Source: Sulfurospirillum sp. (GTDB taxonomy: Bacteria; Campylobacterota; Campylobacteria; Campylobacterales; Sulfurospirillaceae). Taken from it: a DNA stretch of 44,624 nucleotides. The stretch covers positions 1 through 44,624 of the forward strand of contig JADGDR010000015.1 in NCBI GenBank assembly GCA_016744795.1, given 5' to 3'. A program made the translations under genes and the position numbers. How positions within the stretch are numbered: the first letter of the stretch is position 1; each line of letters opens with the position of its first letter. This document shows, one piece after another, positions 1 to 44,624 of the stretch. The notes beneath the pieces were generated by a model, which ran no database searches, was not told where the DNA came from, and worked only from the letters and a program-made list of their open reading frames with translations.

Positions 1-141
1 ATGCTGAGTAAAACCAGATACAAAAAATACTTTGAAATTACAGGCAATACGAAAATACACTTTGGAGAGTTTACAGGCTGTTCAACCTTAGCATCAGCCG
101 AACAAGAACCTGAAAAAACGGAAATCTCCTCATGCGGCTGC
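1..141 (+). CDS. C-terminal end of a probable arsenite methyltransferase (partial)
   Basis: The frame is open from base 1 and stops at TAG 139-141, so this is the last 46 residues of a gene that begins before the window; the ATG at base 1 is probably internal. The tail reads KYFEITGNTKIHFGEFTGCS and ends in SSCGC. From memory this resembles the C-terminus of bacterial ArsM arsenite S-adenosylmethionine methyltransferases, which carry a similar HFG motif and a Cys-rich tail. The following genes are of types found in arsenosugar clusters, which supports the reading. The next reading frame starts inside this one at 132. The family call rests on a short tail and the neighbourhood only. Confidence 0.45.
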
Positions 142-520
142 TAGTCTTAATTTTATTGAGTTTTGTTTTTTTAAATGCCCAAGTTTTACTAAAAGAAGAT
201 TTCAACTCTTTAGAAAACTGGGAACCACTACACTTTGAAAAAATAGAGAACCACTCTAATTATGAAGTGCAAAACTCTATTTTAATAACTTCAAGCAAGG
301 CAAGTGCCTATACAACAAAGCAAAGATGATAGTAACAAACAGTGGCTCTTTACATGTAAAGCAGTGGAGAGAACACACAGTAAATGTTTTAGAAGATTAC
401 AAAAAAGCTTTTAACCAAAACCCTCCAACTAAAGTCTCCCTAGCCATCATGAACGACTCTGACAATACCCAAGAATCTTCAAAATCATATATAGATTTTA
501 TTGAGGTGAAGAGTGAGTAA
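132..520 (+). pseudogene. DUF3047 family secreted protein, internally deleted and frameshifted
   Basis: Two adjoining reading frames hold the two ends of one family. The first (132-329) has a signal peptide (MRLLVLILLSFVFLNAQ) and the DUF3047 N-terminus (EDFNSLENWEP). The second (326-520) holds the family's C-terminus (HTVNVLEDYKKAF, SLAIMNDSDNT, SYIDFIEV). Family members are, from memory, a little over 200 residues; here the middle, roughly 80-90 residues, is missing and the frame changes at 326-329. A TTTACATGTAAA palindrome lies just after the junction (348-361). The gene was probably co-transcribed with the arsenosugar-type genes that follow. Two short translated proteins with an ATGA overlap remain possible, but a decayed gene is simpler. 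Confidence 0.7.
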
Positions 521-1211
521 AAACCTAATTATTATGTTTGTAAAAGAGCCCAAACTTGGTTTTGTGAAAACAAGACTTGCTAAGAATTGCGGACATGGTT
601 TTGCAGTTAATTTGTATGTTAGATTTGTTCAAGACTTAATATATACTTTGCAAGGTGGGAAAAGTGACTTTAAACTTTGTGTTCATCCTAAACTAGAACT
701 CGTAAACAAGGTTTTTGGAAATTTTGATAATTTCTTACAAAAAGAAGGTGACTTGGGGAAAAAAATGCAAAAAGCCTTTGAAGAACAATTCAAAAATGGT
801 TATGACAAAATTATTCTCATGGGAAGTGATACTCCTCACATAACAAATTCTTTATTAAATGAGAGTTTTGAACAATTAAACAACCACGATATAGTCTTAG
901 GTCCAAGTGAAGATGGAGGGTACTATCTTGTAGGCTTTAACAAACAGACTTTTACCAAAAATATATTTGAAGATATGCAGTGGAGTACTCCAAATGTACT
1001 AAAAAAAACATTACATAAACTACACAAAAAACGTGTATACTTAACAGAAGAATTAAACGATATCGATACGATTAAGGACTTAAAAAGTTTTTTTGAACAG
1101 TTTCATCAAAGCTATTTTGAAAATTCATATACTATCGCATTCCTAAAAGAGAGTAAAGCACAATGGAAAAATTTGACGTTATCATCATCGGCGGAGGACC
1201 AGCTGGTTTAG
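513..1211 (+). CDS. TIGR04282-type (DUF2064) glycosyltransferase, arsenosugar-associated
   Basis: This protein has a GT-A fold like that of nucleotidyl and glycosyl transferases. It shows the family signatures in order: KEPKLGFVKTRL near the N-terminus (nucleotide-sugar binding), MGSDTPHI in the middle (metal and substrate binding) and LGPSEDGGYYLVGF shortly after. The family is named for its place in arsenosugar biosynthesis clusters, where a sugar is presumably transferred onto methylated arsenic; the exact donor is not known to me. The start is GTG at 513 after GAGGTGAAGAG, overlapping the DUF3047 remnant by 8 nt. The 232-residue frame runs 49 nt into the next gene, which is long for an overlap and suggests an extended C-terminus. 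Confidence 0.8.
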   Translation: MSKNLIIMFVKEPKLGFVKTRLAKNCGHGFAVNLYVRFVQDLIYTLQGGKSDFKLCVHPKLELVNKVFGNFDNFLQKEGDLGKKMQKAFEEQFKNGYDKIILMGSDTPHITNSLLNESFEQLNNHDIVLGPSEDGGYYLVGFNKQTFTKNIFEDMQWSTPNVLKKTLHKLHKKRVYLTEELNDIDTIKDLKSFFEQFHQSYFENSYTIAFLKESKAQWKNLTLSSSAEDQLV

Positions 1212-2563
1212 TCGCTTCAAAAGTTCTAGTAGCTTTTAGTAAAAAAACTGCCATTGTAGAGAGAGCTAAACTGGGAGGAGATTGCACACACTCTGGTTGT
1301 ATTCCTTCAAAGACTCTTTTGAAATCTGCTTCTGCCCATTTTAATGCAAAAAATCTAAATAAATACGGTCTAAGCTCAAACAATATTACAATAGATACCT
1401 CAAAAGTACTCTTACATGTAAGAAATATAGTAGCTGAAATTTACTCTCATGAAACTCCTGAAGACTTTGAAAAAGCTGGAGTTAACATCATAGAAGGCAG
1501 TGCTAAATTTGTAAATAAAAATGAGATTGCAGTAGGAGACAAAACCTACTTTGCAAACAAATTCATAATAGCAACTGGCTCAGCTCCAAGCATTCCAAAC
1601 ATACCAGGAATCAAAGATATAAGCTACCTTACAAATGAAAATATATTTTTGCAAGACTCCATTCCCTCTTCACTCATCGTGGTTGGAACTGGTGCAATTG
1701 GCATAGAAATGGCAACTGCATTTAACCGTCTTGGATGCAAGGTTACTCTAATTTCAAGAGGCAAAGGCATACTCAAACAAAATGATGAAGAGTTGAGTGA
1801 AATTTTACTTGGTAAATTAAAAAAAGAGGGAATAGAGTTTATAAACAATGCCTCATTTGAAAAAATCACACAAACAGATACTCAAATATCTTTACATGTA
1901 AACAAACAAATTTTAAGCGCACAAAAAATTCTATTTGCCACAGGAAGATTGGCAAATGTAAATTTAAACCTAGAAAGAGCAGACGTGAAATATGATAAAA
2001 ATAGCATAAAAGTAAATGATTATTTACAAACTTCAAATCCAAATATATATGCCATTGGTGATGTTTCAAGCAAGTACAAATTTACCCACATAGCAGAACA
2101 AAATGCCATCATAGCTGCTTCAAATATAGGCTTACCATTCAAGAAAAAAGTCAGTTACGAGCATATTGGATGGTGCATATACAGTGAGCCTGAATTTGCA
2201 CACATAGGACTCACGCAAACCCAAGCAGAAAAAAAATACGGTGAAAAAGTACAAATATATAAGATGGAATACAAAAATACAGATAGAGGTTATACGGATG
2301 TAGAAAAAGTTGGTATTGTAAAAGTAAGCGTACTAACGAATGGAACAATAGTAGGAGCTTCCATACTAGGCTGCAGAGCAGGTGAGCTCATTCATCAGTT
2401 ACAATTAGCTAAGACTTTTAATATATCTTTTGATAAACTCTCCAAAATGGTTTATATTTACCCTACTTTTGTAGACCTTATAAAACAACCTGCAAAAAAG
2501 TTTTACATAACTAAACTCATGAATAATCCATTTTTAAAATTTATAAAAAAGATATTAAAATGA
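1163..2563 (+). CDS. Mercuric-reductase-like FAD/NAD(P) disulfide oxidoreductase
   Basis: A 466-residue class I pyridine nucleotide-disulfide oxidoreductase. It has an N-terminal FAD dinucleotide fold (GGGPAGLVASK), the redox-active pair in GGDCTHSGCIPSK, an NAD(P)-binding fold (GTGAIGIEMA), the second FAD contact (YAIGDV) and a dimerisation domain. The C-terminal active-site motif, HxHPT followed by Glu in dihydrolipoamide dehydrogenase and mercuric reductase, reads YIYPTFVDL here, so the catalytic His-Glu pair is missing. The substrate is probably not lipoamide. The gene overlaps the glycosyltransferase before it by 49 nt and the membrane protein after it by ATGA, so it is part of one translationally coupled operon. 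Two palindrome copies lie inside (1411 and 1891). Confidence 0.85.
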   Translation: MEKFDVIIIGGGPAGLVASKVLVAFSKKTAIVERAKLGGDCTHSGCIPSKTLLKSASAHFNAKNLNKYGLSSNNITIDTSKVLLHVRNIVAEIYSHETPEDFEKAGVNIIEGSAKFVNKNEIAVGDKTYFANKFIIATGSAPSIPNIPGIKDISYLTNENIFLQDSIPSSLIVVGTGAIGIEMATAFNRLGCKVTLISRGKGILKQNDEELSEILLGKLKKEGIEFINNASFEKITQTDTQISLHVNKQILSAQKILFATGRLANVNLNLERADVKYDKNSIKVNDYLQTSNPNIYAIGDVSSKYKFTHIAEQNAIIAASNIGLPFKKKVSYEHIGWCIYSEPEFAHIGLTQTQAEKKYGEKVQIYKMEYKNTDRGYTDVEKVGIVKVSVLTNGTIVGASILGCRAGELIHQLQLAKTFNISFDKLSKMVYIYPTFVDLIKQPAKKFYITKLMNNPFLKFIKKILK

Positions 2564-3231
2564 ATAAAAAACTTATAATCCTTGCAATTTTTATTGCTAT
2601 TGTGATACTTTCAAAAATATACGAGCTAGACACTTACTTTAGCTTTGAGAATTTAAAAGTTCAAAAAGACACATTAACAGAGTATGTAAATGCAAACTAC
2701 ATATTAGCAGTTGCTATTTTTATAACTGTTTACATAATTTCTGTTGCCTTTTTACTTCCAATTGCTACTATTTTAACCCTAGGTGGTGGTTTTGTATTTG
2801 GTTCTGTTTTTGGTATAGTTTTTGTAAATATTGGGGCAACCATAGGGGCTGTTTTAGCTTTTTTGTTTGCTCGTTATATTTTAGGAGAAAAAGTACAAGA
2901 GAAGTATAAAAAACAGTTAGAAAAATTCAATAAAGAGTTAGAAGCAAACAAGTACCAGTATCTATTTACACTAAGATTTATGCCTATTTTTCCATTTTTT
3001 CTTGTTAACTTTTTATGTGGCGTAACGAAACTAGACCTTAAAGCTTTTTTTATCACCACTTCACTTGGTATCATTCCTGGTTCTTTTGTATATATCTACG
3101 CTGGAAGTCAACTTGCAAGCATAAATTCATTAGGTGATATTTTTACTAAGGAGATTTTATTTGCTTTTATACTTTTAGGTCTTTTAACTCTTATGCCCGT
3201 TATTATTAAAAAGTTGAAAAAACAAAAGTGA
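2560..3231 (+). CDS. TVP38/TMEM64 (DedA-superfamily) inner membrane protein
   Basis: A 223-residue polytopic membrane protein with about five hydrophobic segments. The central region has the family features GGGFVFGSVFG and RFMPIFPFFLVNFLCG, followed by the pattern FFITTSLGIIPGSFVYIYAGSQL. Members of this superfamily are thought to move lipids or act as membrane transporters or scramblases; in arsenic and mercury clusters their role is not settled. The ATG overlaps the stop of the flavoprotein (ATGA) and the stop overlaps the GTG of the next gene, so it is coupled to both neighbours. Confidence 0.85.
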   Translation: MNKKLIILAIFIAIVILSKIYELDTYFSFENLKVQKDTLTEYVNANYILAVAIFITVYIISVAFLLPIATILTLGGGFVFGSVFGIVFVNIGATIGAVLAFLFARYILGEKVQEKYKKQLEKFNKELEANKYQYLFTLRFMPIFPFFLVNFLCGVTKLDLKAFFITTSLGIIPGSFVYIYAGSQLASINSLGDIFTKEILFAFILLGLLTLMPVIIKKLKKQK

Positions 3232-3980
3232 ATATAACAGCCATAATACCAACCTATAACCGTGCAGAGTTCATACTCAAAGCCATAAAAAGCATACAAA
3301 ATCAATCTGTACATGTAGAGCAGATTATCGTAGTGGATGATGGCTCAACTGACAATACAAAAGAGTTACTAAAACACGAAGACATAACTTATATATACCA
3401 AAAAAACAGTGGTGTATCAAGTGCAAGAAACCACGGAATAAAAGAGGCAAAACATGAGTGGTTGACCTTTTTAGATTCTGATGATTTGTGGCATAAAGAT
3501 AAAATAAAAGAGCATATATCTTTACATGTAAACAATCCTGATTTACTTGCGTCATTTAGTGATGAAAAGTGGATAAGAAATGCTAAAACAATCAATAAAA
3601 AGAAACATCTAAAAAAAGAAGAACCCACATTTTTAAACTCTCTTAGAATCTGCAAAATAGGAGTTTCAACGTTTTTTGCTCATAAAAGTTTATTTGAAAA
3701 AATAGGTCATTTTGATGAAGATTTAAAAGTCTGCGAAGACTATGACCTTTGGTTAAGAATACTAAAAAAATACAAAATTAAACTCATAAACAAAGAACTT
3801 ATCACAAAACAAGCTGGACACGAGAATCAACTCTCATTTACAACTCCACTTATAGACTCATATAGAATCACAGCTTTACAAAAACATATAAATAGTGAGT
3901 ATAAAAAAGAAGTTTTAAAAGAGATTGAATATAAAATAAGTATTTTAGAAAATGGAGCGAAAAAAAGAGTAGATGTATAA
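3228..3980 (+). CDS. Family 2 glycosyltransferase
   Basis: A 250-residue cytosolic GT2 enzyme. The GT-A core shows IIPTYNRAEF near residue 5, VVDDGSTDNT near 35, the SSARNHGIKEAK helix and the metal-binding LTFLDSDDLW near 80; EDYDLWLRI near 170 supplies the usual ED acceptor motif. It starts at GTG 3228, overlapping the previous stop by 4 nt. Its sequence is that of a general GT2 enzyme rather than the TIGR04283 arsenosugar type as I remember it, so the acceptor is unknown. It is the last gene of the run; no clear terminator follows. Palindrome copies are at 3310 and 3521. Confidence 0.85.
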   Translation: MNITAIIPTYNRAEFILKAIKSIQNQSVHVEQIIVVDDGSTDNTKELLKHEDITYIYQKNSGVSSARNHGIKEAKHEWLTFLDSDDLWHKDKIKEHISLHVNNPDLLASFSDEKWIRNAKTINKKKHLKKEEPTFLNSLRICKIGVSTFFAHKSLFEKIGHFDEDLKVCEDYDLWLRILKKYKIKLINKELITKQAGHENQLSFTTPLIDSYRITALQKHINSEYKKEVLKEIEYKISILENGAKKRVDV

Positions 3981-4011
3981 CATAGAGTGTAATTAATTTG
4001 TAATAATTCAT

Positions 4012-4040
4012 CGTTACAATTCTCCTAACAATTTAAGGAG
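4012..4040 (+). promoter_or_regulatory. Candidate pstS control region and Shine-Dalgarno
   Basis: CGTTACAATTC at 4012-4022 closely matches CGTAACATTTC at 6753-6763 in front of pstC (9 of 11 bases). A sequence shared by the two halves of a phosphate-uptake system suggests a common regulator such as a PhoB/PhosR-type protein, but this is inference. The ribosome-binding site TAAGGAG lies at 4034-4040, before the ATG at 4046. The -10 box is not clear. Confidence 0.35.
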
Positions 4041-4045
4041 TTATT

Positions 4046-5077
4046 ATGAATTTATTAAAAAATATAGCAGTTACATCAGCTGCATTAGTTATCGCGGTAA
4101 GTGCTTCACAAGCACGTGAGCAAATCAAAATAGTAGGATCTTCTACTGTTTATCCATTTTCTAGTTATGTTGCTGAAGAACTTGGAGCAACTTCCTCTTT
4201 TCCAACACCCGTAGTAGAATCAACAGGTTCAGGTGGAGGAATGAAACTATTTTGTGCAGGTAACGGCATGAATACACCAGACATCACAAATGCATCACGC
4301 CCAATGAAAGAAAAAGAGTGGAAACTATGCCAAAAAAACGGTGTAACTGACATTGTTGGCACCATGATAGGCTATGATGGTATCGCTTTTGCACAATCAA
4401 ATGACAACAGAAACCTAGCATTTACAAGAACTCAAATTCTTTTAGCAGTTGCTGCAAAAGTTCCAGTAAATGGGAAACTTGTTAAGAACCCATACAAAAA
4501 GTGGAGTGACATTGATGTGAGTCTACCAAACAGAGAAATCATCATCTACGGACCTCCAACAAGTTCAGGAACTAGAGATGCTTTTGAAGAATTAGTTATG
4601 GAAAAAATGACAAAAAAGATGGCTGGATATGGCAAGAAAAAGTACCATACCATAAGACAAGATGGAGTATACATCCCCTCAGGTGAAAATGACAATTTGA
4701 TAGTTCAAAAACTAGAACGTAATAAAAATGCATTTGGTATCTTTGGTTACAGCTTTCTTGCAGAAAATAGTGACAAAATTAAAGCCGCAAAAGTAGATGG
4801 AAAACTACCAACACCAAGTAGCATAGCAGATGGAAGCTATCCTGTTTCAAGAAGTCTTTTTTTCTACGTAAAAAAATCACATATTAACAAAGTAAAAGCA
4901 ATGCAACCTTATATTGACATGTTTATGAGTGAAATGATGATAAGCGAAGATGGTGTTTTGAAAAGTATTGGACTTATCCCAATGGCAAGTGATTTAAGAA
5001 CTAAAATCCAATCAAGTGTAAAAAATTTAACACCTCTTACTCACAAAATGGTAAAAGCTAGAAAAGTTATTAAATAA
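4046..5077 (+). CDS. pstS: Phosphate ABC transporter substrate-binding protein PstS
   Basis: A 343-residue periplasmic phosphate-binding protein. Residues 1-23 are a signal peptide ending in SASQA. The mature protein starts with the PstS signature IVGSSTVYPFSS, followed by ESTGSGGGMKLFCAG and ITNASRPM; GPPTSSGTRDAFEEL is a phosphate-contacting loop. It delivers phosphate to PstCAB, encoded from 6803 on the same strand but separated by the reversed gltD gene. A strong TAAGGAG precedes the ATG, and a good terminator follows at 5087, so it is probably transcribed alone. This fits a need for far more binding protein than permease. Confidence 0.93.
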   Translation: MNLLKNIAVTSAALVIAVSASQAREQIKIVGSSTVYPFSSYVAEELGATSSFPTPVVESTGSGGGMKLFCAGNGMNTPDITNASRPMKEKEWKLCQKNGVTDIVGTMIGYDGIAFAQSNDNRNLAFTRTQILLAVAAKVPVNGKLVKNPYKKWSDIDVSLPNREIIIYGPPTSSGTRDAFEELVMEKMTKKMAGYGKKKYHTIRQDGVYIPSGENDNLIVQKLERNKNAFGIFGYSFLAENSDKIKAAKVDGKLPTPSSIADGSYPVSRSLFFYVKKSHINKVKAMQPYIDMFMSEMMISEDGVLKSIGLIPMASDLRTKIQSSVKNLTPLTHKMVKARKVIK

Positions 5078-5086
5078 ATATCTTAG

Positions 5087-5116
5087 AGTGGTTATTAAAA
5101 TAGATAACCACTTTTT
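5087..5116 (+). terminator. Rho-independent terminator of pstS
   Basis: A 9-bp inverted repeat, AGTGGTTAT (5087-5095) and ATAACCACT (5104-5112), with an 8-nt loop, runs into TTTTT on the plus strand. Its T-tract overlaps the stop codon of the convergent gltD gene. Confidence 0.8.
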
Positions 5117-6530
5117 ACATGCCTAGTTTTTCTTTAATTGCAAAAGCAGCAGTTCTTCCATCTAGTGCCGCTGTAACTACAAGATCGGCTCCTCTAACCA
5201 CATCTCCACCCGCATATATATTTTTGTGACTGGTCTCTTGTTTTTCATTAACAAGAATATCATTATATTTACCTAATTTTAAATCCAACTCATTATAAAA
5301 ATCAAACATTTTGTTGTTAAAACCTAATGCCAATATAATAATATCTGCTTTTACATGTAAAAGCATATCATCATTGATTTTCAGAGTACTTCTACCAGAA
5401 TCTTCATTTACAATAACTTGCGTTTGGGCTACTTCAATGCCTGTAACATTCATATGCTCATCAACTAAAACTCGTTTAGGTGCTTTATTAAAAACAAATT
5501 TAACTCCCTCTTCTAAAGCATTCGTCATTTCTGTTTTACTACAAGGTATACTCTCTTTATTTCTACGATAAACACAAGTTACGCTTTTTGCTTTTTCCCT
5601 TATTGATGTTCTTAAAACATCCATGGCTGAGTCACCGCCACCAATTACTATAATATCTTTATTTTTAAGTATTGAGCTTTCAAAATCTTGATTAAAAACT
5701 CTTTTTTGTGCTGTTGTTAAAATTTCCATAACATGATAAACACCATTAGCATATTCATTTTCCATCAAGGCACTTCTTCCCTCAGGTGCACCAATACCCA
5801 AGAAAATACAATCAAAATTTTCTTCTAATGCTCCTATAGATATGTCTTTCCCAATTTCTACATCTTTGTTTATTTTTAAACCAGCCTTTTCCATCCAGCT
5901 CATTCTTCTTTCTATAGTGTTTTTAGGTAATTTAAAATTGGGAATACCATAGGTTAATAAACCTCCACATCTATCTTCTTTTTCAAAAATTTCTACACCT
6001 ATACCAGCTTGTAAAAGAAATGTAGCACAGCTTATACTAGCAGGACCACTACCAACAATAGCTACTTTATGTTTTCTGTTCTTATCTTTGCCATAATCTG
6101 GAATATTACCTTCATCAAATGCTTTTTCATTCAAATATATTTCTATTTCTCCAATAGAAATTCCACGATGCTCACACTTTTCAACAACACAACTACTTTC
6201 ACATAATCCCTTTTTAGGACATACTCTTCCTAATATTTCAGGGAATGGTGACATTTCATTAGAGAGTTCAAATGCTCCTCTTATATCTCCATCGTAAGTT
6301 TTGTTAAGCCAAGTTGGGATTTTGTTATTTAAAGGACAGCCGATTCTACAAAATGAAGGATTAATCATAATATCTTTAAACACATCAACAGGACACTGTA
6401 GACATCTACTAGCTTGTTCTTTTGCTTCTTGATCACAGAAATTATGATATATGGGATTAAAATCAACTATTCGCTCTGAAGAATCTCTTTTTTGTCGTCT
6501 TTGCTTTAGCACTTTATCATATTTTTTCAT
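5115..6530 (-). CDS. gltD: Glutamate synthase small subunit (GltD) type oxidoreductase
   Basis: A 471-residue protein with the full GltD layout. The N-terminal domain carries cysteines for iron-sulfur clusters (RCLQCPVD, CRIGCPLNNKIP, VCPKKGLCESSC). An FAD-binding fold follows (VAIVGSGPASISCA), then an NADPH-binding fold (IIVIGGGDSAMDVLRT), with YAGGDVVRGADLVVTAA near the C-terminus binding FAD. It passes electrons from NADPH to the large subunit that makes glutamate from glutamine and 2-oxoglutarate. The large subunit gene gltB is not in the window, and GltD-like subunits also serve other oxidoreductases, so the partner is not certain. A GCTTTTACATGTAAAAGC palindrome lies inside at 5347-5364. 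Confidence 0.88.
   Translation of the reverse strand: MKKYDKVLKQRRQKRDSSERIVDFNPIYHNFCDQEAKEQASRCLQCPVDVFKDIMINPSFCRIGCPLNNKIPTWLNKTYDGDIRGAFELSNEMSPFPEILGRVCPKKGLCESSCVVEKCEHRGISIGEIEIYLNEKAFDEGNIPDYGKDKNRKHKVAIVGSGPASISCATFLLQAGIGVEIFEKEDRCGGLLTYGIPNFKLPKNTIERRMSWMEKAGLKINKDVEIGKDISIGALEENFDCIFLGIGAPEGRSALMENEYANGVYHVMEILTTAQKRVFNQDFESSILKNKDIIVIGGGDSAMDVLRTSIREKAKSVTCVYRRNKESIPCSKTEMTNALEEGVKFVFNKAPKRVLVDEHMNVTGIEVAQTQVIVNEDSGRSTLKINDDMLLHVKADIIILALGFNNKMFDFYNELDLKLGKYNDILVNEKQETSHKNIYAGGDVVRGADLVVTAALDGRTAAFAIKEKLGM
5347..5364. repeat. Extended 18-bp copy of the TACATGTA palindrome
   Basis: GCTTTTACATGTAAAAGC is a perfect 18-bp palindrome inside gltD, where it encodes Leu-Leu-His-Val-Lys-Ala. 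It is the longest perfect palindromic extension among the copies in this window. Confidence 0.9.
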
Positions 6531-6752
6531 ATTTCACTTTCCACAGTTAATTATATTAAAACTTAATAATAATGGCTTTTATATTTAATTTTGATTAAAT
6601 ATAGTAAATACACTCGTTATAATTATACTTTCTCTACCTTTTCAAATTAAATCCATTTAATATTTTTTAAAACCATATATCGTATATTAACATAAAAAGA
6701 GAGTTACTCTGATGAAACGAATTTTTTCTTTTCTAAAATTCCGTATCCATTT

Positions 6753-6796
6753 CGTAACATTTCAAAGCTATAATCCAATTAAATAAACAATGAGGA
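6753..6796 (+). promoter_or_regulatory. pstCAB promoter with candidate phosphate operator
   Basis: The 272-base gap between gltD and pstC holds CGTAACATTTC (6753-6763), similar to the sequence before pstS, then a perfect -10 box TATAAT (6769-6774) and TGAGGA (6791-6796) ahead of the GTG start at 6803. The operator sits where an activator would contact polymerase at a promoter without a good -35. The rest of the gap is A+T-rich and shows nothing else I can name. Confidence 0.5.
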
Positions 6797-6802
6797 TTTT
6801 TA

Positions 6803-7705
6803 GTGTTAAGCAGAAAATTTAAAGAACAAATTATAGAAATTCTTTTGATGTTTGCATCTCTTATAACGATACTCACTACTTTTGGTATACTTTTTTCTAT
6901 ACTATTTGAAGCTATTGAGTTTTTTAAAATGCAGAGTTTTTTTTACTTCATCTTTGGAGTTGACTGGTTTCCTGAAGCAGATAGATTTGGGGCACTTCCT
7001 CTTTTTGCAGGAACCTTTTACATCACTACTATCGCTATGTTTATTGCCATTCCTATTGGATTACTTTCAGCTATATATATGAGTGAATATGCCACAAAAA
7101 AAGTCCGTGAAGTACTAAAACCTATGCTTGAAATACTTGCAGGAATTCCTACAGTAGTTTATGGCTTTTTTGCAGCTATTACTATAGCTCCTGCAATTGT
7201 TGAATTTTTTGAGATATTTGGTTTTCATGTCTCTTTTCAAAATGCACTTGCACCTGGGATTGTGATGGGCATTATGATTATACCTATCATATCTTCACTT
7301 TGTGATGATGTTATAAGCTCAGTCCCAAAACATGTTCGTCATGGTTCACTTGCCCTTGGCATGACAAAATCAGAAACCATAATTCATGTTGTTCTTCCCT
7401 CTGCACTTCCAGGAATCATTTCAGCAACTCTTCTTGGAATTTCAAGAGCTTTAGGTGAAACCATGATAGTCGTTATGGCTGCAGGTCTTCAAGCCAATAT
7501 GACTTGGAATCCACTTGAAACCATGACAACAGTAACTGTTCGAATTGTTGATGCCATGACAGGTGACCAAGAGTTTAGTTCACCTGAAACACTCTCTGCT
7601 TTTGCACTTGGACTTGTTCTGTTTGTAGTGACCCTAAGCATAAACATTGTTTCAGTATATGCAATACGCAAGTTTCATAAAAAATACAAAATTTCAAATT
7701 TATAA
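6803..7705 (+). CDS. pstC: Phosphate ABC transporter permease PstC
   Basis: A 300-residue inner membrane permease with about six membrane segments. It has the ABC permease EAA-type loop at LALGMTKSETIIHVVLPSALPGIISA and the typical GISRALGETMIVVMAAG after it. GIPTVVYGFFA is conserved in PstC and PstA. It forms the phosphate channel with PstA, driven by PstB. The start is GTG 6803, with TGAGGA 6 nt upstream. It heads the pstC-pstA-pstB operon. Confidence 0.93.
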   Translation: MLSRKFKEQIIEILLMFASLITILTTFGILFSILFEAIEFFKMQSFFYFIFGVDWFPEADRFGALPLFAGTFYITTIAMFIAIPIGLLSAIYMSEYATKKVREVLKPMLEILAGIPTVVYGFFAAITIAPAIVEFFEIFGFHVSFQNALAPGIVMGIMIIPIISSLCDDVISSVPKHVRHGSLALGMTKSETIIHVVLPSALPGIISATLLGISRALGETMIVVMAAGLQANMTWNPLETMTTVTVRIVDAMTGDQEFSSPETLSAFALGLVLFVVTLSINIVSVYAIRKFHKKYKISNL

Positions 7706-7715
7706 AAGAGCAAAT

Positions 7716-8879
7716 ATGGATAACTATTTTCACATACCACAACTAGCACGTCGAAAAGCTAAGGCAAAAAGATTTAAATATATTACAATGATGGCACTTA
7801 TGGCTAGTGTTGCATTTTTACTGTTTTTTCTTTCAGATATGATTATTAAAGGTCATGGTGCCTTTACTCAGACTTACGTTAAAGTGCCAGTACATATAAA
7901 CGAAAAAACTGCAAAGTTTACACACTTGTCAATTGAGCGAAAAGAGTATGGTTTTATGGTAAGTCGTGCGTGGCTTAGAGGTCTTAAAAAAACTCTTAAA
8001 GAAAATCCTCAATGGATGAATACAAATCAAGAAAGATGGACTTTAGCAAATTCTAATGTAGACCAATTCATAAAAGGTAAATACAATAGACTAAAACCAA
8101 AACAGATTCAAAAAATAAAACAGATGCAAAAAGATGGCAAGATAGAACGTCGCTTTAACATTATATTTTTTAAAAAAGGCGACTCTAAAATTCCTGAATT
8201 TTCTGGTTTCATGGCTAGTATAATGGGAACCGTAATGACCATGATTATTACAATGCTAATTGCAGTTCCTCTTGGAGTCATGACAGCCGTCTATCTCGAA
8301 GAGTTTGCAAAAGACAATAAATTTACACAAATAATAGAAGTCAATATAAACAACCTTGCGGCAATTCCTTCCATATTGTTTGGACTTCTTGGGCTTGCTG
8401 TGTTTATTAACTTTTTTGGAGTTCCTCGCTCATCTCCACTCGTTGGTGGTATGACTTTGGCACTTATGAGTCTACCTGTCATCATAGTTAGTTCAAAAGC
8501 AGCATTAAAATCAGTTCCAGATTCCATTCGTCAAGCTGGATTTGCACTTGGACTTACTAAATGGCAGATAGTTCGTGACCATGTCTTACCACTAGCAATG
8601 CCAGGAATGCTCACAGGTGCAATAATAGCTCTTGCTCAAGCCATGGGTGAAACAGCGCCTCTTATCATGGTAGGAATGATTGCTTTCATTCCAGATATTA
8701 GTGGCTCATTTTTAGATGCAACTACGGTTATGCCAGCTCAAATCTTTACTTGGTCTGGTATGCCTGAACGTGCTTATGTAGAGAGAACAGCAGCAGGAAT
8801 TTTAGTGCTTTTAGGAATTTTACTTTCCCTAAATGCAGTAGCGATTTATCTTAGAAAAAAATATACGAGAACATGGTGA
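7716..8879 (+). CDS. pstA: Phosphate ABC transporter permease PstA with enlarged periplasmic loop
   Basis: I place the start at ATG 7716 ([13 protein letters not shown]), 10 nt after the pstC stop, because the in-frame ATG at 7647 lies inside pstC; this gives 387 residues. After the first membrane segment (about residues 24-45) comes a hydrophilic stretch of roughly 110-120 residues rich in Lys, before the permease core. The core has [35 protein letters not shown], the EAA loop [24 protein letters not shown] and [16 protein letters not shown]. Ordinary PstA proteins are close to 290 residues, so the insert accounts for the extra length. It pairs with PstC. Confidence 0.9.
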
Positions 8880-9643
8880 ATAAAATGACAATAAAAGTAA
8901 AAACAGACAAACTTAAACTATGGTATGGTGACAAACAAGCTCTAAATGGAGTAAGCCTAGACATATATGAAAATAAAATTACCGCTTTTATTGGACCATC
9001 AGGCTGTGGTAAATCTACATACTTAAGATGCCTTAACCGAATGAATGACCTTATAGATAATGTGACTATTAAAGGTAAGGTAACACTTGATGGGCATGAC
9101 ATATATGCAAATGGGGTTGATGAAGTAGCTGTAAGAAAAAAAGTAGGTATGGTTTTTCAACAGCCTAATCCTTTTCCAAAAAGCATTTATGACAACATTG
9201 CTTACGCTCCGCTTATGCATGATATGGTAAAAAAGGGTAAAGAGTGTGATGCTTTGGTTGAACGTGCATTAAGAGATGCTGGGCTTTGGGAAGAGGTAAA
9301 AGACAAACTTAGCGAAAGTGGAACAGCTTTATCAGGTGGGCAACAACAACGCCTTTGTATCGCTAGGACTATTGCCATTGAACCTGATGTTATTCTTATG
9401 GATGAACCAACAAGTGCATTAGATCCCATCTCAACTCAAAATATAGAAAACCTTATGACAAAACTAAAAGAAAAATATACCATCATAGTCGTGACACACA
9501 ACATGCAACAAGCTGCTCGTATAGCAGATATGACTGCATTTTTTCACTTAGGAAATTTAATCGAGTACAATGAAACAGAAAAAATATTTGTAAACCCCAA
9601 AGAAGAAAAAACAGAACAGTACATAACAGGCAAGTTTGGTTAA
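8873..9643 (+). CDS. pstB: Phosphate ABC transporter ATPase PstB
   Basis: A 256-residue ABC ATPase that powers PstCA. It has the Walker A motif GPSGCGKST, the Q-loop in [12 protein letters not shown], the ABC signature [13 protein letters not shown], Walker [13 protein letters not shown] and the switch His in [24 protein letters not shown] is typical of PstB rather than of other importers. The ATG at 8873 overlaps the end of pstA; a second ATG at 8885 is also possible. No phoU follows, which is unusual for a pst operon in proteobacteria in general. Confidence 0.95.
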
Positions 9644-9673
9644 ATTTAATAATAATTTTAGTAAACTTTCCTA

Positions 9674-10369
9674 ATGGAAAGCATAAATATAATATCAATT
9701 ATAACAATAGCATTTTTAGGCTCATTTGGACACTGCGTAGGAATGTGTGGTGGCATAGTCATTGCATATAGTAGTGCTAAAATAGACGATGGATTTAGCA
9801 GACAAAAGCAAGTTTTTTCTCATCTTTTGTACTCTTTTGGTAGGGTCAGCACCTATGTTTTAATGGGTACTTTATTTGGTTATTTTGGTTCACTATTCTC
9901 TTTTGACGGTCAAGCAAATACTGTTTTTAGAATGATTACTGGCATAATAATGATTCTTGCTGGACTCTCACTAATAGGTCAAATAAAGTTTTTATCATTA
10001 ATTGAGCATAATCTCTCAGGCACACTTTGGTACAAAAAAGTTTTTCAAACTCTTATAAGGTCAAAATCTTACCTAAGCTTTTACTCTCTAGGACTTTTAA
10101 ACGGTTTTCTCCCTTGTGGATTTGTATACTTTTTTGCAATTACTGCGGCAAATACCGCTAGTCCAATTTATGGTGCTTTGGTTATGTTAATATTTGGGCT
10201 TAGTACCATTCCTGCCCTATTCTCCCTTGGTTTTTTTATAAGTCTATTTAATAAAACAGGTATTCGAGATGTGTTTATAAAACTAGCTGCTCTTGCGGTT
10301 ATACTTTATGGTATTGTTGAATTGTACAAGGGTTATATGCTCTATATGGGAACTCTTAATGCCCTTTAA
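9674..10369 (+). CDS. TauE/SafE-family (UreH-like) membrane protein with CxGMCGG motif
   Basis: A 231-residue polytopic protein with six or so hydrophobic segments. The first carries GSFGHCVGMCGGIVIAY, the hallmark of the UreH/DsbD-like branch of the TauE/SafE superfamily; NGFLPCGFVYFFA later matches the second half of the repeat. Such proteins are linked to metal handling (copper or nickel) and, in several Campylobacterota, to cytochrome oxidase assembly, but the cysteine motifs alone do not decide. It starts 30 nt after pstB and ends 11 nt before the Dnmt2 homologue, so transcription may continue from the pst operon. Confidence 0.75.
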   Translation: MESINIISIITIAFLGSFGHCVGMCGGIVIAYSSAKIDDGFSRQKQVFSHLLYSFGRVSTYVLMGTLFGYFGSLFSFDGQANTVFRMITGIIMILAGLSLIGQIKFLSLIEHNLSGTLWYKKVFQTLIRSKSYLSFYSLGLLNGFLPCGFVYFFAITAANTASPIYGALVMLIFGLSTIPALFSLGFFISLFNKTGIRDVFIKLAALAVILYGIVELYKGYMLYMGTLNAL

Positions 10370-10380
10370 AAAGCAAAATT

Positions 10381-11265
10381 TTGATTAATGCTGTTGAGCT
10401 ATATTGCGGTATAGGTGGGTTTAGTAAGGCTTGTGAAAATTTAAATATATCTGTAAAAAAAGCCTATGACCAAAACGACTCAGCAATTGCTACTTATAAT
10501 GCAAATTTTTCTCACAAAGCTGAAAAATTTAACTTAGAAAAGTTCGATGCCAAACACCTTGAAAGTTTACATGTAGACTTTCTATGGATGTCTCCACCTT
10601 GTCAACCTTACACTAGAAAAGGTGTGCAAAAAGATATACAAGACAATAGAAGTGATAGTTTTTTACAAGTTTTAGAAGCTATCTCTACATGTAAAGCACC
10701 TCCAACTCATATTGGCTTAGAAAATGTAGAAGCATTTAAAGACTCGAAAGCTCGTAAATTACTTCTTAAAACTCTAAAAGATAGGGCTTACAATATAAAT
10801 GAAACTCTTTTATGTCCTAGTGAACTTGGTATTCCAAATAGACGTATGAGGTACTATTTGACAGCTTCATTAAATCCTCTGAAAACTATAGAAAAAACCT
10901 TTACATGTAAAGAGCTAAAAGAGTTTTTAAAAGAGCCTCATGAGCCTTTTTTAATACCAGATGATAAACTAGAAAAATTTAAAAATGGCTTTCGCATAAT
11001 AGACACTAATGAAAGAAATGCTTACAGCACTTGCTTTACCTCATCATATTCCAAAGCTTGGATGCACTCTGGAGCTTATCTTACATGTAAAGATGGTGTT
11101 AGACTCTTTGAACCCAATGAGATAAGCTCTTTAATGGGTTTTGAAAATGATTTTATTTTTCCTAGCCATCTCACCAAAAGACAGTGTTATAAACTCATAG
11201 GAAACTCTCTTAGTGTTTATGCTCTTAAATCAATCCTAACTCAGTTTAATTTAGACAACTATTAA
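10381..11265 (+). CDS. Dnmt2/TRDMT1-type cytosine-5 methyltransferase (probable tRNA methyltransferase)
   Basis: A 294-residue protein with all the core cytosine-C5 methyltransferase motifs: LYCGIGGFS (motif I, residues 7-15), SPPCQPYTRKG (motif IV, catalytic Cys74), LENVEAF (motif VI, 113-119), RRMRYYL (motif VIII, 154-160) and KLIGNSLS (motif X). The details are those of Dnmt2 rather than of restriction-type enzymes: the motif IV extension with DNRSDSFLQVL, CPSELGIPNRRMRYYL, the diagnostic CFT (218-220), and no long target-recognition region between motifs VIII and IX. Dnmt2 enzymes methylate tRNA anticodon loops (tRNA-Asp C38; tRNA-Glu in Geobacter). The apparent start is TTG 10381 and the end overlaps the convergent gene by 15 nt. 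Four palindrome copies lie inside. Confidence 0.85.
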   Translation: MINAVELYCGIGGFSKACENLNISVKKAYDQNDSAIATYNANFSHKAEKFNLEKFDAKHLESLHVDFLWMSPPCQPYTRKGVQKDIQDNRSDSFLQVLEAISTCKAPPTHIGLENVEAFKDSKARKLLLKTLKDRAYNINETLLCPSELGIPNRRMRYYLTASLNPLKTIEKTFTCKELKEFLKEPHEPFLIPDDKLEKFKNGFRIIDTNERNAYSTCFTSSYSKAWMHSGAYLTCKDGVRLFEPNEISSLMGFENDFIFPSHLTKRQCYKLIGNSLSVYALKSILTQFNLDNY

Positions 11266-12687
11266 CTGATCTTTTCCAGAGTTTTTAGCTTCATAAAGAG
11301 CAGTATCAACTTTTCCTATCAAACCATCTTGACTATCTTCATTACAAAGTTCACCAAGTCCTAGACTAATGGTCATTTGAGTCTCTAAAATCTCATTTAA
11401 TATTTTATCTTCTTTCACAACTTCTCTTAGTTTGTCAGCAATCTTAATTGCTTCTTCTTTTTCAGTATTAACTAAAAGAATAGCAAACTCTTCACCACCC
11501 CATCTAGCCACTATCTCGGTTTTGCGAAGATGCTGTTTTAGAATTACAGAGAGTCTAATAAGCACTTTATCTCCGGTAAGATGTCCTAAGGTATCGTTTA
11601 TCTTCTTAAAGTCATCAATATCAATCAATACCAATGAGAGCTTTTTTAAATTCCCCCTACAATACAAATTGTACATATATTCAAACTCTTCATTAAACTT
11701 TCTTCTATTAGCAAGTCCTGTTAATGAATCTTCTTCGGCAAGTTGCTCTAACTGCTTTTGATATATATTGATAGTATATATAATAATTAATACAATTAAA
11801 AATGTTACAAGTATTGATACAAATAGGTTAATGAAAAAGGTTTTATTCAAATCTTTCATATACTCATTTTTATCTATTTCAACAAAAAGGTATAGTTTTA
11901 ATTTCTCTATATATTTGCAGCTAAGTAGATACTCTTTATTTTTATATTTGTATTCAAATTGCTTAAGTTTTTTAGCAAAAATATCAGACTTTATTTGCTT
12001 TAATCCATCTATATTAGATATATTTCCTCTTTTATTAAGCTCTGGTGTAAAAAGAATTATTTCTCCTTCCCCATTGACAAAATAAACATTATATCTATAC
12101 TTCTTTTTAAATTCATGCAACATGTCTTCTATATCTAAAAGCCTAATACCAACACCTATTGTTGCTATAAGTTTATTTGTATAATCTTTTACTTTGTAAT
12201 TGATAAACATAACCAAAGAACTACCTAAATGTTTATTGTAATCCAAATTTATTTCATACAAATCTGCTTTATTCTCAAAATCAAAAAACCAAGTATCTTC
12301 ACTATTGTTCTTATTTACATTATCTATAAGCCCTTTTGAATGATAATAGTTTTTTGTAAAATCTGAAATCAAAAATGCTGTAAACATTCCATACTTATTT
12401 TGAATTTCTTTGAGGTACTTTTTAATTGGCTTTACATCTTTTTCACCTTCTAAAAGCCAATCTTTTACAAAAGTATCATTTGCCATAAGTGATGAAACTA
12501 TAAGTGGTTCTATCATGCGTTGTTGGATTTCTGTATATATATTGTCTATAGAGAGTGGCAAAGAGATGTTTTTTAGTTGTTCTTGTGTATTTCTTACGTC
12601 TATCCGATAGTTTATAACGCAACTTAATATAGAAGCACTAAGTAAAAGTACCGTTATTACAGCTATTATTTTATATTTTAAACTCAT
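11251..12687 (-). CDS. Membrane sensor diguanylate cyclase (periplasmic Cache-like domain plus GGDEF)
   Basis: A 478-residue inner membrane signalling protein. There is a membrane segment at about residues 7-25, a periplasmic sensor region to about 280 that resembles a double Cache fold (for example SDFTKNYYHSKG and LIATIGVGIRLLDIE), a second membrane segment at about 285-308, and a GGDEF domain from about 318 to the end. The domain has DSLTGLANRR, LIDIDDFKKINDTLGH and an active-site GGEEF at 397-401. The usual inhibitory RxxD site is RKTE, so product inhibition may be weak. It makes cyclic di-GMP in response to an unknown ligand. Its SD, AGGAGG at 12694-12699, is partly buried in a hairpin. 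Confidence 0.88.
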   Translation of the reverse strand: MSLKYKIIAVITVLLLSASILSCVINYRIDVRNTQEQLKNISLPLSIDNIYTEIQQRMIEPLIVSSLMANDTFVKDWLLEGEKDVKPIKKYLKEIQNKYGMFTAFLISDFTKNYYHSKGLIDNVNKNNSEDTWFFDFENKADLYEINLDYNKHLGSSLVMFINYKVKDYTNKLIATIGVGIRLLDIEDMLHEFKKKYRYNVYFVNGEGEIILFTPELNKRGNISNIDGLKQIKSDIFAKKLKQFEYKYKNKEYLLSCKYIEKLKLYLFVEIDKNEYMKDLNKTFFINLFVSILVTFLIVLIIIYTINIYQKQLEQLAEEDSLTGLANRRKFNEEFEYMYNLYCRGNLKKLSLVLIDIDDFKKINDTLGHLTGDKVLIRLSVILKQHLRKTEIVARWGGEEFAILLVNTEKEEAIKIADKLREVVKEDKILNEILETQMTISLGLGELCNEDSQDGLIGKVDTALYEAKNSGKDQLIVV

Positions 12688-12693
12688 ACAAAA

Positions 12694-12718
12694 CCTCCTA
12701 TAAGATTATTATAGGAGA
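12694..12718 (-). promoter_or_regulatory. Hairpin that buries the Shine-Dalgarno of the diguanylate cyclase
   Basis: A perfect 9-bp inverted repeat, CTCCTATAA (12695-12703) and TTATAGGAG (12709-12717), with a 5-nt loop lies between the desulforubrerythrin stop and the GGDEF gene start at 12687. Read on the minus strand, the 3' arm contains five of the six bases of the SD AGGAGG, so the hairpin would hide the ribosome-binding site. It could also act as a weak terminator for the upstream gene, although only TTTT follows. Confidence 0.6.
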
Positions 12719-12732
12719 TTATAACTAAAAGA

Positions 12733-13386
12733 TTATTTTTTTGAATTTAATCTTGATTGGTACTTTTTGTCATGATCACATACTGGGCATTTTTCTAAAG
12801 CTTTTTTCCCATAATGTACATGTCCACAGACTTCACAGATCCAAGCTTCATCTGAATCTTCACTCAAATGTTCTGCACCACTTTCAAGTCTTTCTAGAAG
12901 CATCTTATACATATTTTCATGTTCAACTTCGATTTTTCCTATACCTTTAAAAAGTCTAGCAGCTTCGTTATGACCCTCTTGCTTTGCTATAGCTGCAAAA
13001 TCTGGATACATAGTAACGTTTTCATAGCTCTCACCCTCAGCTGCTGCAATTAAATTAGCTTTTGTATCACCAAAATTCTCTTCTCCAGCCATTCTATGAC
13101 AGAGTGCTAATTCCATTTTTGCATGTTGCTTTTCATTGTTTGCTGCTCTTTGAAAATGTTCAGCAATATCACGGAAACCCTCTTTTTGTGCAACTTTAGC
13201 AAAATATTCATACTTGTTTCTTGCTTGTGATTCACCAGCAAATGCTTTCATAAGGTTTACCATAGTTAAATTCTCAGTAACACATTCCATGTCCTGACCA
13301 CAACAGGATAAAGTTCCTCCACCTACATTTTGAACTTCAACTTCATTACCACATTTATTACATTTATAACTCTCATATTGACGCAT
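12733..13386 (-). CDS. rrc: Desulforubrerythrin (Rrc-type peroxide reductase)
   Basis: A 217-residue three-domain non-haem iron protein. The N-terminus is a desulforedoxin-like iron site (C9, C12 and the pair C28-C29). The middle is a rubrerythrin four-helix domain with di-iron ligands in GESQARNKYEYFAK, ANNEKQHAKME, GESYENVTMYPDFA and GKIEVEHENMY. The C-terminus is a rubredoxin domain with CEVC and CPVC. This layout is known from Campylobacter jejuni Rrc, which reduces hydrogen peroxide in the cytoplasm. A consensus promoter lies at 13485-13513 with a possible Fur/PerR site in its spacer. The mRNA would have a leader of about 90 nt. Confidence 0.9.
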   Translation of the reverse strand: MRQYESYKCNKCGNEVEVQNVGGGTLSCCGQDMECVTENLTMVNLMKAFAGESQARNKYEYFAKVAQKEGFRDIAEHFQRAANNEKQHAKMELALCHRMAGEENFGDTKANLIAAAEGESYENVTMYPDFAAIAKQEGHNEAARLFKGIGKIEVEHENMYKMLLERLESGAEHLSEDSDEAWICEVCGHVHYGKKALEKCPVCDHDKKYQSRLNSKK

Positions 13387-13484
13387 TTTAAATCCTTTTA
13401 ATTTTATGTTTGCTTTTATCTGAACAAGTCAAGATAAAATTCCTCTCACTGAAGCACAACCTATTGGTCGTTAACTTTTGAAGA

Positions 13485-13513
13485 AGTATAGCATAATGAT
13501 AATTATTTGTCAA
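13485..13513 (-). promoter_or_regulatory. Sigma-70 promoter of desulforubrerythrin with a Fur/PerR-like box in the spacer
   Basis: On the minus strand TTGACA (13508-13513) and TATACT (13485-13490) are separated by exactly 17 nt. The spacer and its edge contain ATAATGATAATTATTT on the plus strand (13493-13508), resembling Fur and PerR operators built from ATAAT inverted units. A repressor bound there would block polymerase directly. This suits a peroxide-defence gene, but which regulator binds is inference. Confidence 0.65.
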
Positions 13514-13541
13514 TAGGAATTTTTCTTATTTAGATAATAAG

Positions 13542-13612
13542 TAAAAAATGGCGTTTAAGTGGGCAACTTAAACGCCTAATTTATATTTACAAAAAGGAGG
13601 TTTTTGTACTAA
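13542..13612 (-). ncRNA. Small RNA candidate, copy A (CCUCC-loop hairpin plus UGCCC-loop terminator)
   Basis: Read on the minus strand, TATAAT (13615-13620) is followed 7 nt later by the hairpin ACAAAAACCTCCTTTTTGT (13589-13607; 7-8 bp stem, CCTCC loop), a 12-nt A+T-rich linker, and a perfect 11-bp hairpin with loop TGCCC (13550-13576) running into six T. Loops and layout match the copies at 14672 and 37279, while the stem sequences differ, as expected for a structured RNA. The element lies between rrc and nudC and ends just before the rrc promoter. No open reading frame fits it. Confidence 0.72.
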
Positions 13613-13650
13613 GAATTATATTCTCTTGTTTTAAATACAATTTAAACTTA

Positions 13651-13668
13651 TTTACAATATATTGTAAA
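13651..13668. promoter_or_regulatory. 18-bp palindrome directly before nudC, possible operator
   Basis: TTTACAATATATTGTAAA is a perfect palindrome ending 1 nt before the nudC ATG. No ribosome-binding site is visible in this space, so the mRNA may be leaderless or poorly translated. A dimeric repressor could bind here; the regulator is unknown. The arms TTTAC and GTAAA are the same as in the TTTACATGTAAA family but with a longer centre. Confidence 0.5.
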
Positions 13669-13669
13669 C

Positions 13670-14542
13670 ATGAAAAATATTTATCCGTACTTTAGCCAAA
13701 ACCCACTTAATCGTCTTGATAATATAAGACATGATGAACAAAAAATTGAAGAATTTAAAAATTTAAAAAATTCACTTTTTTTACTTCTTGATGGTAACGA
13801 TATAATCATTAACGAAAAAACAAAACAATGTTTCTTTTCAAAATCTAATTTAGATACCAAGCAAGCAGTTCTTCTTGGAAAAGATAAAGATATACACTAT
13901 TTTGCACTACATGCAAAAAGCGATGTTCCTAGTCATTTATCAAAACTCTCTATTAGAGAAGTTACACAGAGAAATTTTTTAGAAGAAAACAGACTAGGCA
14001 TCATAGCCCAAGGTGCTTCTGTTTTAAATTGGCATGCATCACATCAGTTTTGCTCCACTTGTGGGAAAATTACAACAATGAAACACGCTGGGTGGAAAAG
14101 AGTTTGTCTTACATGTAAAAAAGAACACTTTCCTAGAACAGATCCTGTTGTAATGATGCTTGTTACTCATGGAGATTATTGTTTGGTTGGCAGAGGTGTT
14201 AACTTTCCTGCAAACAGGTACTCTTGTCTAGCAGGATTCATGGAATCTGGTGAAAGTATAGAAGATGCAGCAAGACGTGAACTATACGAAGAAGCAGGAG
14301 TTGTTGGTCTTGATGTTGAGTACAAAATGTGCCAACCTTGGCCATTTCCAACTAATTTGATGATAGGCGTACATGTAAAGGCAAAATCTAAAGAACTTAC
14401 TATTGATAAACATGAAATAGCAGATGCAAAATGGATTCATAAAAAGGATTTAAAAGCGATACTAAATGGTGATGAAAAATATGGAATATCTCTACCTACA
14501 AAAATAGCTATCAGCCGAAATCTACTTGAAATTTGGCTATAA
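13670..14542 (+). CDS. nudC: NADH pyrophosphatase NudC (Nudix hydrolase)
   Basis: A 290-residue enzyme that cleaves NADH, and in some bacteria removes NAD caps from RNA, giving NMNH and AMP. It has an N-terminal domain, a zinc ribbon (FCSTCGK and VCLTCKKEHFPR), the Nudix box GFMESGESIEDAARRELYEEAGV, and QPWPFPTNLMIG, the family motif that separates NudC from other Nudix enzymes. The ATG at 13670 has no visible SD and lies just behind a perfect palindrome. Palindrome copies of the TACATGTA family are at 14110, where the motif encodes part of the zinc ribbon, and at 14370. Confidence 0.92.
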   Translation: MKNIYPYFSQNPLNRLDNIRHDEQKIEEFKNLKNSLFLLLDGNDIIINEKTKQCFFSKSNLDTKQAVLLGKDKDIHYFALHAKSDVPSHLSKLSIREVTQRNFLEENRLGIIAQGASVLNWHASHQFCSTCGKITTMKHAGWKRVCLTCKKEHFPRTDPVVMMLVTHGDYCLVGRGVNFPANRYSCLAGFMESGESIEDAARRELYEEAGVVGLDVEYKMCQPWPFPTNLMIGVHVKAKSKELTIDKHEIADAKWIHKKDLKAILNGDEKYGISLPTKIAISRNLLEIWL

Positions 14543-14569
14543 TTTTTGGGCTTTTCTTTGTTAGGTTTT

Positions 14570-14671
14570 CAAGGAGATATCTGGGATACTAAAAAGATAT
14601 GTTAGCCGATACCTTAGGTGCACTTTTCACACTAAGTCTATTCTACTTTACTTCTAAAAATAAAATTTAGG
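14570..14671. other. Intergenic stretch with two inverted repeats and a possible 23-codon frame
   Basis: Between nudC and small RNA copy B lie ATATCT/AGATAT (14577-14582 and 14595-14600) and CTTAGGTG paired with CACACTAAG (14613-14620 and 14628-14636, one bulged base). A frame of 23 codons from ATG 14599 to TAG 14670 would encode a short hydrophobic peptide, but no SD stands in front of it. I do not recognise a known RNA family. The stretch may be a nudC 3' end, a structured RNA or a small gene. Confidence 0.3.
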
Positions 14672-14747
14672 CAAAAAAAAAGCGTCCGGAGCGGGCAACT
14701 CGGACGCTATTTAGGTTCTATCTACAAAAAGGAGGTTTTTGTTTTCT
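14672..14747 (-). ncRNA. Small RNA candidate, copy B (CCUCC-loop hairpin plus UGCCC-loop terminator)
   Basis: On the minus strand a perfect TATAAT (14754-14759) is followed 11 nt later by ACAAAAACCTCCTTTTTGT (14724-14742), a linker beginning AGATAGAACC, and a G+C-rich hairpin (14681-14708; 8 bp, one bulge, then 3 bp) whose loop contains TGCCC. The hairpin runs into nine T, a textbook terminator. The linker start TTTTTGTAGATAGAAC is shared exactly with copy C. The nearest gene upstream on this strand is the deoxyribosyltransferase, whose stop lies about 45 nt before the -10 box. Confidence 0.78.
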
Positions 14748-14803
14748 AATAAAATTATATACAATTGAACTAAACATAAAACTAACAAACCATAAATAAA
14801 AAG

Positions 14804-15283
14804 TTAACCTAGACTTTTTATAGCCTTTTTAAACCCGCCCTCTACAATACTACAAGCACTAAACATCAAATTCAAAGAAAAATTAAAATCCTCTATAAAC
14901 ATACCATCTTTATCTACAACATCATCTTTTTTTGCTTTACATGTAGACTTTTGAAGATAACTTCTAATATCGTCCATATAAATAACTACCTCTTTTTTCA
15001 AAGCCAAGGCATACCCAATCTCAAATGCAGTTCCGCTATCTAGTTCATCACCTCTAAAAGGATTGCCATTTGCAACAACTATATCGCACATTTCAATAAG
15101 TTCAATATTCTTTTTATATATAAACTCACGGGCAATATCTTTACTCCAAGACTTGTCAATTTGGTTGTCAAGTGGGTATAAACCATCAAACCCAAACTCT
15201 TTACATGTAGACTTATATGCCTCACCTATTTTAATGCTATCTGGTTTGAAGACATCAAACCCTGCTATGTATATTTTTTTCAT
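14804..15283 (-). CDS. Nucleoside 2-deoxyribosyltransferase family protein
   Basis: A 159-residue cytosolic protein of the Ndt family, which moves deoxyribose between bases or hydrolyses deoxynucleotides. Visible signatures are the N-terminal strand KIYIAGFDVF, the nucleotide-contacting loop LYPLDNQ, MCDIVVANGNPFRGDELDSGTAFEIGYAL with the likely catalytic Glu in GTAFEIGYA, and the following strand VVIYMDD. Its substrate cannot be read from sequence. It is divergent from the cupin gene, with 35 nt between. Palindrome copies are at 14938 and 15202, both encoding Ser-Thr-Cys-Lys. Confidence 0.85.
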   Translation of the reverse strand: MKKIYIAGFDVFKPDSIKIGEAYKSTCKEFGFDGLYPLDNQIDKSWSKDIAREFIYKKNIELIEMCDIVVANGNPFRGDELDSGTAFEIGYALALKKEVVIYMDDIRSYLQKSTCKAKKDDVVDKDGMFIEDFNFSLNLMFSACSIVEGGFKKAIKSLG

Positions 15284-15318
15284 GTGCTATAATACAATAA
15301 ACTTAGTAAGGATAAAAT

Positions 15319-15666
15319 ATGTACTGTAAGAGTAGTGATGATTATACAAAAAAACCTGTACCTAAAACACAAAAAGCAACTATAGCCGTCTTAAGCCCAA
15401 GTGATGACAAAGACTTTATAGTAAGAAAAATCTCCATAAAATCTGGTGGAACTATGCCAAACCATACAAATAAAATTCAACACCAGCAGTATGTTTTAGA
15501 AGGTGAAGCAAAAGTTGTAGTTGGAGATGAAATCTATCATGCTAAAAAAGGAGATTTTATCTATATTCCTGCTGGAATTAACCACTACTACGAAGCCTGT
15601 TATAGTAAAGGCTACGAATTTTTGTGTATGATTAACACAAGAGAAGACTCAATTCAAATGATATAA
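15319..15666 (+). CDS. Small cupin-domain protein
   Basis: A 115-residue single-domain cupin. The first cupin motif is GGTMPNHTNKIQHQQYVLEGEAKV and the second is GDFIYIPAGINHYYEA; they supply three or four His/Glu metal ligands. Such proteins range from isomerases and dioxygenases to sensors, and nothing here fixes the function. The SD AAGGA lies just upstream of ATG 15319. It is convergent with the metallopeptidase, 12 nt apart. Confidence 0.85.
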   Translation: MYCKSSDDYTKKPVPKTQKATIAVLSPSDDKDFIVRKISIKSGGTMPNHTNKIQHQQYVLEGEAKVVVGDEIYHAKKGDFIYIPAGINHYYEACYSKGYEFLCMINTREDSIQMI

Positions 15667-15678
15667 AAGTAGTTTTAC

Positions 15679-16170
15679 TTAATATAACTTACCAAATAAA
15701 TCAAGATGGAGCAGATAAACCCGTAAATCAAACTCCACTTGATGATAATCTTTTTGCATATACTCACAAAATTTATAAAAAGCTTTATTATGCTCTTTTT
15801 CTTTAAAATGTGAGAGTTCATGCACAACTATCATTTCTAAAAACTCTTCAGGAACATCTTTAAAAATTCTAGCCACTTTAATGATATTTTTAGCCTTTAG
15901 TTTTCCACCTTGAACACGAGAAACAAAGGTATGCGTTCCTAGGGCATTATTAAGATCATTGATTTTACCATCATATAAAACTTTTGAGACTTTATTCTTT
16001 TTTAAATACTCATTTTTAAAACTCATAACGTAAGCATAAAGAGCCTTGTCTGTTCGTATATTGTGTTTATTTGGATATTTATTTTTTAAATAAATACCAA
16101 GTTTTTCTTTATCAATCAAACACTGAATCTGGTCTTGCAAGTGTTTTGGGTAGTGACTTATGTACTTCAT
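15679..16170 (-). CDS. YgjP-type (DUF45/M48-like) zinc metallopeptidase
   Basis: A 163-residue protein with the zinc motif VVHELSHFKEKEHNKAFY (HExxH with a third His six residues later), followed by a helix ending EYMQKDY. This is the signature of the YgjP/SprT-like group known as DUF45, whose substrates are mostly undefined. It is shorter than many members, which have about 230 residues, so the N-terminal part is reduced. It follows queC by 22 nt on the same strand and probably belongs to the queE-queC transcript. Confidence 0.82.
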   Translation of the reverse strand: MKYISHYPKHLQDQIQCLIDKEKLGIYLKNKYPNKHNIRTDKALYAYVMSFKNEYLKKNKVSKVLYDGKINDLNNALGTHTFVSRVQGGKLKAKNIIKVARIFKDVPEEFLEMIVVHELSHFKEKEHNKAFYKFCEYMQKDYHQVEFDLRVYLLHLDLFGKLY

Positions 16171-16192
16171 ATAAAATTACATAATAAAAAAA

Positions 16193-16867
16193 TCATTGAT
16201 GCTTTTTATACTCTTCCCAACCATTTGCTCTAAGTATGCAAGCTGGACATTGCCCACAACCATAACCCCAACTGTTTTTAGTGTTGTGATCTCCATTGTA
16301 ACAAGTATGAGATTCATCTATGACCAAATCTAAAACACCCTCTTCTTCGCTCATTTTAAAAGTTTCTGCTTTTGTAAGATGAAGAAGTGGTGAATGGAAC
16401 TTTATGTTTGATTCACTTCCTAGGTTTAGAGTCAATTCTAGTGCCTCTATGAAGTTTTTACGACAATCAGGATAACCTGAGTAGTCTGTTTGATTTATGC
16501 CTATAATGATGTTTTGTATACCTTGTTTTTGTGCATACGCGTGAGCTAGAGTAAAGAATATAGCATTTCGATTTGGAACAAAAGAAGCTGGCATATTTGG
16601 TCTGTTTCTATGAGGACTTGAAATATCAAGACTTCCATCAATTAAAGCTGAGTCATTTAACTGAGAAAAAGCATCAATGCTAAGTACATGATTGTTTACA
16701 GACAAAACTTTTGCTATTTTTTTTGCTTGGTAAATTTCTACTCTATGTTTTTGCCCATAATCAAATGTCAAAGTTTCAACTTCTTCAAAACGACTCAAAG
16801 CCCAACCAAGACAAGTTGTACTATCTTGTCCTCCACTAAAAACTATTAATGCCGAACCTTTTTTCAC
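16193..16867 (-). CDS. queC: 7-cyano-7-deazaguanine (preQ0) synthase QueC
   Basis: A 224-residue PP-loop ATPase that converts 7-carboxy-7-deazaguanine and ammonia to preQ0, an intermediate of the tRNA base queuosine. It has the PP-loop VFSGGQDSTTCLGWAL, the motif FVPNRNAIFFTLAHAYA and the zinc site CYNGDH...WGYGCGQCPACILR at the C-terminus. It starts at GTG 16867, whose first base is the last base of the queE stop (TAGTG), so the two are translationally coupled. Confidence 0.95.
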   Translation of the reverse strand: MKKGSALIVFSGGQDSTTCLGWALSRFEEVETLTFDYGQKHRVEIYQAKKIAKVLSVNNHVLSIDAFSQLNDSALIDGSLDISSPHRNRPNMPASFVPNRNAIFFTLAHAYAQKQGIQNIIIGINQTDYSGYPDCRKNFIEALELTLNLGSESNIKFHSPLLHLTKAETFKMSEEEGVLDLVIDESHTCYNGDHNTKNSWGYGCGQCPACILRANGWEEYKKHQ

Positions 16868-17445
16868 TACTCCACTCCTAAATATTTATGTAACTGTACG
16901 CTCAATCTAAAATGAGGGTACTTTTTAACTAACTCTATACAAAACTCTGTATTATTTTTATCTATGCTATCTTTATGATTTTGAGGTTGTATATAAATTG
17001 GTTTATCACTCTTTAGCTCTAAAATTTTTTCTATATTAGAATTCTTTTCTACTATAAACTTATATTCATTAAACCCCTCTACATGTAAGGCATTCCAATC
17101 CTTAGGTGAGTAAGTTATCCAATCAGCATTTTTAATATGCTCAAACTTGTAACCATTGGACTCAACGGCAACGTGATAACCCTCTACATGTAAAGCATCA
17201 ATAAAGCCATTTATATCATTTAAAGATGGCTCTCCTCCTGTAATAACAACTTGTTTTGTTGGGTACTTTTTTATATTTTCTAAAATTTCTTTACTTTCTT
17301 TACTCTCAAAAAATCCCTTGTGTAAATCCTCATCACAAAAATGACAATCAAGATTACAGCCATGAAGCCTAATAAACACACAAGGATAACCACTAAACTT
17401 GCCTTCTCCTTGAATTGAGTAAAATATCTCTACAATTTTTAACAT
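16867..17445 (-). CDS. queE: 7-carboxy-7-deazaguanine synthase QueE (radical SAM)
   Basis: A 192-residue radical SAM enzyme that contracts the ring of 6-carboxytetrahydropterin. It shows EIFYSIQGEGKFSGYP at the N-terminus, the cluster motif GCNLDCHFCDEDLH (CxxxCxxC), and the SAM-binding VVITGGEPSLND. It lies immediately upstream of queC and is divergent from queD with 60 nt between, so the pathway genes queD, queE and queC stand together. Two palindrome copies 105 bp apart (17080 and 17185) each encode Ala-Leu-His-Val-Glu-Gly, giving a short sequence repeat in the protein. Confidence 0.93.
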   Translation of the reverse strand: MLKIVEIFYSIQGEGKFSGYPCVFIRLHGCNLDCHFCDEDLHKGFFESKESKEILENIKKYPTKQVVITGGEPSLNDINGFIDALHVEGYHVAVESNGYKFEHIKNADWITYSPKDWNALHVEGFNEYKFIVEKNSNIEKILELKSDKPIYIQPQNHKDSIDKNNTEFCIELVKKYPHFRLSVQLHKYLGVE

Positions 17446-17505
17446 AATATCCCTATTTAAATTCTATTTGGTATAATAGCAAATATGAATTTAATAAGGC
17501 GTAAA

Positions 17506-18042
17506 ATGAAGTGGGAAATAGCTAAGCAGTTTGATTTTTGTTATGGGCATCGGGTTTGGTCTCAGACTCTTAATGTTGAATTTTCTATGGATAGCTGTCT
17601 TGCTTGTCGTCATCTTCATGGTCATCAAGGTCGTTTAATAGTCTATCTTTCAAGTGATAAACTTGAAAATGGCATGGTTACAGACTTTCACCATCTTAAC
17701 TGGTTTAAGCACTTTTTAGATTCAACACTTGATCACAAATTCATAATAGACATCAATGACCCTCTTTTTTCAACCCTGTTACCAGACTATGCGAATAAGC
17801 AAAATCTTATTACATGTAAAGATGGGTTTAAAAGACCAGATTTAGAAATACTAAAAGGAAAACCTAAACATCTTTTTGAGATGTATGAGGGTTATATCAT
17901 AGTTGATTTTGTTCCTACTAGTGAAAATATCTCTACATGGCTTATGGGAATTGTAGCTAAAAAAATGGCTAAAATAGATGTTCAAGTCTCACGCATAGAG
18001 TTTTTTGAAACTCCTAAAAGCAGGAGCATAGTTTACAACTAA
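17506..18042 (+). CDS. queD: 6-carboxytetrahydropterin synthase QueD
   Basis: I choose ATG 17506 (MKWEIAKQFDF) because AAGG lies 7-8 nt before it; the earlier ATG at 17485 has no SD. This gives 178 residues. QueD makes 6-carboxytetrahydropterin from dihydroneopterin triphosphate. Zinc ligands are His in FCYGHRVW and in CRHLHGHQGRL; the Cys of DSCLACRH is the likely catalytic residue, with DHKFI further on. At 178 residues it is longer than the usual 120-150 and has a family-specific C-terminal extension. It is divergent from queE. A palindrome copy is at 17811. Confidence 0.92.
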   Translation: MKWEIAKQFDFCYGHRVWSQTLNVEFSMDSCLACRHLHGHQGRLIVYLSSDKLENGMVTDFHHLNWFKHFLDSTLDHKFIIDINDPLFSTLLPDYANKQNLITCKDGFKRPDLEILKGKPKHLFEMYEGYIIVDFVPTSENISTWLMGIVAKKMAKIDVQVSRIEFFETPKSRSIVYN

Positions 18043-18043
18043 A

Positions 18044-18508
18044 CTATAAAATAGGCTGTTTTCTTTTTGTGTAATGCAATGAAGGAAGTACTAGTCCTAA
18101 AGCAATTGCAAAAAGAATACTAACTGCATACAATCCATTTTCAATAAATTTTGCAAGCAGTTCATCAGTAACACCATTAGCACTTATTGTAACTAAGCTA
18201 ATCATCATTTCATAGGCATACTTTCCAGGAATCATAGGAATAATAGAAGCAATAGTATAAATTGGTCTTGGCATAATATAACGTCGTGACCAAAATACCC
18301 CAATAATTCCAATAGCAGTTGCAGCAATAAATGTCCCTAATTCAATAGAACAAAAATTTAGAAGTAATTCTCTTAACCCATATGTAAAAGCACCACCAAA
18401 AGCACAAAACGGAAGAGTTGAACGAGGTACATTAAAAATCATAGCAAAACCAACTGCAGGTAAACCTGCCCATAAAGCATTTGCAAAAATTTGCCACCAA
18501 TCTATCAT
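18044..18508 (-). CDS. Threonine/serine exporter (ThrE-type) small subunit
   Basis: Start chosen at ATG 18508 (MIDWWQIFANALWAG), overlapping the end of the larger subunit by 4 nt, which gives 154 residues; an earlier in-frame start lies inside the upstream gene. Four or so membrane segments follow, with FNVPRSTLPFCAFGGAFTYGLRE and the conserved PGKYAYEMM loop. This is the DUF3815/ThrE_2 half of the amino acid exporters related to Corynebacterium ThrE; here the two halves are separate genes and should form one transporter. Confidence 0.85.
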   Translation of the reverse strand: MIDWWQIFANALWAGLPAVGFAMIFNVPRSTLPFCAFGGAFTYGLRELLLNFCSIELGTFIAATAIGIIGVFWSRRYIMPRPIYTIASIIPMIPGKYAYEMMISLVTISANGVTDELLAKFIENGLYAVSILFAIALGLVLPSLHYTKRKQPIL

Positions 18509-19227
18509 TGCCACCCCTCTATACCTATTAAATGCATAGCTAAAATGATACCAAGCGAAGTCATAAATGTTAACAAAGTTGCTTGCATCCAACGTCCCCA
18601 ACCCATACTTAAATAGCCTTTAAAAGCATCCAAAATAGCATTAATATATGGAAAACCAGGAACTAAAAGAAGAACACTAGAAGACAGAACAATGCCTCCT
18701 GTTGCACTAAAGTTTTGATAGGTTGCTAAACTAGCAATAAGTGTACATGTAAAAGCAGTAAAAGCAAAAACAATCAACAAAGAGTAGTTAAGACGGGAGA
18801 GCCAAATACGTACTCCCATTCCAATAGCAGCAGCAAGAAAAGTAACCAAAAAACCAGGCCAATCAACTCCATGTAAATGACCAAAAGCAGCACAAGCAAG
18901 TCCAATTATAGGAATAAGAAGCCATGCTGGATAATAATTTGCATGAACATTATTAAGTTTATTTTCAACGAAAGCAAGATTTTCTTTATGTTTTTCAGTA
19001 AAAACACAAATAGAAACTACTTGATGAACAATAGACATATTAATAGGTTGATGATGAGCACGTCTTGTTGTTGTTATAGAGTGTTCATCAATAAGCGATG
19101 TCAAAACAATAGCCGAAGGTATCAGCGATATCTCTATTGATGAGCATCCTAATGCTTTACCCAAACGAGCTGAAATTTGTTCAATCAAATGACTTTCCGC
19201 TCCATAATCTAAAAGCATAGCAGCCAC
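18505..19227 (-). CDS. Threonine/serine exporter (ThrE-type) large subunit, start uncertain
   Basis: The 240-residue frame opens at GTG 19227 with VAAMLLDYGAESHLIEQ, the family's cytosolic N-terminal domain, and continues with five membrane segments including VPGFPYINAILDAFKGYLSMGWGR. There is no good SD at this GTG. The same frame reads on upstream as DEQRKITSVVIRVAAML, which looks like family sequence, but meets a stop before any ATG. Deleting one G of the GGG at 19283-19285 (CCC on plus) would join it to ATG 19294. So the true start may be further upstream, with a single-base frameshift or sequencing error. A palindrome copy is at 18744. Confidence 0.8.
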   Translation of the reverse strand: MAAMLLDYGAESHLIEQISARLGKALGCSSIEISLIPSAIVLTSLIDEHSITTTRRAHHQPINMSIVHQVVSICVFTEKHKENLAFVENKLNNVHANYYPAWLLIPIIGLACAAFGHLHGVDWPGFLVTFLAAAIGMGVRIWLSRLNYSLLIVFAFTAFTCTLIASLATYQNFSATGGIVLSSSVLLLVPGFPYINAILDAFKGYLSMGWGRWMQATLLTFMTSLGIILAMHLIGIEGWQ

Positions 19228-19348
19228 TCTAATTACAACACTAGTAATTTTTCTTTGTTCATCATGTGAAATCGTTGGAAATCCCTTGGTTCATTTTTTA
19301 AATGAGTATATTCTTTTTTGTGTAAAGAGTAATTTAGCTTTAACTAAA

Positions 19349-19900
19349 CTAACCTAAATCAGCTTTTCTTCTTATCAAATTCATGTTTTTCATTACCCTA
19401 CCATAGTATGAATGATTGTGATTACCACCGTTATACCTACTTACCGTTCTAAAGTAATTATGTTTTGTGTAATTGTTTAACCAAACTACATATTTTACAG
19501 CAACAGTCACGTTAAATTTATCATCACTCAAAAGTTTATTAACAAGTTTAACATCACTCATCTCTATAAGTTTTTTCCACTTTAGCTTATTTGCTAAAAA
19601 TCTTGCTGTTTCTAATCTAACTTGCATAATTCCTAAAGAGGCATTAAATATATTTGGATCTTTTCCGATGTCACCAATTTTGAAAACACCAGCACTTGTC
19701 TCAGTTAGACAAATAGCCATAGCCGTATTTTCAAAAGTTTCACCAGTAGAGTTTGGATAGTGAAGGGCTACTTCACGTACCATTTTTAAAATTTCAATCT
19801 GTTTATCAGAGAAAGAAGCAGCATTTAAGCTACAAGTAAAAAGTCCAAAGAGTATAATACTTCCTAGGAATTTTGATAAAATGTCTTTTTTCAAAATCAA
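19349..19900 (-). CDS. Lytic transglycosylase (SLT-like) domain protein, secreted
   Basis: A 183-residue protein with a signal peptide (to about residue 27, ending SLNA). Its catalytic domain has a candidate catalytic Glu in AICLTETSAGVF, SLGIMQVRLETARFL (the SxGxMQ motif) and VSRYNGGNHNHSYYGRVM (the YNGG motif). Such enzymes cut the glycan strands of peptidoglycan in the periplasm, often to make room for machines or during division. It is preceded by an A+T-rich gap without a clear terminator. Confidence 0.82.
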   Translation of the reverse strand: MILKKDILSKFLGSIILFGLFTCSLNAASFSDKQIEILKMVREVALHYPNSTGETFENTAMAICLTETSAGVFKIGDIGKDPNIFNASLGIMQVRLETARFLANKLKWKKLIEMSDVKLVNKLLSDDKFNVTVAVKYVVWLNNYTKHNYFRTVSRYNGGNHNHSYYGRVMKNMNLIRRKADLG

Positions 19901-19965
19901 TCCTAAATAAAATGTCGTGTATTATACATTAATAAAATTAAATATACAATAAAATTATATTTTAA

Positions 19966-20727
19966 TTATGAGTTTTTTATATTAGTGTTACTAACAATCT
20001 CAATTGACTTTGATTTATTTAAAATAAAATGACTAAGATAAATTACAAAAAAGACCTGCAATAAAAGACCAAGCAATGGTATAAGAGATAAAAAGAAAAA
20101 AATTGCCATAACAACAAAAAGATAAAGTCTATTTTCTTTTACAATATGCTCAGCATCTACACAAAGTCCAGAAGATATCAAATCATACATCATAAGTCTA
20201 TAAAAAAGATAAAAAAATGGTAATTGCAAAATAAAAAAATTCACAAATGGTAAAAGTAAAAATGGTAATACACATAACATTAGAAGTATAAACTTCATAA
20301 AAATTTTTAAAATACTCCAAAGAGAAAACAGTAATCCATCTGCATTAACTTTTTTTACATGTAAATAATTTTTTTTCCTTACGGCATCAATTATATGTGG
20401 TGTTAAAAAACCAACTGTTATAACAGCAATAACTAATGAAACAAGAACTACACCAAAGGTTCCAAGCAAAACAAAAAGTGTCATAATTAACCAATGAAAA
20501 ACTGTAAAACCTAAAAAATAAGTCAATGTAGGATATGCACTTTCGTCTATATACGAATAATCACCACTAGCTGAACCTTCCTGTAAAAGAGTGAGAAACT
20601 CACTACTGCCATAAATAAAAAAAGCTCCCAAAATCAAAACAGTAACTACAAAAGGGGCTAAAGACAAAAAAAGAAATTTTCCTGTAAAAAAGTCTTTTGA
20701 TGCTTTAACTAAAGTTGAATTATGCAT
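19966..20727 (-). CDS. EI24/CysZ-family inner membrane protein
   Basis: A 253-residue protein with about five hydrophobic segments. It begins with the EI24-type amphipathic start (SKDFFTGKFLFLSLAPFVV) and has the family core FFILQLPFFYLFYRLMMYDLI near residue 180. EI24 proteins include the sulfate transporter CysZ, but most members are of unknown function, and no cysteine genes lie nearby. The gene overlaps the end of the dUTPase gene by 8 nt, so the two are co-transcribed. A palindrome copy is at 20356. Confidence 0.8.
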   Translation of the reverse strand: MHNSTLVKASKDFFTGKFLFLSLAPFVVTVLILGAFFIYGSSEFLTLLQEGSASGDYSYIDESAYPTLTYFLGFTVFHWLIMTLFVLLGTFGVVLVSLVIAVITVGFLTPHIIDAVRKKNYLHVKKVNADGLLFSLWSILKIFMKFILLMLCVLPFLLLPFVNFFILQLPFFYLFYRLMMYDLISSGLCVDAEHIVKENRLYLFVVMAIFFFLSLIPLLGLLLQVFFVIYLSHFILNKSKSIEIVSNTNIKNS

Positions 20728-21412
20728 TATATGCTTTATCTAACGCTTTATAGAGCTCTTCAGCTCCAAGTGAATTTTCAGCCATAATTTCAACCATTAC
20801 TTCATTATCTTCTTTAGTTCCCCAAACTTTTTTATATGTTCCCTCTTTATAACCATTGTCTTGACGAAATTGATTTAAAACATTTTTAGCAATATAAAAT
20901 TTATATAGTATTTTAAGATTTACACCACACTTTAATGACATAACAAAATACTCTTTTAACAAACCATCAAACAAATCAATTTGAGATGATGTTGTTCTAT
21001 TCATAATAGATTCTATATCATTTATAACTTCCATTGTATTTGCTGTATCTCTATTTTCTGGCTCTTTATAAAATCTCTCAAAACCATGAACGTTAATAAC
21101 ATCTTTTACTAGCTTATCTATATCACCTCTATCATGAGCCTTATAATCTTCTAAAAGAAGACTCATAATAAAATGCCAAATGTCAACTATTTCAATAGTA
21201 GCATTTTCCCAATCTGTAGCTTTGTTTATGTCTTTCCAATGTTTCCAGTTAAAACTATCTATAAGTTCTGCACTCTCCATATATATACAACGTTTCCAGT
21301 TTATCATGCGATCATTTTTAGTATAACCATTTTCCCAACCTACACCGTTTGTTTCATCATTTAGCTTTTGTTGAAGTGCGAACATCTCTTTTATGTATTC
21401 AACGTTTGTCAT
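20720..21412 (-). CDS. All-alpha dUTP/dCTP pyrophosphatase
   Basis: A 230-residue dimeric-type nucleotide pyrophosphatase, as known in Campylobacter, which removes dUTP and feeds dUMP to thymidylate synthesis. Metal-binding acidic motifs are ESAELIDSFNWKHWK (ExxE/D) and ENATIEIVDIWHF (ExxxD); GWENGYTKN and INWKRCIYME lie before them. Three ATG codons stand in a row (21418, 21415, 21412); I use the last, because the SD TAAGGA abuts the first. The N-terminus overlaps the small membrane protein gene by 14 nt. Confidence 0.88.
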   Translation of the reverse strand: MTNVEYIKEMFALQQKLNDETNGVGWENGYTKNDRMINWKRCIYMESAELIDSFNWKHWKDINKATDWENATIEIVDIWHFIMSLLLEDYKAHDRGDIDKLVKDVINVHGFERFYKEPENRDTANTMEVINDIESIMNRTTSSQIDLFDGLLKEYFVMSLKCGVNLKILYKFYIAKNVLNQFRQDNGYKEGTYKKVWGTKEDNEVMVEIMAENSLGAEELYKALDKAYNA

Positions 21413-21533
21413 CATCATCCTTATTTTTGGATTTATTTGCAAATTTACCTACACTTTTTGTTATAACAGTAGCACCAAAAAATACAAACAGCCCTAAAAA
21501 AGTGTATTTTGCTGCTATTAAAAGTGTTTCCAT
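21399..21533 (-). CDS. Small single-span membrane protein, 44 residues
   Basis: ATG 21533 to TGA 21399. The SD AAAGG stands 8 nt before the start. Residues about 4-24 are a hydrophobic helix (IAAKYTFLGLFVFFGATVI) followed by a very polar tail with Lys/Asn and DDDDKR. The end overlaps the start of the dUTPase gene, so the two are coupled. I do not recognise a family. Good SD, typical topology and coupling support a real gene rather than chance. Confidence 0.6.
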   Translation of the reverse strand: METLLIAAKYTFLGLFVFFGATVITKSVGKFANKSKNKDDDDKR

Positions 21534-21605
21534 ATAAATTGCCTTTTCTATAAAGCTTTTATATTAGCATTATTTTTATGTTATACTTATTAAAAAGGCT
21601 TAGCA

Positions 21606-21989
21606 GTGTGTTGTAATGGATTCCGTATAATTTTAATGTTTTCTCTAGCAGTCATCTCCTTTGTCCTAAATGACTTTTATCCAACTATTCCAGTAATACT
21701 TTGGTACTTAATTTCTATCAACTTATTTACATTTTTGCTCTTTAGCATTGATAAATACTATTCATTAAAAAAAAGAAAAAGAGTCCCTGAGATAAGCCTA
21801 CATTTTTTTAGCTTAGCTGGTGGAATTTTTGGCGCACTTATTGCTATGGTAGTAGTAAAACATAAAATCAAAAAAAAGATTTTCTTATCTATCCAAATCT
21901 TCATAGCTATAATTTGGGTTATATCAATATATTATATTTTAACAAACCTAGAAACTATACAAAATGCTCTGCAAAGTTTAAGTGCTTGA
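21606..21989 (+). CDS. DUF1294 family membrane protein
   Basis: A 127-residue membrane protein with about four segments. The DUF1294 signature is the centre FLLFSIDKYYSLKKRKRVPEISLHFFSLAGGIFGALIAM, in which the D-K pair, the RVPE turn and the SLAGG motif are conserved; KHKIKKKIF follows. Function is unknown. The start is probably GTG 21606, but no clear SD is present. It ends in a TTGA overlap with the next gene. Confidence 0.8.
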   Translation: MCCNGFRIILMFSLAVISFVLNDFYPTIPVILWYLISINLFTFLLFSIDKYYSLKKRKRVPEISLHFFSLAGGIFGALIAMVVVKHKIKKKIFLSIQIFIAIIWVISIYYILTNLETIQNALQSLSA

Positions 21990-22423
21990 AAAAAATACTA
22001 GAGTTTATAAAAAAGCATCATCTTTTAAGTATATCTACATGTAAAGACAATCTTCCTCATAGTGCCAACTGTTTTTATGCTTTTTCTAAAAGTGAATTTA
22101 GATTTATCATAGCTTCTGATACATCCTCAAGACATATAAAAGAGCTACATGTAAACCCAAACTTTTCAGCAACTATTGCTCTTGAAACGACAGTGATAGG
22201 CAAAATAAGAGGTTTACAGTTTAGTGGAATTGTAAAAAAATCAACGACTATAGAAAAAGCACTATATATAAAAACTTTCCCATATGCATTAGCACTAAAT
22301 CCGACTCTTTGGACTTTACATGTAGAACATCTAAAATTTACTGACAATAGACTTGGATTTGGAAAAAAATTAATTTATAAAAGAGAAGCAGATGGGGTCA
22401 AATTGACCCCGTATAATTGTTAA
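21986..22423 (+). CDS. YhbP/pyridoxamine-5'-phosphate-oxidase-like flavin-binding protein
   Basis: I set the start at TTG 21986, overlapping the previous stop (TTGA), giving 145 residues (LKKILEFIKKHHLLSI); the longer frame runs back inside DUF1294. The protein has the split-barrel FMN-binding fold of the YhbP/UPF0306 group: HLLSISTCKDNLPHSANCFYAF, ASDTSSRHIKEL and VIGKIRGLQFSG. The substrate is unknown. Three TACATGTA copies fall within 290 bp (22036, 22146 and 22317), a dense cluster. Confidence 0.78.
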   Translation: MKKILEFIKKHHLLSISTCKDNLPHSANCFYAFSKSEFRFIIASDTSSRHIKELHVNPNFSATIALETTVIGKIRGLQFSGIVKKSTTIEKALYIKTFPYALALNPTLWTLHVEHLKFTDNRLGFGKKLIYKREADGVKLTPYNC

Positions 22424-22429
22424 ACTAGA

Positions 22430-22771
22430 TTAACAAGATGGTACATTACCACTGTCATTTGCATATTCAATAACAAAATCAGCGATGTGTTTAGAGTATT
22501 TAGATTTGAATTTTTTACTATTAAAAAACTTCTCAGATTTTGGGTATTTTTTAGAAAACTCAGATATAAACTTCTCTGCATTATTTGCAAAAAGTGCTTT
22601 CCACTCGTCTTGAGTGTGCATTGTTGCAAATTTTGCACCATTTAGTCCTGTAGTTTTTTTCATAAACTTAAGATAATACTTTTGTCCCTTTGCCGCATCT
22701 GCCAAAGCTGAAGTACTCACCATTCCTACCATGAAAAAAGCTGCCATCACAAGCGCTAATAATTTCTTCAT
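22430..22771 (-). CDS. Small secreted protein of unknown function (cytochrome-like start, no heme motif)
   Basis: A 113-residue protein with a clear signal peptide ending in TSALA (about residue 24). The mature part is Lys-rich and starts AAKGQKYYLKFMKKTTGLNG, which recalls the beginning of small c-type cytochromes, but there is no CxxCH; the only Cys is the last residue. It contains HTQDEWKALF and several Phe/Lys-rich repeats. I do not recognise a family. It lies 57 nt after luxS on the same strand and has its own SD-like sequence (GGAGATG). Confidence 0.75.
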   Translation of the reverse strand: MKKLLALVMAAFFMVGMVSTSALADAAKGQKYYLKFMKKTTGLNGAKFATMHTQDEWKALFANNAEKFISEFSKKYPKSEKFFNSKKFKSKYSKHIADFVIEYANDSGNVPSC

Positions 22772-22828
22772 TACATCTCCTTGATTAATTTGAATTATTA
22801 TAATACCTCATTGTGAATAAAAAATAAA

Positions 22829-23332
22829 TTAAATTATTTTACTTGTATCTAGTTTCAATTCTTGATTACTCATAACGCCTATGTCTTTACTCAAAATGTT
22901 ACTGGCAATACTTTTTGCATCTGCTAAAGAGTGCATTTTATAAGTTCCACACTGATATATATTAAGTTCAGGAATATCGTCTTGCTTTTCAACTTTTAAT
23001 ATATCTTCCATAGACTCTTTCCATGCTTTTGCAACTCTAAGCTCATCTGGACTTCCAAGTAGACTCATATAAAAACCTGTTCTACAGCCCATTGGAGAGA
23101 TATCTATAATTTCAACTCCATCACCGTTAAGATGTTCTCTCATAAATCCTGCATACAAATGCTCTAAAGTATGAATTCCTTCACTTGAAAGAGTTTCTTC
23201 ATTTGGTCTACAAAATCTTAAATCAAAAACTGTAATAGTATCATTTGATGGTGTTTTCATAGTCTTAGCAACTCTAACTGCTGGTGCTGGCATTTTTGTA
23301 TGGTCTACCATAAAACTGTCTAATAGTGGCAT
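22829..23332 (-). CDS. luxS: S-ribosylhomocysteine lyase LuxS
   Basis: A 167-residue metalloenzyme that splits S-ribosylhomocysteine into homocysteine and the precursor of autoinducer 2, recycling the product of SAM-dependent methylation. It has DHTKM at the N-terminus, FDLRFCRPN, the metal site [12 protein letters not shown] (HxxEH) and the catalytic/third ligand region [16 protein letters not shown]. The ATG lies close to the divergent lipoprotein gene with only 43 nt between. MetE, encoded at 26003, would use the homocysteine. Confidence 0.95.
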
Positions 23333-23375
23333 AATTTGTCCTTGTTTTTTTCTCCATTATATCATATAATTTGTT

Positions 23376-24131
23376 ATGAAAATTATATTCTTTATTTTAT
23401 CAATTTTACTATTTACAGGCTGTACAAATTTACAACCAAAAGTGCAAGAATTTTTTCAAACAGATAATGCAACACATATTCAAAAAGATTATAAAGAAAT
23501 AGTAAAACTACTTACACAGTACAAAAGAAAACTTGATTTACGCAATCCTCAAAGTTATAACAAACAATTTTCACACTCTATGTATAATGAATTTAAAAAC
23601 AATACAAACCTTTTGCATCTGAAAAAAAATGGACAATATATTCAAGACTACAATCAATATATGAAAATAGCATTTCAAAAAGATACTAAATTAAGAAATG
23701 ATTATATGATTTTAGGACTTTACAAACAACTATGGTTTGCATATGAACAAGATAAATCCCATCAAATAACAACTCTTTCATACAATAAAAAAGAGCTAAA
23801 AACTCTATTTTATACGCTCAAGGTTATAAAGTGGAAAATAAATACCAAAAAAGATAAATATGGAAACTATCTATTTTTAACATGGCAAAACAACTGGCAA
23901 ATTGAACTCAAAAAATGTTTAGATACAGGAGAGCAACCATCATGGGAGCTTATACAAAACCTAAAATATATAAAAAATGGTAAAGAGAGTATATACTCAC
24001 CATCAAATCCCAACTTTGAGATTTTGATGAGTCAGATTATCTTTAGAGTAGAAAATTCACTTAAGATTTTAGGAGAAGAACCTCTTGATGTTAGCATTGA
24101 AGCTATGAAAAGCCTAGTTTTCTTTTTATAG
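23376..24131 (+). CDS. Lipoprotein of unknown function
   Basis: A 251-residue protein with a lipoprotein signal (hydrophobic residues 3-14 and the lipobox LFTGC). The mature part is hydrophilic, rich in Lys, Asn, Gln and Tyr, mainly helical in appearance, with KVIKWKINTKKDKYGNYLFL and WELIQNLKYIKNGKES. No motif lets me assign a family. It ends in a 6-nt overlap with the convergent DUF2325 gene. Confidence 0.75.
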   Translation: MKIIFFILSILLFTGCTNLQPKVQEFFQTDNATHIQKDYKEIVKLLTQYKRKLDLRNPQSYNKQFSHSMYNEFKNNTNLLHLKKNGQYIQDYNQYMKIAFQKDTKLRNDYMILGLYKQLWFAYEQDKSHQITTLSYNKKELKTLFYTLKVIKWKINTKKDKYGNYLFLTWQNNWQIELKKCLDTGEQPSWELIQNLKYIKNGKESIYSPSNPNFEILMSQIIFRVENSLKILGEEPLDVSIEAMKSLVFFL

Positions 24132-24449
24132 GTTCTGAGCTTTTCTACACTCAAAATCATCTTCTAGTTTCATGATTTTACAGTACTCACTATAGACACA
24201 ACTAACACTTCTTTTTGAACAAACTAAAGGAATGCTTTTCTTTTTTGCCATTTTTTTAAAATATTTCATAGAGTTATGGTTTAAAAAACTAGTCAATAAA
24301 ACTATGCAATCTGTATCTTGTGGAATAACTTTTCTATGAATGCTACTCTTTTTTCTAGCATCCCAATGTGTAATCTTACCTGCACCCAAATCATTTAAAA
24401 CTGCTTTGATTGGAGTTATCTCGTCTGCACCTATTACTAAAACTGACAT
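24126..24449 (-). CDS. DUF2325 family protein
   Basis: A 107-residue single-domain protein: a Rossmann-like start (MSVLVIGADEI), HWDARKKSS, CIVLLTSFLNHNSMKYFKK, then CSKRSVSCVYSEYC, which supplies clustered cysteines. The family is small, cytosolic and of unknown function; the cysteines suggest a metal or redox role. It is convergent with the lipoprotein gene. Confidence 0.82.
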   Translation of the reverse strand: MSVLVIGADEITPIKAVLNDLGAGKITHWDARKKSSIHRKVIPQDTDCIVLLTSFLNHNSMKYFKKMAKKKSIPLVCSKRSVSCVYSEYCKIMKLEDDFECRKAQNL

Positions 24450-24599
24450 CTATTCTCCTTTTGTTGATAAGTATTATTATAATAGAAGAAAACTTAATTC
24501 TCACTTTATTTTTGATATCAATTATCATTTTAACTTGATTCGTTTCATTTTGTTTTTTATATATCTTCTGTATAATTCATAAAATTTTAAAGGATTATT

Positions 24600-24794
24600 A
24601 TGGAAATCAATAATATAAATGTATGTAATGTATGTCTTAAAACAAGTAAAGATGTACCAGGAACTGTATTTATCAAAGCTACTAAAGACGGTGAAGCTGT
24701 AGATGTATGTACAGGATGTATCCCTCATATCATTCATGGTAGTGGTGATGTTGTTAAATCAAATGAAGCTGTTAAAGCAGAAGTGAATCTCTAA
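24600..24794 (+). CDS. Small protein with two CxxC pairs
   Basis: A 64-residue cytosolic protein. Two knuckles, CNVC (residues 9-12) and CTGC (37-40), would bind one zinc or iron ion as in rubredoxin-like or zinc-ribbon folds; PHIIHGSGDVV follows. It starts at ATG 24600 with AAAGGATT upstream and has its own A+T-rich upstream gap of 150 bp. I do not recognise a family. It precedes the b561-diheme gene. Confidence 0.75.
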   Translation: MEINNINVCNVCLKTSKDVPGTVFIKATKDGEAVDVCTGCIPHIIHGSGDVVKSNEAVKAEVNL

Positions 24795-24857
24795 TTTCAT
24801 ACAAAAGCTCTTTTTTGTTATAATATTCTAGTGATAAATTAATAAAAAAGAGTGTGT

Positions 24858-26000
24858 ATGCCTGCCCCTGTATATATATGGTCAAAAGTAACTAGGTACT
24901 TTCACTGGATACTTGTTGTCTGTATTGCTATTACCTTTATCTCATCTGCATTTGAAAATGCATTTCTTATTCATATCTCTTTTGGTGTCATCGCTGGGGG
25001 TCTTCTTACTTTTAGACTTCTTTGGGGATTTATTGGTCCTTTTTACGCACTATTTCGTAACTTTGATTTTTCTTTTAGAGACCTTTTTTACTACTTTACC
25101 AAACTATTTAAAGACAAAAAAACATATATAGGACACAACCCTGCCGCTTCTTGGGCAACAATTTTACTTATAATCTTTGGTTTTTTCTGCACTCTTAGTG
25201 GTGTTGTTCTACTTGGAGCACAAGAAGACAGAGGAGTATTTAGTTTTCTTCATCCCCAACTAACACCTACGGCACTTAAAATACATATTATTAGTAAAAA
25301 TATTGTAGGCATTGTAGCTATCGTTCATATCGTAGGTGCATTATTAGAGCATTTTTGGCATAAAAGTGACACTGTAACTTCTATGATACATGGTTATAAA
25401 AACATAGAAACCCAACCAACAAAAACCACAAATTTACAAAACTATCTAGGAGTATTTGCCATTGTTTTTTCACTTTTTATAGGTCTATTCTCATACTTTT
25501 TTCCACAAACTTCAATTATGACTAAAAATTACCATGAAATAAAATATGTAAATGATAATCCAATTTTTGCAAAAGAGTGTTCAGAGTGTCATAATTTGTA
25601 CTCTCCAACTTTTATGACAAAAGCAATGTGGGAAATAGCCTTAGAAAATGAAAAAGAACACTTCAAAAAAGATCTTAGAAAAGATGTACCACACTTCAAA
25701 AGCATAAAAAAATATATACTAAAAAATAGTGCCAAAACCTCTGATACTGAAATTTCAATAGGAATTATAAAAAGCACAAAAGACAAAATAAAATATAGAA
25801 TCACAAAAACAAGATATTGGAGAGATATACACAAACAAATCCCTCGAAATGCGTATAAACATCCACTTATAAAATCAAAATCAAATTGTAAAGCTTGTCA
25901 CAAAAGTTTTGGAAAAACAAACTATATAAATGATGAAGATATATCTCTAGAATACTTCTCAAATAAAGAAGCTATAGAGATATATCTAAAGCTAAACTAA
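24858..26000 (+). CDS. Cytochrome b561-like membrane protein fused to a diheme c domain
   Basis: I use ATG 24858 (MPAPVYIWSKVTRYFHW) because AAGAG lies 5 nt upstream; a GTG at 24852 is possible. This gives 380 residues. The first 195 or so form a four-helix b-type cytochrome with likely haem ligands in RYFHW, LIHISFG, LKIHIISK and AIVHIVGALLEHF. After a fifth helix (about 200-220) a periplasmic domain carries two c-haem sites, CSECH and CKACH, the DHC pattern. Such fusions pass electrons between the quinone pool and soluble carriers. It is convergent with metE, with 2 nt between. Confidence 0.85.
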   Translation: MPAPVYIWSKVTRYFHWILVVCIAITFISSAFENAFLIHISFGVIAGGLLTFRLLWGFIGPFYALFRNFDFSFRDLFYYFTKLFKDKKTYIGHNPAASWATILLIIFGFFCTLSGVVLLGAQEDRGVFSFLHPQLTPTALKIHIISKNIVGIVAIVHIVGALLEHFWHKSDTVTSMIHGYKNIETQPTKTTNLQNYLGVFAIVFSLFIGLFSYFFPQTSIMTKNYHEIKYVNDNPIFAKECSECHNLYSPTFMTKAMWEIALENEKEHFKKDLRKDVPHFKSIKKYILKNSAKTSDTEISIGIIKSTKDKIKYRITKTRYWRDIHKQIPRNAYKHPLIKSKSNCKACHKSFGKTNYINDEDISLEYFSNKEAIEIYLKLN

Positions 26001-26002
26001 GA

Positions 26003-28255
26003 TTAAGCTAGTTCAATTCTAACTTGTCTAACAGCTTCAACCATATTGATAAGAGCCTCTTTTGTCTCTTTATCTTTCCTTGTTTTTAAACCACAATCTG
26101 GATTTATCCATAGTTGCTCTTTTGGCAATACTTCAAGTAAAAGTTTTATCTGCTTTTTTATCTCTTGTACACTTGGAACTCTTGGAGAATGTATGTCGTA
26201 AACCCCTGGTCCCACTTCTTGTTTATATCCTACTTTTTTAAATATTTTTAAAAGCTCATTTCCACTACGAGCAGTCTCTATAGTTATTACATCTGCATCC
26301 ATAGCCTCAATAGTCTCTATAATGTCATTAAACTCACTATAGCACATATGCGTATGAATTTGTGTCTGCTTTTTAGCTTTGCTCACAGAGATTTTAAAGT
26401 CTCTTACAGCCCAACTCTCGTACTCTTTGATATTTTCAAGTCTAAGAGGATAACCCTCTTTAAAAGCAGCTTCATCTACTTGAATAATTTTTATGCCAGC
26501 ATTTTGCAAATCATCAACTTCATCACTCAAAGCAACAGCAATCTGCTTTGAAACTTCACTTCTTGGTATATCATCTCTAACAAATGACCAATTTAGTATA
26601 GTTACAGGTCCTGTAAGCATTCCTTTCATGATTTTCTTTGTTTTGCTCTGTGCATACTCTATCCACTCTACTGTCATAGGTTTTGCTCGGCTTATATCAC
26701 CATATATAAAGGGTGGTTTTACACAACGACTACCATAGCTTTGAACCCATCCATTTTGACTAAAACCATAACCTTTTAACTGCTCACCAAAATACTCTAC
26801 CATATCATTTCTCTCAGGCTCGCCATGAACTAAAACTTCCAGACCTATCTCTTCTTGCATTGCAACACATTCATCTATATAACTCTTCATTACTTCTTTG
26901 TAATCTTCTTGTGTAATAAGAGATTTTTTGAAGGCTCTTCGTGTAAGTCTTAACTCAGATGTTTGAGGAAATGAGCCAATAGTAGTTGTAGCCAAATCGG
27001 CATAACCTAATATGCTTTTTTGAATTTTTATTCTCTCTTCAAACAATCCATCACGCTGTAATATTGTTAAACTATTTACTCTACTTAATACGTCTTTATC
27101 ATGTATAAGTATAGAATTTTTTCTACTCTGATTTGCTTTATAATTGGCTTCAAACTCTTTTTGACAAACATCTTTTTCTAAAAATTTCTGTGAGATATTA
27201 AAAATTTCATCCAATTTTTCTACTGCATAACTTAACCAGTTTTTTACTTCACTACTCATCTTCTCTTCGTATTTTAGGCTAAAAGGAACATGCAAAAGAG
27301 AACAAGATGAACCTACTAAAATATTTTCTTTTTTTACGGTTTTAGATATGTCATCTAAAATATTAAGACTCATTTGAAAATCATTTTTCCATATATTTCT
27401 TCCATCGACAATACCAGCAATTAATTTTTTACCACTTTTCTTGATAATTTCTAAAGAATCTAAGTTCTTTTTTCCATAAATAAAATCTAATCCAATAGCC
27501 CAAATAGGAGTATGAACTAACATATTTGTTGCTTCTTTTGAATGTTCAAAATAAGTAATCACGGCAACTTTAGAATTTTTTGCAAGCTTGTCATAGGTAT
27601 ACTTTATTAAACTATATACCTTATCATCTAAATTCTTAACAAAAATAGGCTCATCAAACTGCACCAAAATATCATCATCTAACTCTCTTATTTTCTTTAA
27701 GAGCTCTTCATAAAGTGGCAATATCTTGTTAAGTAACTCATAACAATCGCCACCATCAACTCTTTTGGAAAGGCCTAAGTAAGTAATCGGTCCTATTAGA
27801 TTTATCTTAGTTTTAATCCCAAGTTTTTTTGCCTCAAGATATTCTTCTATGAGTTTTGATGCATCTAAAGTATATTTATCTTCAAGTGAAAGTTCTGGCA
27901 CTATGTAATGATAGTTTGTATTGAACCATTTTGTCATTTCGCAGGCAGTCGCTTCTTTGTTTCCTCTAGCCATAGCAAAATATAAATCTTCATTTTTAAG
28001 ATGAGAAAACCTTTTTGGTATAGCACCTAACATATAAGATGTATCTAAGATATTATCATATAGAGAAAAATCATTTGAGCTTATATGCTCTATGCCAGCA
28101 TTTTTTTGATAATTCCAATGACGCTTTTTAAGTTTACTTGCCACTTCTTTTACTTCATTAAATGAGCATTTTTTCGCCCAAAATTCTTCTAATATCTTTT
28201 TAAGTTCACGTTGTTCTCCAATACGTGGAAAACCAACTACGTAGTTATTTGACAT
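26003..28255 (-). CDS. metE: Cobalamin-independent methionine synthase MetE
   Basis: A 750-residue enzyme that moves the methyl group of methyltetrahydropteroyl-polyglutamate to homocysteine. It starts with the conserved VVGFPRIGEQRELKK, has the second barrel start TTTIGSFPQTSELR, and binds zinc through HTHMCYSEF, the Glu in TIETARSGNELL and the final NPDCGLKTR. It is full length. The SD AAGGA precedes the ATG. It follows a Cys-rich unknown gene on the same strand; the leader carries an 11-bp A+T-rich hairpin. No SAM riboswitch is visible. Confidence 0.95.
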   Translation of the reverse strand: MSNNYVVGFPRIGEQRELKKILEEFWAKKCSFNEVKEVASKLKKRHWNYQKNAGIEHISSNDFSLYDNILDTSYMLGAIPKRFSHLKNEDLYFAMARGNKEATACEMTKWFNTNYHYIVPELSLEDKYTLDASKLIEEYLEAKKLGIKTKINLIGPITYLGLSKRVDGGDCYELLNKILPLYEELLKKIRELDDDILVQFDEPIFVKNLDDKVYSLIKYTYDKLAKNSKVAVITYFEHSKEATNMLVHTPIWAIGLDFIYGKKNLDSLEIIKKSGKKLIAGIVDGRNIWKNDFQMSLNILDDISKTVKKENILVGSSCSLLHVPFSLKYEEKMSSEVKNWLSYAVEKLDEIFNISQKFLEKDVCQKEFEANYKANQSRKNSILIHDKDVLSRVNSLTILQRDGLFEERIKIQKSILGYADLATTTIGSFPQTSELRLTRRAFKKSLITQEDYKEVMKSYIDECVAMQEEIGLEVLVHGEPERNDMVEYFGEQLKGYGFSQNGWVQSYGSRCVKPPFIYGDISRAKPMTVEWIEYAQSKTKKIMKGMLTGPVTILNWSFVRDDIPRSEVSKQIAVALSDEVDDLQNAGIKIIQVDEAAFKEGYPLRLENIKEYESWAVRDFKISVSKAKKQTQIHTHMCYSEFNDIIETIEAMDADVITIETARSGNELLKIFKKVGYKQEVGPGVYDIHSPRVPSVQEIKKQIKLLLEVLPKEQLWINPDCGLKTRKDKETKEALINMVEAVRQVRIELA

Positions 28256-28281
28256 TTTATATCCTTACTATTTAATACTCT

Positions 28282-28308
28282 TTTTAAAAGAAATAAATTC
28301 TTTTAAAA
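28282..28308 (-). promoter_or_regulatory. Long A+T-rich inverted repeat in the metE leader
   Basis: TTTTAAAAGAA (28282-28292) and TTCTTTTAAAA (28298-28308) are perfect 11-bp arms around a 5-nt loop, about 30 nt before the metE start. The repeat could be an operator or a hairpin. A shorter repeat, TTTGCC/GGCAAA, lies between it and the end of the upstream gene. Confidence 0.45.
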
Positions 28309-28344
28309 TACCTCATACTAGAACTTTGCCCATGGCAAAAAATA

Positions 28345-28677
28345 TTACATAGGAGGATGAACACCAGTACGTCTAAACGCAAAGTAAGTACAATAATATG
28401 GGCATCTTGGAATATACTGATAAAGAAGTGTTGCAAGTTTTGTCTTAAGTCTATAAAAACAGTTACAACGGCATGGTCTATTTGTAAAAAGAGAAGTTGT
28501 TTCTAAAAGTTCAAGGGGAGGATCATCTTCATCTACTTCTTCACCCTCATATGAGAGTCTATTTGACACTAAAGAGTATATAGATGATACTTTAGCTTCA
28601 AGACTATTTTGTACGCTGTACGCTAACATTGCAGAAAATGAAAAATAGTTTTTACCAAAGCCACGAGGTGATTTCAC
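28345..28677 (-). CDS. Cys-rich protein of unknown function
   Basis: A 110-residue protein starting at GTG 28677, 6 nt after AAAGGA, a good SD. The N-terminal half has a hydrophobic stretch (FSFSAMLAYSVQ) and an acidic turn (GEEVDEDDPP). The C-terminal half holds five cysteines in CRCNC and CPYYC and ends FRRTGVHPPM. The spacing suggests metal binding. I do not recognise a family. It stands between nifJ (terminated at 28700) and metE, on the same strand, and may share a transcript with metE. Confidence 0.65.
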   Translation of the reverse strand: MKSPRGFGKNYFSFSAMLAYSVQNSLEAKVSSIYSLVSNRLSYEGEEVDEDDPPLELLETTSLFTNRPCRCNCFYRLKTKLATLLYQYIPRCPYYCTYFAFRRTGVHPPM

Positions 28678-28699
28678 TTATTTCCTTTCTGAAATATAT

Positions 28700-28726
28700 A
28701 AAAAAGAGAGGATATAAAATCCTCTC
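28700..28726 (-). terminator. Rho-independent terminator after nifJ
   Basis: GAGAGGAT (28706-28713) and ATCCTCTC (28719-28726) form an 8-bp stem with a 5-nt loop; on the minus strand it is followed by TTTTTT. It lies 9 nt beyond the nifJ stop. Confidence 0.85.
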
Positions 28727-28734
28727 AATATTTT

Positions 28735-31700
28735 TTAATCAACCAACTCATTTGAATAATCAGCAGAAGCTAAACGATTTAGCTGTCTCCATCTTCTTTG
28801 AGCGTCTTTTTTGTTTTGGTCAAACAATTCCTGAGCATGCTCTGGATTTGTTTTCTTAAGACTTACATATCTTACTTCATTTAATAAGAAATCTTCATAA
28901 AGATCCCATTTTGGCTCTTTACCAGTAATCTTGATAGGATTTTTACCCTCATGCTCCAATCTTGGATCATAAGTATAAATTGGCCAGTAACCACACTTAG
29001 TAGCAAGTTCACCTTGACTTCCAGATTTACCCATTCCACCTTTAATACCATGAGCAATACAAGGAGAATAAGCAATAATCAATGAAGGTCCATCATAAGC
29101 TTCAGCAGCTTCAATTGCTTTAATTGTTTGTCCCTGTGAAGCATTTGAATTAATCTGAGCAATATAAATGTTACCATAAGTCATAGAGATATAGCCTAAG
29201 TCTTTTTTCTGCATTGACTTACCTGAAGCAGTAAACTGCGCAATTGAACCTGTACGAGAAGATTTTGAACTCTGACCACCAGTATTTGAGTAAACTTCTG
29301 TATCAAGAACAAGAACATTTACATTTTCACCTGATGCTAGAACATGGTCTAGTCCACCATAACCAATATCATAAGCCCAACCATCACCACCAATAATCCA
29401 TTGAGATTTTTTAACTAGGTACTTTTTAAGTGAAAGTAAATCTTTAACACCAGGAACATCTTGATTAGCTTCAAGTTGAGGAACTAGCATATCTCTTATT
29501 TCTTGAGTTTTTTTACCATCTTTCTTATGTTCCATCCAATCTTTATAAAGAGCAGTAAGTGCATTTGGAGTAGCTTCAATATTTGTAAGCATAATGTTTT
29601 CTATACGATGACGAATAGTTTCCATAGCTACTTCCATACCCATACCAAACTCAGCATTATCTTCAAATAGTGAGTTAGCCCATGCAGGTCCTTCACCGTT
29701 ATCATCTTTTCTATATGGAGTTGTTGGAGCAGATCCACCATAAATTGAAGAACAACCTGTTGCATTTGCTATCATCATTCTATTACCAAACAGTTGCGTT
29801 GCTAAAGTAATATATGGAGTTTCTCCACAACCAGGACATGCAGCGTGAAATTCAAATAATGGCTTAGCAAATTGAGAACCTTTTACAGTACTTTTTGACA
29901 TAAAGTCATCTTTGTATGTTACTTCATTAAATAGGTAATCAGCATTATCTTGTTCACCAGAATCAACTTGATCTGCTAGTGGAACCATAACTAAAGATTT
30001 CTCTTTTGTTGGACATACTTGAGCACAAAGGTCACAACCAGTACAATCTAAAACTGAAGTTTGAATTTTGTATTTAAATCCTTTTCCTTTAACCTCTTTA
30101 CCTTTTGCATCAAGAACATGATTTTTAACACCTGCTGGTGCCTTATCCATCTCATCTTCACTAATTAAGAAAGGACGAATTACCGCATGAGGACATACAA
30201 ATGAACACTGGTTACATTGAATACAGTTCTCTTCAATCCACTTAGGTACCATAACACCAATACCACGTTTTTCGTACTGAGAAGTTCCATTTTCAAATGA
30301 ACCATCTTCATAACCATCAAACACTGAAACCGGTAAACTATCACCTTTTGCAGCATTTATTGGTTTTGCAATTTTCTCTACAAAATCAGTACCAACATAC
30401 TTAGCTTCTGTTTTTGTTTCACTAATATCTAGAGTTGACCAAGCAGCTTCAACAGTAATTTTTTCAATTCCACTTGCACCAATATCGATAGCTTTATAGT
30501 TAAGTTCAACTATCTTTTCACCTTTATTGATGTAAGACTTATGAGCAAACTCTTTCATATATTTTTGTGCATCAGTAAAATCAATAATCTTAGATAGTTT
30601 AAAGAAAGCTGATTGCATAATTGTATTTGTTCTACCACCAAGACCAATATCACGAGCTAGTTTAGTAGCATTAATGATATAAAATTTTGCTTTTTTATCT
30701 GCTAATGTTTTTTTAATGTGATTTGGCATTTTAGCAATTGTCTCTTCTGCACTCCAAATAGAGTTTAATAAGAAAGTACCACCATCTTTAAGTCCACCAA
30801 TCATATCATAAAGATCAACATATCCAGCTACTGTACATGCTACAAAATCGGGGTTTGATACTAAATAAGTAGAACGAATAGGTTCTTTTCCAAATCTAAC
30901 ATGACTTCTTGTATAACCACCAGATTTTTTTGAATCATATGCAAAATAAGCTTGTGCATAAAGGTCAGTCTTATCTCCGATAATCTTTACAGAGTTCTTA
31001 TTCGCTCCAACAGTACCATCAGCTCCAAGTCCGTAGAAAAGACACTCTTTAGTTTCACTTCCACCAAGAGATAAATTTTCACCAACTTCTATTGAAGTAT
31101 GAGTAACATCATCAATAATACCAACTGTAAAACTATTTTTAGGCTCATCTTTTTTTAACTCATCAAATACAGCAACTACTTGAGCTGGATTAACGTCTTT
31201 AGATGAAAGTCCATAACGACCACCAACTACGATTGGAGCATTTTTTTGTCCATAAAAAATACTTCTAATATCTAAATAAAGTGGTTCACCAACTGAACCT
31301 GATTCTTTTGTTCTATCAAGAACTGAGATTTTTTTAACTGTATCTGGAAGAACGTCAAAAAAGTATTTTGCACTAAAAGGACGATAAAGATGTACTGTAA
31401 TAAGTCCTACTTTCTCACCTTTGCTAGTTAACATATCAATTGTCTCTTTAGCCGCTTCAATTACAGAACCCATAGCGATGATAACACGTTCAGCATCCGC
31501 AGCTCCATAATATGTAAAAGGTTTATATTCACGACCAGTTACGTCAGAGATATCTTTCATATAACCTGCTACGATATCAGGAAGTGCGTCATAAAATTTG
31601 TTTTGTGCTTCTCTTCCTTGGAAATATATATCATCATTTTGAGCAGTACCACGAGTTTTTGGAGATTCCGGATTTAATGCCTCATCTCTAAATGTTTGAA

Positions 31701-32298
31701 TTGCTTCTTTATCAACAAGTCTATCAAATACATCATAATCCATAACTTCGATTTTTTGAATTTCATGTGAAGTTCTAAAACCATCAAAGAAATGCATAAA
31801 AGGGACACGTCCTTTAATTGCTGCGAGGTGAGCAACACCTGCAAGGTCCATAACTTCTTGAACTGAAGAAGTTGCTAACATTGCATAACCAGTTTGACGA
31901 GCTGCATAAACATCTTGGTGATCACCAAAGATAGATAATGCGTGAGTTGCCAATGTTCTAGCACTAACATGAATAACACTTGGAAGAAGTTGTCCTGCCA
32001 TTTTATACATATTAGGAATTTTTAGTAAAAGTCCTTGAGACGCAGTGTAAGTTGTAGTAAGTGCTCCAGCTTGAAGTGAGCCATGAACTGTACCAGCAGC
32101 TCCACCTTCACTTTGAAGTTCTACTACCTTTACAGGCATTCCAAAAAGATTCTTTTTACCTTGTGCAGCCCACATATCTGTAAAGTCCGCCATAGGTGAT
32201 GATGGTGTAATAGGATATATTCCTGCAACTTCGGTAAATGCATAAGATGCATATGCTGCAGCTTCGTTACCGTCCATGGTTTTCATAATTTTTGCCAT
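28735..32298 (-). CDS. nifJ: Pyruvate:ferredoxin (flavodoxin) oxidoreductase, NifJ type
   Basis: A 1187-residue single-chain enzyme that converts pyruvate and CoA to acetyl-CoA and CO2, or the reverse in reductive carbon fixation, with ferredoxin or flavodoxin. The N-terminal pyruvate domain (GNEAAAYASYAFTEVAGIYP) is followed by the gamma-like domain (GLGADGTVGANKNSVKIIG), a two-cluster ferredoxin domain (CIQCNQCSFVCP near 691 and CTGCDLCAQVCP near 752) and the thiamine diphosphate domain (HAACPGCGETPY near 820, GDGWAYDIGYGGLDHV, TEVYSNTGGQ). The SD is AAGGGGAG. It has its own upstream gap and terminator. In Campylobacterota it feeds the reverse TCA cycle. Confidence 0.96.
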   Translation of the reverse strand: MAKIMKTMDGNEAAAYASYAFTEVAGIYPITPSSPMADFTDMWAAQGKKNLFGMPVKVVELQSEGGAAGTVHGSLQAGALTTTYTASQGLLLKIPNMYKMAGQLLPSVIHVSARTLATHALSIFGDHQDVYAARQTGYAMLATSSVQEVMDLAGVAHLAAIKGRVPFMHFFDGFRTSHEIQKIEVMDYDVFDRLVDKEAIQTFRDEALNPESPKTRGTAQNDDIYFQGREAQNKFYDALPDIVAGYMKDISDVTGREYKPFTYYGAADAERVIIAMGSVIEAAKETIDMLTSKGEKVGLITVHLYRPFSAKYFFDVLPDTVKKISVLDRTKESGSVGEPLYLDIRSIFYGQKNAPIVVGGRYGLSSKDVNPAQVVAVFDELKKDEPKNSFTVGIIDDVTHTSIEVGENLSLGGSETKECLFYGLGADGTVGANKNSVKIIGDKTDLYAQAYFAYDSKKSGGYTRSHVRFGKEPIRSTYLVSNPDFVACTVAGYVDLYDMIGGLKDGGTFLLNSIWSAEETIAKMPNHIKKTLADKKAKFYIINATKLARDIGLGGRTNTIMQSAFFKLSKIIDFTDAQKYMKEFAHKSYINKGEKIVELNYKAIDIGASGIEKITVEAAWSTLDISETKTEAKYVGTDFVEKIAKPINAAKGDSLPVSVFDGYEDGSFENGTSQYEKRGIGVMVPKWIEENCIQCNQCSFVCPHAVIRPFLISEDEMDKAPAGVKNHVLDAKGKEVKGKGFKYKIQTSVLDCTGCDLCAQVCPTKEKSLVMVPLADQVDSGEQDNADYLFNEVTYKDDFMSKSTVKGSQFAKPLFEFHAACPGCGETPYITLATQLFGNRMMIANATGCSSIYGGSAPTTPYRKDDNGEGPAWANSLFEDNAEFGMGMEVAMETIRHRIENIMLTNIEATPNALTALYKDWMEHKKDGKKTQEIRDMLVPQLEANQDVPGVKDLLSLKKYLVKKSQWIIGGDGWAYDIGYGGLDHVLASGENVNVLVLDTEVYSNTGGQSSKSSRTGSIAQFTASGKSMQKKDLGYISMTYGNIYIAQINSNASQGQTIKAIEAAEAYDGPSLIIAYSPCIAHGIKGGMGKSGSQGELATKCGYWPIYTYDPRLEHEGKNPIKITGKEPKWDLYEDFLLNEVRYVSLKKTNPEHAQELFDQNKKDAQRRWRQLNRLASADYSNELVD

Positions 32299-32479
32299 GT
32301 TTAACTCCCCTTATTTTTTATTGTTTTAATAATTGTTTTGTGTTGATGTTCATTTTACTTATCATTATCTTAATAACTTATAAATGGGTATAAACCAACA
32401 TAATCATTAACATAATTTTAAATAAAGAAACATGCCTTAACGTCATTATACATAAATGATATGTAAAATAAATAAGATT

Positions 32480-33109
32480 TTAAAAATTTATCAATTTTAC
32501 TGCCTCAAATGCATTATCCACTATATGTTCTGTATGTTTTTCTAAATCATTTCTTTTTCCATAACCACATAAAACTCCTACAGATTTAATTCCAGCATTT
32601 TTTGCAGAATGTAAATCAAGTAGTGTATCACCTATCATCCATGTAGATTCATACGAAGCATTTAAATGTTTAATTGCTTTATGTATTGGTTCTGCATGAG
32701 GTTTCGGATTTTGAACACTTTCACGTCCTATCAAAATATCAAAATGATGCATTACTTTCATATGTTCTAGTAATTCTTTAGAATAACGTGCAGTTTTTGT
32801 GGTTACAATACCAAGAGTAGCAAATTTTGCAGCCTCTTCTATAGCTTCACGTGCATATGGTAAAAGTGTTGTTTTTGCTTTTGATATTATACGATAATGC
32901 TTTTTATACGCATCAACATATTCCCATTTTTCATCTTTGATACCAAGTTGTTCAAACATAACATCAAGTGGATAACCTATAAGAGATTTAATATTTTCTA
33001 AATCAGGAATAGCCTCTCCAAACGTTTCATATGCAAATTCAAAGCTTTCTAAAATAGCATCTGTAGAGTCAATTAAAGTTCCATCTAAATCAAAAAGTAT
33101 TGTTTTCAC
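32480..33109 (-). CDS. HAD-superfamily phosphatase (phosphoglycolate phosphatase-like)
   Basis: I set the start at GTG 33109 (VKTILFDLDGTLIDS), since AAAGG stands 7-8 nt upstream; the frame itself extends 12 codons further. This gives 209 residues. HAD motifs are FDLDGTLIDS (nucleophile Asp), GIVTTKTARYSKELL, KPHAEPIHKAI and MIGDTLLDLHSAKNAG; the cap helix FEFAYETFG suits the Gph/PpaX branch. The substrate, probably a small phosphate ester, is not decided. The gap between it and mscS holds the only intergenic TACATGTA copy. Confidence 0.87.
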   Translation of the reverse strand: MKTILFDLDGTLIDSTDAILESFEFAYETFGEAIPDLENIKSLIGYPLDVMFEQLGIKDEKWEYVDAYKKHYRIISKAKTTLLPYAREAIEEAAKFATLGIVTTKTARYSKELLEHMKVMHHFDILIGRESVQNPKPHAEPIHKAIKHLNASYESTWMIGDTLLDLHSAKNAGIKSVGVLCGYGKRNDLEKHTEHIVDNAFEAVKLINF

Positions 33110-33153
33110 TAAAAGCCTTTTACATAAATATTCTTCATTGTACAAAAAAAACC

Positions 33154-33165
33154 TTTACATGTAAA
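33154..33165. repeat. Intergenic TTTACATGTAAA palindrome
   Basis: This is the only copy in the window outside a gene. It lies about 45 nt upstream of the HAD phosphatase start, in a place where a transcription factor could bind. It may be a member of the same repeat family that happens to be intergenic. Confidence 0.85.
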
Positions 33166-33250
33166 TTGTTTTATTGATTTTTTTAGATTAAAAATAAACT
33201 TCCATAATTTAAATATACAAAGCATATCAAAAATTGGACTTAACTTAGGG

Positions 33251-33277
33251 AATAAGAAGAGCTAAGCTCTTCTTATT
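33251..33277. terminator. Hairpin after mscS, probable terminator
   Basis: AATAAGAAGAGC (33251-33262) and GCTCTTCTTATT (33266-33277) are perfect 12-bp arms with a 3-nt loop, ending exactly at the mscS stop. The T-run on the minus strand is short (ATTCCC), so termination on that side is less sure than the structure. Confidence 0.65.
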
Positions 33278-34084
33278 TTATCTATTTTGATGAATATCCA
33301 TTTGTGGATATGGTATTGAAATATTTTTTTCATCAAAAGTAAGTTTTACTTTTTCAATGGTATCAAAGTGTACAGCCCAGTAATCTTCACTTTTTGCCCA
33401 TACTCTAAGAGTAAAATTAACACTACTATCTGCTAATTCACTAACTCCCACAAAAGGAGCAGGGTCTTTTAAAACTCTTTCGTCTTCATTCACTATATTT
33501 TCTAATGTAGACTTAGCAAGTTTCAAATCATCATCATAACCTATACCAAAAACAAAATCTACACGTCTTGTATTTTTAGCAGAAAAGTTAGTTATATTTC
33601 CACCAATTATCCCGCTATTTGGTATGGTAATTTGTTTATTATCTGGAGTCAAAAGAAGTGTACTAAAAATATTTATCTCTTCAACACTTCCCATTTCTCC
33701 TGCTGCTGATATAAAATCACCCACTTTGAATGGTTTAAAGAAAATAAGTAAAACTCCTGCTCCTATGTTTGAAAAAGTATCTTTAAAAGCTAAACCAATA
33801 GCAAGACCAGCAGCACCAAACATAGCCACAAATGATGTTGTATTAATTCCTAGATTACTTAAAGCGGCAAGTACTACTATAACTAAGAGTATTCCACTTG
33901 TCACTTTTAATAAAAACTTAGATAAAGTCTCGTCCAAACTGGATTTGCTCATCATTTTTGTTATTATTACCACAATAACCCCAACAAGCCATTTACCTAT
34001 AAAAAATATCGCTAATGAACCTAGTATTTTAAAACTATATAGTGTCACATATGTCATAATTAAATCCATAGTATTCTCTTTCAT
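33278..34084 (-). CDS. Small-conductance mechanosensitive channel MscS
   Basis: A 268-residue inner membrane channel. Three membrane segments cover about residues 10-115, the third rich in Gly and Ala (FVAMFGAAGLAIGLAFKDTFSNIGAGVLLI), which lines the pore; a beta domain starting FKPFKVGDFI and a C-terminal alpha-beta domain ending IPYPQMDIHQNR follow. It opens to release solutes under osmotic downshock. Its ATG overlaps the stop of the OmpA-family gene (ATGA), coupling the two. Confidence 0.92.
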   Translation of the reverse strand: MKENTMDLIMTYVTLYSFKILGSLAIFFIGKWLVGVIVVIITKMMSKSSLDETLSKFLLKVTSGILLVIVVLAALSNLGINTTSFVAMFGAAGLAIGLAFKDTFSNIGAGVLLIFFKPFKVGDFISAAGEMGSVEEINIFSTLLLTPDNKQITIPNSGIIGGNITNFSAKNTRRVDFVFGIGYDDDLKLAKSTLENIVNEDERVLKDPAPFVGVSELADSSVNFTLRVWAKSEDYWAVHFDTIEKVKLTFDEKNISIPYPQMDIHQNR

Positions 34085-35133
34085 TTACTAAAACTAGTAT
34101 CAACTCTTCTATTTTGAGCTCTACCATCTTGGGTTTTATTTGTTGCTATTGGATTTGTTTCACCATATCCATTAACTGTTATCTTACTCTTATGTATGCC
34201 TAGTTTAATTAACTCGTTTGCAACTGCATTTGCTCTTCTTAAAGAGAGTGCTAAGTTATACTTTTCTCTTCCTACGGAATCTGTATATCCATCAACAGCA
34301 ACACCATAATCACGATTTTCATTCATAAAACTTACGACCTCTTTTATACGAGGAATATACTCTCCTGCTATATCTGATTTATCATTAGCAAAGTTTACAT
34401 GTAAACGTACAACTTTCATACAACCTTTAGCATCTACCACTTTTCCTGAAGGTGTTGTTAGACAGTTATCATCAGCGTTCATTACTCCATCGTTATCATC
34501 ATCTTTAGGTATCTCTTTTATGATAACTGGTTTAGGTTTTGGCTCTTTTTTTACAACAGGCTCTGGCTTTTTTGCCACAACAATTGGTTCAGATTTAATA
34601 GGCATCTCTTCGATAACTCTTTTTCCAAAAGGAATCACAAAACCCAAAGAGTAAAACAAGTTATTATCCCCACCAAAAGTGATACCATGTCTAACTTCTG
34701 CTTTTAACGCAAACTCATTTGTTACCCAATGTTTCAGTCCTGCACCATATTGAACAAAACCATCATCATCATTGTCAAACTCAGGGTTTCTATAATTTTC
34801 ATAACCAATACCTACTAAACCATATAGTGCAGTATCTTTAGTTAAGTCATACTCTTTAATCAAATTTACAAAAAGACGGTTGATATCTGTTTTTTGTGTC
34901 GAATTATCATAATCCACATCACTAGCTCTCTCAAAACCAACTTCCAGCATATCGAAAAATTTATCTTCAACATAAACACCAAATCTTAATCCCAAGTTTA
35001 ATTGATTTTCTAAATCTAGATTTCCTTCTGGTTTAACACCACCAACGTGAACACTTAACTCAGATTTGTAATCTCCTTGTCCTGCAAAGGCAACAACTGA
35101 AGCAACTACTAATGATAATAATATTTTTTTCAT
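34081..35133 (-). CDS. OmpA-family outer membrane porin-like protein
   Basis: A 350-residue protein with a signal peptide (ending AFAGQ, residue 19), an N-terminal beta-barrel of about 160 residues, a Pro/Lys-rich linker (PEPVVKKEPKPKPVI), a calcium-binding type thrombospondin repeat (DDDNDGVMNADDNC) and a C-terminal OmpA peptidoglycan-binding domain (GYTDSVGREKYNLALSLRRANAV, NRRVDTSF). It anchors the outer membrane to the wall. The SD GGGAGGG (35139-35145) is one of the two GGAGG-type sites in the window, complementary to the small RNA loop. A palindrome copy is at 34396. Confidence 0.9.
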   Translation of the reverse strand: MKKILLSLVVASVVAFAGQGDYKSELSVHVGGVKPEGNLDLENQLNLGLRFGVYVEDKFFDMLEVGFERASDVDYDNSTQKTDINRLFVNLIKEYDLTKDTALYGLVGIGYENYRNPEFDNDDDGFVQYGAGLKHWVTNEFALKAEVRHGITFGGDNNLFYSLGFVIPFGKRVIEEMPIKSEPIVVAKKPEPVVKKEPKPKPVIIKEIPKDDDNDGVMNADDNCLTTPSGKVVDAKGCMKVVRLHVNFANDKSDIAGEYIPRIKEVVSFMNENRDYGVAVDGYTDSVGREKYNLALSLRRANAVANELIKLGIHKSKITVNGYGETNPIATNKTQDGRAQNRRVDTSFSK

Positions 35134-35155
35134 AAAAACCCTCCCATAGGTCTAT

Positions 35156-35704
35156 TTACTTATTAAAACTTATATCTACCCTTCTATTTTGTGCTCTTTC
35201 TTCTTTGTTCTCATTATTATTAACAGGAACAGTTTCACCATAACCTTTTGTCGTGATTCTCTCTTGTTTTATACCTTCTGAACTTAACGCTGATGCTACT
35301 TTTTTAGCTCTTAATTGAGATAATACATAATTATATTTATCTGTTCCAACTGAATCAGTATGCCCTGCTACAGTTGCATGTAATGCTTTATGTTTATTTA
35401 AAAACTTAACTGCTTCATTTATTTCACTTTTATACTCATCTTTTATGTTATACTTATCAAAATCAAATTTTACATTCAATCTAATTAGTTTTATATTACC
35501 GTCTTTATCTAAAACTTTACCCTCTTCATTAAAAACAACATCATCTTTAACATGTTTTATAATAAAACCATCTGGACGGTTTTGCTCAGGCACTGCTGAA
35601 CCTTCTGTAACCCCTGAATTTGTTGAATCATCAACCTTTTTAAAAATACTTTGTCCGAAAGAAAAAGTTACCAATACAATTAGCAAAACCACTATATTTT
35701 TCAT
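35156..35704 (-). CDS. OmpA-domain periplasmic protein
   Basis: A 182-residue protein with a signal peptide (MKNIVVLLIVLVTFSFGQ), a short variable region, then an OmpA peptidoglycan-binding domain (LNVKFDFDKYNIKDEYKSEI, GHTDSVGTDKYNYVLSQLRA, NRRVDISFNK). It has no beta-barrel. Its C-terminal domain is closely similar to that of the OmpA-family gene 22 nt downstream, so the pair probably arose by duplication. It may tether the wall or join an envelope complex; order and spacing suggest one transcript with mscS. Confidence 0.88.
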   Translation of the reverse strand: MKNIVVLLIVLVTFSFGQSIFKKVDDSTNSGVTEGSAVPEQNRPDGFIIKHVKDDVVFNEEGKVLDKDGNIKLIRLNVKFDFDKYNIKDEYKSEINEAVKFLNKHKALHATVAGHTDSVGTDKYNYVLSQLRAKKVASALSSEGIKQERITTKGYGETVPVNNNENKEERAQNRRVDISFNK

Positions 35705-35753
35705 AATTAACCCTTAGAATTTAATAATTCTGTCATTCTAACATAACTTAAGA

Positions 35754-37253
35754 TTAAGGTTTCTTAATCCAATCAATTGCATTATGCATAACACCTATCA
35801 TAGATGGACTCACAGGTTCTATATCTTTATTTACTACAGTGATAGAGTTTGGAATGACTAAAAAAAGATATGGATTATCTTTAGTAATAAGAGCAAAAAT
35901 TTCTCTATATATCTCATCAAATTTTTCTTGCTCTACTATCTTTTCTGCTTTTTTTATCAAAGCATCGACTCTCTTATTCTTGTAGCCTATAAAATTGAAT
36001 CCACCTTTTTTAGCAGATTCACTATGCCAAATACTATAAGCATCAGGTTTAAGTCCTAAAGCCCAAGCCATAAGAACAGCTTCAAACTTTCGAGGATATA
36101 CTACGGTATTTAAAAAAGCCTGCCATTCCATAACTCTTAAATTCATAATTATTCCCGATTTTCTTAGCTGATATTGTAAAATCTCAGCAATATAACCTCC
36201 TGAGCTTCCTGTGTTAGTTATGAGAGTAAATTCCAAAGGATTATTTTCATCATAACCTAACTCTTTTAAAAGTTTTTTTGCTTTTTGTATGTTCTGTTTA
36301 GGTGCTTTTATATCTTTATTATAAGCACCTGTTCCAGGCATAAAAGGACCATTACATACTTGTCCATGCCCAAAGTAAAGTATGTCAACTAATTCATCTC
36401 TATCAATGGCTAAGCTAAGTGCTTGTCGTACTCTTTTGTCTTTGAATTTTTCATTAGTTAGATTTAAACCAATATAAGAGTAGGAGTGTGCCAAATTTTC
36501 ATATATATTAAAATTCTTCTTGAACTTTTCATCTATTTGGCGTTCAAGTTGCAGAGGATTTAAACTTCCCACATCAAGTTTTTTTGATTTTAACATCAAA
36601 AACTTTGCAGAACTATCAGGTAAAAAATGGAATATCATTTTATCTATATTTGGTTTGTGCACAAAGTAATTTGGATTTGTATTTATGCTTATATCGTTTG
36701 AGATAGAAAACTTTTTTAGAGTATAAGGTCCTGTTCCTATTGGAGATTGATTAAACTTTGAAGTCATCAAATCTTTTTCATTTTCTAGTATATGTTTTGG
36801 TAATATCTCCATCATCCATGTTTCAAGTGCTTTAGAATTAGGGTACTTATATTTTACAACTATTTTGTAATTGTTTATCATTTTTACTGATTCAATATGT
36901 TTAAAATTTGAAGAATAAGGAGTATAAATCTTAGGGGAGATTATAGTTTCATAAGTAAAAAGAACATCTTGGGCACTAAAAGGTTCACCGTCACTCCATA
37001 AAATATCGTCTCGTAATTCAAACTCTAATGTTTTTTCATCTAAAAACTTATAACTTTTAGCCAACTCCATTTTAATATTTGCATCTTTATCGTAAGTGAC
37101 AAGAGAGTTAAATATCCACCTTGTTATCTGAGAACTCACTGAGTCAGTTGAGAGTATAGGGTTTACTCTAGCTGGACTCGCCGAGATTGACATATGTAAA
37201 GTAGAAGCGCTTACATGTAAAGATATTATGAGTATTAAAATAATTTTTTTCAT
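35754..37253 (-). CDS. Peptide-type ABC transporter substrate-binding protein
   Basis: Start set at ATG 37253 (MKKIILILIISLHVSAS), a signal peptide; the frame opens at 37304 but that lies inside the small RNA copy C. Protein of 499 residues, family SBP_bac_5. Marks are NPILSTDSVSSQITRWIFN, LEFELRDDILWSDGEPFSAQDVLFTYE, the typical GTGPYTLKKF and RQALSLAIDRDELV. It would bind peptides, nickel or similar in the periplasm. No permease gene is adjacent. No good SD is visible. A palindrome copy lies in the signal peptide (37212), so that sequence is tolerated there. Confidence 0.88.
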   Translation of the reverse strand: MKKIILILIISLHVSASTLHMSISASPARVNPILSTDSVSSQITRWIFNSLVTYDKDANIKMELAKSYKFLDEKTLEFELRDDILWSDGEPFSAQDVLFTYETIISPKIYTPYSSNFKHIESVKMINNYKIVVKYKYPNSKALETWMMEILPKHILENEKDLMTSKFNQSPIGTGPYTLKKFSISNDISINTNPNYFVHKPNIDKMIFHFLPDSSAKFLMLKSKKLDVGSLNPLQLERQIDEKFKKNFNIYENLAHSYSYIGLNLTNEKFKDKRVRQALSLAIDRDELVDILYFGHGQVCNGPFMPGTGAYNKDIKAPKQNIQKAKKLLKELGYDENNPLEFTLITNTGSSGGYIAEILQYQLRKSGIIMNLRVMEWQAFLNTVVYPRKFEAVLMAWALGLKPDAYSIWHSESAKKGGFNFIGYKNKRVDALIKKAEKIVEQEKFDEIYREIFALITKDNPYLFLVIPNSITVVNKDIEPVSPSMIGVMHNAIDWIKKP

Positions 37254-37278
37254 GAAGCATTGTACTAAAAAATTAAGC

Positions 37279-37367
37279 AAAAAAAAAGCGCTCTTGGTGG
37301 GCAACCAGAGCGCTTGATTTTAAAATTTATAAGTTCTATCTACAAAAAGGAGGTTTTTGTCTTGGTA
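37279..37367 (-). ncRNA. Small RNA candidate, copy C (CCUCC-loop hairpin plus UGCCC-loop terminator)
   Basis: On the minus strand TATACT (37373-37378) is followed 12 nt later by ACAAAAACCTCCTTTTTGT (37342-37360), a linker starting AGATAGAAC as in copy B but longer (about 26 nt), and a G+C-rich hairpin (37286-37315; 12 bp with one bulged base) with loop TGCCC running into nine T. It lies between DUF523 and the peptide-binding protein gene on the same strand and would end 26 nt before that gene's start, so it is not a coding extension. Confidence 0.78.
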
Positions 37368-37442
37368 ATGAAAGTATATACCTTTTGTCTAAACACTCTT
37401 TTAACCATTTATTAACAAAAAGTTAATGAGACTATTTTTATC

Positions 37443-37904
37443 CTATATATTTAAAATATTTTCTAGCTTCTTTAAATCGTCTTCGCTATAAACGTCCACT
37501 CCAAGTTTTTCTAATGCCATAACTGTGACACCATTAGCCTTGATAAGCTTTTTACTAAAACTTCCATCATAAATTTTATCCTTACCACATGACGGACTTT
37601 TTGCTTTCATTATGGCTATTTTTACGTCATTATTGAGTGCTAATTGACAAGTTATTTGAGCTCCATAAAAAAAGTTTTTTGACATATCATTTCCATCTTT
37701 ATCTATGGCTTTTTTATCTTTAATCTCAACAGGAACTCTTGGAGTTGCTAAACCACCCTCCACTTCTGGACAAATTGGGATTAACATATCTAAATTTAAA
37801 AGTTTTTGTATAAAGGAATTTTCTAAAATTGAGTTATTGCTACCATCATATCTGACATTTTGTCCAAGTAAACATGCACTAATTAGAATTTTGTTCTTTT
37901 TCAT
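37443..37904 (-). CDS. DUF523 family protein
   Basis: A 153-residue protein with the DUF523 pattern ISACLLGQNVRYDGSN, ICPEVEGGLATPRVPVEI and MKAKSPSCGKDKIYDGSF. Conserved cysteines in ACLLG, CPEV and SPSCG suggest a metal or redox site. Function unknown. Its ATG directly follows the purT stop (TAGATG), so the two are one transcript; a role in purine metabolism is possible but unproven. Confidence 0.85.
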   Translation of the reverse strand: MKKNKILISACLLGQNVRYDGSNNSILENSFIQKLLNLDMLIPICPEVEGGLATPRVPVEIKDKKAIDKDGNDMSKNFFYGAQITCQLALNNDVKIAIMKAKSPSCGKDKIYDGSFSKKLIKANGVTVMALEKLGVDVYSEDDLKKLENILNI

Positions 37905-39065
37905 CTACTCACTTATACTCAAAACAATCTCTCTAGCTTTTTTCTTTGCACTTTGCACTTCATCTAAAACTAAAGCAACTGCCATGCGTCTGCCTTTATG
38001 AGAATTTGGCTTTCCAAATACTCTTACAAAAGAATTCTTGCTAAAAGATTTTTTTGGAATGTTAAAAGTAGGTGAAACTGATTCGACTGAACTTTTATAA
38101 GCCCCACTTGCACCTGAACCATAAAATATATAATCCAATGGCAATCCTAAAATGGCTCTTACATGTAAAGCAAATTCACTCTGCGATTGAGTGATAAGTG
38201 TTACCATTCCTGTGTCATGAGGTCTTGGGCTCAATTCACTAAAATATACTTCATCGCCTTTAACAAAAAACTCTACTCCAAAAAGACCACGTCCACCAAG
38301 TCCATCAGTCACTTTTTTTGCTATATCTTGTGCCTTTTTTAAAGCAATTTCACTCATAGCCATTGGCTGCCAACTCAACACATAATCACCATCTTCTTGA
38401 ATATGTCCTATTGGTTCACAAAAAATAGTCTCTTCTTCGTTTCTAACAGTCAGTAAAGTTATCTCATAATCAAACTTTATAAACTCTTCTACAATAAGCT
38501 CACTTGCATCACCTCTAGCTTCTTTTGCTATTTCCCAAGCATTTTGTATATCTTCTTTTGATTTAACTACGCTTTGTCCATGTCCTGATGAGCTCATAAC
38601 TGGTTTGACTACACAAGGAATTCCTATATGTTCTATAGCATCGCATAAACCAGCATAATCTTTTACAAAAACATAATTACTTGTTTTAACTCCTAAATCA
38701 ACAGCTGCAAATTCTCTTATATTTTTTCTATGCATTGTTTTTTTTACTGCATCAGCATTAGGAATCACATGAAAACCCTCTTTTTCGGCTTTTACTAGTG
38801 CTTCTATGCTAAGAGCTTCTATCTCTGGAAGTATATAAGTAGGTTTTTCTCTTCGTATAAGCTCTAAAAGTTCCTCTTCATCTTTCATATTAATTGCATA
38901 GCTTTTATTTGCCACAAGTTGAGCTGGAGCATTATTATACGAATCAACAGCAATAGTTTCTATGCCTAATCTATTTGCTTCAATAACGACTTCTTTACCT
39001 AATTCTCCACTGCCTATGAGCATGATTTTTATACTATTACTTTTTAATGGTGTTGTAAATTGCAT
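37905..39065 (-). CDS. purT: Formate-dependent phosphoribosylglycinamide formyltransferase PurT
   Basis: A 386-residue ATP-grasp enzyme that makes formyl-GAR from GAR, formate and ATP in purine synthesis. It has an N-terminal Rossmann-like domain ([21 protein letters not shown]), ATP-grasp contacts ([34 protein letters not shown]) and the PurT-specific [15 protein letters not shown] near residue 290, with [16 protein letters not shown] near the end. This choice of enzyme uses formate directly. It overlaps nothing upstream; SD AGAGGAT is near the ATG. A palindrome copy is at 38160. Confidence 0.95.
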
Positions 39066-39155
39066 GATATCCTCTTTTGAAATAAAATTTCTTTTGAAAA
39101 GATGATAATATCTAAATTTTAATTAATTTTTATAGAAGGGTGTAAAATAGGAGAA

Positions 39156-39181
39156 CAAAGAGAAGTAAAAACTTCTCTTTG
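39156..39181 (-). terminator. Hairpin after rpsI, probable terminator
   Basis: CAAAGAGAAGT (39156-39166) and ACTTCTCTTTG (39171-39181) are perfect 11-bp arms with a 4-nt loop, 16 nt beyond the rpsI stop. Little T-run follows on the minus strand. Confidence 0.65.
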
Positions 39182-39197
39182 AATAGTACAGTAACGA

Positions 39198-39587
39198 TTA
39201 ACGCTTGCTGAACTGTGGAGATTTTCTTGCTTTTTTTCTACCAAATTTCTTACGCTCAACACTTCTTGAGTCACGAGTAAGAAGACCAAGAGGTTTAAGC
39301 TCTGCTCTAAACTCAGGATCCATAGAAGCTAATGCTTTAGAAATTCCGTGTCTTAAAGCTTCTGCTTGTGCTGAATAACCACCACCAAGAGTTGAAGCTT
39401 TGATATCAAAGTTTGCAGCTTGTCTAGTTACTACTAATGGCTGACGAACTTTCATCTTGATAGTCTCATGACCACCTAACCATCCATCTAAGTCAAGACC
39501 GTTAACAGTAATGTTACCACTTCCTGGTGCTACCCATACCTTAGCGATTGCACTTTTTCTTTTACCAGTTGCGTATACTTTTGCCAT
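39198..39587 (-). CDS. rpsI: Ribosomal protein S9
   Basis: A 129-residue protein of full length: [20 protein letters not shown] at the start, [20 protein letters not shown] in the middle and the conserved basic tail ending [15 protein letters not shown], which reaches the tRNA sites of the small subunit. The ATG shares one base with the rplM stop (TAATG), so it is coupled to L13. A hairpin follows the stop. Confidence 0.97.
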
Positions 39588-40012
39588 TATTTGTCTCCTG
39601 CTACTTGTGCAGTATGAGGATGCTCACTACCTGCATAAACTTTCATTTTTTTGATCATATCTTTTGCAAGATTTGTTTTAGGAAGCATACCACGAACAGC
39701 TAATCTGTAAAGCTTAGCTGGGTTGTTTTCTAATAAGTCTGCAAGTTTATCACTTCTAACACCACCAAAATATCCAGTGTGTCTATAGTACTCTTTTACG
39801 TCTAGCTTGTTACCACTAAACTCTACTTTCTCTGCATTAATTATGACAACAAAGTCACCACAATCAACATTTGGAGTAAAGCAAGGTTTGTGTTTACCTC
39901 TAAGAAGTGTTGCAACTTCAGTAAGTACTCTACCGAATCTCTTACCAGCAGCATCAACAACGATCCAGTCGCGTTGTACTTCGTTAGATTTCATTGATTT
40001 AGTCAATTTCAT
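39587..40012 (-). CDS. rplM: Ribosomal protein L13
   Basis: A 141-residue protein of full length: [50 protein letters not shown] and [20 protein letters not shown]. It heads the L13-S9 operon. The leader of about 90 nt contains a TATACT box on the minus strand (40116-40121) and a small hairpin (about 40088-40100), which could be an autoregulatory site. Confidence 0.97.
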
Positions 40013-40151
40013 TCTAATTACCTTTATTTTATTATCATTTTTTCTAGAAAATAAATTCCTAAAAAATTAACTCTCTACTAAAGAACAAGCTATCGCTCGT
40101 ATTTAATTGAGAAAGAAGTATAGACAAATTATCCTTATACAAAGCTTAATT

Positions 40152-42869
40152 TTAGCTTCCTATAAGTTTTACTTCATCCTCTCTTAAATATACCAAATAA
40201 GCCGATACCTTTTTGCTTGAAATCTTACTCATTGCATTTTTGTAAAGCCCAATTTGAGCAATGTGCGAGTCATTTACATGATTTGAACTCTTATAGTCAA
40301 TAACTATAACCTCATCATCTTTTTCAACTAACAAATCTATCTGTTTTCTTTCACCATTAAAAACAAGGGGTTGTTCCTTGTGTAATTTTGCATCTTTAAC
40401 AAGTAAAATAAACTTTTCATCATCTAAAAGCATTTGTATTCTTTTATAAATACTTTTAAGATTTGCTTCATTTAAAACATTTGAATACCTATTACATGTA
40501 GAGACATGGGCATTATCTAAAGAGGCTTTACTAAACTCACTCATCACTTCTAGACAATGGTGCATAGCCAAGCCATAGCTGATAGCAAAATGATCTGACT
40601 CAGTTGACTCATCTTTTTTTATGCTCTCTTGTGTTCCATAACTTTGCAAAGTTTGGTTCATTACATGTAAAGATTTTTCTTTACATGTAAAGCCCTGTTT
40701 TACGTCTACCTTGCCCTTTTTAATCTCTTGTAAGTCTAAATGCTCAAAAGCACTAGCCTTGTTTTTAGATATTACAATCAAAGAACTCTCAGCTCTTGTA
40801 AATGCAACATAGTGCATATTTAAAATATCTTCTTTTGCTAACACATCTTCTTTAGCCTTAGCATTTGCGTATTTTTCATCTAAAAATTCTCTTTGGCTCA
40901 CTCTTTGGTAAATTCCTACTAAATCTATTTCATCATACTCATAAAGAAGAGTTCCACCTCCTCCTCGTTTGTTTCCAAGTCTATCAACCACTAGAACATG
41001 TTCAAACTCTAAACCTTTTGACTTATGAATTGTAAGTATTTTTATGCCGTCATTATCTTCGCTTTTAGCGTCTTCGTTGAAATTATCACACTCAAACAAA
41101 AATGACTCAATATCTTCATAGCGACTACTTAGTTCTACTAATTTTATTATGTCCATATCATTATTAAATATTTCGTAACGTTTAACAATGGCTGTTATTA
41201 GTTGCATGGGAGTTTTGTATATTTTTAACCAAGTCATGTCAATAGATTCTCGCCAATCAAAACCAATAGCTACTAAAAAATTCTGTTTATAGATTTCATC
41301 TTTAAAATAAGCATATTTAAGCAGGTCTAAAATAGCCCCAATAATAGGAATACTTATTAGTTTTATTGTTGCTTCTGTTTGAACATTTATGTTTTTAATG
41401 TTATTTATTAGCTTATCTTTTAGTGTTTTTGCATCTTTGTTTTGGTGGGTAAGTATGGCTATGTCTTTGGGATTTACTCCCTCTTCTAAGAAAAACTCTA
41501 TCTTACTAAGAACCATATCTTCTATTTCATCGCTAAAGCAAACCTCTACAAAACCATCTTTTTCACTTTTTACTTTTTGTCTTTCATAACCTTTAATAGT
41601 ATGTTCAAAAACATCATTTACATACTCTACTACGTTTTTATTACTTCTATAATTTGTATCAAGAATATCCCTCTTTACTCCAAATTCTTCACGAGCATGT
41701 TTAAAAAGCTCTTTTGCTCCACCACGAAAGCGGTAAATTGACTGCTTAATGTCACCTACAAAAAACAAAGATTTAAATTCACTTGAGCCAATACCTGAAA
41801 CTATCTCACTCATAAGTGGTGCTAAAATCTTGTATTGCATTATGTTTGTATCTTGAAATTCATCTATTAAAATATGCTCAATCTTGCCATCAAGTCTAAA
41901 ATACAAAAAGTCTTTTGAAATTTCATTTTCAAGTAAAGTATATAAGGCATTTGTAACATCTGAAAAACTAAGAGTAGAGAGATCCTTATTAGTTGAGCGA
42001 ATTGCCGATTTGTATATGTAAAAAAGTTCACTAAGTTCTCCCAGCAGATACTTTTCACGCTCATTTAAATACTCTTCTAAAACTTCTTTGAGAGTTTCAA
42101 AAACTTCGCTAATTGCAGGTGTAACGTGCTTTTTGTATTGCCAATACTCTAAATCATCTTTTGCTAGGTATTTCTTTTTCATTACTTCAGTTATGGATTC
42201 AGCGTCAAATGTTTTTAAAACACTATCTTTTGCCCCTTGCTTTGCGAATAACTCTTTAAGATCATCTAAGAGAGAAAGAACAGATTGAGGGTTTACATGT
42301 AGAGCTTTTTGAACCCCTTTGGGATCAAATTCACTCTCTTTGTCGTAAAATTCATCGAGTAAATCAAATATATCTGAAAGCTTTTTACTCTCATGAATAC
42401 TAAATTTTAAAAGAGTATTGTATTTTTGTTCTTTTATGCAAAGTCTTAAAAATCTTTCTAAAATCTCTTCGTGAAGAGAGTCAGTTTCAATTTTAAAATC
42501 AGGCATAAATCCAGCATTAAGTGCGAATTTACGAAGAATTTTTGCAAAAAATGAATCAATTGTAGATATAAACAAATCTTCACTTAAAAATTTCTCTAAA
42601 ACCTTATCTTTTTGTTCTAAAATTTCTTCACATGTAAGTCCAACTTGCTTACTAATTTCTATTAATTCACTTCTGTTTTCCAAATCTTTTAAAACTTCAC
42701 AAATTCGACTTTTCATTTCCGCCGCAGCTTTGTTTGTAAAAGTAAGGGTAAGTATTTTTGCAGGACTTGCTCCCATATACAAAAGTGAAATATAACGAAC
42801 AGAAAGCGCATAAGTCTTTCCACTCCCTGCACTGGCTTCTAGGGCTAAATATGGTTCAAAGTTACTCAT
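40152..42869 (-). CDS. addA: AddA/RecB-like helicase-nuclease
   Basis: A 905-residue UvrD/Rep-type helicase with a C-terminal PD-(D/E)xK nuclease, for processing double-strand DNA ends before recombination. Motifs in order: EASAGSGKTYAL (Walker A), LTFTNKAAAEMKSRI, STIDSFFAKILRKFA, LIDEFQDTNIMQYKIL (Walker B), FVGDIKQSIYRFRGG, DTNYRSNK, ILTIHKSKGLEF and HYVAFTRAESSL; VIDYKSS marks the nuclease. No AddB is in the window. The ATG overlaps the upstream ATPase gene by 8 nt. Four palindrome copies lie inside, two of them (40662 and 40682) exactly 20 bp apart. Confidence 0.9.
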   Translation of the reverse strand: MSNFEPYLALEASAGSGKTYALSVRYISLLYMGASPAKILTLTFTNKAAAEMKSRICEVLKDLENRSELIEISKQVGLTCEEILEQKDKVLEKFLSEDLFISTIDSFFAKILRKFALNAGFMPDFKIETDSLHEEILERFLRLCIKEQKYNTLLKFSIHESKKLSDIFDLLDEFYDKESEFDPKGVQKALHVNPQSVLSLLDDLKELFAKQGAKDSVLKTFDAESITEVMKKKYLAKDDLEYWQYKKHVTPAISEVFETLKEVLEEYLNEREKYLLGELSELFYIYKSAIRSTNKDLSTLSFSDVTNALYTLLENEISKDFLYFRLDGKIEHILIDEFQDTNIMQYKILAPLMSEIVSGIGSSEFKSLFFVGDIKQSIYRFRGGAKELFKHAREEFGVKRDILDTNYRSNKNVVEYVNDVFEHTIKGYERQKVKSEKDGFVEVCFSDEIEDMVLSKIEFFLEEGVNPKDIAILTHQNKDAKTLKDKLINNIKNINVQTEATIKLISIPIIGAILDLLKYAYFKDEIYKQNFLVAIGFDWRESIDMTWLKIYKTPMQLITAIVKRYEIFNNDMDIIKLVELSSRYEDIESFLFECDNFNEDAKSEDNDGIKILTIHKSKGLEFEHVLVVDRLGNKRGGGGTLLYEYDEIDLVGIYQRVSQREFLDEKYANAKAKEDVLAKEDILNMHYVAFTRAESSLIVISKNKASAFEHLDLQEIKKGKVDVKQGFTCKEKSLHVMNQTLQSYGTQESIKKDESTESDHFAISYGLAMHHCLEVMSEFSKASLDNAHVSTCNRYSNVLNEANLKSIYKRIQMLLDDEKFILLVKDAKLHKEQPLVFNGERKQIDLLVEKDDEVIVIDYKSSNHVNDSHIAQIGLYKNAMSKISSKKVSAYLVYLREDEVKLIGS
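40662..40689. repeat. Two TACATGTA palindromes 20 bp apart
   Basis: The cores are at 40662-40669 and 40682-40689 inside addA, encoding Leu-His-Val and Thr-Cys-Lys in neighbouring positions. The centre-to-centre spacing is 20 bp, about two helical turns, so both sites face the same side of the DNA. Confidence 0.9.
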
Positions 42870-44463
42870 TATCTATCTTTTTTAATTTATTTATTAATTT
42901 TATAATTTCATCAACACTATCTTTTATCTCACTTCCCATCTTTTTAAGCTCATCTGGAAAATCATCTTGCATAAAAGTCATCAGTGAAAACCACACTGGC
43001 TTAAATATCTCTTTTAAATTATACTTTGGCATCTCAAAAAACTCTTTTGTTTTATAGTATTGTCCTCTTGCAATAAAATAAATTAAACTCACCATTATAA
43101 TTTCATTGGAAGCATTTCTATCCAATGATTTTAAAAAAATTTCGTAACTCTTTGAAAAATCTTCTATTTCTAAATCCAATCCCGCATAACTAAGTGCTTC
43201 ACCTATATGATAAACATGAGACTCTTGTATATTTCCATCTTTTATAGAAACTATAAGTTTTTTACCTCTTTCATTTAACTCTTTTGGCGTACACCAAGAA
43301 ACCAAAAACTTCACAAGCCACTCTACTCTTTGTCTATCTTTTTTTCGACCATATCTCATAAGATACCAAATATTAAAAAATCTTTCTTGGATTTTATATA
43401 TTTTATTTTTTCCTGTTGATTCTGACTCTACTATTTGATACTTGTCAACAAGTTGTTTTAGTTGAGCAGATACTACTTTACTAGTAAGCCTTGTTTTTTT
43501 AGCTATCTCTTTTGTAAGCATTCCATCCCAATTTATTGCTATTGCGTGGACTATGTCTTGAAGAGCCGGAGGCAAGTCATCCATCCTATGTTTATAAAGT
43601 GGTGTTGCTTCGTCCAAAACTTTTAGTAAATCTTGAAAGGCATCTCCTTCATCATCTAAAAATATATCAAAAAGCATTACCAATGTTCTTGGAACTCCTC
43701 CAGTAAGCCGTCTAAGAGTTTCTATGCGCTCAGGACTATTGTGTATAACTAATTCTATTTTCTTTTTTTGTTCACTTGTTCCAATAGCTCTTAAAAAGTT
43801 AATACTGTCTTCATAGTTCAACCCTTGAAGTTTTACTATCTTAAAAAACTCATAAAAAGGTTTACCATAGTCAAAATGCTGTTCTAGCATCTTGGTTGAA
43901 CCTCCTATAATCCTAAAAGATGAAGAAGTAAGCAAAATCTCTCTTAATCTTCTTTGTTCTTTCTCTTTTAATTTCCCAAAAAGCTCATCTATATTGTCTA
44001 TCAAAAGAAGAAGTTTTTTCTTTTTTGATTTTATGGCAGTTTCTAAATATGAAAAACATTTCAAGTCATAATCTTCATCTTCAAAATGCTCTTCCATCTT
44101 ATCAAGTACATCTTTAAACTCAGCTCCATATATAGATTGAAGATAATCAGCCACTTCTTCCCATAGTCTACACAATGACCTTATTTGATACTGCTCTTCT
44201 GCAAACTTTACTGGTAGTAAAAACTTTGATAACTTTTTATCTTTTTTTACCTCTAACATAATTTTTCTCAAAAGTGTAGTCTTACCTTGTCCTCGTTGTC
44301 CTATGATGATATAGTGTTGATTAGGTACATTATAATCTACTTCTTTTATGTCTTCAAAAATCTCATCAAATTCACTGTTTCTCACAACGAATCTGGATAA
44401 AAACTCATTTTCATCCATCTCATCAGGTGTATATTTATATCTTGAATAGTTAATTAGCGACAT
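42862..44463 (-). CDS. P-loop ATPase with a winged-helix-like region, unknown role
   Basis: A 533-residue protein. An AAA-type ATPase core has IIGQRGQGKTTLLRKIML (Walker A, near residue 52), LLLLIDNIDELFG (Walker B, near 155) and FRIIGGSTK (sensor-like). Next is a winged-helix-like region (LTKEIAKKTRLTSKVVSAQLKQL, near 315). The C-terminal 160 residues are mostly helical. The layout resembles archaeal-type and STAND-like ATPases of unknown function, some of which act in defence or chromosome handling. It overlaps addA by 8 nt and so is presumably expressed with it. Confidence 0.8.
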   Translation of the reverse strand: MSLINYSRYKYTPDEMDENEFLSRFVVRNSEFDEIFEDIKEVDYNVPNQHYIIIGQRGQGKTTLLRKIMLEVKKDKKLSKFLLPVKFAEEQYQIRSLCRLWEEVADYLQSIYGAEFKDVLDKMEEHFEDEDYDLKCFSYLETAIKSKKKKLLLLIDNIDELFGKLKEKEQRRLREILLTSSSFRIIGGSTKMLEQHFDYGKPFYEFFKIVKLQGLNYEDSINFLRAIGTSEQKKKIELVIHNSPERIETLRRLTGGVPRTLVMLFDIFLDDEGDAFQDLLKVLDEATPLYKHRMDDLPPALQDIVHAIAINWDGMLTKEIAKKTRLTSKVVSAQLKQLVDKYQIVESESTGKNKIYKIQERFFNIWYLMRYGRKKDRQRVEWLVKFLVSWCTPKELNERGKKLIVSIKDGNIQESHVYHIGEALSYAGLDLEIEDFSKSYEIFLKSLDRNASNEIIMVSLIYFIARGQYYKTKEFFEMPKYNLKEIFKPVWFSLMTFMQDDFPDELKKMGSEIKDSVDEIIKLINKLKKIDNE

Positions 44464-44624
44464 TTTTGTACCACCACATTCTTAGTATTGGAGAATTAAA
44501 CCTATAAATTCTAGGATTATCATTGTTATTAACTCAACTTTCGCACATAGATTCCAGTAAATCCATGAAGTTAATATAAGTATTAAAGCCCATAAATAGG
44601 TACATTTAGGTATAATTTTGTTAC
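44464..44624. other. Upstream gap at the right edge
   Basis: 161 bases with no supported gene. It is A+T-rich and must hold the promoter of the ATPase-addA pair. I see no clear repeat, tRNA or hairpin. Confidence 0.5.

Follow-up and report, generated by a model that had tools for sequence, protein, structure and literature searches.

In several late genes of bacteriophage T4 (I-TevI, I-TevII, I-TevIII, segB, soc and e), the ribosome binding site is hidden within a hairpin (PMC2988022). On RNA read in from upstream the Shine-Dalgarno (SD) sequence of these genes is hidden, and the transcript from the gene's own promoter does not include the 5' arm, so that its SD stays free, an arrangement that is also predicted for a diguanylate cyclase (DGC) gene in the 44,624-nt stretch of Sulfurospirillum sp. 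DNA analyzed here (the window). Unlike the T4 late genes, the DGC gene is a chromosomal bacterial gene, has a conserved sigma-70-type TATAAT rather than a phage late promoter, and its SD hiding and start sites are predicted only.

The window also carries small RNAs (sRNAs) with anti-SD segments, for which three described systems offer comparisons. The NmsRA and NmsRB sRNAs of Neisseria (PMC5362039) resemble them in being repeated sRNAs, sometimes in tandem, that carry conserved C/U-rich anti-SD segments; however, the NmsR targets were shown by experiment, whereas the Sulfurospirillum sRNAs are likened to them by layout and not by sequence relation, and have candidate targets only. The Rhizobiales SmelA075 and SmelA099 RNAs, with their CCUCCUCCC loops (PMC3927594), likewise present an anti-SD motif in hairpin loops, but they have three or four such hairpins per RNA and a longer motif, and the stem around CCUCC is lost in several of the Sulfurospirillum copies. 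Within the same phylum, the RepG sRNA of Helicobacter pylori acts on a leader by base pairing, and its authors did not find a repG homologue in Sulfurospirillum (PMC8295292).

The rubrerythrin-cyclase junction

The DGC gene encodes a protein with GGDEF and dCache_1 domains (Pfam, 5.1e-42 and 1.4e-12, respectively) in which an RWGGEEF motif can be read from the sequence (Table 1). It lies downstream of a rubrerythrin gene (rbr) on the minus strand, across a gap of 45 bases (TAA-TCTTTTAGTTATAATCTCCTATAATAATCTTATAGGAGGTTTTGT-ATG) in which a terminator scan found no terminator-like site. The leader described in the sequence-only reading, AGGAGG followed by TTTTGT and ATG, is present on the minus strand (12699-12685). 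DGC orthologues occur in 24 relatives, with a readable leader in 23, and the rbr-DGC order is common to S. arcachonense DSM 9755 (G005, contig NZ_JFBL01000003) and another relative, G010. Separately, a strong promoter-like site for rbr (TTGACA-17-TATACT with TG) lies at 13485-13513 on the minus strand and overlaps an AT-rich sequence, ATAATGATAATTAT, that resembles a Fur/PerR-type site.

Table 1. Features of the locus and of the small RNA genes in the window
Feature	Position	Strand	Basis or description
Diguanylate cyclase (DGC) gene, 478 aa	11251..12687	-	dCache_1 + GGDEF, RWGGEEF motif
DGC start ATG	12687-12685	-	sequence
TTTTGT spacer between SD and ATG	12693-12688	-	sequence
DGC Shine-Dalgarno (SD), AGGAGG	12699-12694	-	sequence
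Hairpin predicted to hide the SD	12692..12720	-	9 perfect pairs; 12 by folding
Inner TATAAT, candidate -10 box, 20 nt before ATG, within hairpin 5' arm	12708..12713	-	position conserved in DGC orthologues
Second TATAAT, 30 nt before ATG	12718..12723	-	sequence; promoter scan TTCAAA-16-TATAAT
Rubrerythrin gene (rbr)	12733..13386	-	Pfam Rubrerythrin 1.6e-25; upstream of DGC, proposed source of read-through RNA
Small RNA copy A	13545..13610	-	ACAAAAA-CCTCC-TTTTTGT + terminator hairpin, loop TGCCC; covariance model E 1e-8; fold z -6.7
Small RNA copy B	14676..14745	-	covariance model; fold
Small RNA copy C	37282..37363	-	covariance model; fold

The SD forms part of an inverted repeat of nine perfect pairs around a 5-nt loop, CTCCTATAA (12717-12709) and TTATAGGAG (12703-12695), which bears out the 9-bp hairpin seen in the sequence-only reading; in the predicted fold the stem grows to 12 pairs (12720-12709 with 12703-12692), with an energy of -13.6 kcal/mol and a z-score of -3.1 relative to shuffled sequences. 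Among 295 sampled SD-bearing leaders, it is the longest perfect inverted repeat overlapping an SD (9 bp, the next being 7 bp), and it is therefore not at the level expected by chance. The S. arcachonense junction carries the corresponding arms, CTCCTGTAA-15 nt-TTACAGGAG, in which one pair is changed on both sides, from A-T to G-C, a compensatory change that keeps the pairing. This conservation spans two genomes, with loops of 5 and 15 nt, and the compensation consists of that one changed pair. The shared pattern, CTCCTRTAA...TTAYAGGAG, occurs at only four places in 44 genomes, compared with none in the backwards control; two of the four are outside the rbr-DGC junction, one within a coding frame and one after a different ORF.

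Our reading of the hairpin, which we hold with somewhat better than even confidence, is that it acts as a read-through insulator that shields DGC translation from transcription entering from rbr. RNA from rbr would carry both arms, fold and hide the SD, so that DGC would hardly be translated from it. The main rival takes the hairpin to be chiefly an element of the rbr 3' end, either a 3' stabilizer or a weak intrinsic terminator, that happens to include the DGC SD. Its position matches that of the hairpins found after rbr in other genomes (g5, g3 and G010, the last having a good U-run), and it is followed by a short TTTT; however, the site was not called terminator-like, its run reads TTTTGT, the 15-nt loop of S. 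arcachonense would be poor for a terminator, and in both species the 3' arm is the SD itself. We regard this rival as unlikely.

Hairpins after rbr are found in many relatives, and the one in G010 (GGGAG-ATTTA-CTCCC-TTTTT), which is terminator-like, stands in the rbr-DGC gap ahead of the DGC leader. It would be another way of insulating DGC and fits a common requirement to keep rbr and DGC apart, and it also supports the rival of a weak rbr terminator in the window; either way, the window hairpin sits at the rbr-DGC boundary. Such an SD hairpin is absent from the Sulfurospirillum cyclases that have a same-strand gene just upstream, and thus insulation is not generally needed.

A candidate promoter within the hairpin

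The 5' arm of the hairpin coincides with a candidate promoter of DGC. TATAAT or TATACT occurs 18-22 nt before the ATG in 22 of 23 orthologous DGC leaders; in the window this box lies within the 5' arm, with a second TATAAT 10 bp further upstream, and in S. arcachonense TATAAT sits in the hairpin loop. Transcription starting about 7 nt past either box, as predicted, would leave out the CTCC (12717-12714) of the 5' arm. Since the -10 box is contained in or overlaps that arm, the transcript from the DGC promoter should lack it, and only RNA coming from rbr should carry the whole hairpin.

Computed accessibilities differ between these RNAs. In the leader of an RNA reading in from rbr, the predicted probability that the SD is unpaired is 0.00-0.04, whereas on an RNA starting from the inner TATAAT it is 0.8-0.98 (last base excepted); an RNA starting from the outer TATAAT gives mixed values (0.16-0.93). 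With the SD hidden on the rbr RNA and mostly free on the own-promoter RNA, the hairpin should act on read-through and not on the gene's own message. The proposal that the hairpin keeps the gene quiet thus stands in part: it applies to read-through RNA, where the SD is predicted to be hidden, but probably not to the mRNA from the DGC promoter, whose -10 box is contained in or overlaps the 5' arm.

The overlap of palindrome and promoter also bears on a further alternative, namely that a repressor of DGC binds the inverted repeat as a DNA operator covering the -10 box. The palindrome is centered on the promoter, and its halves stand 10 bp further apart in S. arcachonense than in the window, a difference of about one helical turn. 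The spacing of half-sites rarely changes by that much, though, the palindrome has no second copy elsewhere in either genome (G000 or G005), and in both species the SD coincides with its 3' half, which together make an operator very unlikely. Under the favored insulator model, RNA started at the DGC promoter would lack the CUCC and leave the SD free, and DGC output would depend on the DGC promoter rather than on transcription of rbr. If true, this would be a compact chromosomal case of the T4 design, with one stretch of DNA serving as both promoter and translational lock, and the strong induction of a neighbor would be kept from spilling into c-di-GMP signaling.

The small RNA family

The small RNAs that the sequence-only reading invoked prove to be real genes: their core and promoter are conserved, and their terminator stem covaries. 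They constitute a genuine multi-copy family that is separate from the DGC hairpin. The window contains exactly three occurrences of ACAAAAACCTCC, all on the minus strand (13596, 14731 and 37349), each forming the 5' part of one of the three sRNA genes. Each gene has a -10 box, CCTCC between ACAAAAA and TTTTTGT, a linker, a terminator stem with a TTGCCC loop and a T-run. A covariance model built from copies B and C detects the family in 39 of 44 Sulfurospirillaceae genomes and in none of 56 genomes of the other families of the order, with one to six copies per genome, sometimes in tandem. In line with this distribution, an exact-pattern scan of 84,980 species matched almost only Sulfurospirillum and Sulfurospirillaceae; the handful of other matches, in MAGs and genomes, appear to reflect chance or mis-binned contigs.

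Covariation in the terminator stem is strong, with changes on both sides in 9 of 11 pairs and an observed score reached by none of 500 shuffles. The ACCTCCTTTTTGT core is nearly invariant, whereas the 5' arm is variable (ACAATTA, ACACATA), and hence the family does not keep the 5' stem; these variants form none when folded by themselves. A known Rfam family was sought and rejected: the window has no Rfam match at the gathering score, and a permissive search returned no credible candidate, the best sub-threshold matches lying far below their gathering scores. The family is of wider interest in being conserved across the Sulfurospirillaceae, having no Rfam match at the gathering score and carrying a testable promoter code.

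With regard to that promoter, four GTTTA-like units with an exact 11-bp period (-49, -38, -27 and -16 from the -10 box TATACT) are conserved family-wide, at 14771-14808, 37390-37427 and about 13632-13669 in the window (all minus strand) and upstream of the sRNA copies of relatives. Their layout is that of PhoB/OmpR-type response-regulator sites such as PHO boxes, which are 11-nt direct repeats (PMC4415409). A genome search for other genes with the 11-bp repeat box gave none clearly above control except sRNA copies B and C. Additionally, an sRNA copy lies directly upstream of rbr on the same strand in G000, G001 and G003 (13545-13610, L257 and L265), its core sitting 150-214 nt ahead of the rbr start.

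Predicted pairing of the small RNAs with leaders

The sequence-only reading had proposed that the sRNAs set c-di-GMP synthesis by pairing with AGGAGGTTTTGT of the DGC mRNA and blocking (or freeing) its ribosome site. The pairing itself was reproduced by RNA duplex prediction, in which ACAAAAACCTCC forms 10 unbroken pairs with AGGAGGTTTT of the leader, plus GT after one bulged A (-14.7 kcal/mol). The energy of the duplex formed with the sRNA core was used to rank 385 gene starts, which simple ORF calling gave in the window and in 400 kb of stretches sampled from the genome; the DGC leader came 5th, and 15th when the 16S tail was the partner. DGC is no more than 2.1 kb away from copies A and B, and on the short own-promoter RNA the predicted net gain is -8.4 kcal/mol; it drops to -4.9 on the hairpin RNA, where the predicted joint fold makes no use of the SD. 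Across the 385 leaders, however, sRNA-pairing energy correlates with 16S-tail pairing energy (r = 0.79), such that the sRNA-pairing rank largely follows SD strength. The leaders that outdo DGC include those of a Cache-domain membrane protein, a DcuA/B transporter and a TRAP DctQ protein, and AGGAGGTTTT occurs within reach of an ATG three times in the genome, one of them inside a coding frame, which equals the backwards control (3).

Comparison among relatives gives a similar picture. The 10-bp match is unique to the window's genome among 24 orthologous leaders, the other 23 offering 5-7 nt that are mostly the SD itself, and the extra pairs come from the 5' half of the sRNA (ACAAAAA), which varies among relatives, whereas the other half is nearly invariant. 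S. arcachonense is a case in point: it has the same locus and three sRNA copies, the best of which shares the core of the window's sRNAs, but the DGC leader there, ACAGGAGTTTTG, holds only 5 nt of complement (-8.5 kcal/mol). Because the extended match is missing in relatives, including this one, a special target relation is without comparative support. DGC as a particular target was accordingly rejected, since the pairing was neither conserved nor unique in the genome, and regulation of c-di-GMP synthesis by this route appears decidedly improbable. A relation private to the window's species is conceivable, and any pairing of the sRNAs with the DGC leader is for the most part what would be expected of any strong SD. 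This corrects a tempting inference, as any C/U-rich sRNA seems to target any strong SD.

A combination of the two layers can also be envisaged, in which sibling anti-SD sRNAs restricted to the family, themselves under a response-regulator-type promoter, would control DGC only on the RNA from its own promoter, and the hairpin would make the rbr read-through RNA immune to ribosomes and sRNAs alike, placing two RNA layers on one c-di-GMP gene. We consider this scheme highly improbable.

Natural SD sequences are A-rich upstream. AAAAAGGAGG, which is complementary to the invariant half of the sRNA, is present in about five leaders per genome family-wide, compared with about one in the backwards control; owing to that A-richness this excess shows no targeting, and it was rejected as evidence. 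Among other candidate targets, the leaders of DcuA/B, TRAP DctQ and TRAP DctP rank in the top seven of the 385 for sRNA pairing (L136:8214, L147:13247 and L149:342, respectively). The long DcuA and DctP matches are not kept in most relatives (mean energies of -9.8 and -9.1 kcal/mol versus -8.4 and -8.7 for the 16S tail), and C4-dicarboxylate transport was set aside as a weak lead given this loss. The DctQ leader (L147:13180-13247) has a long inverted repeat of its own, GGCACTTAC...GTAAGTGCC, just before AGGAGGTTTTT-ATG.
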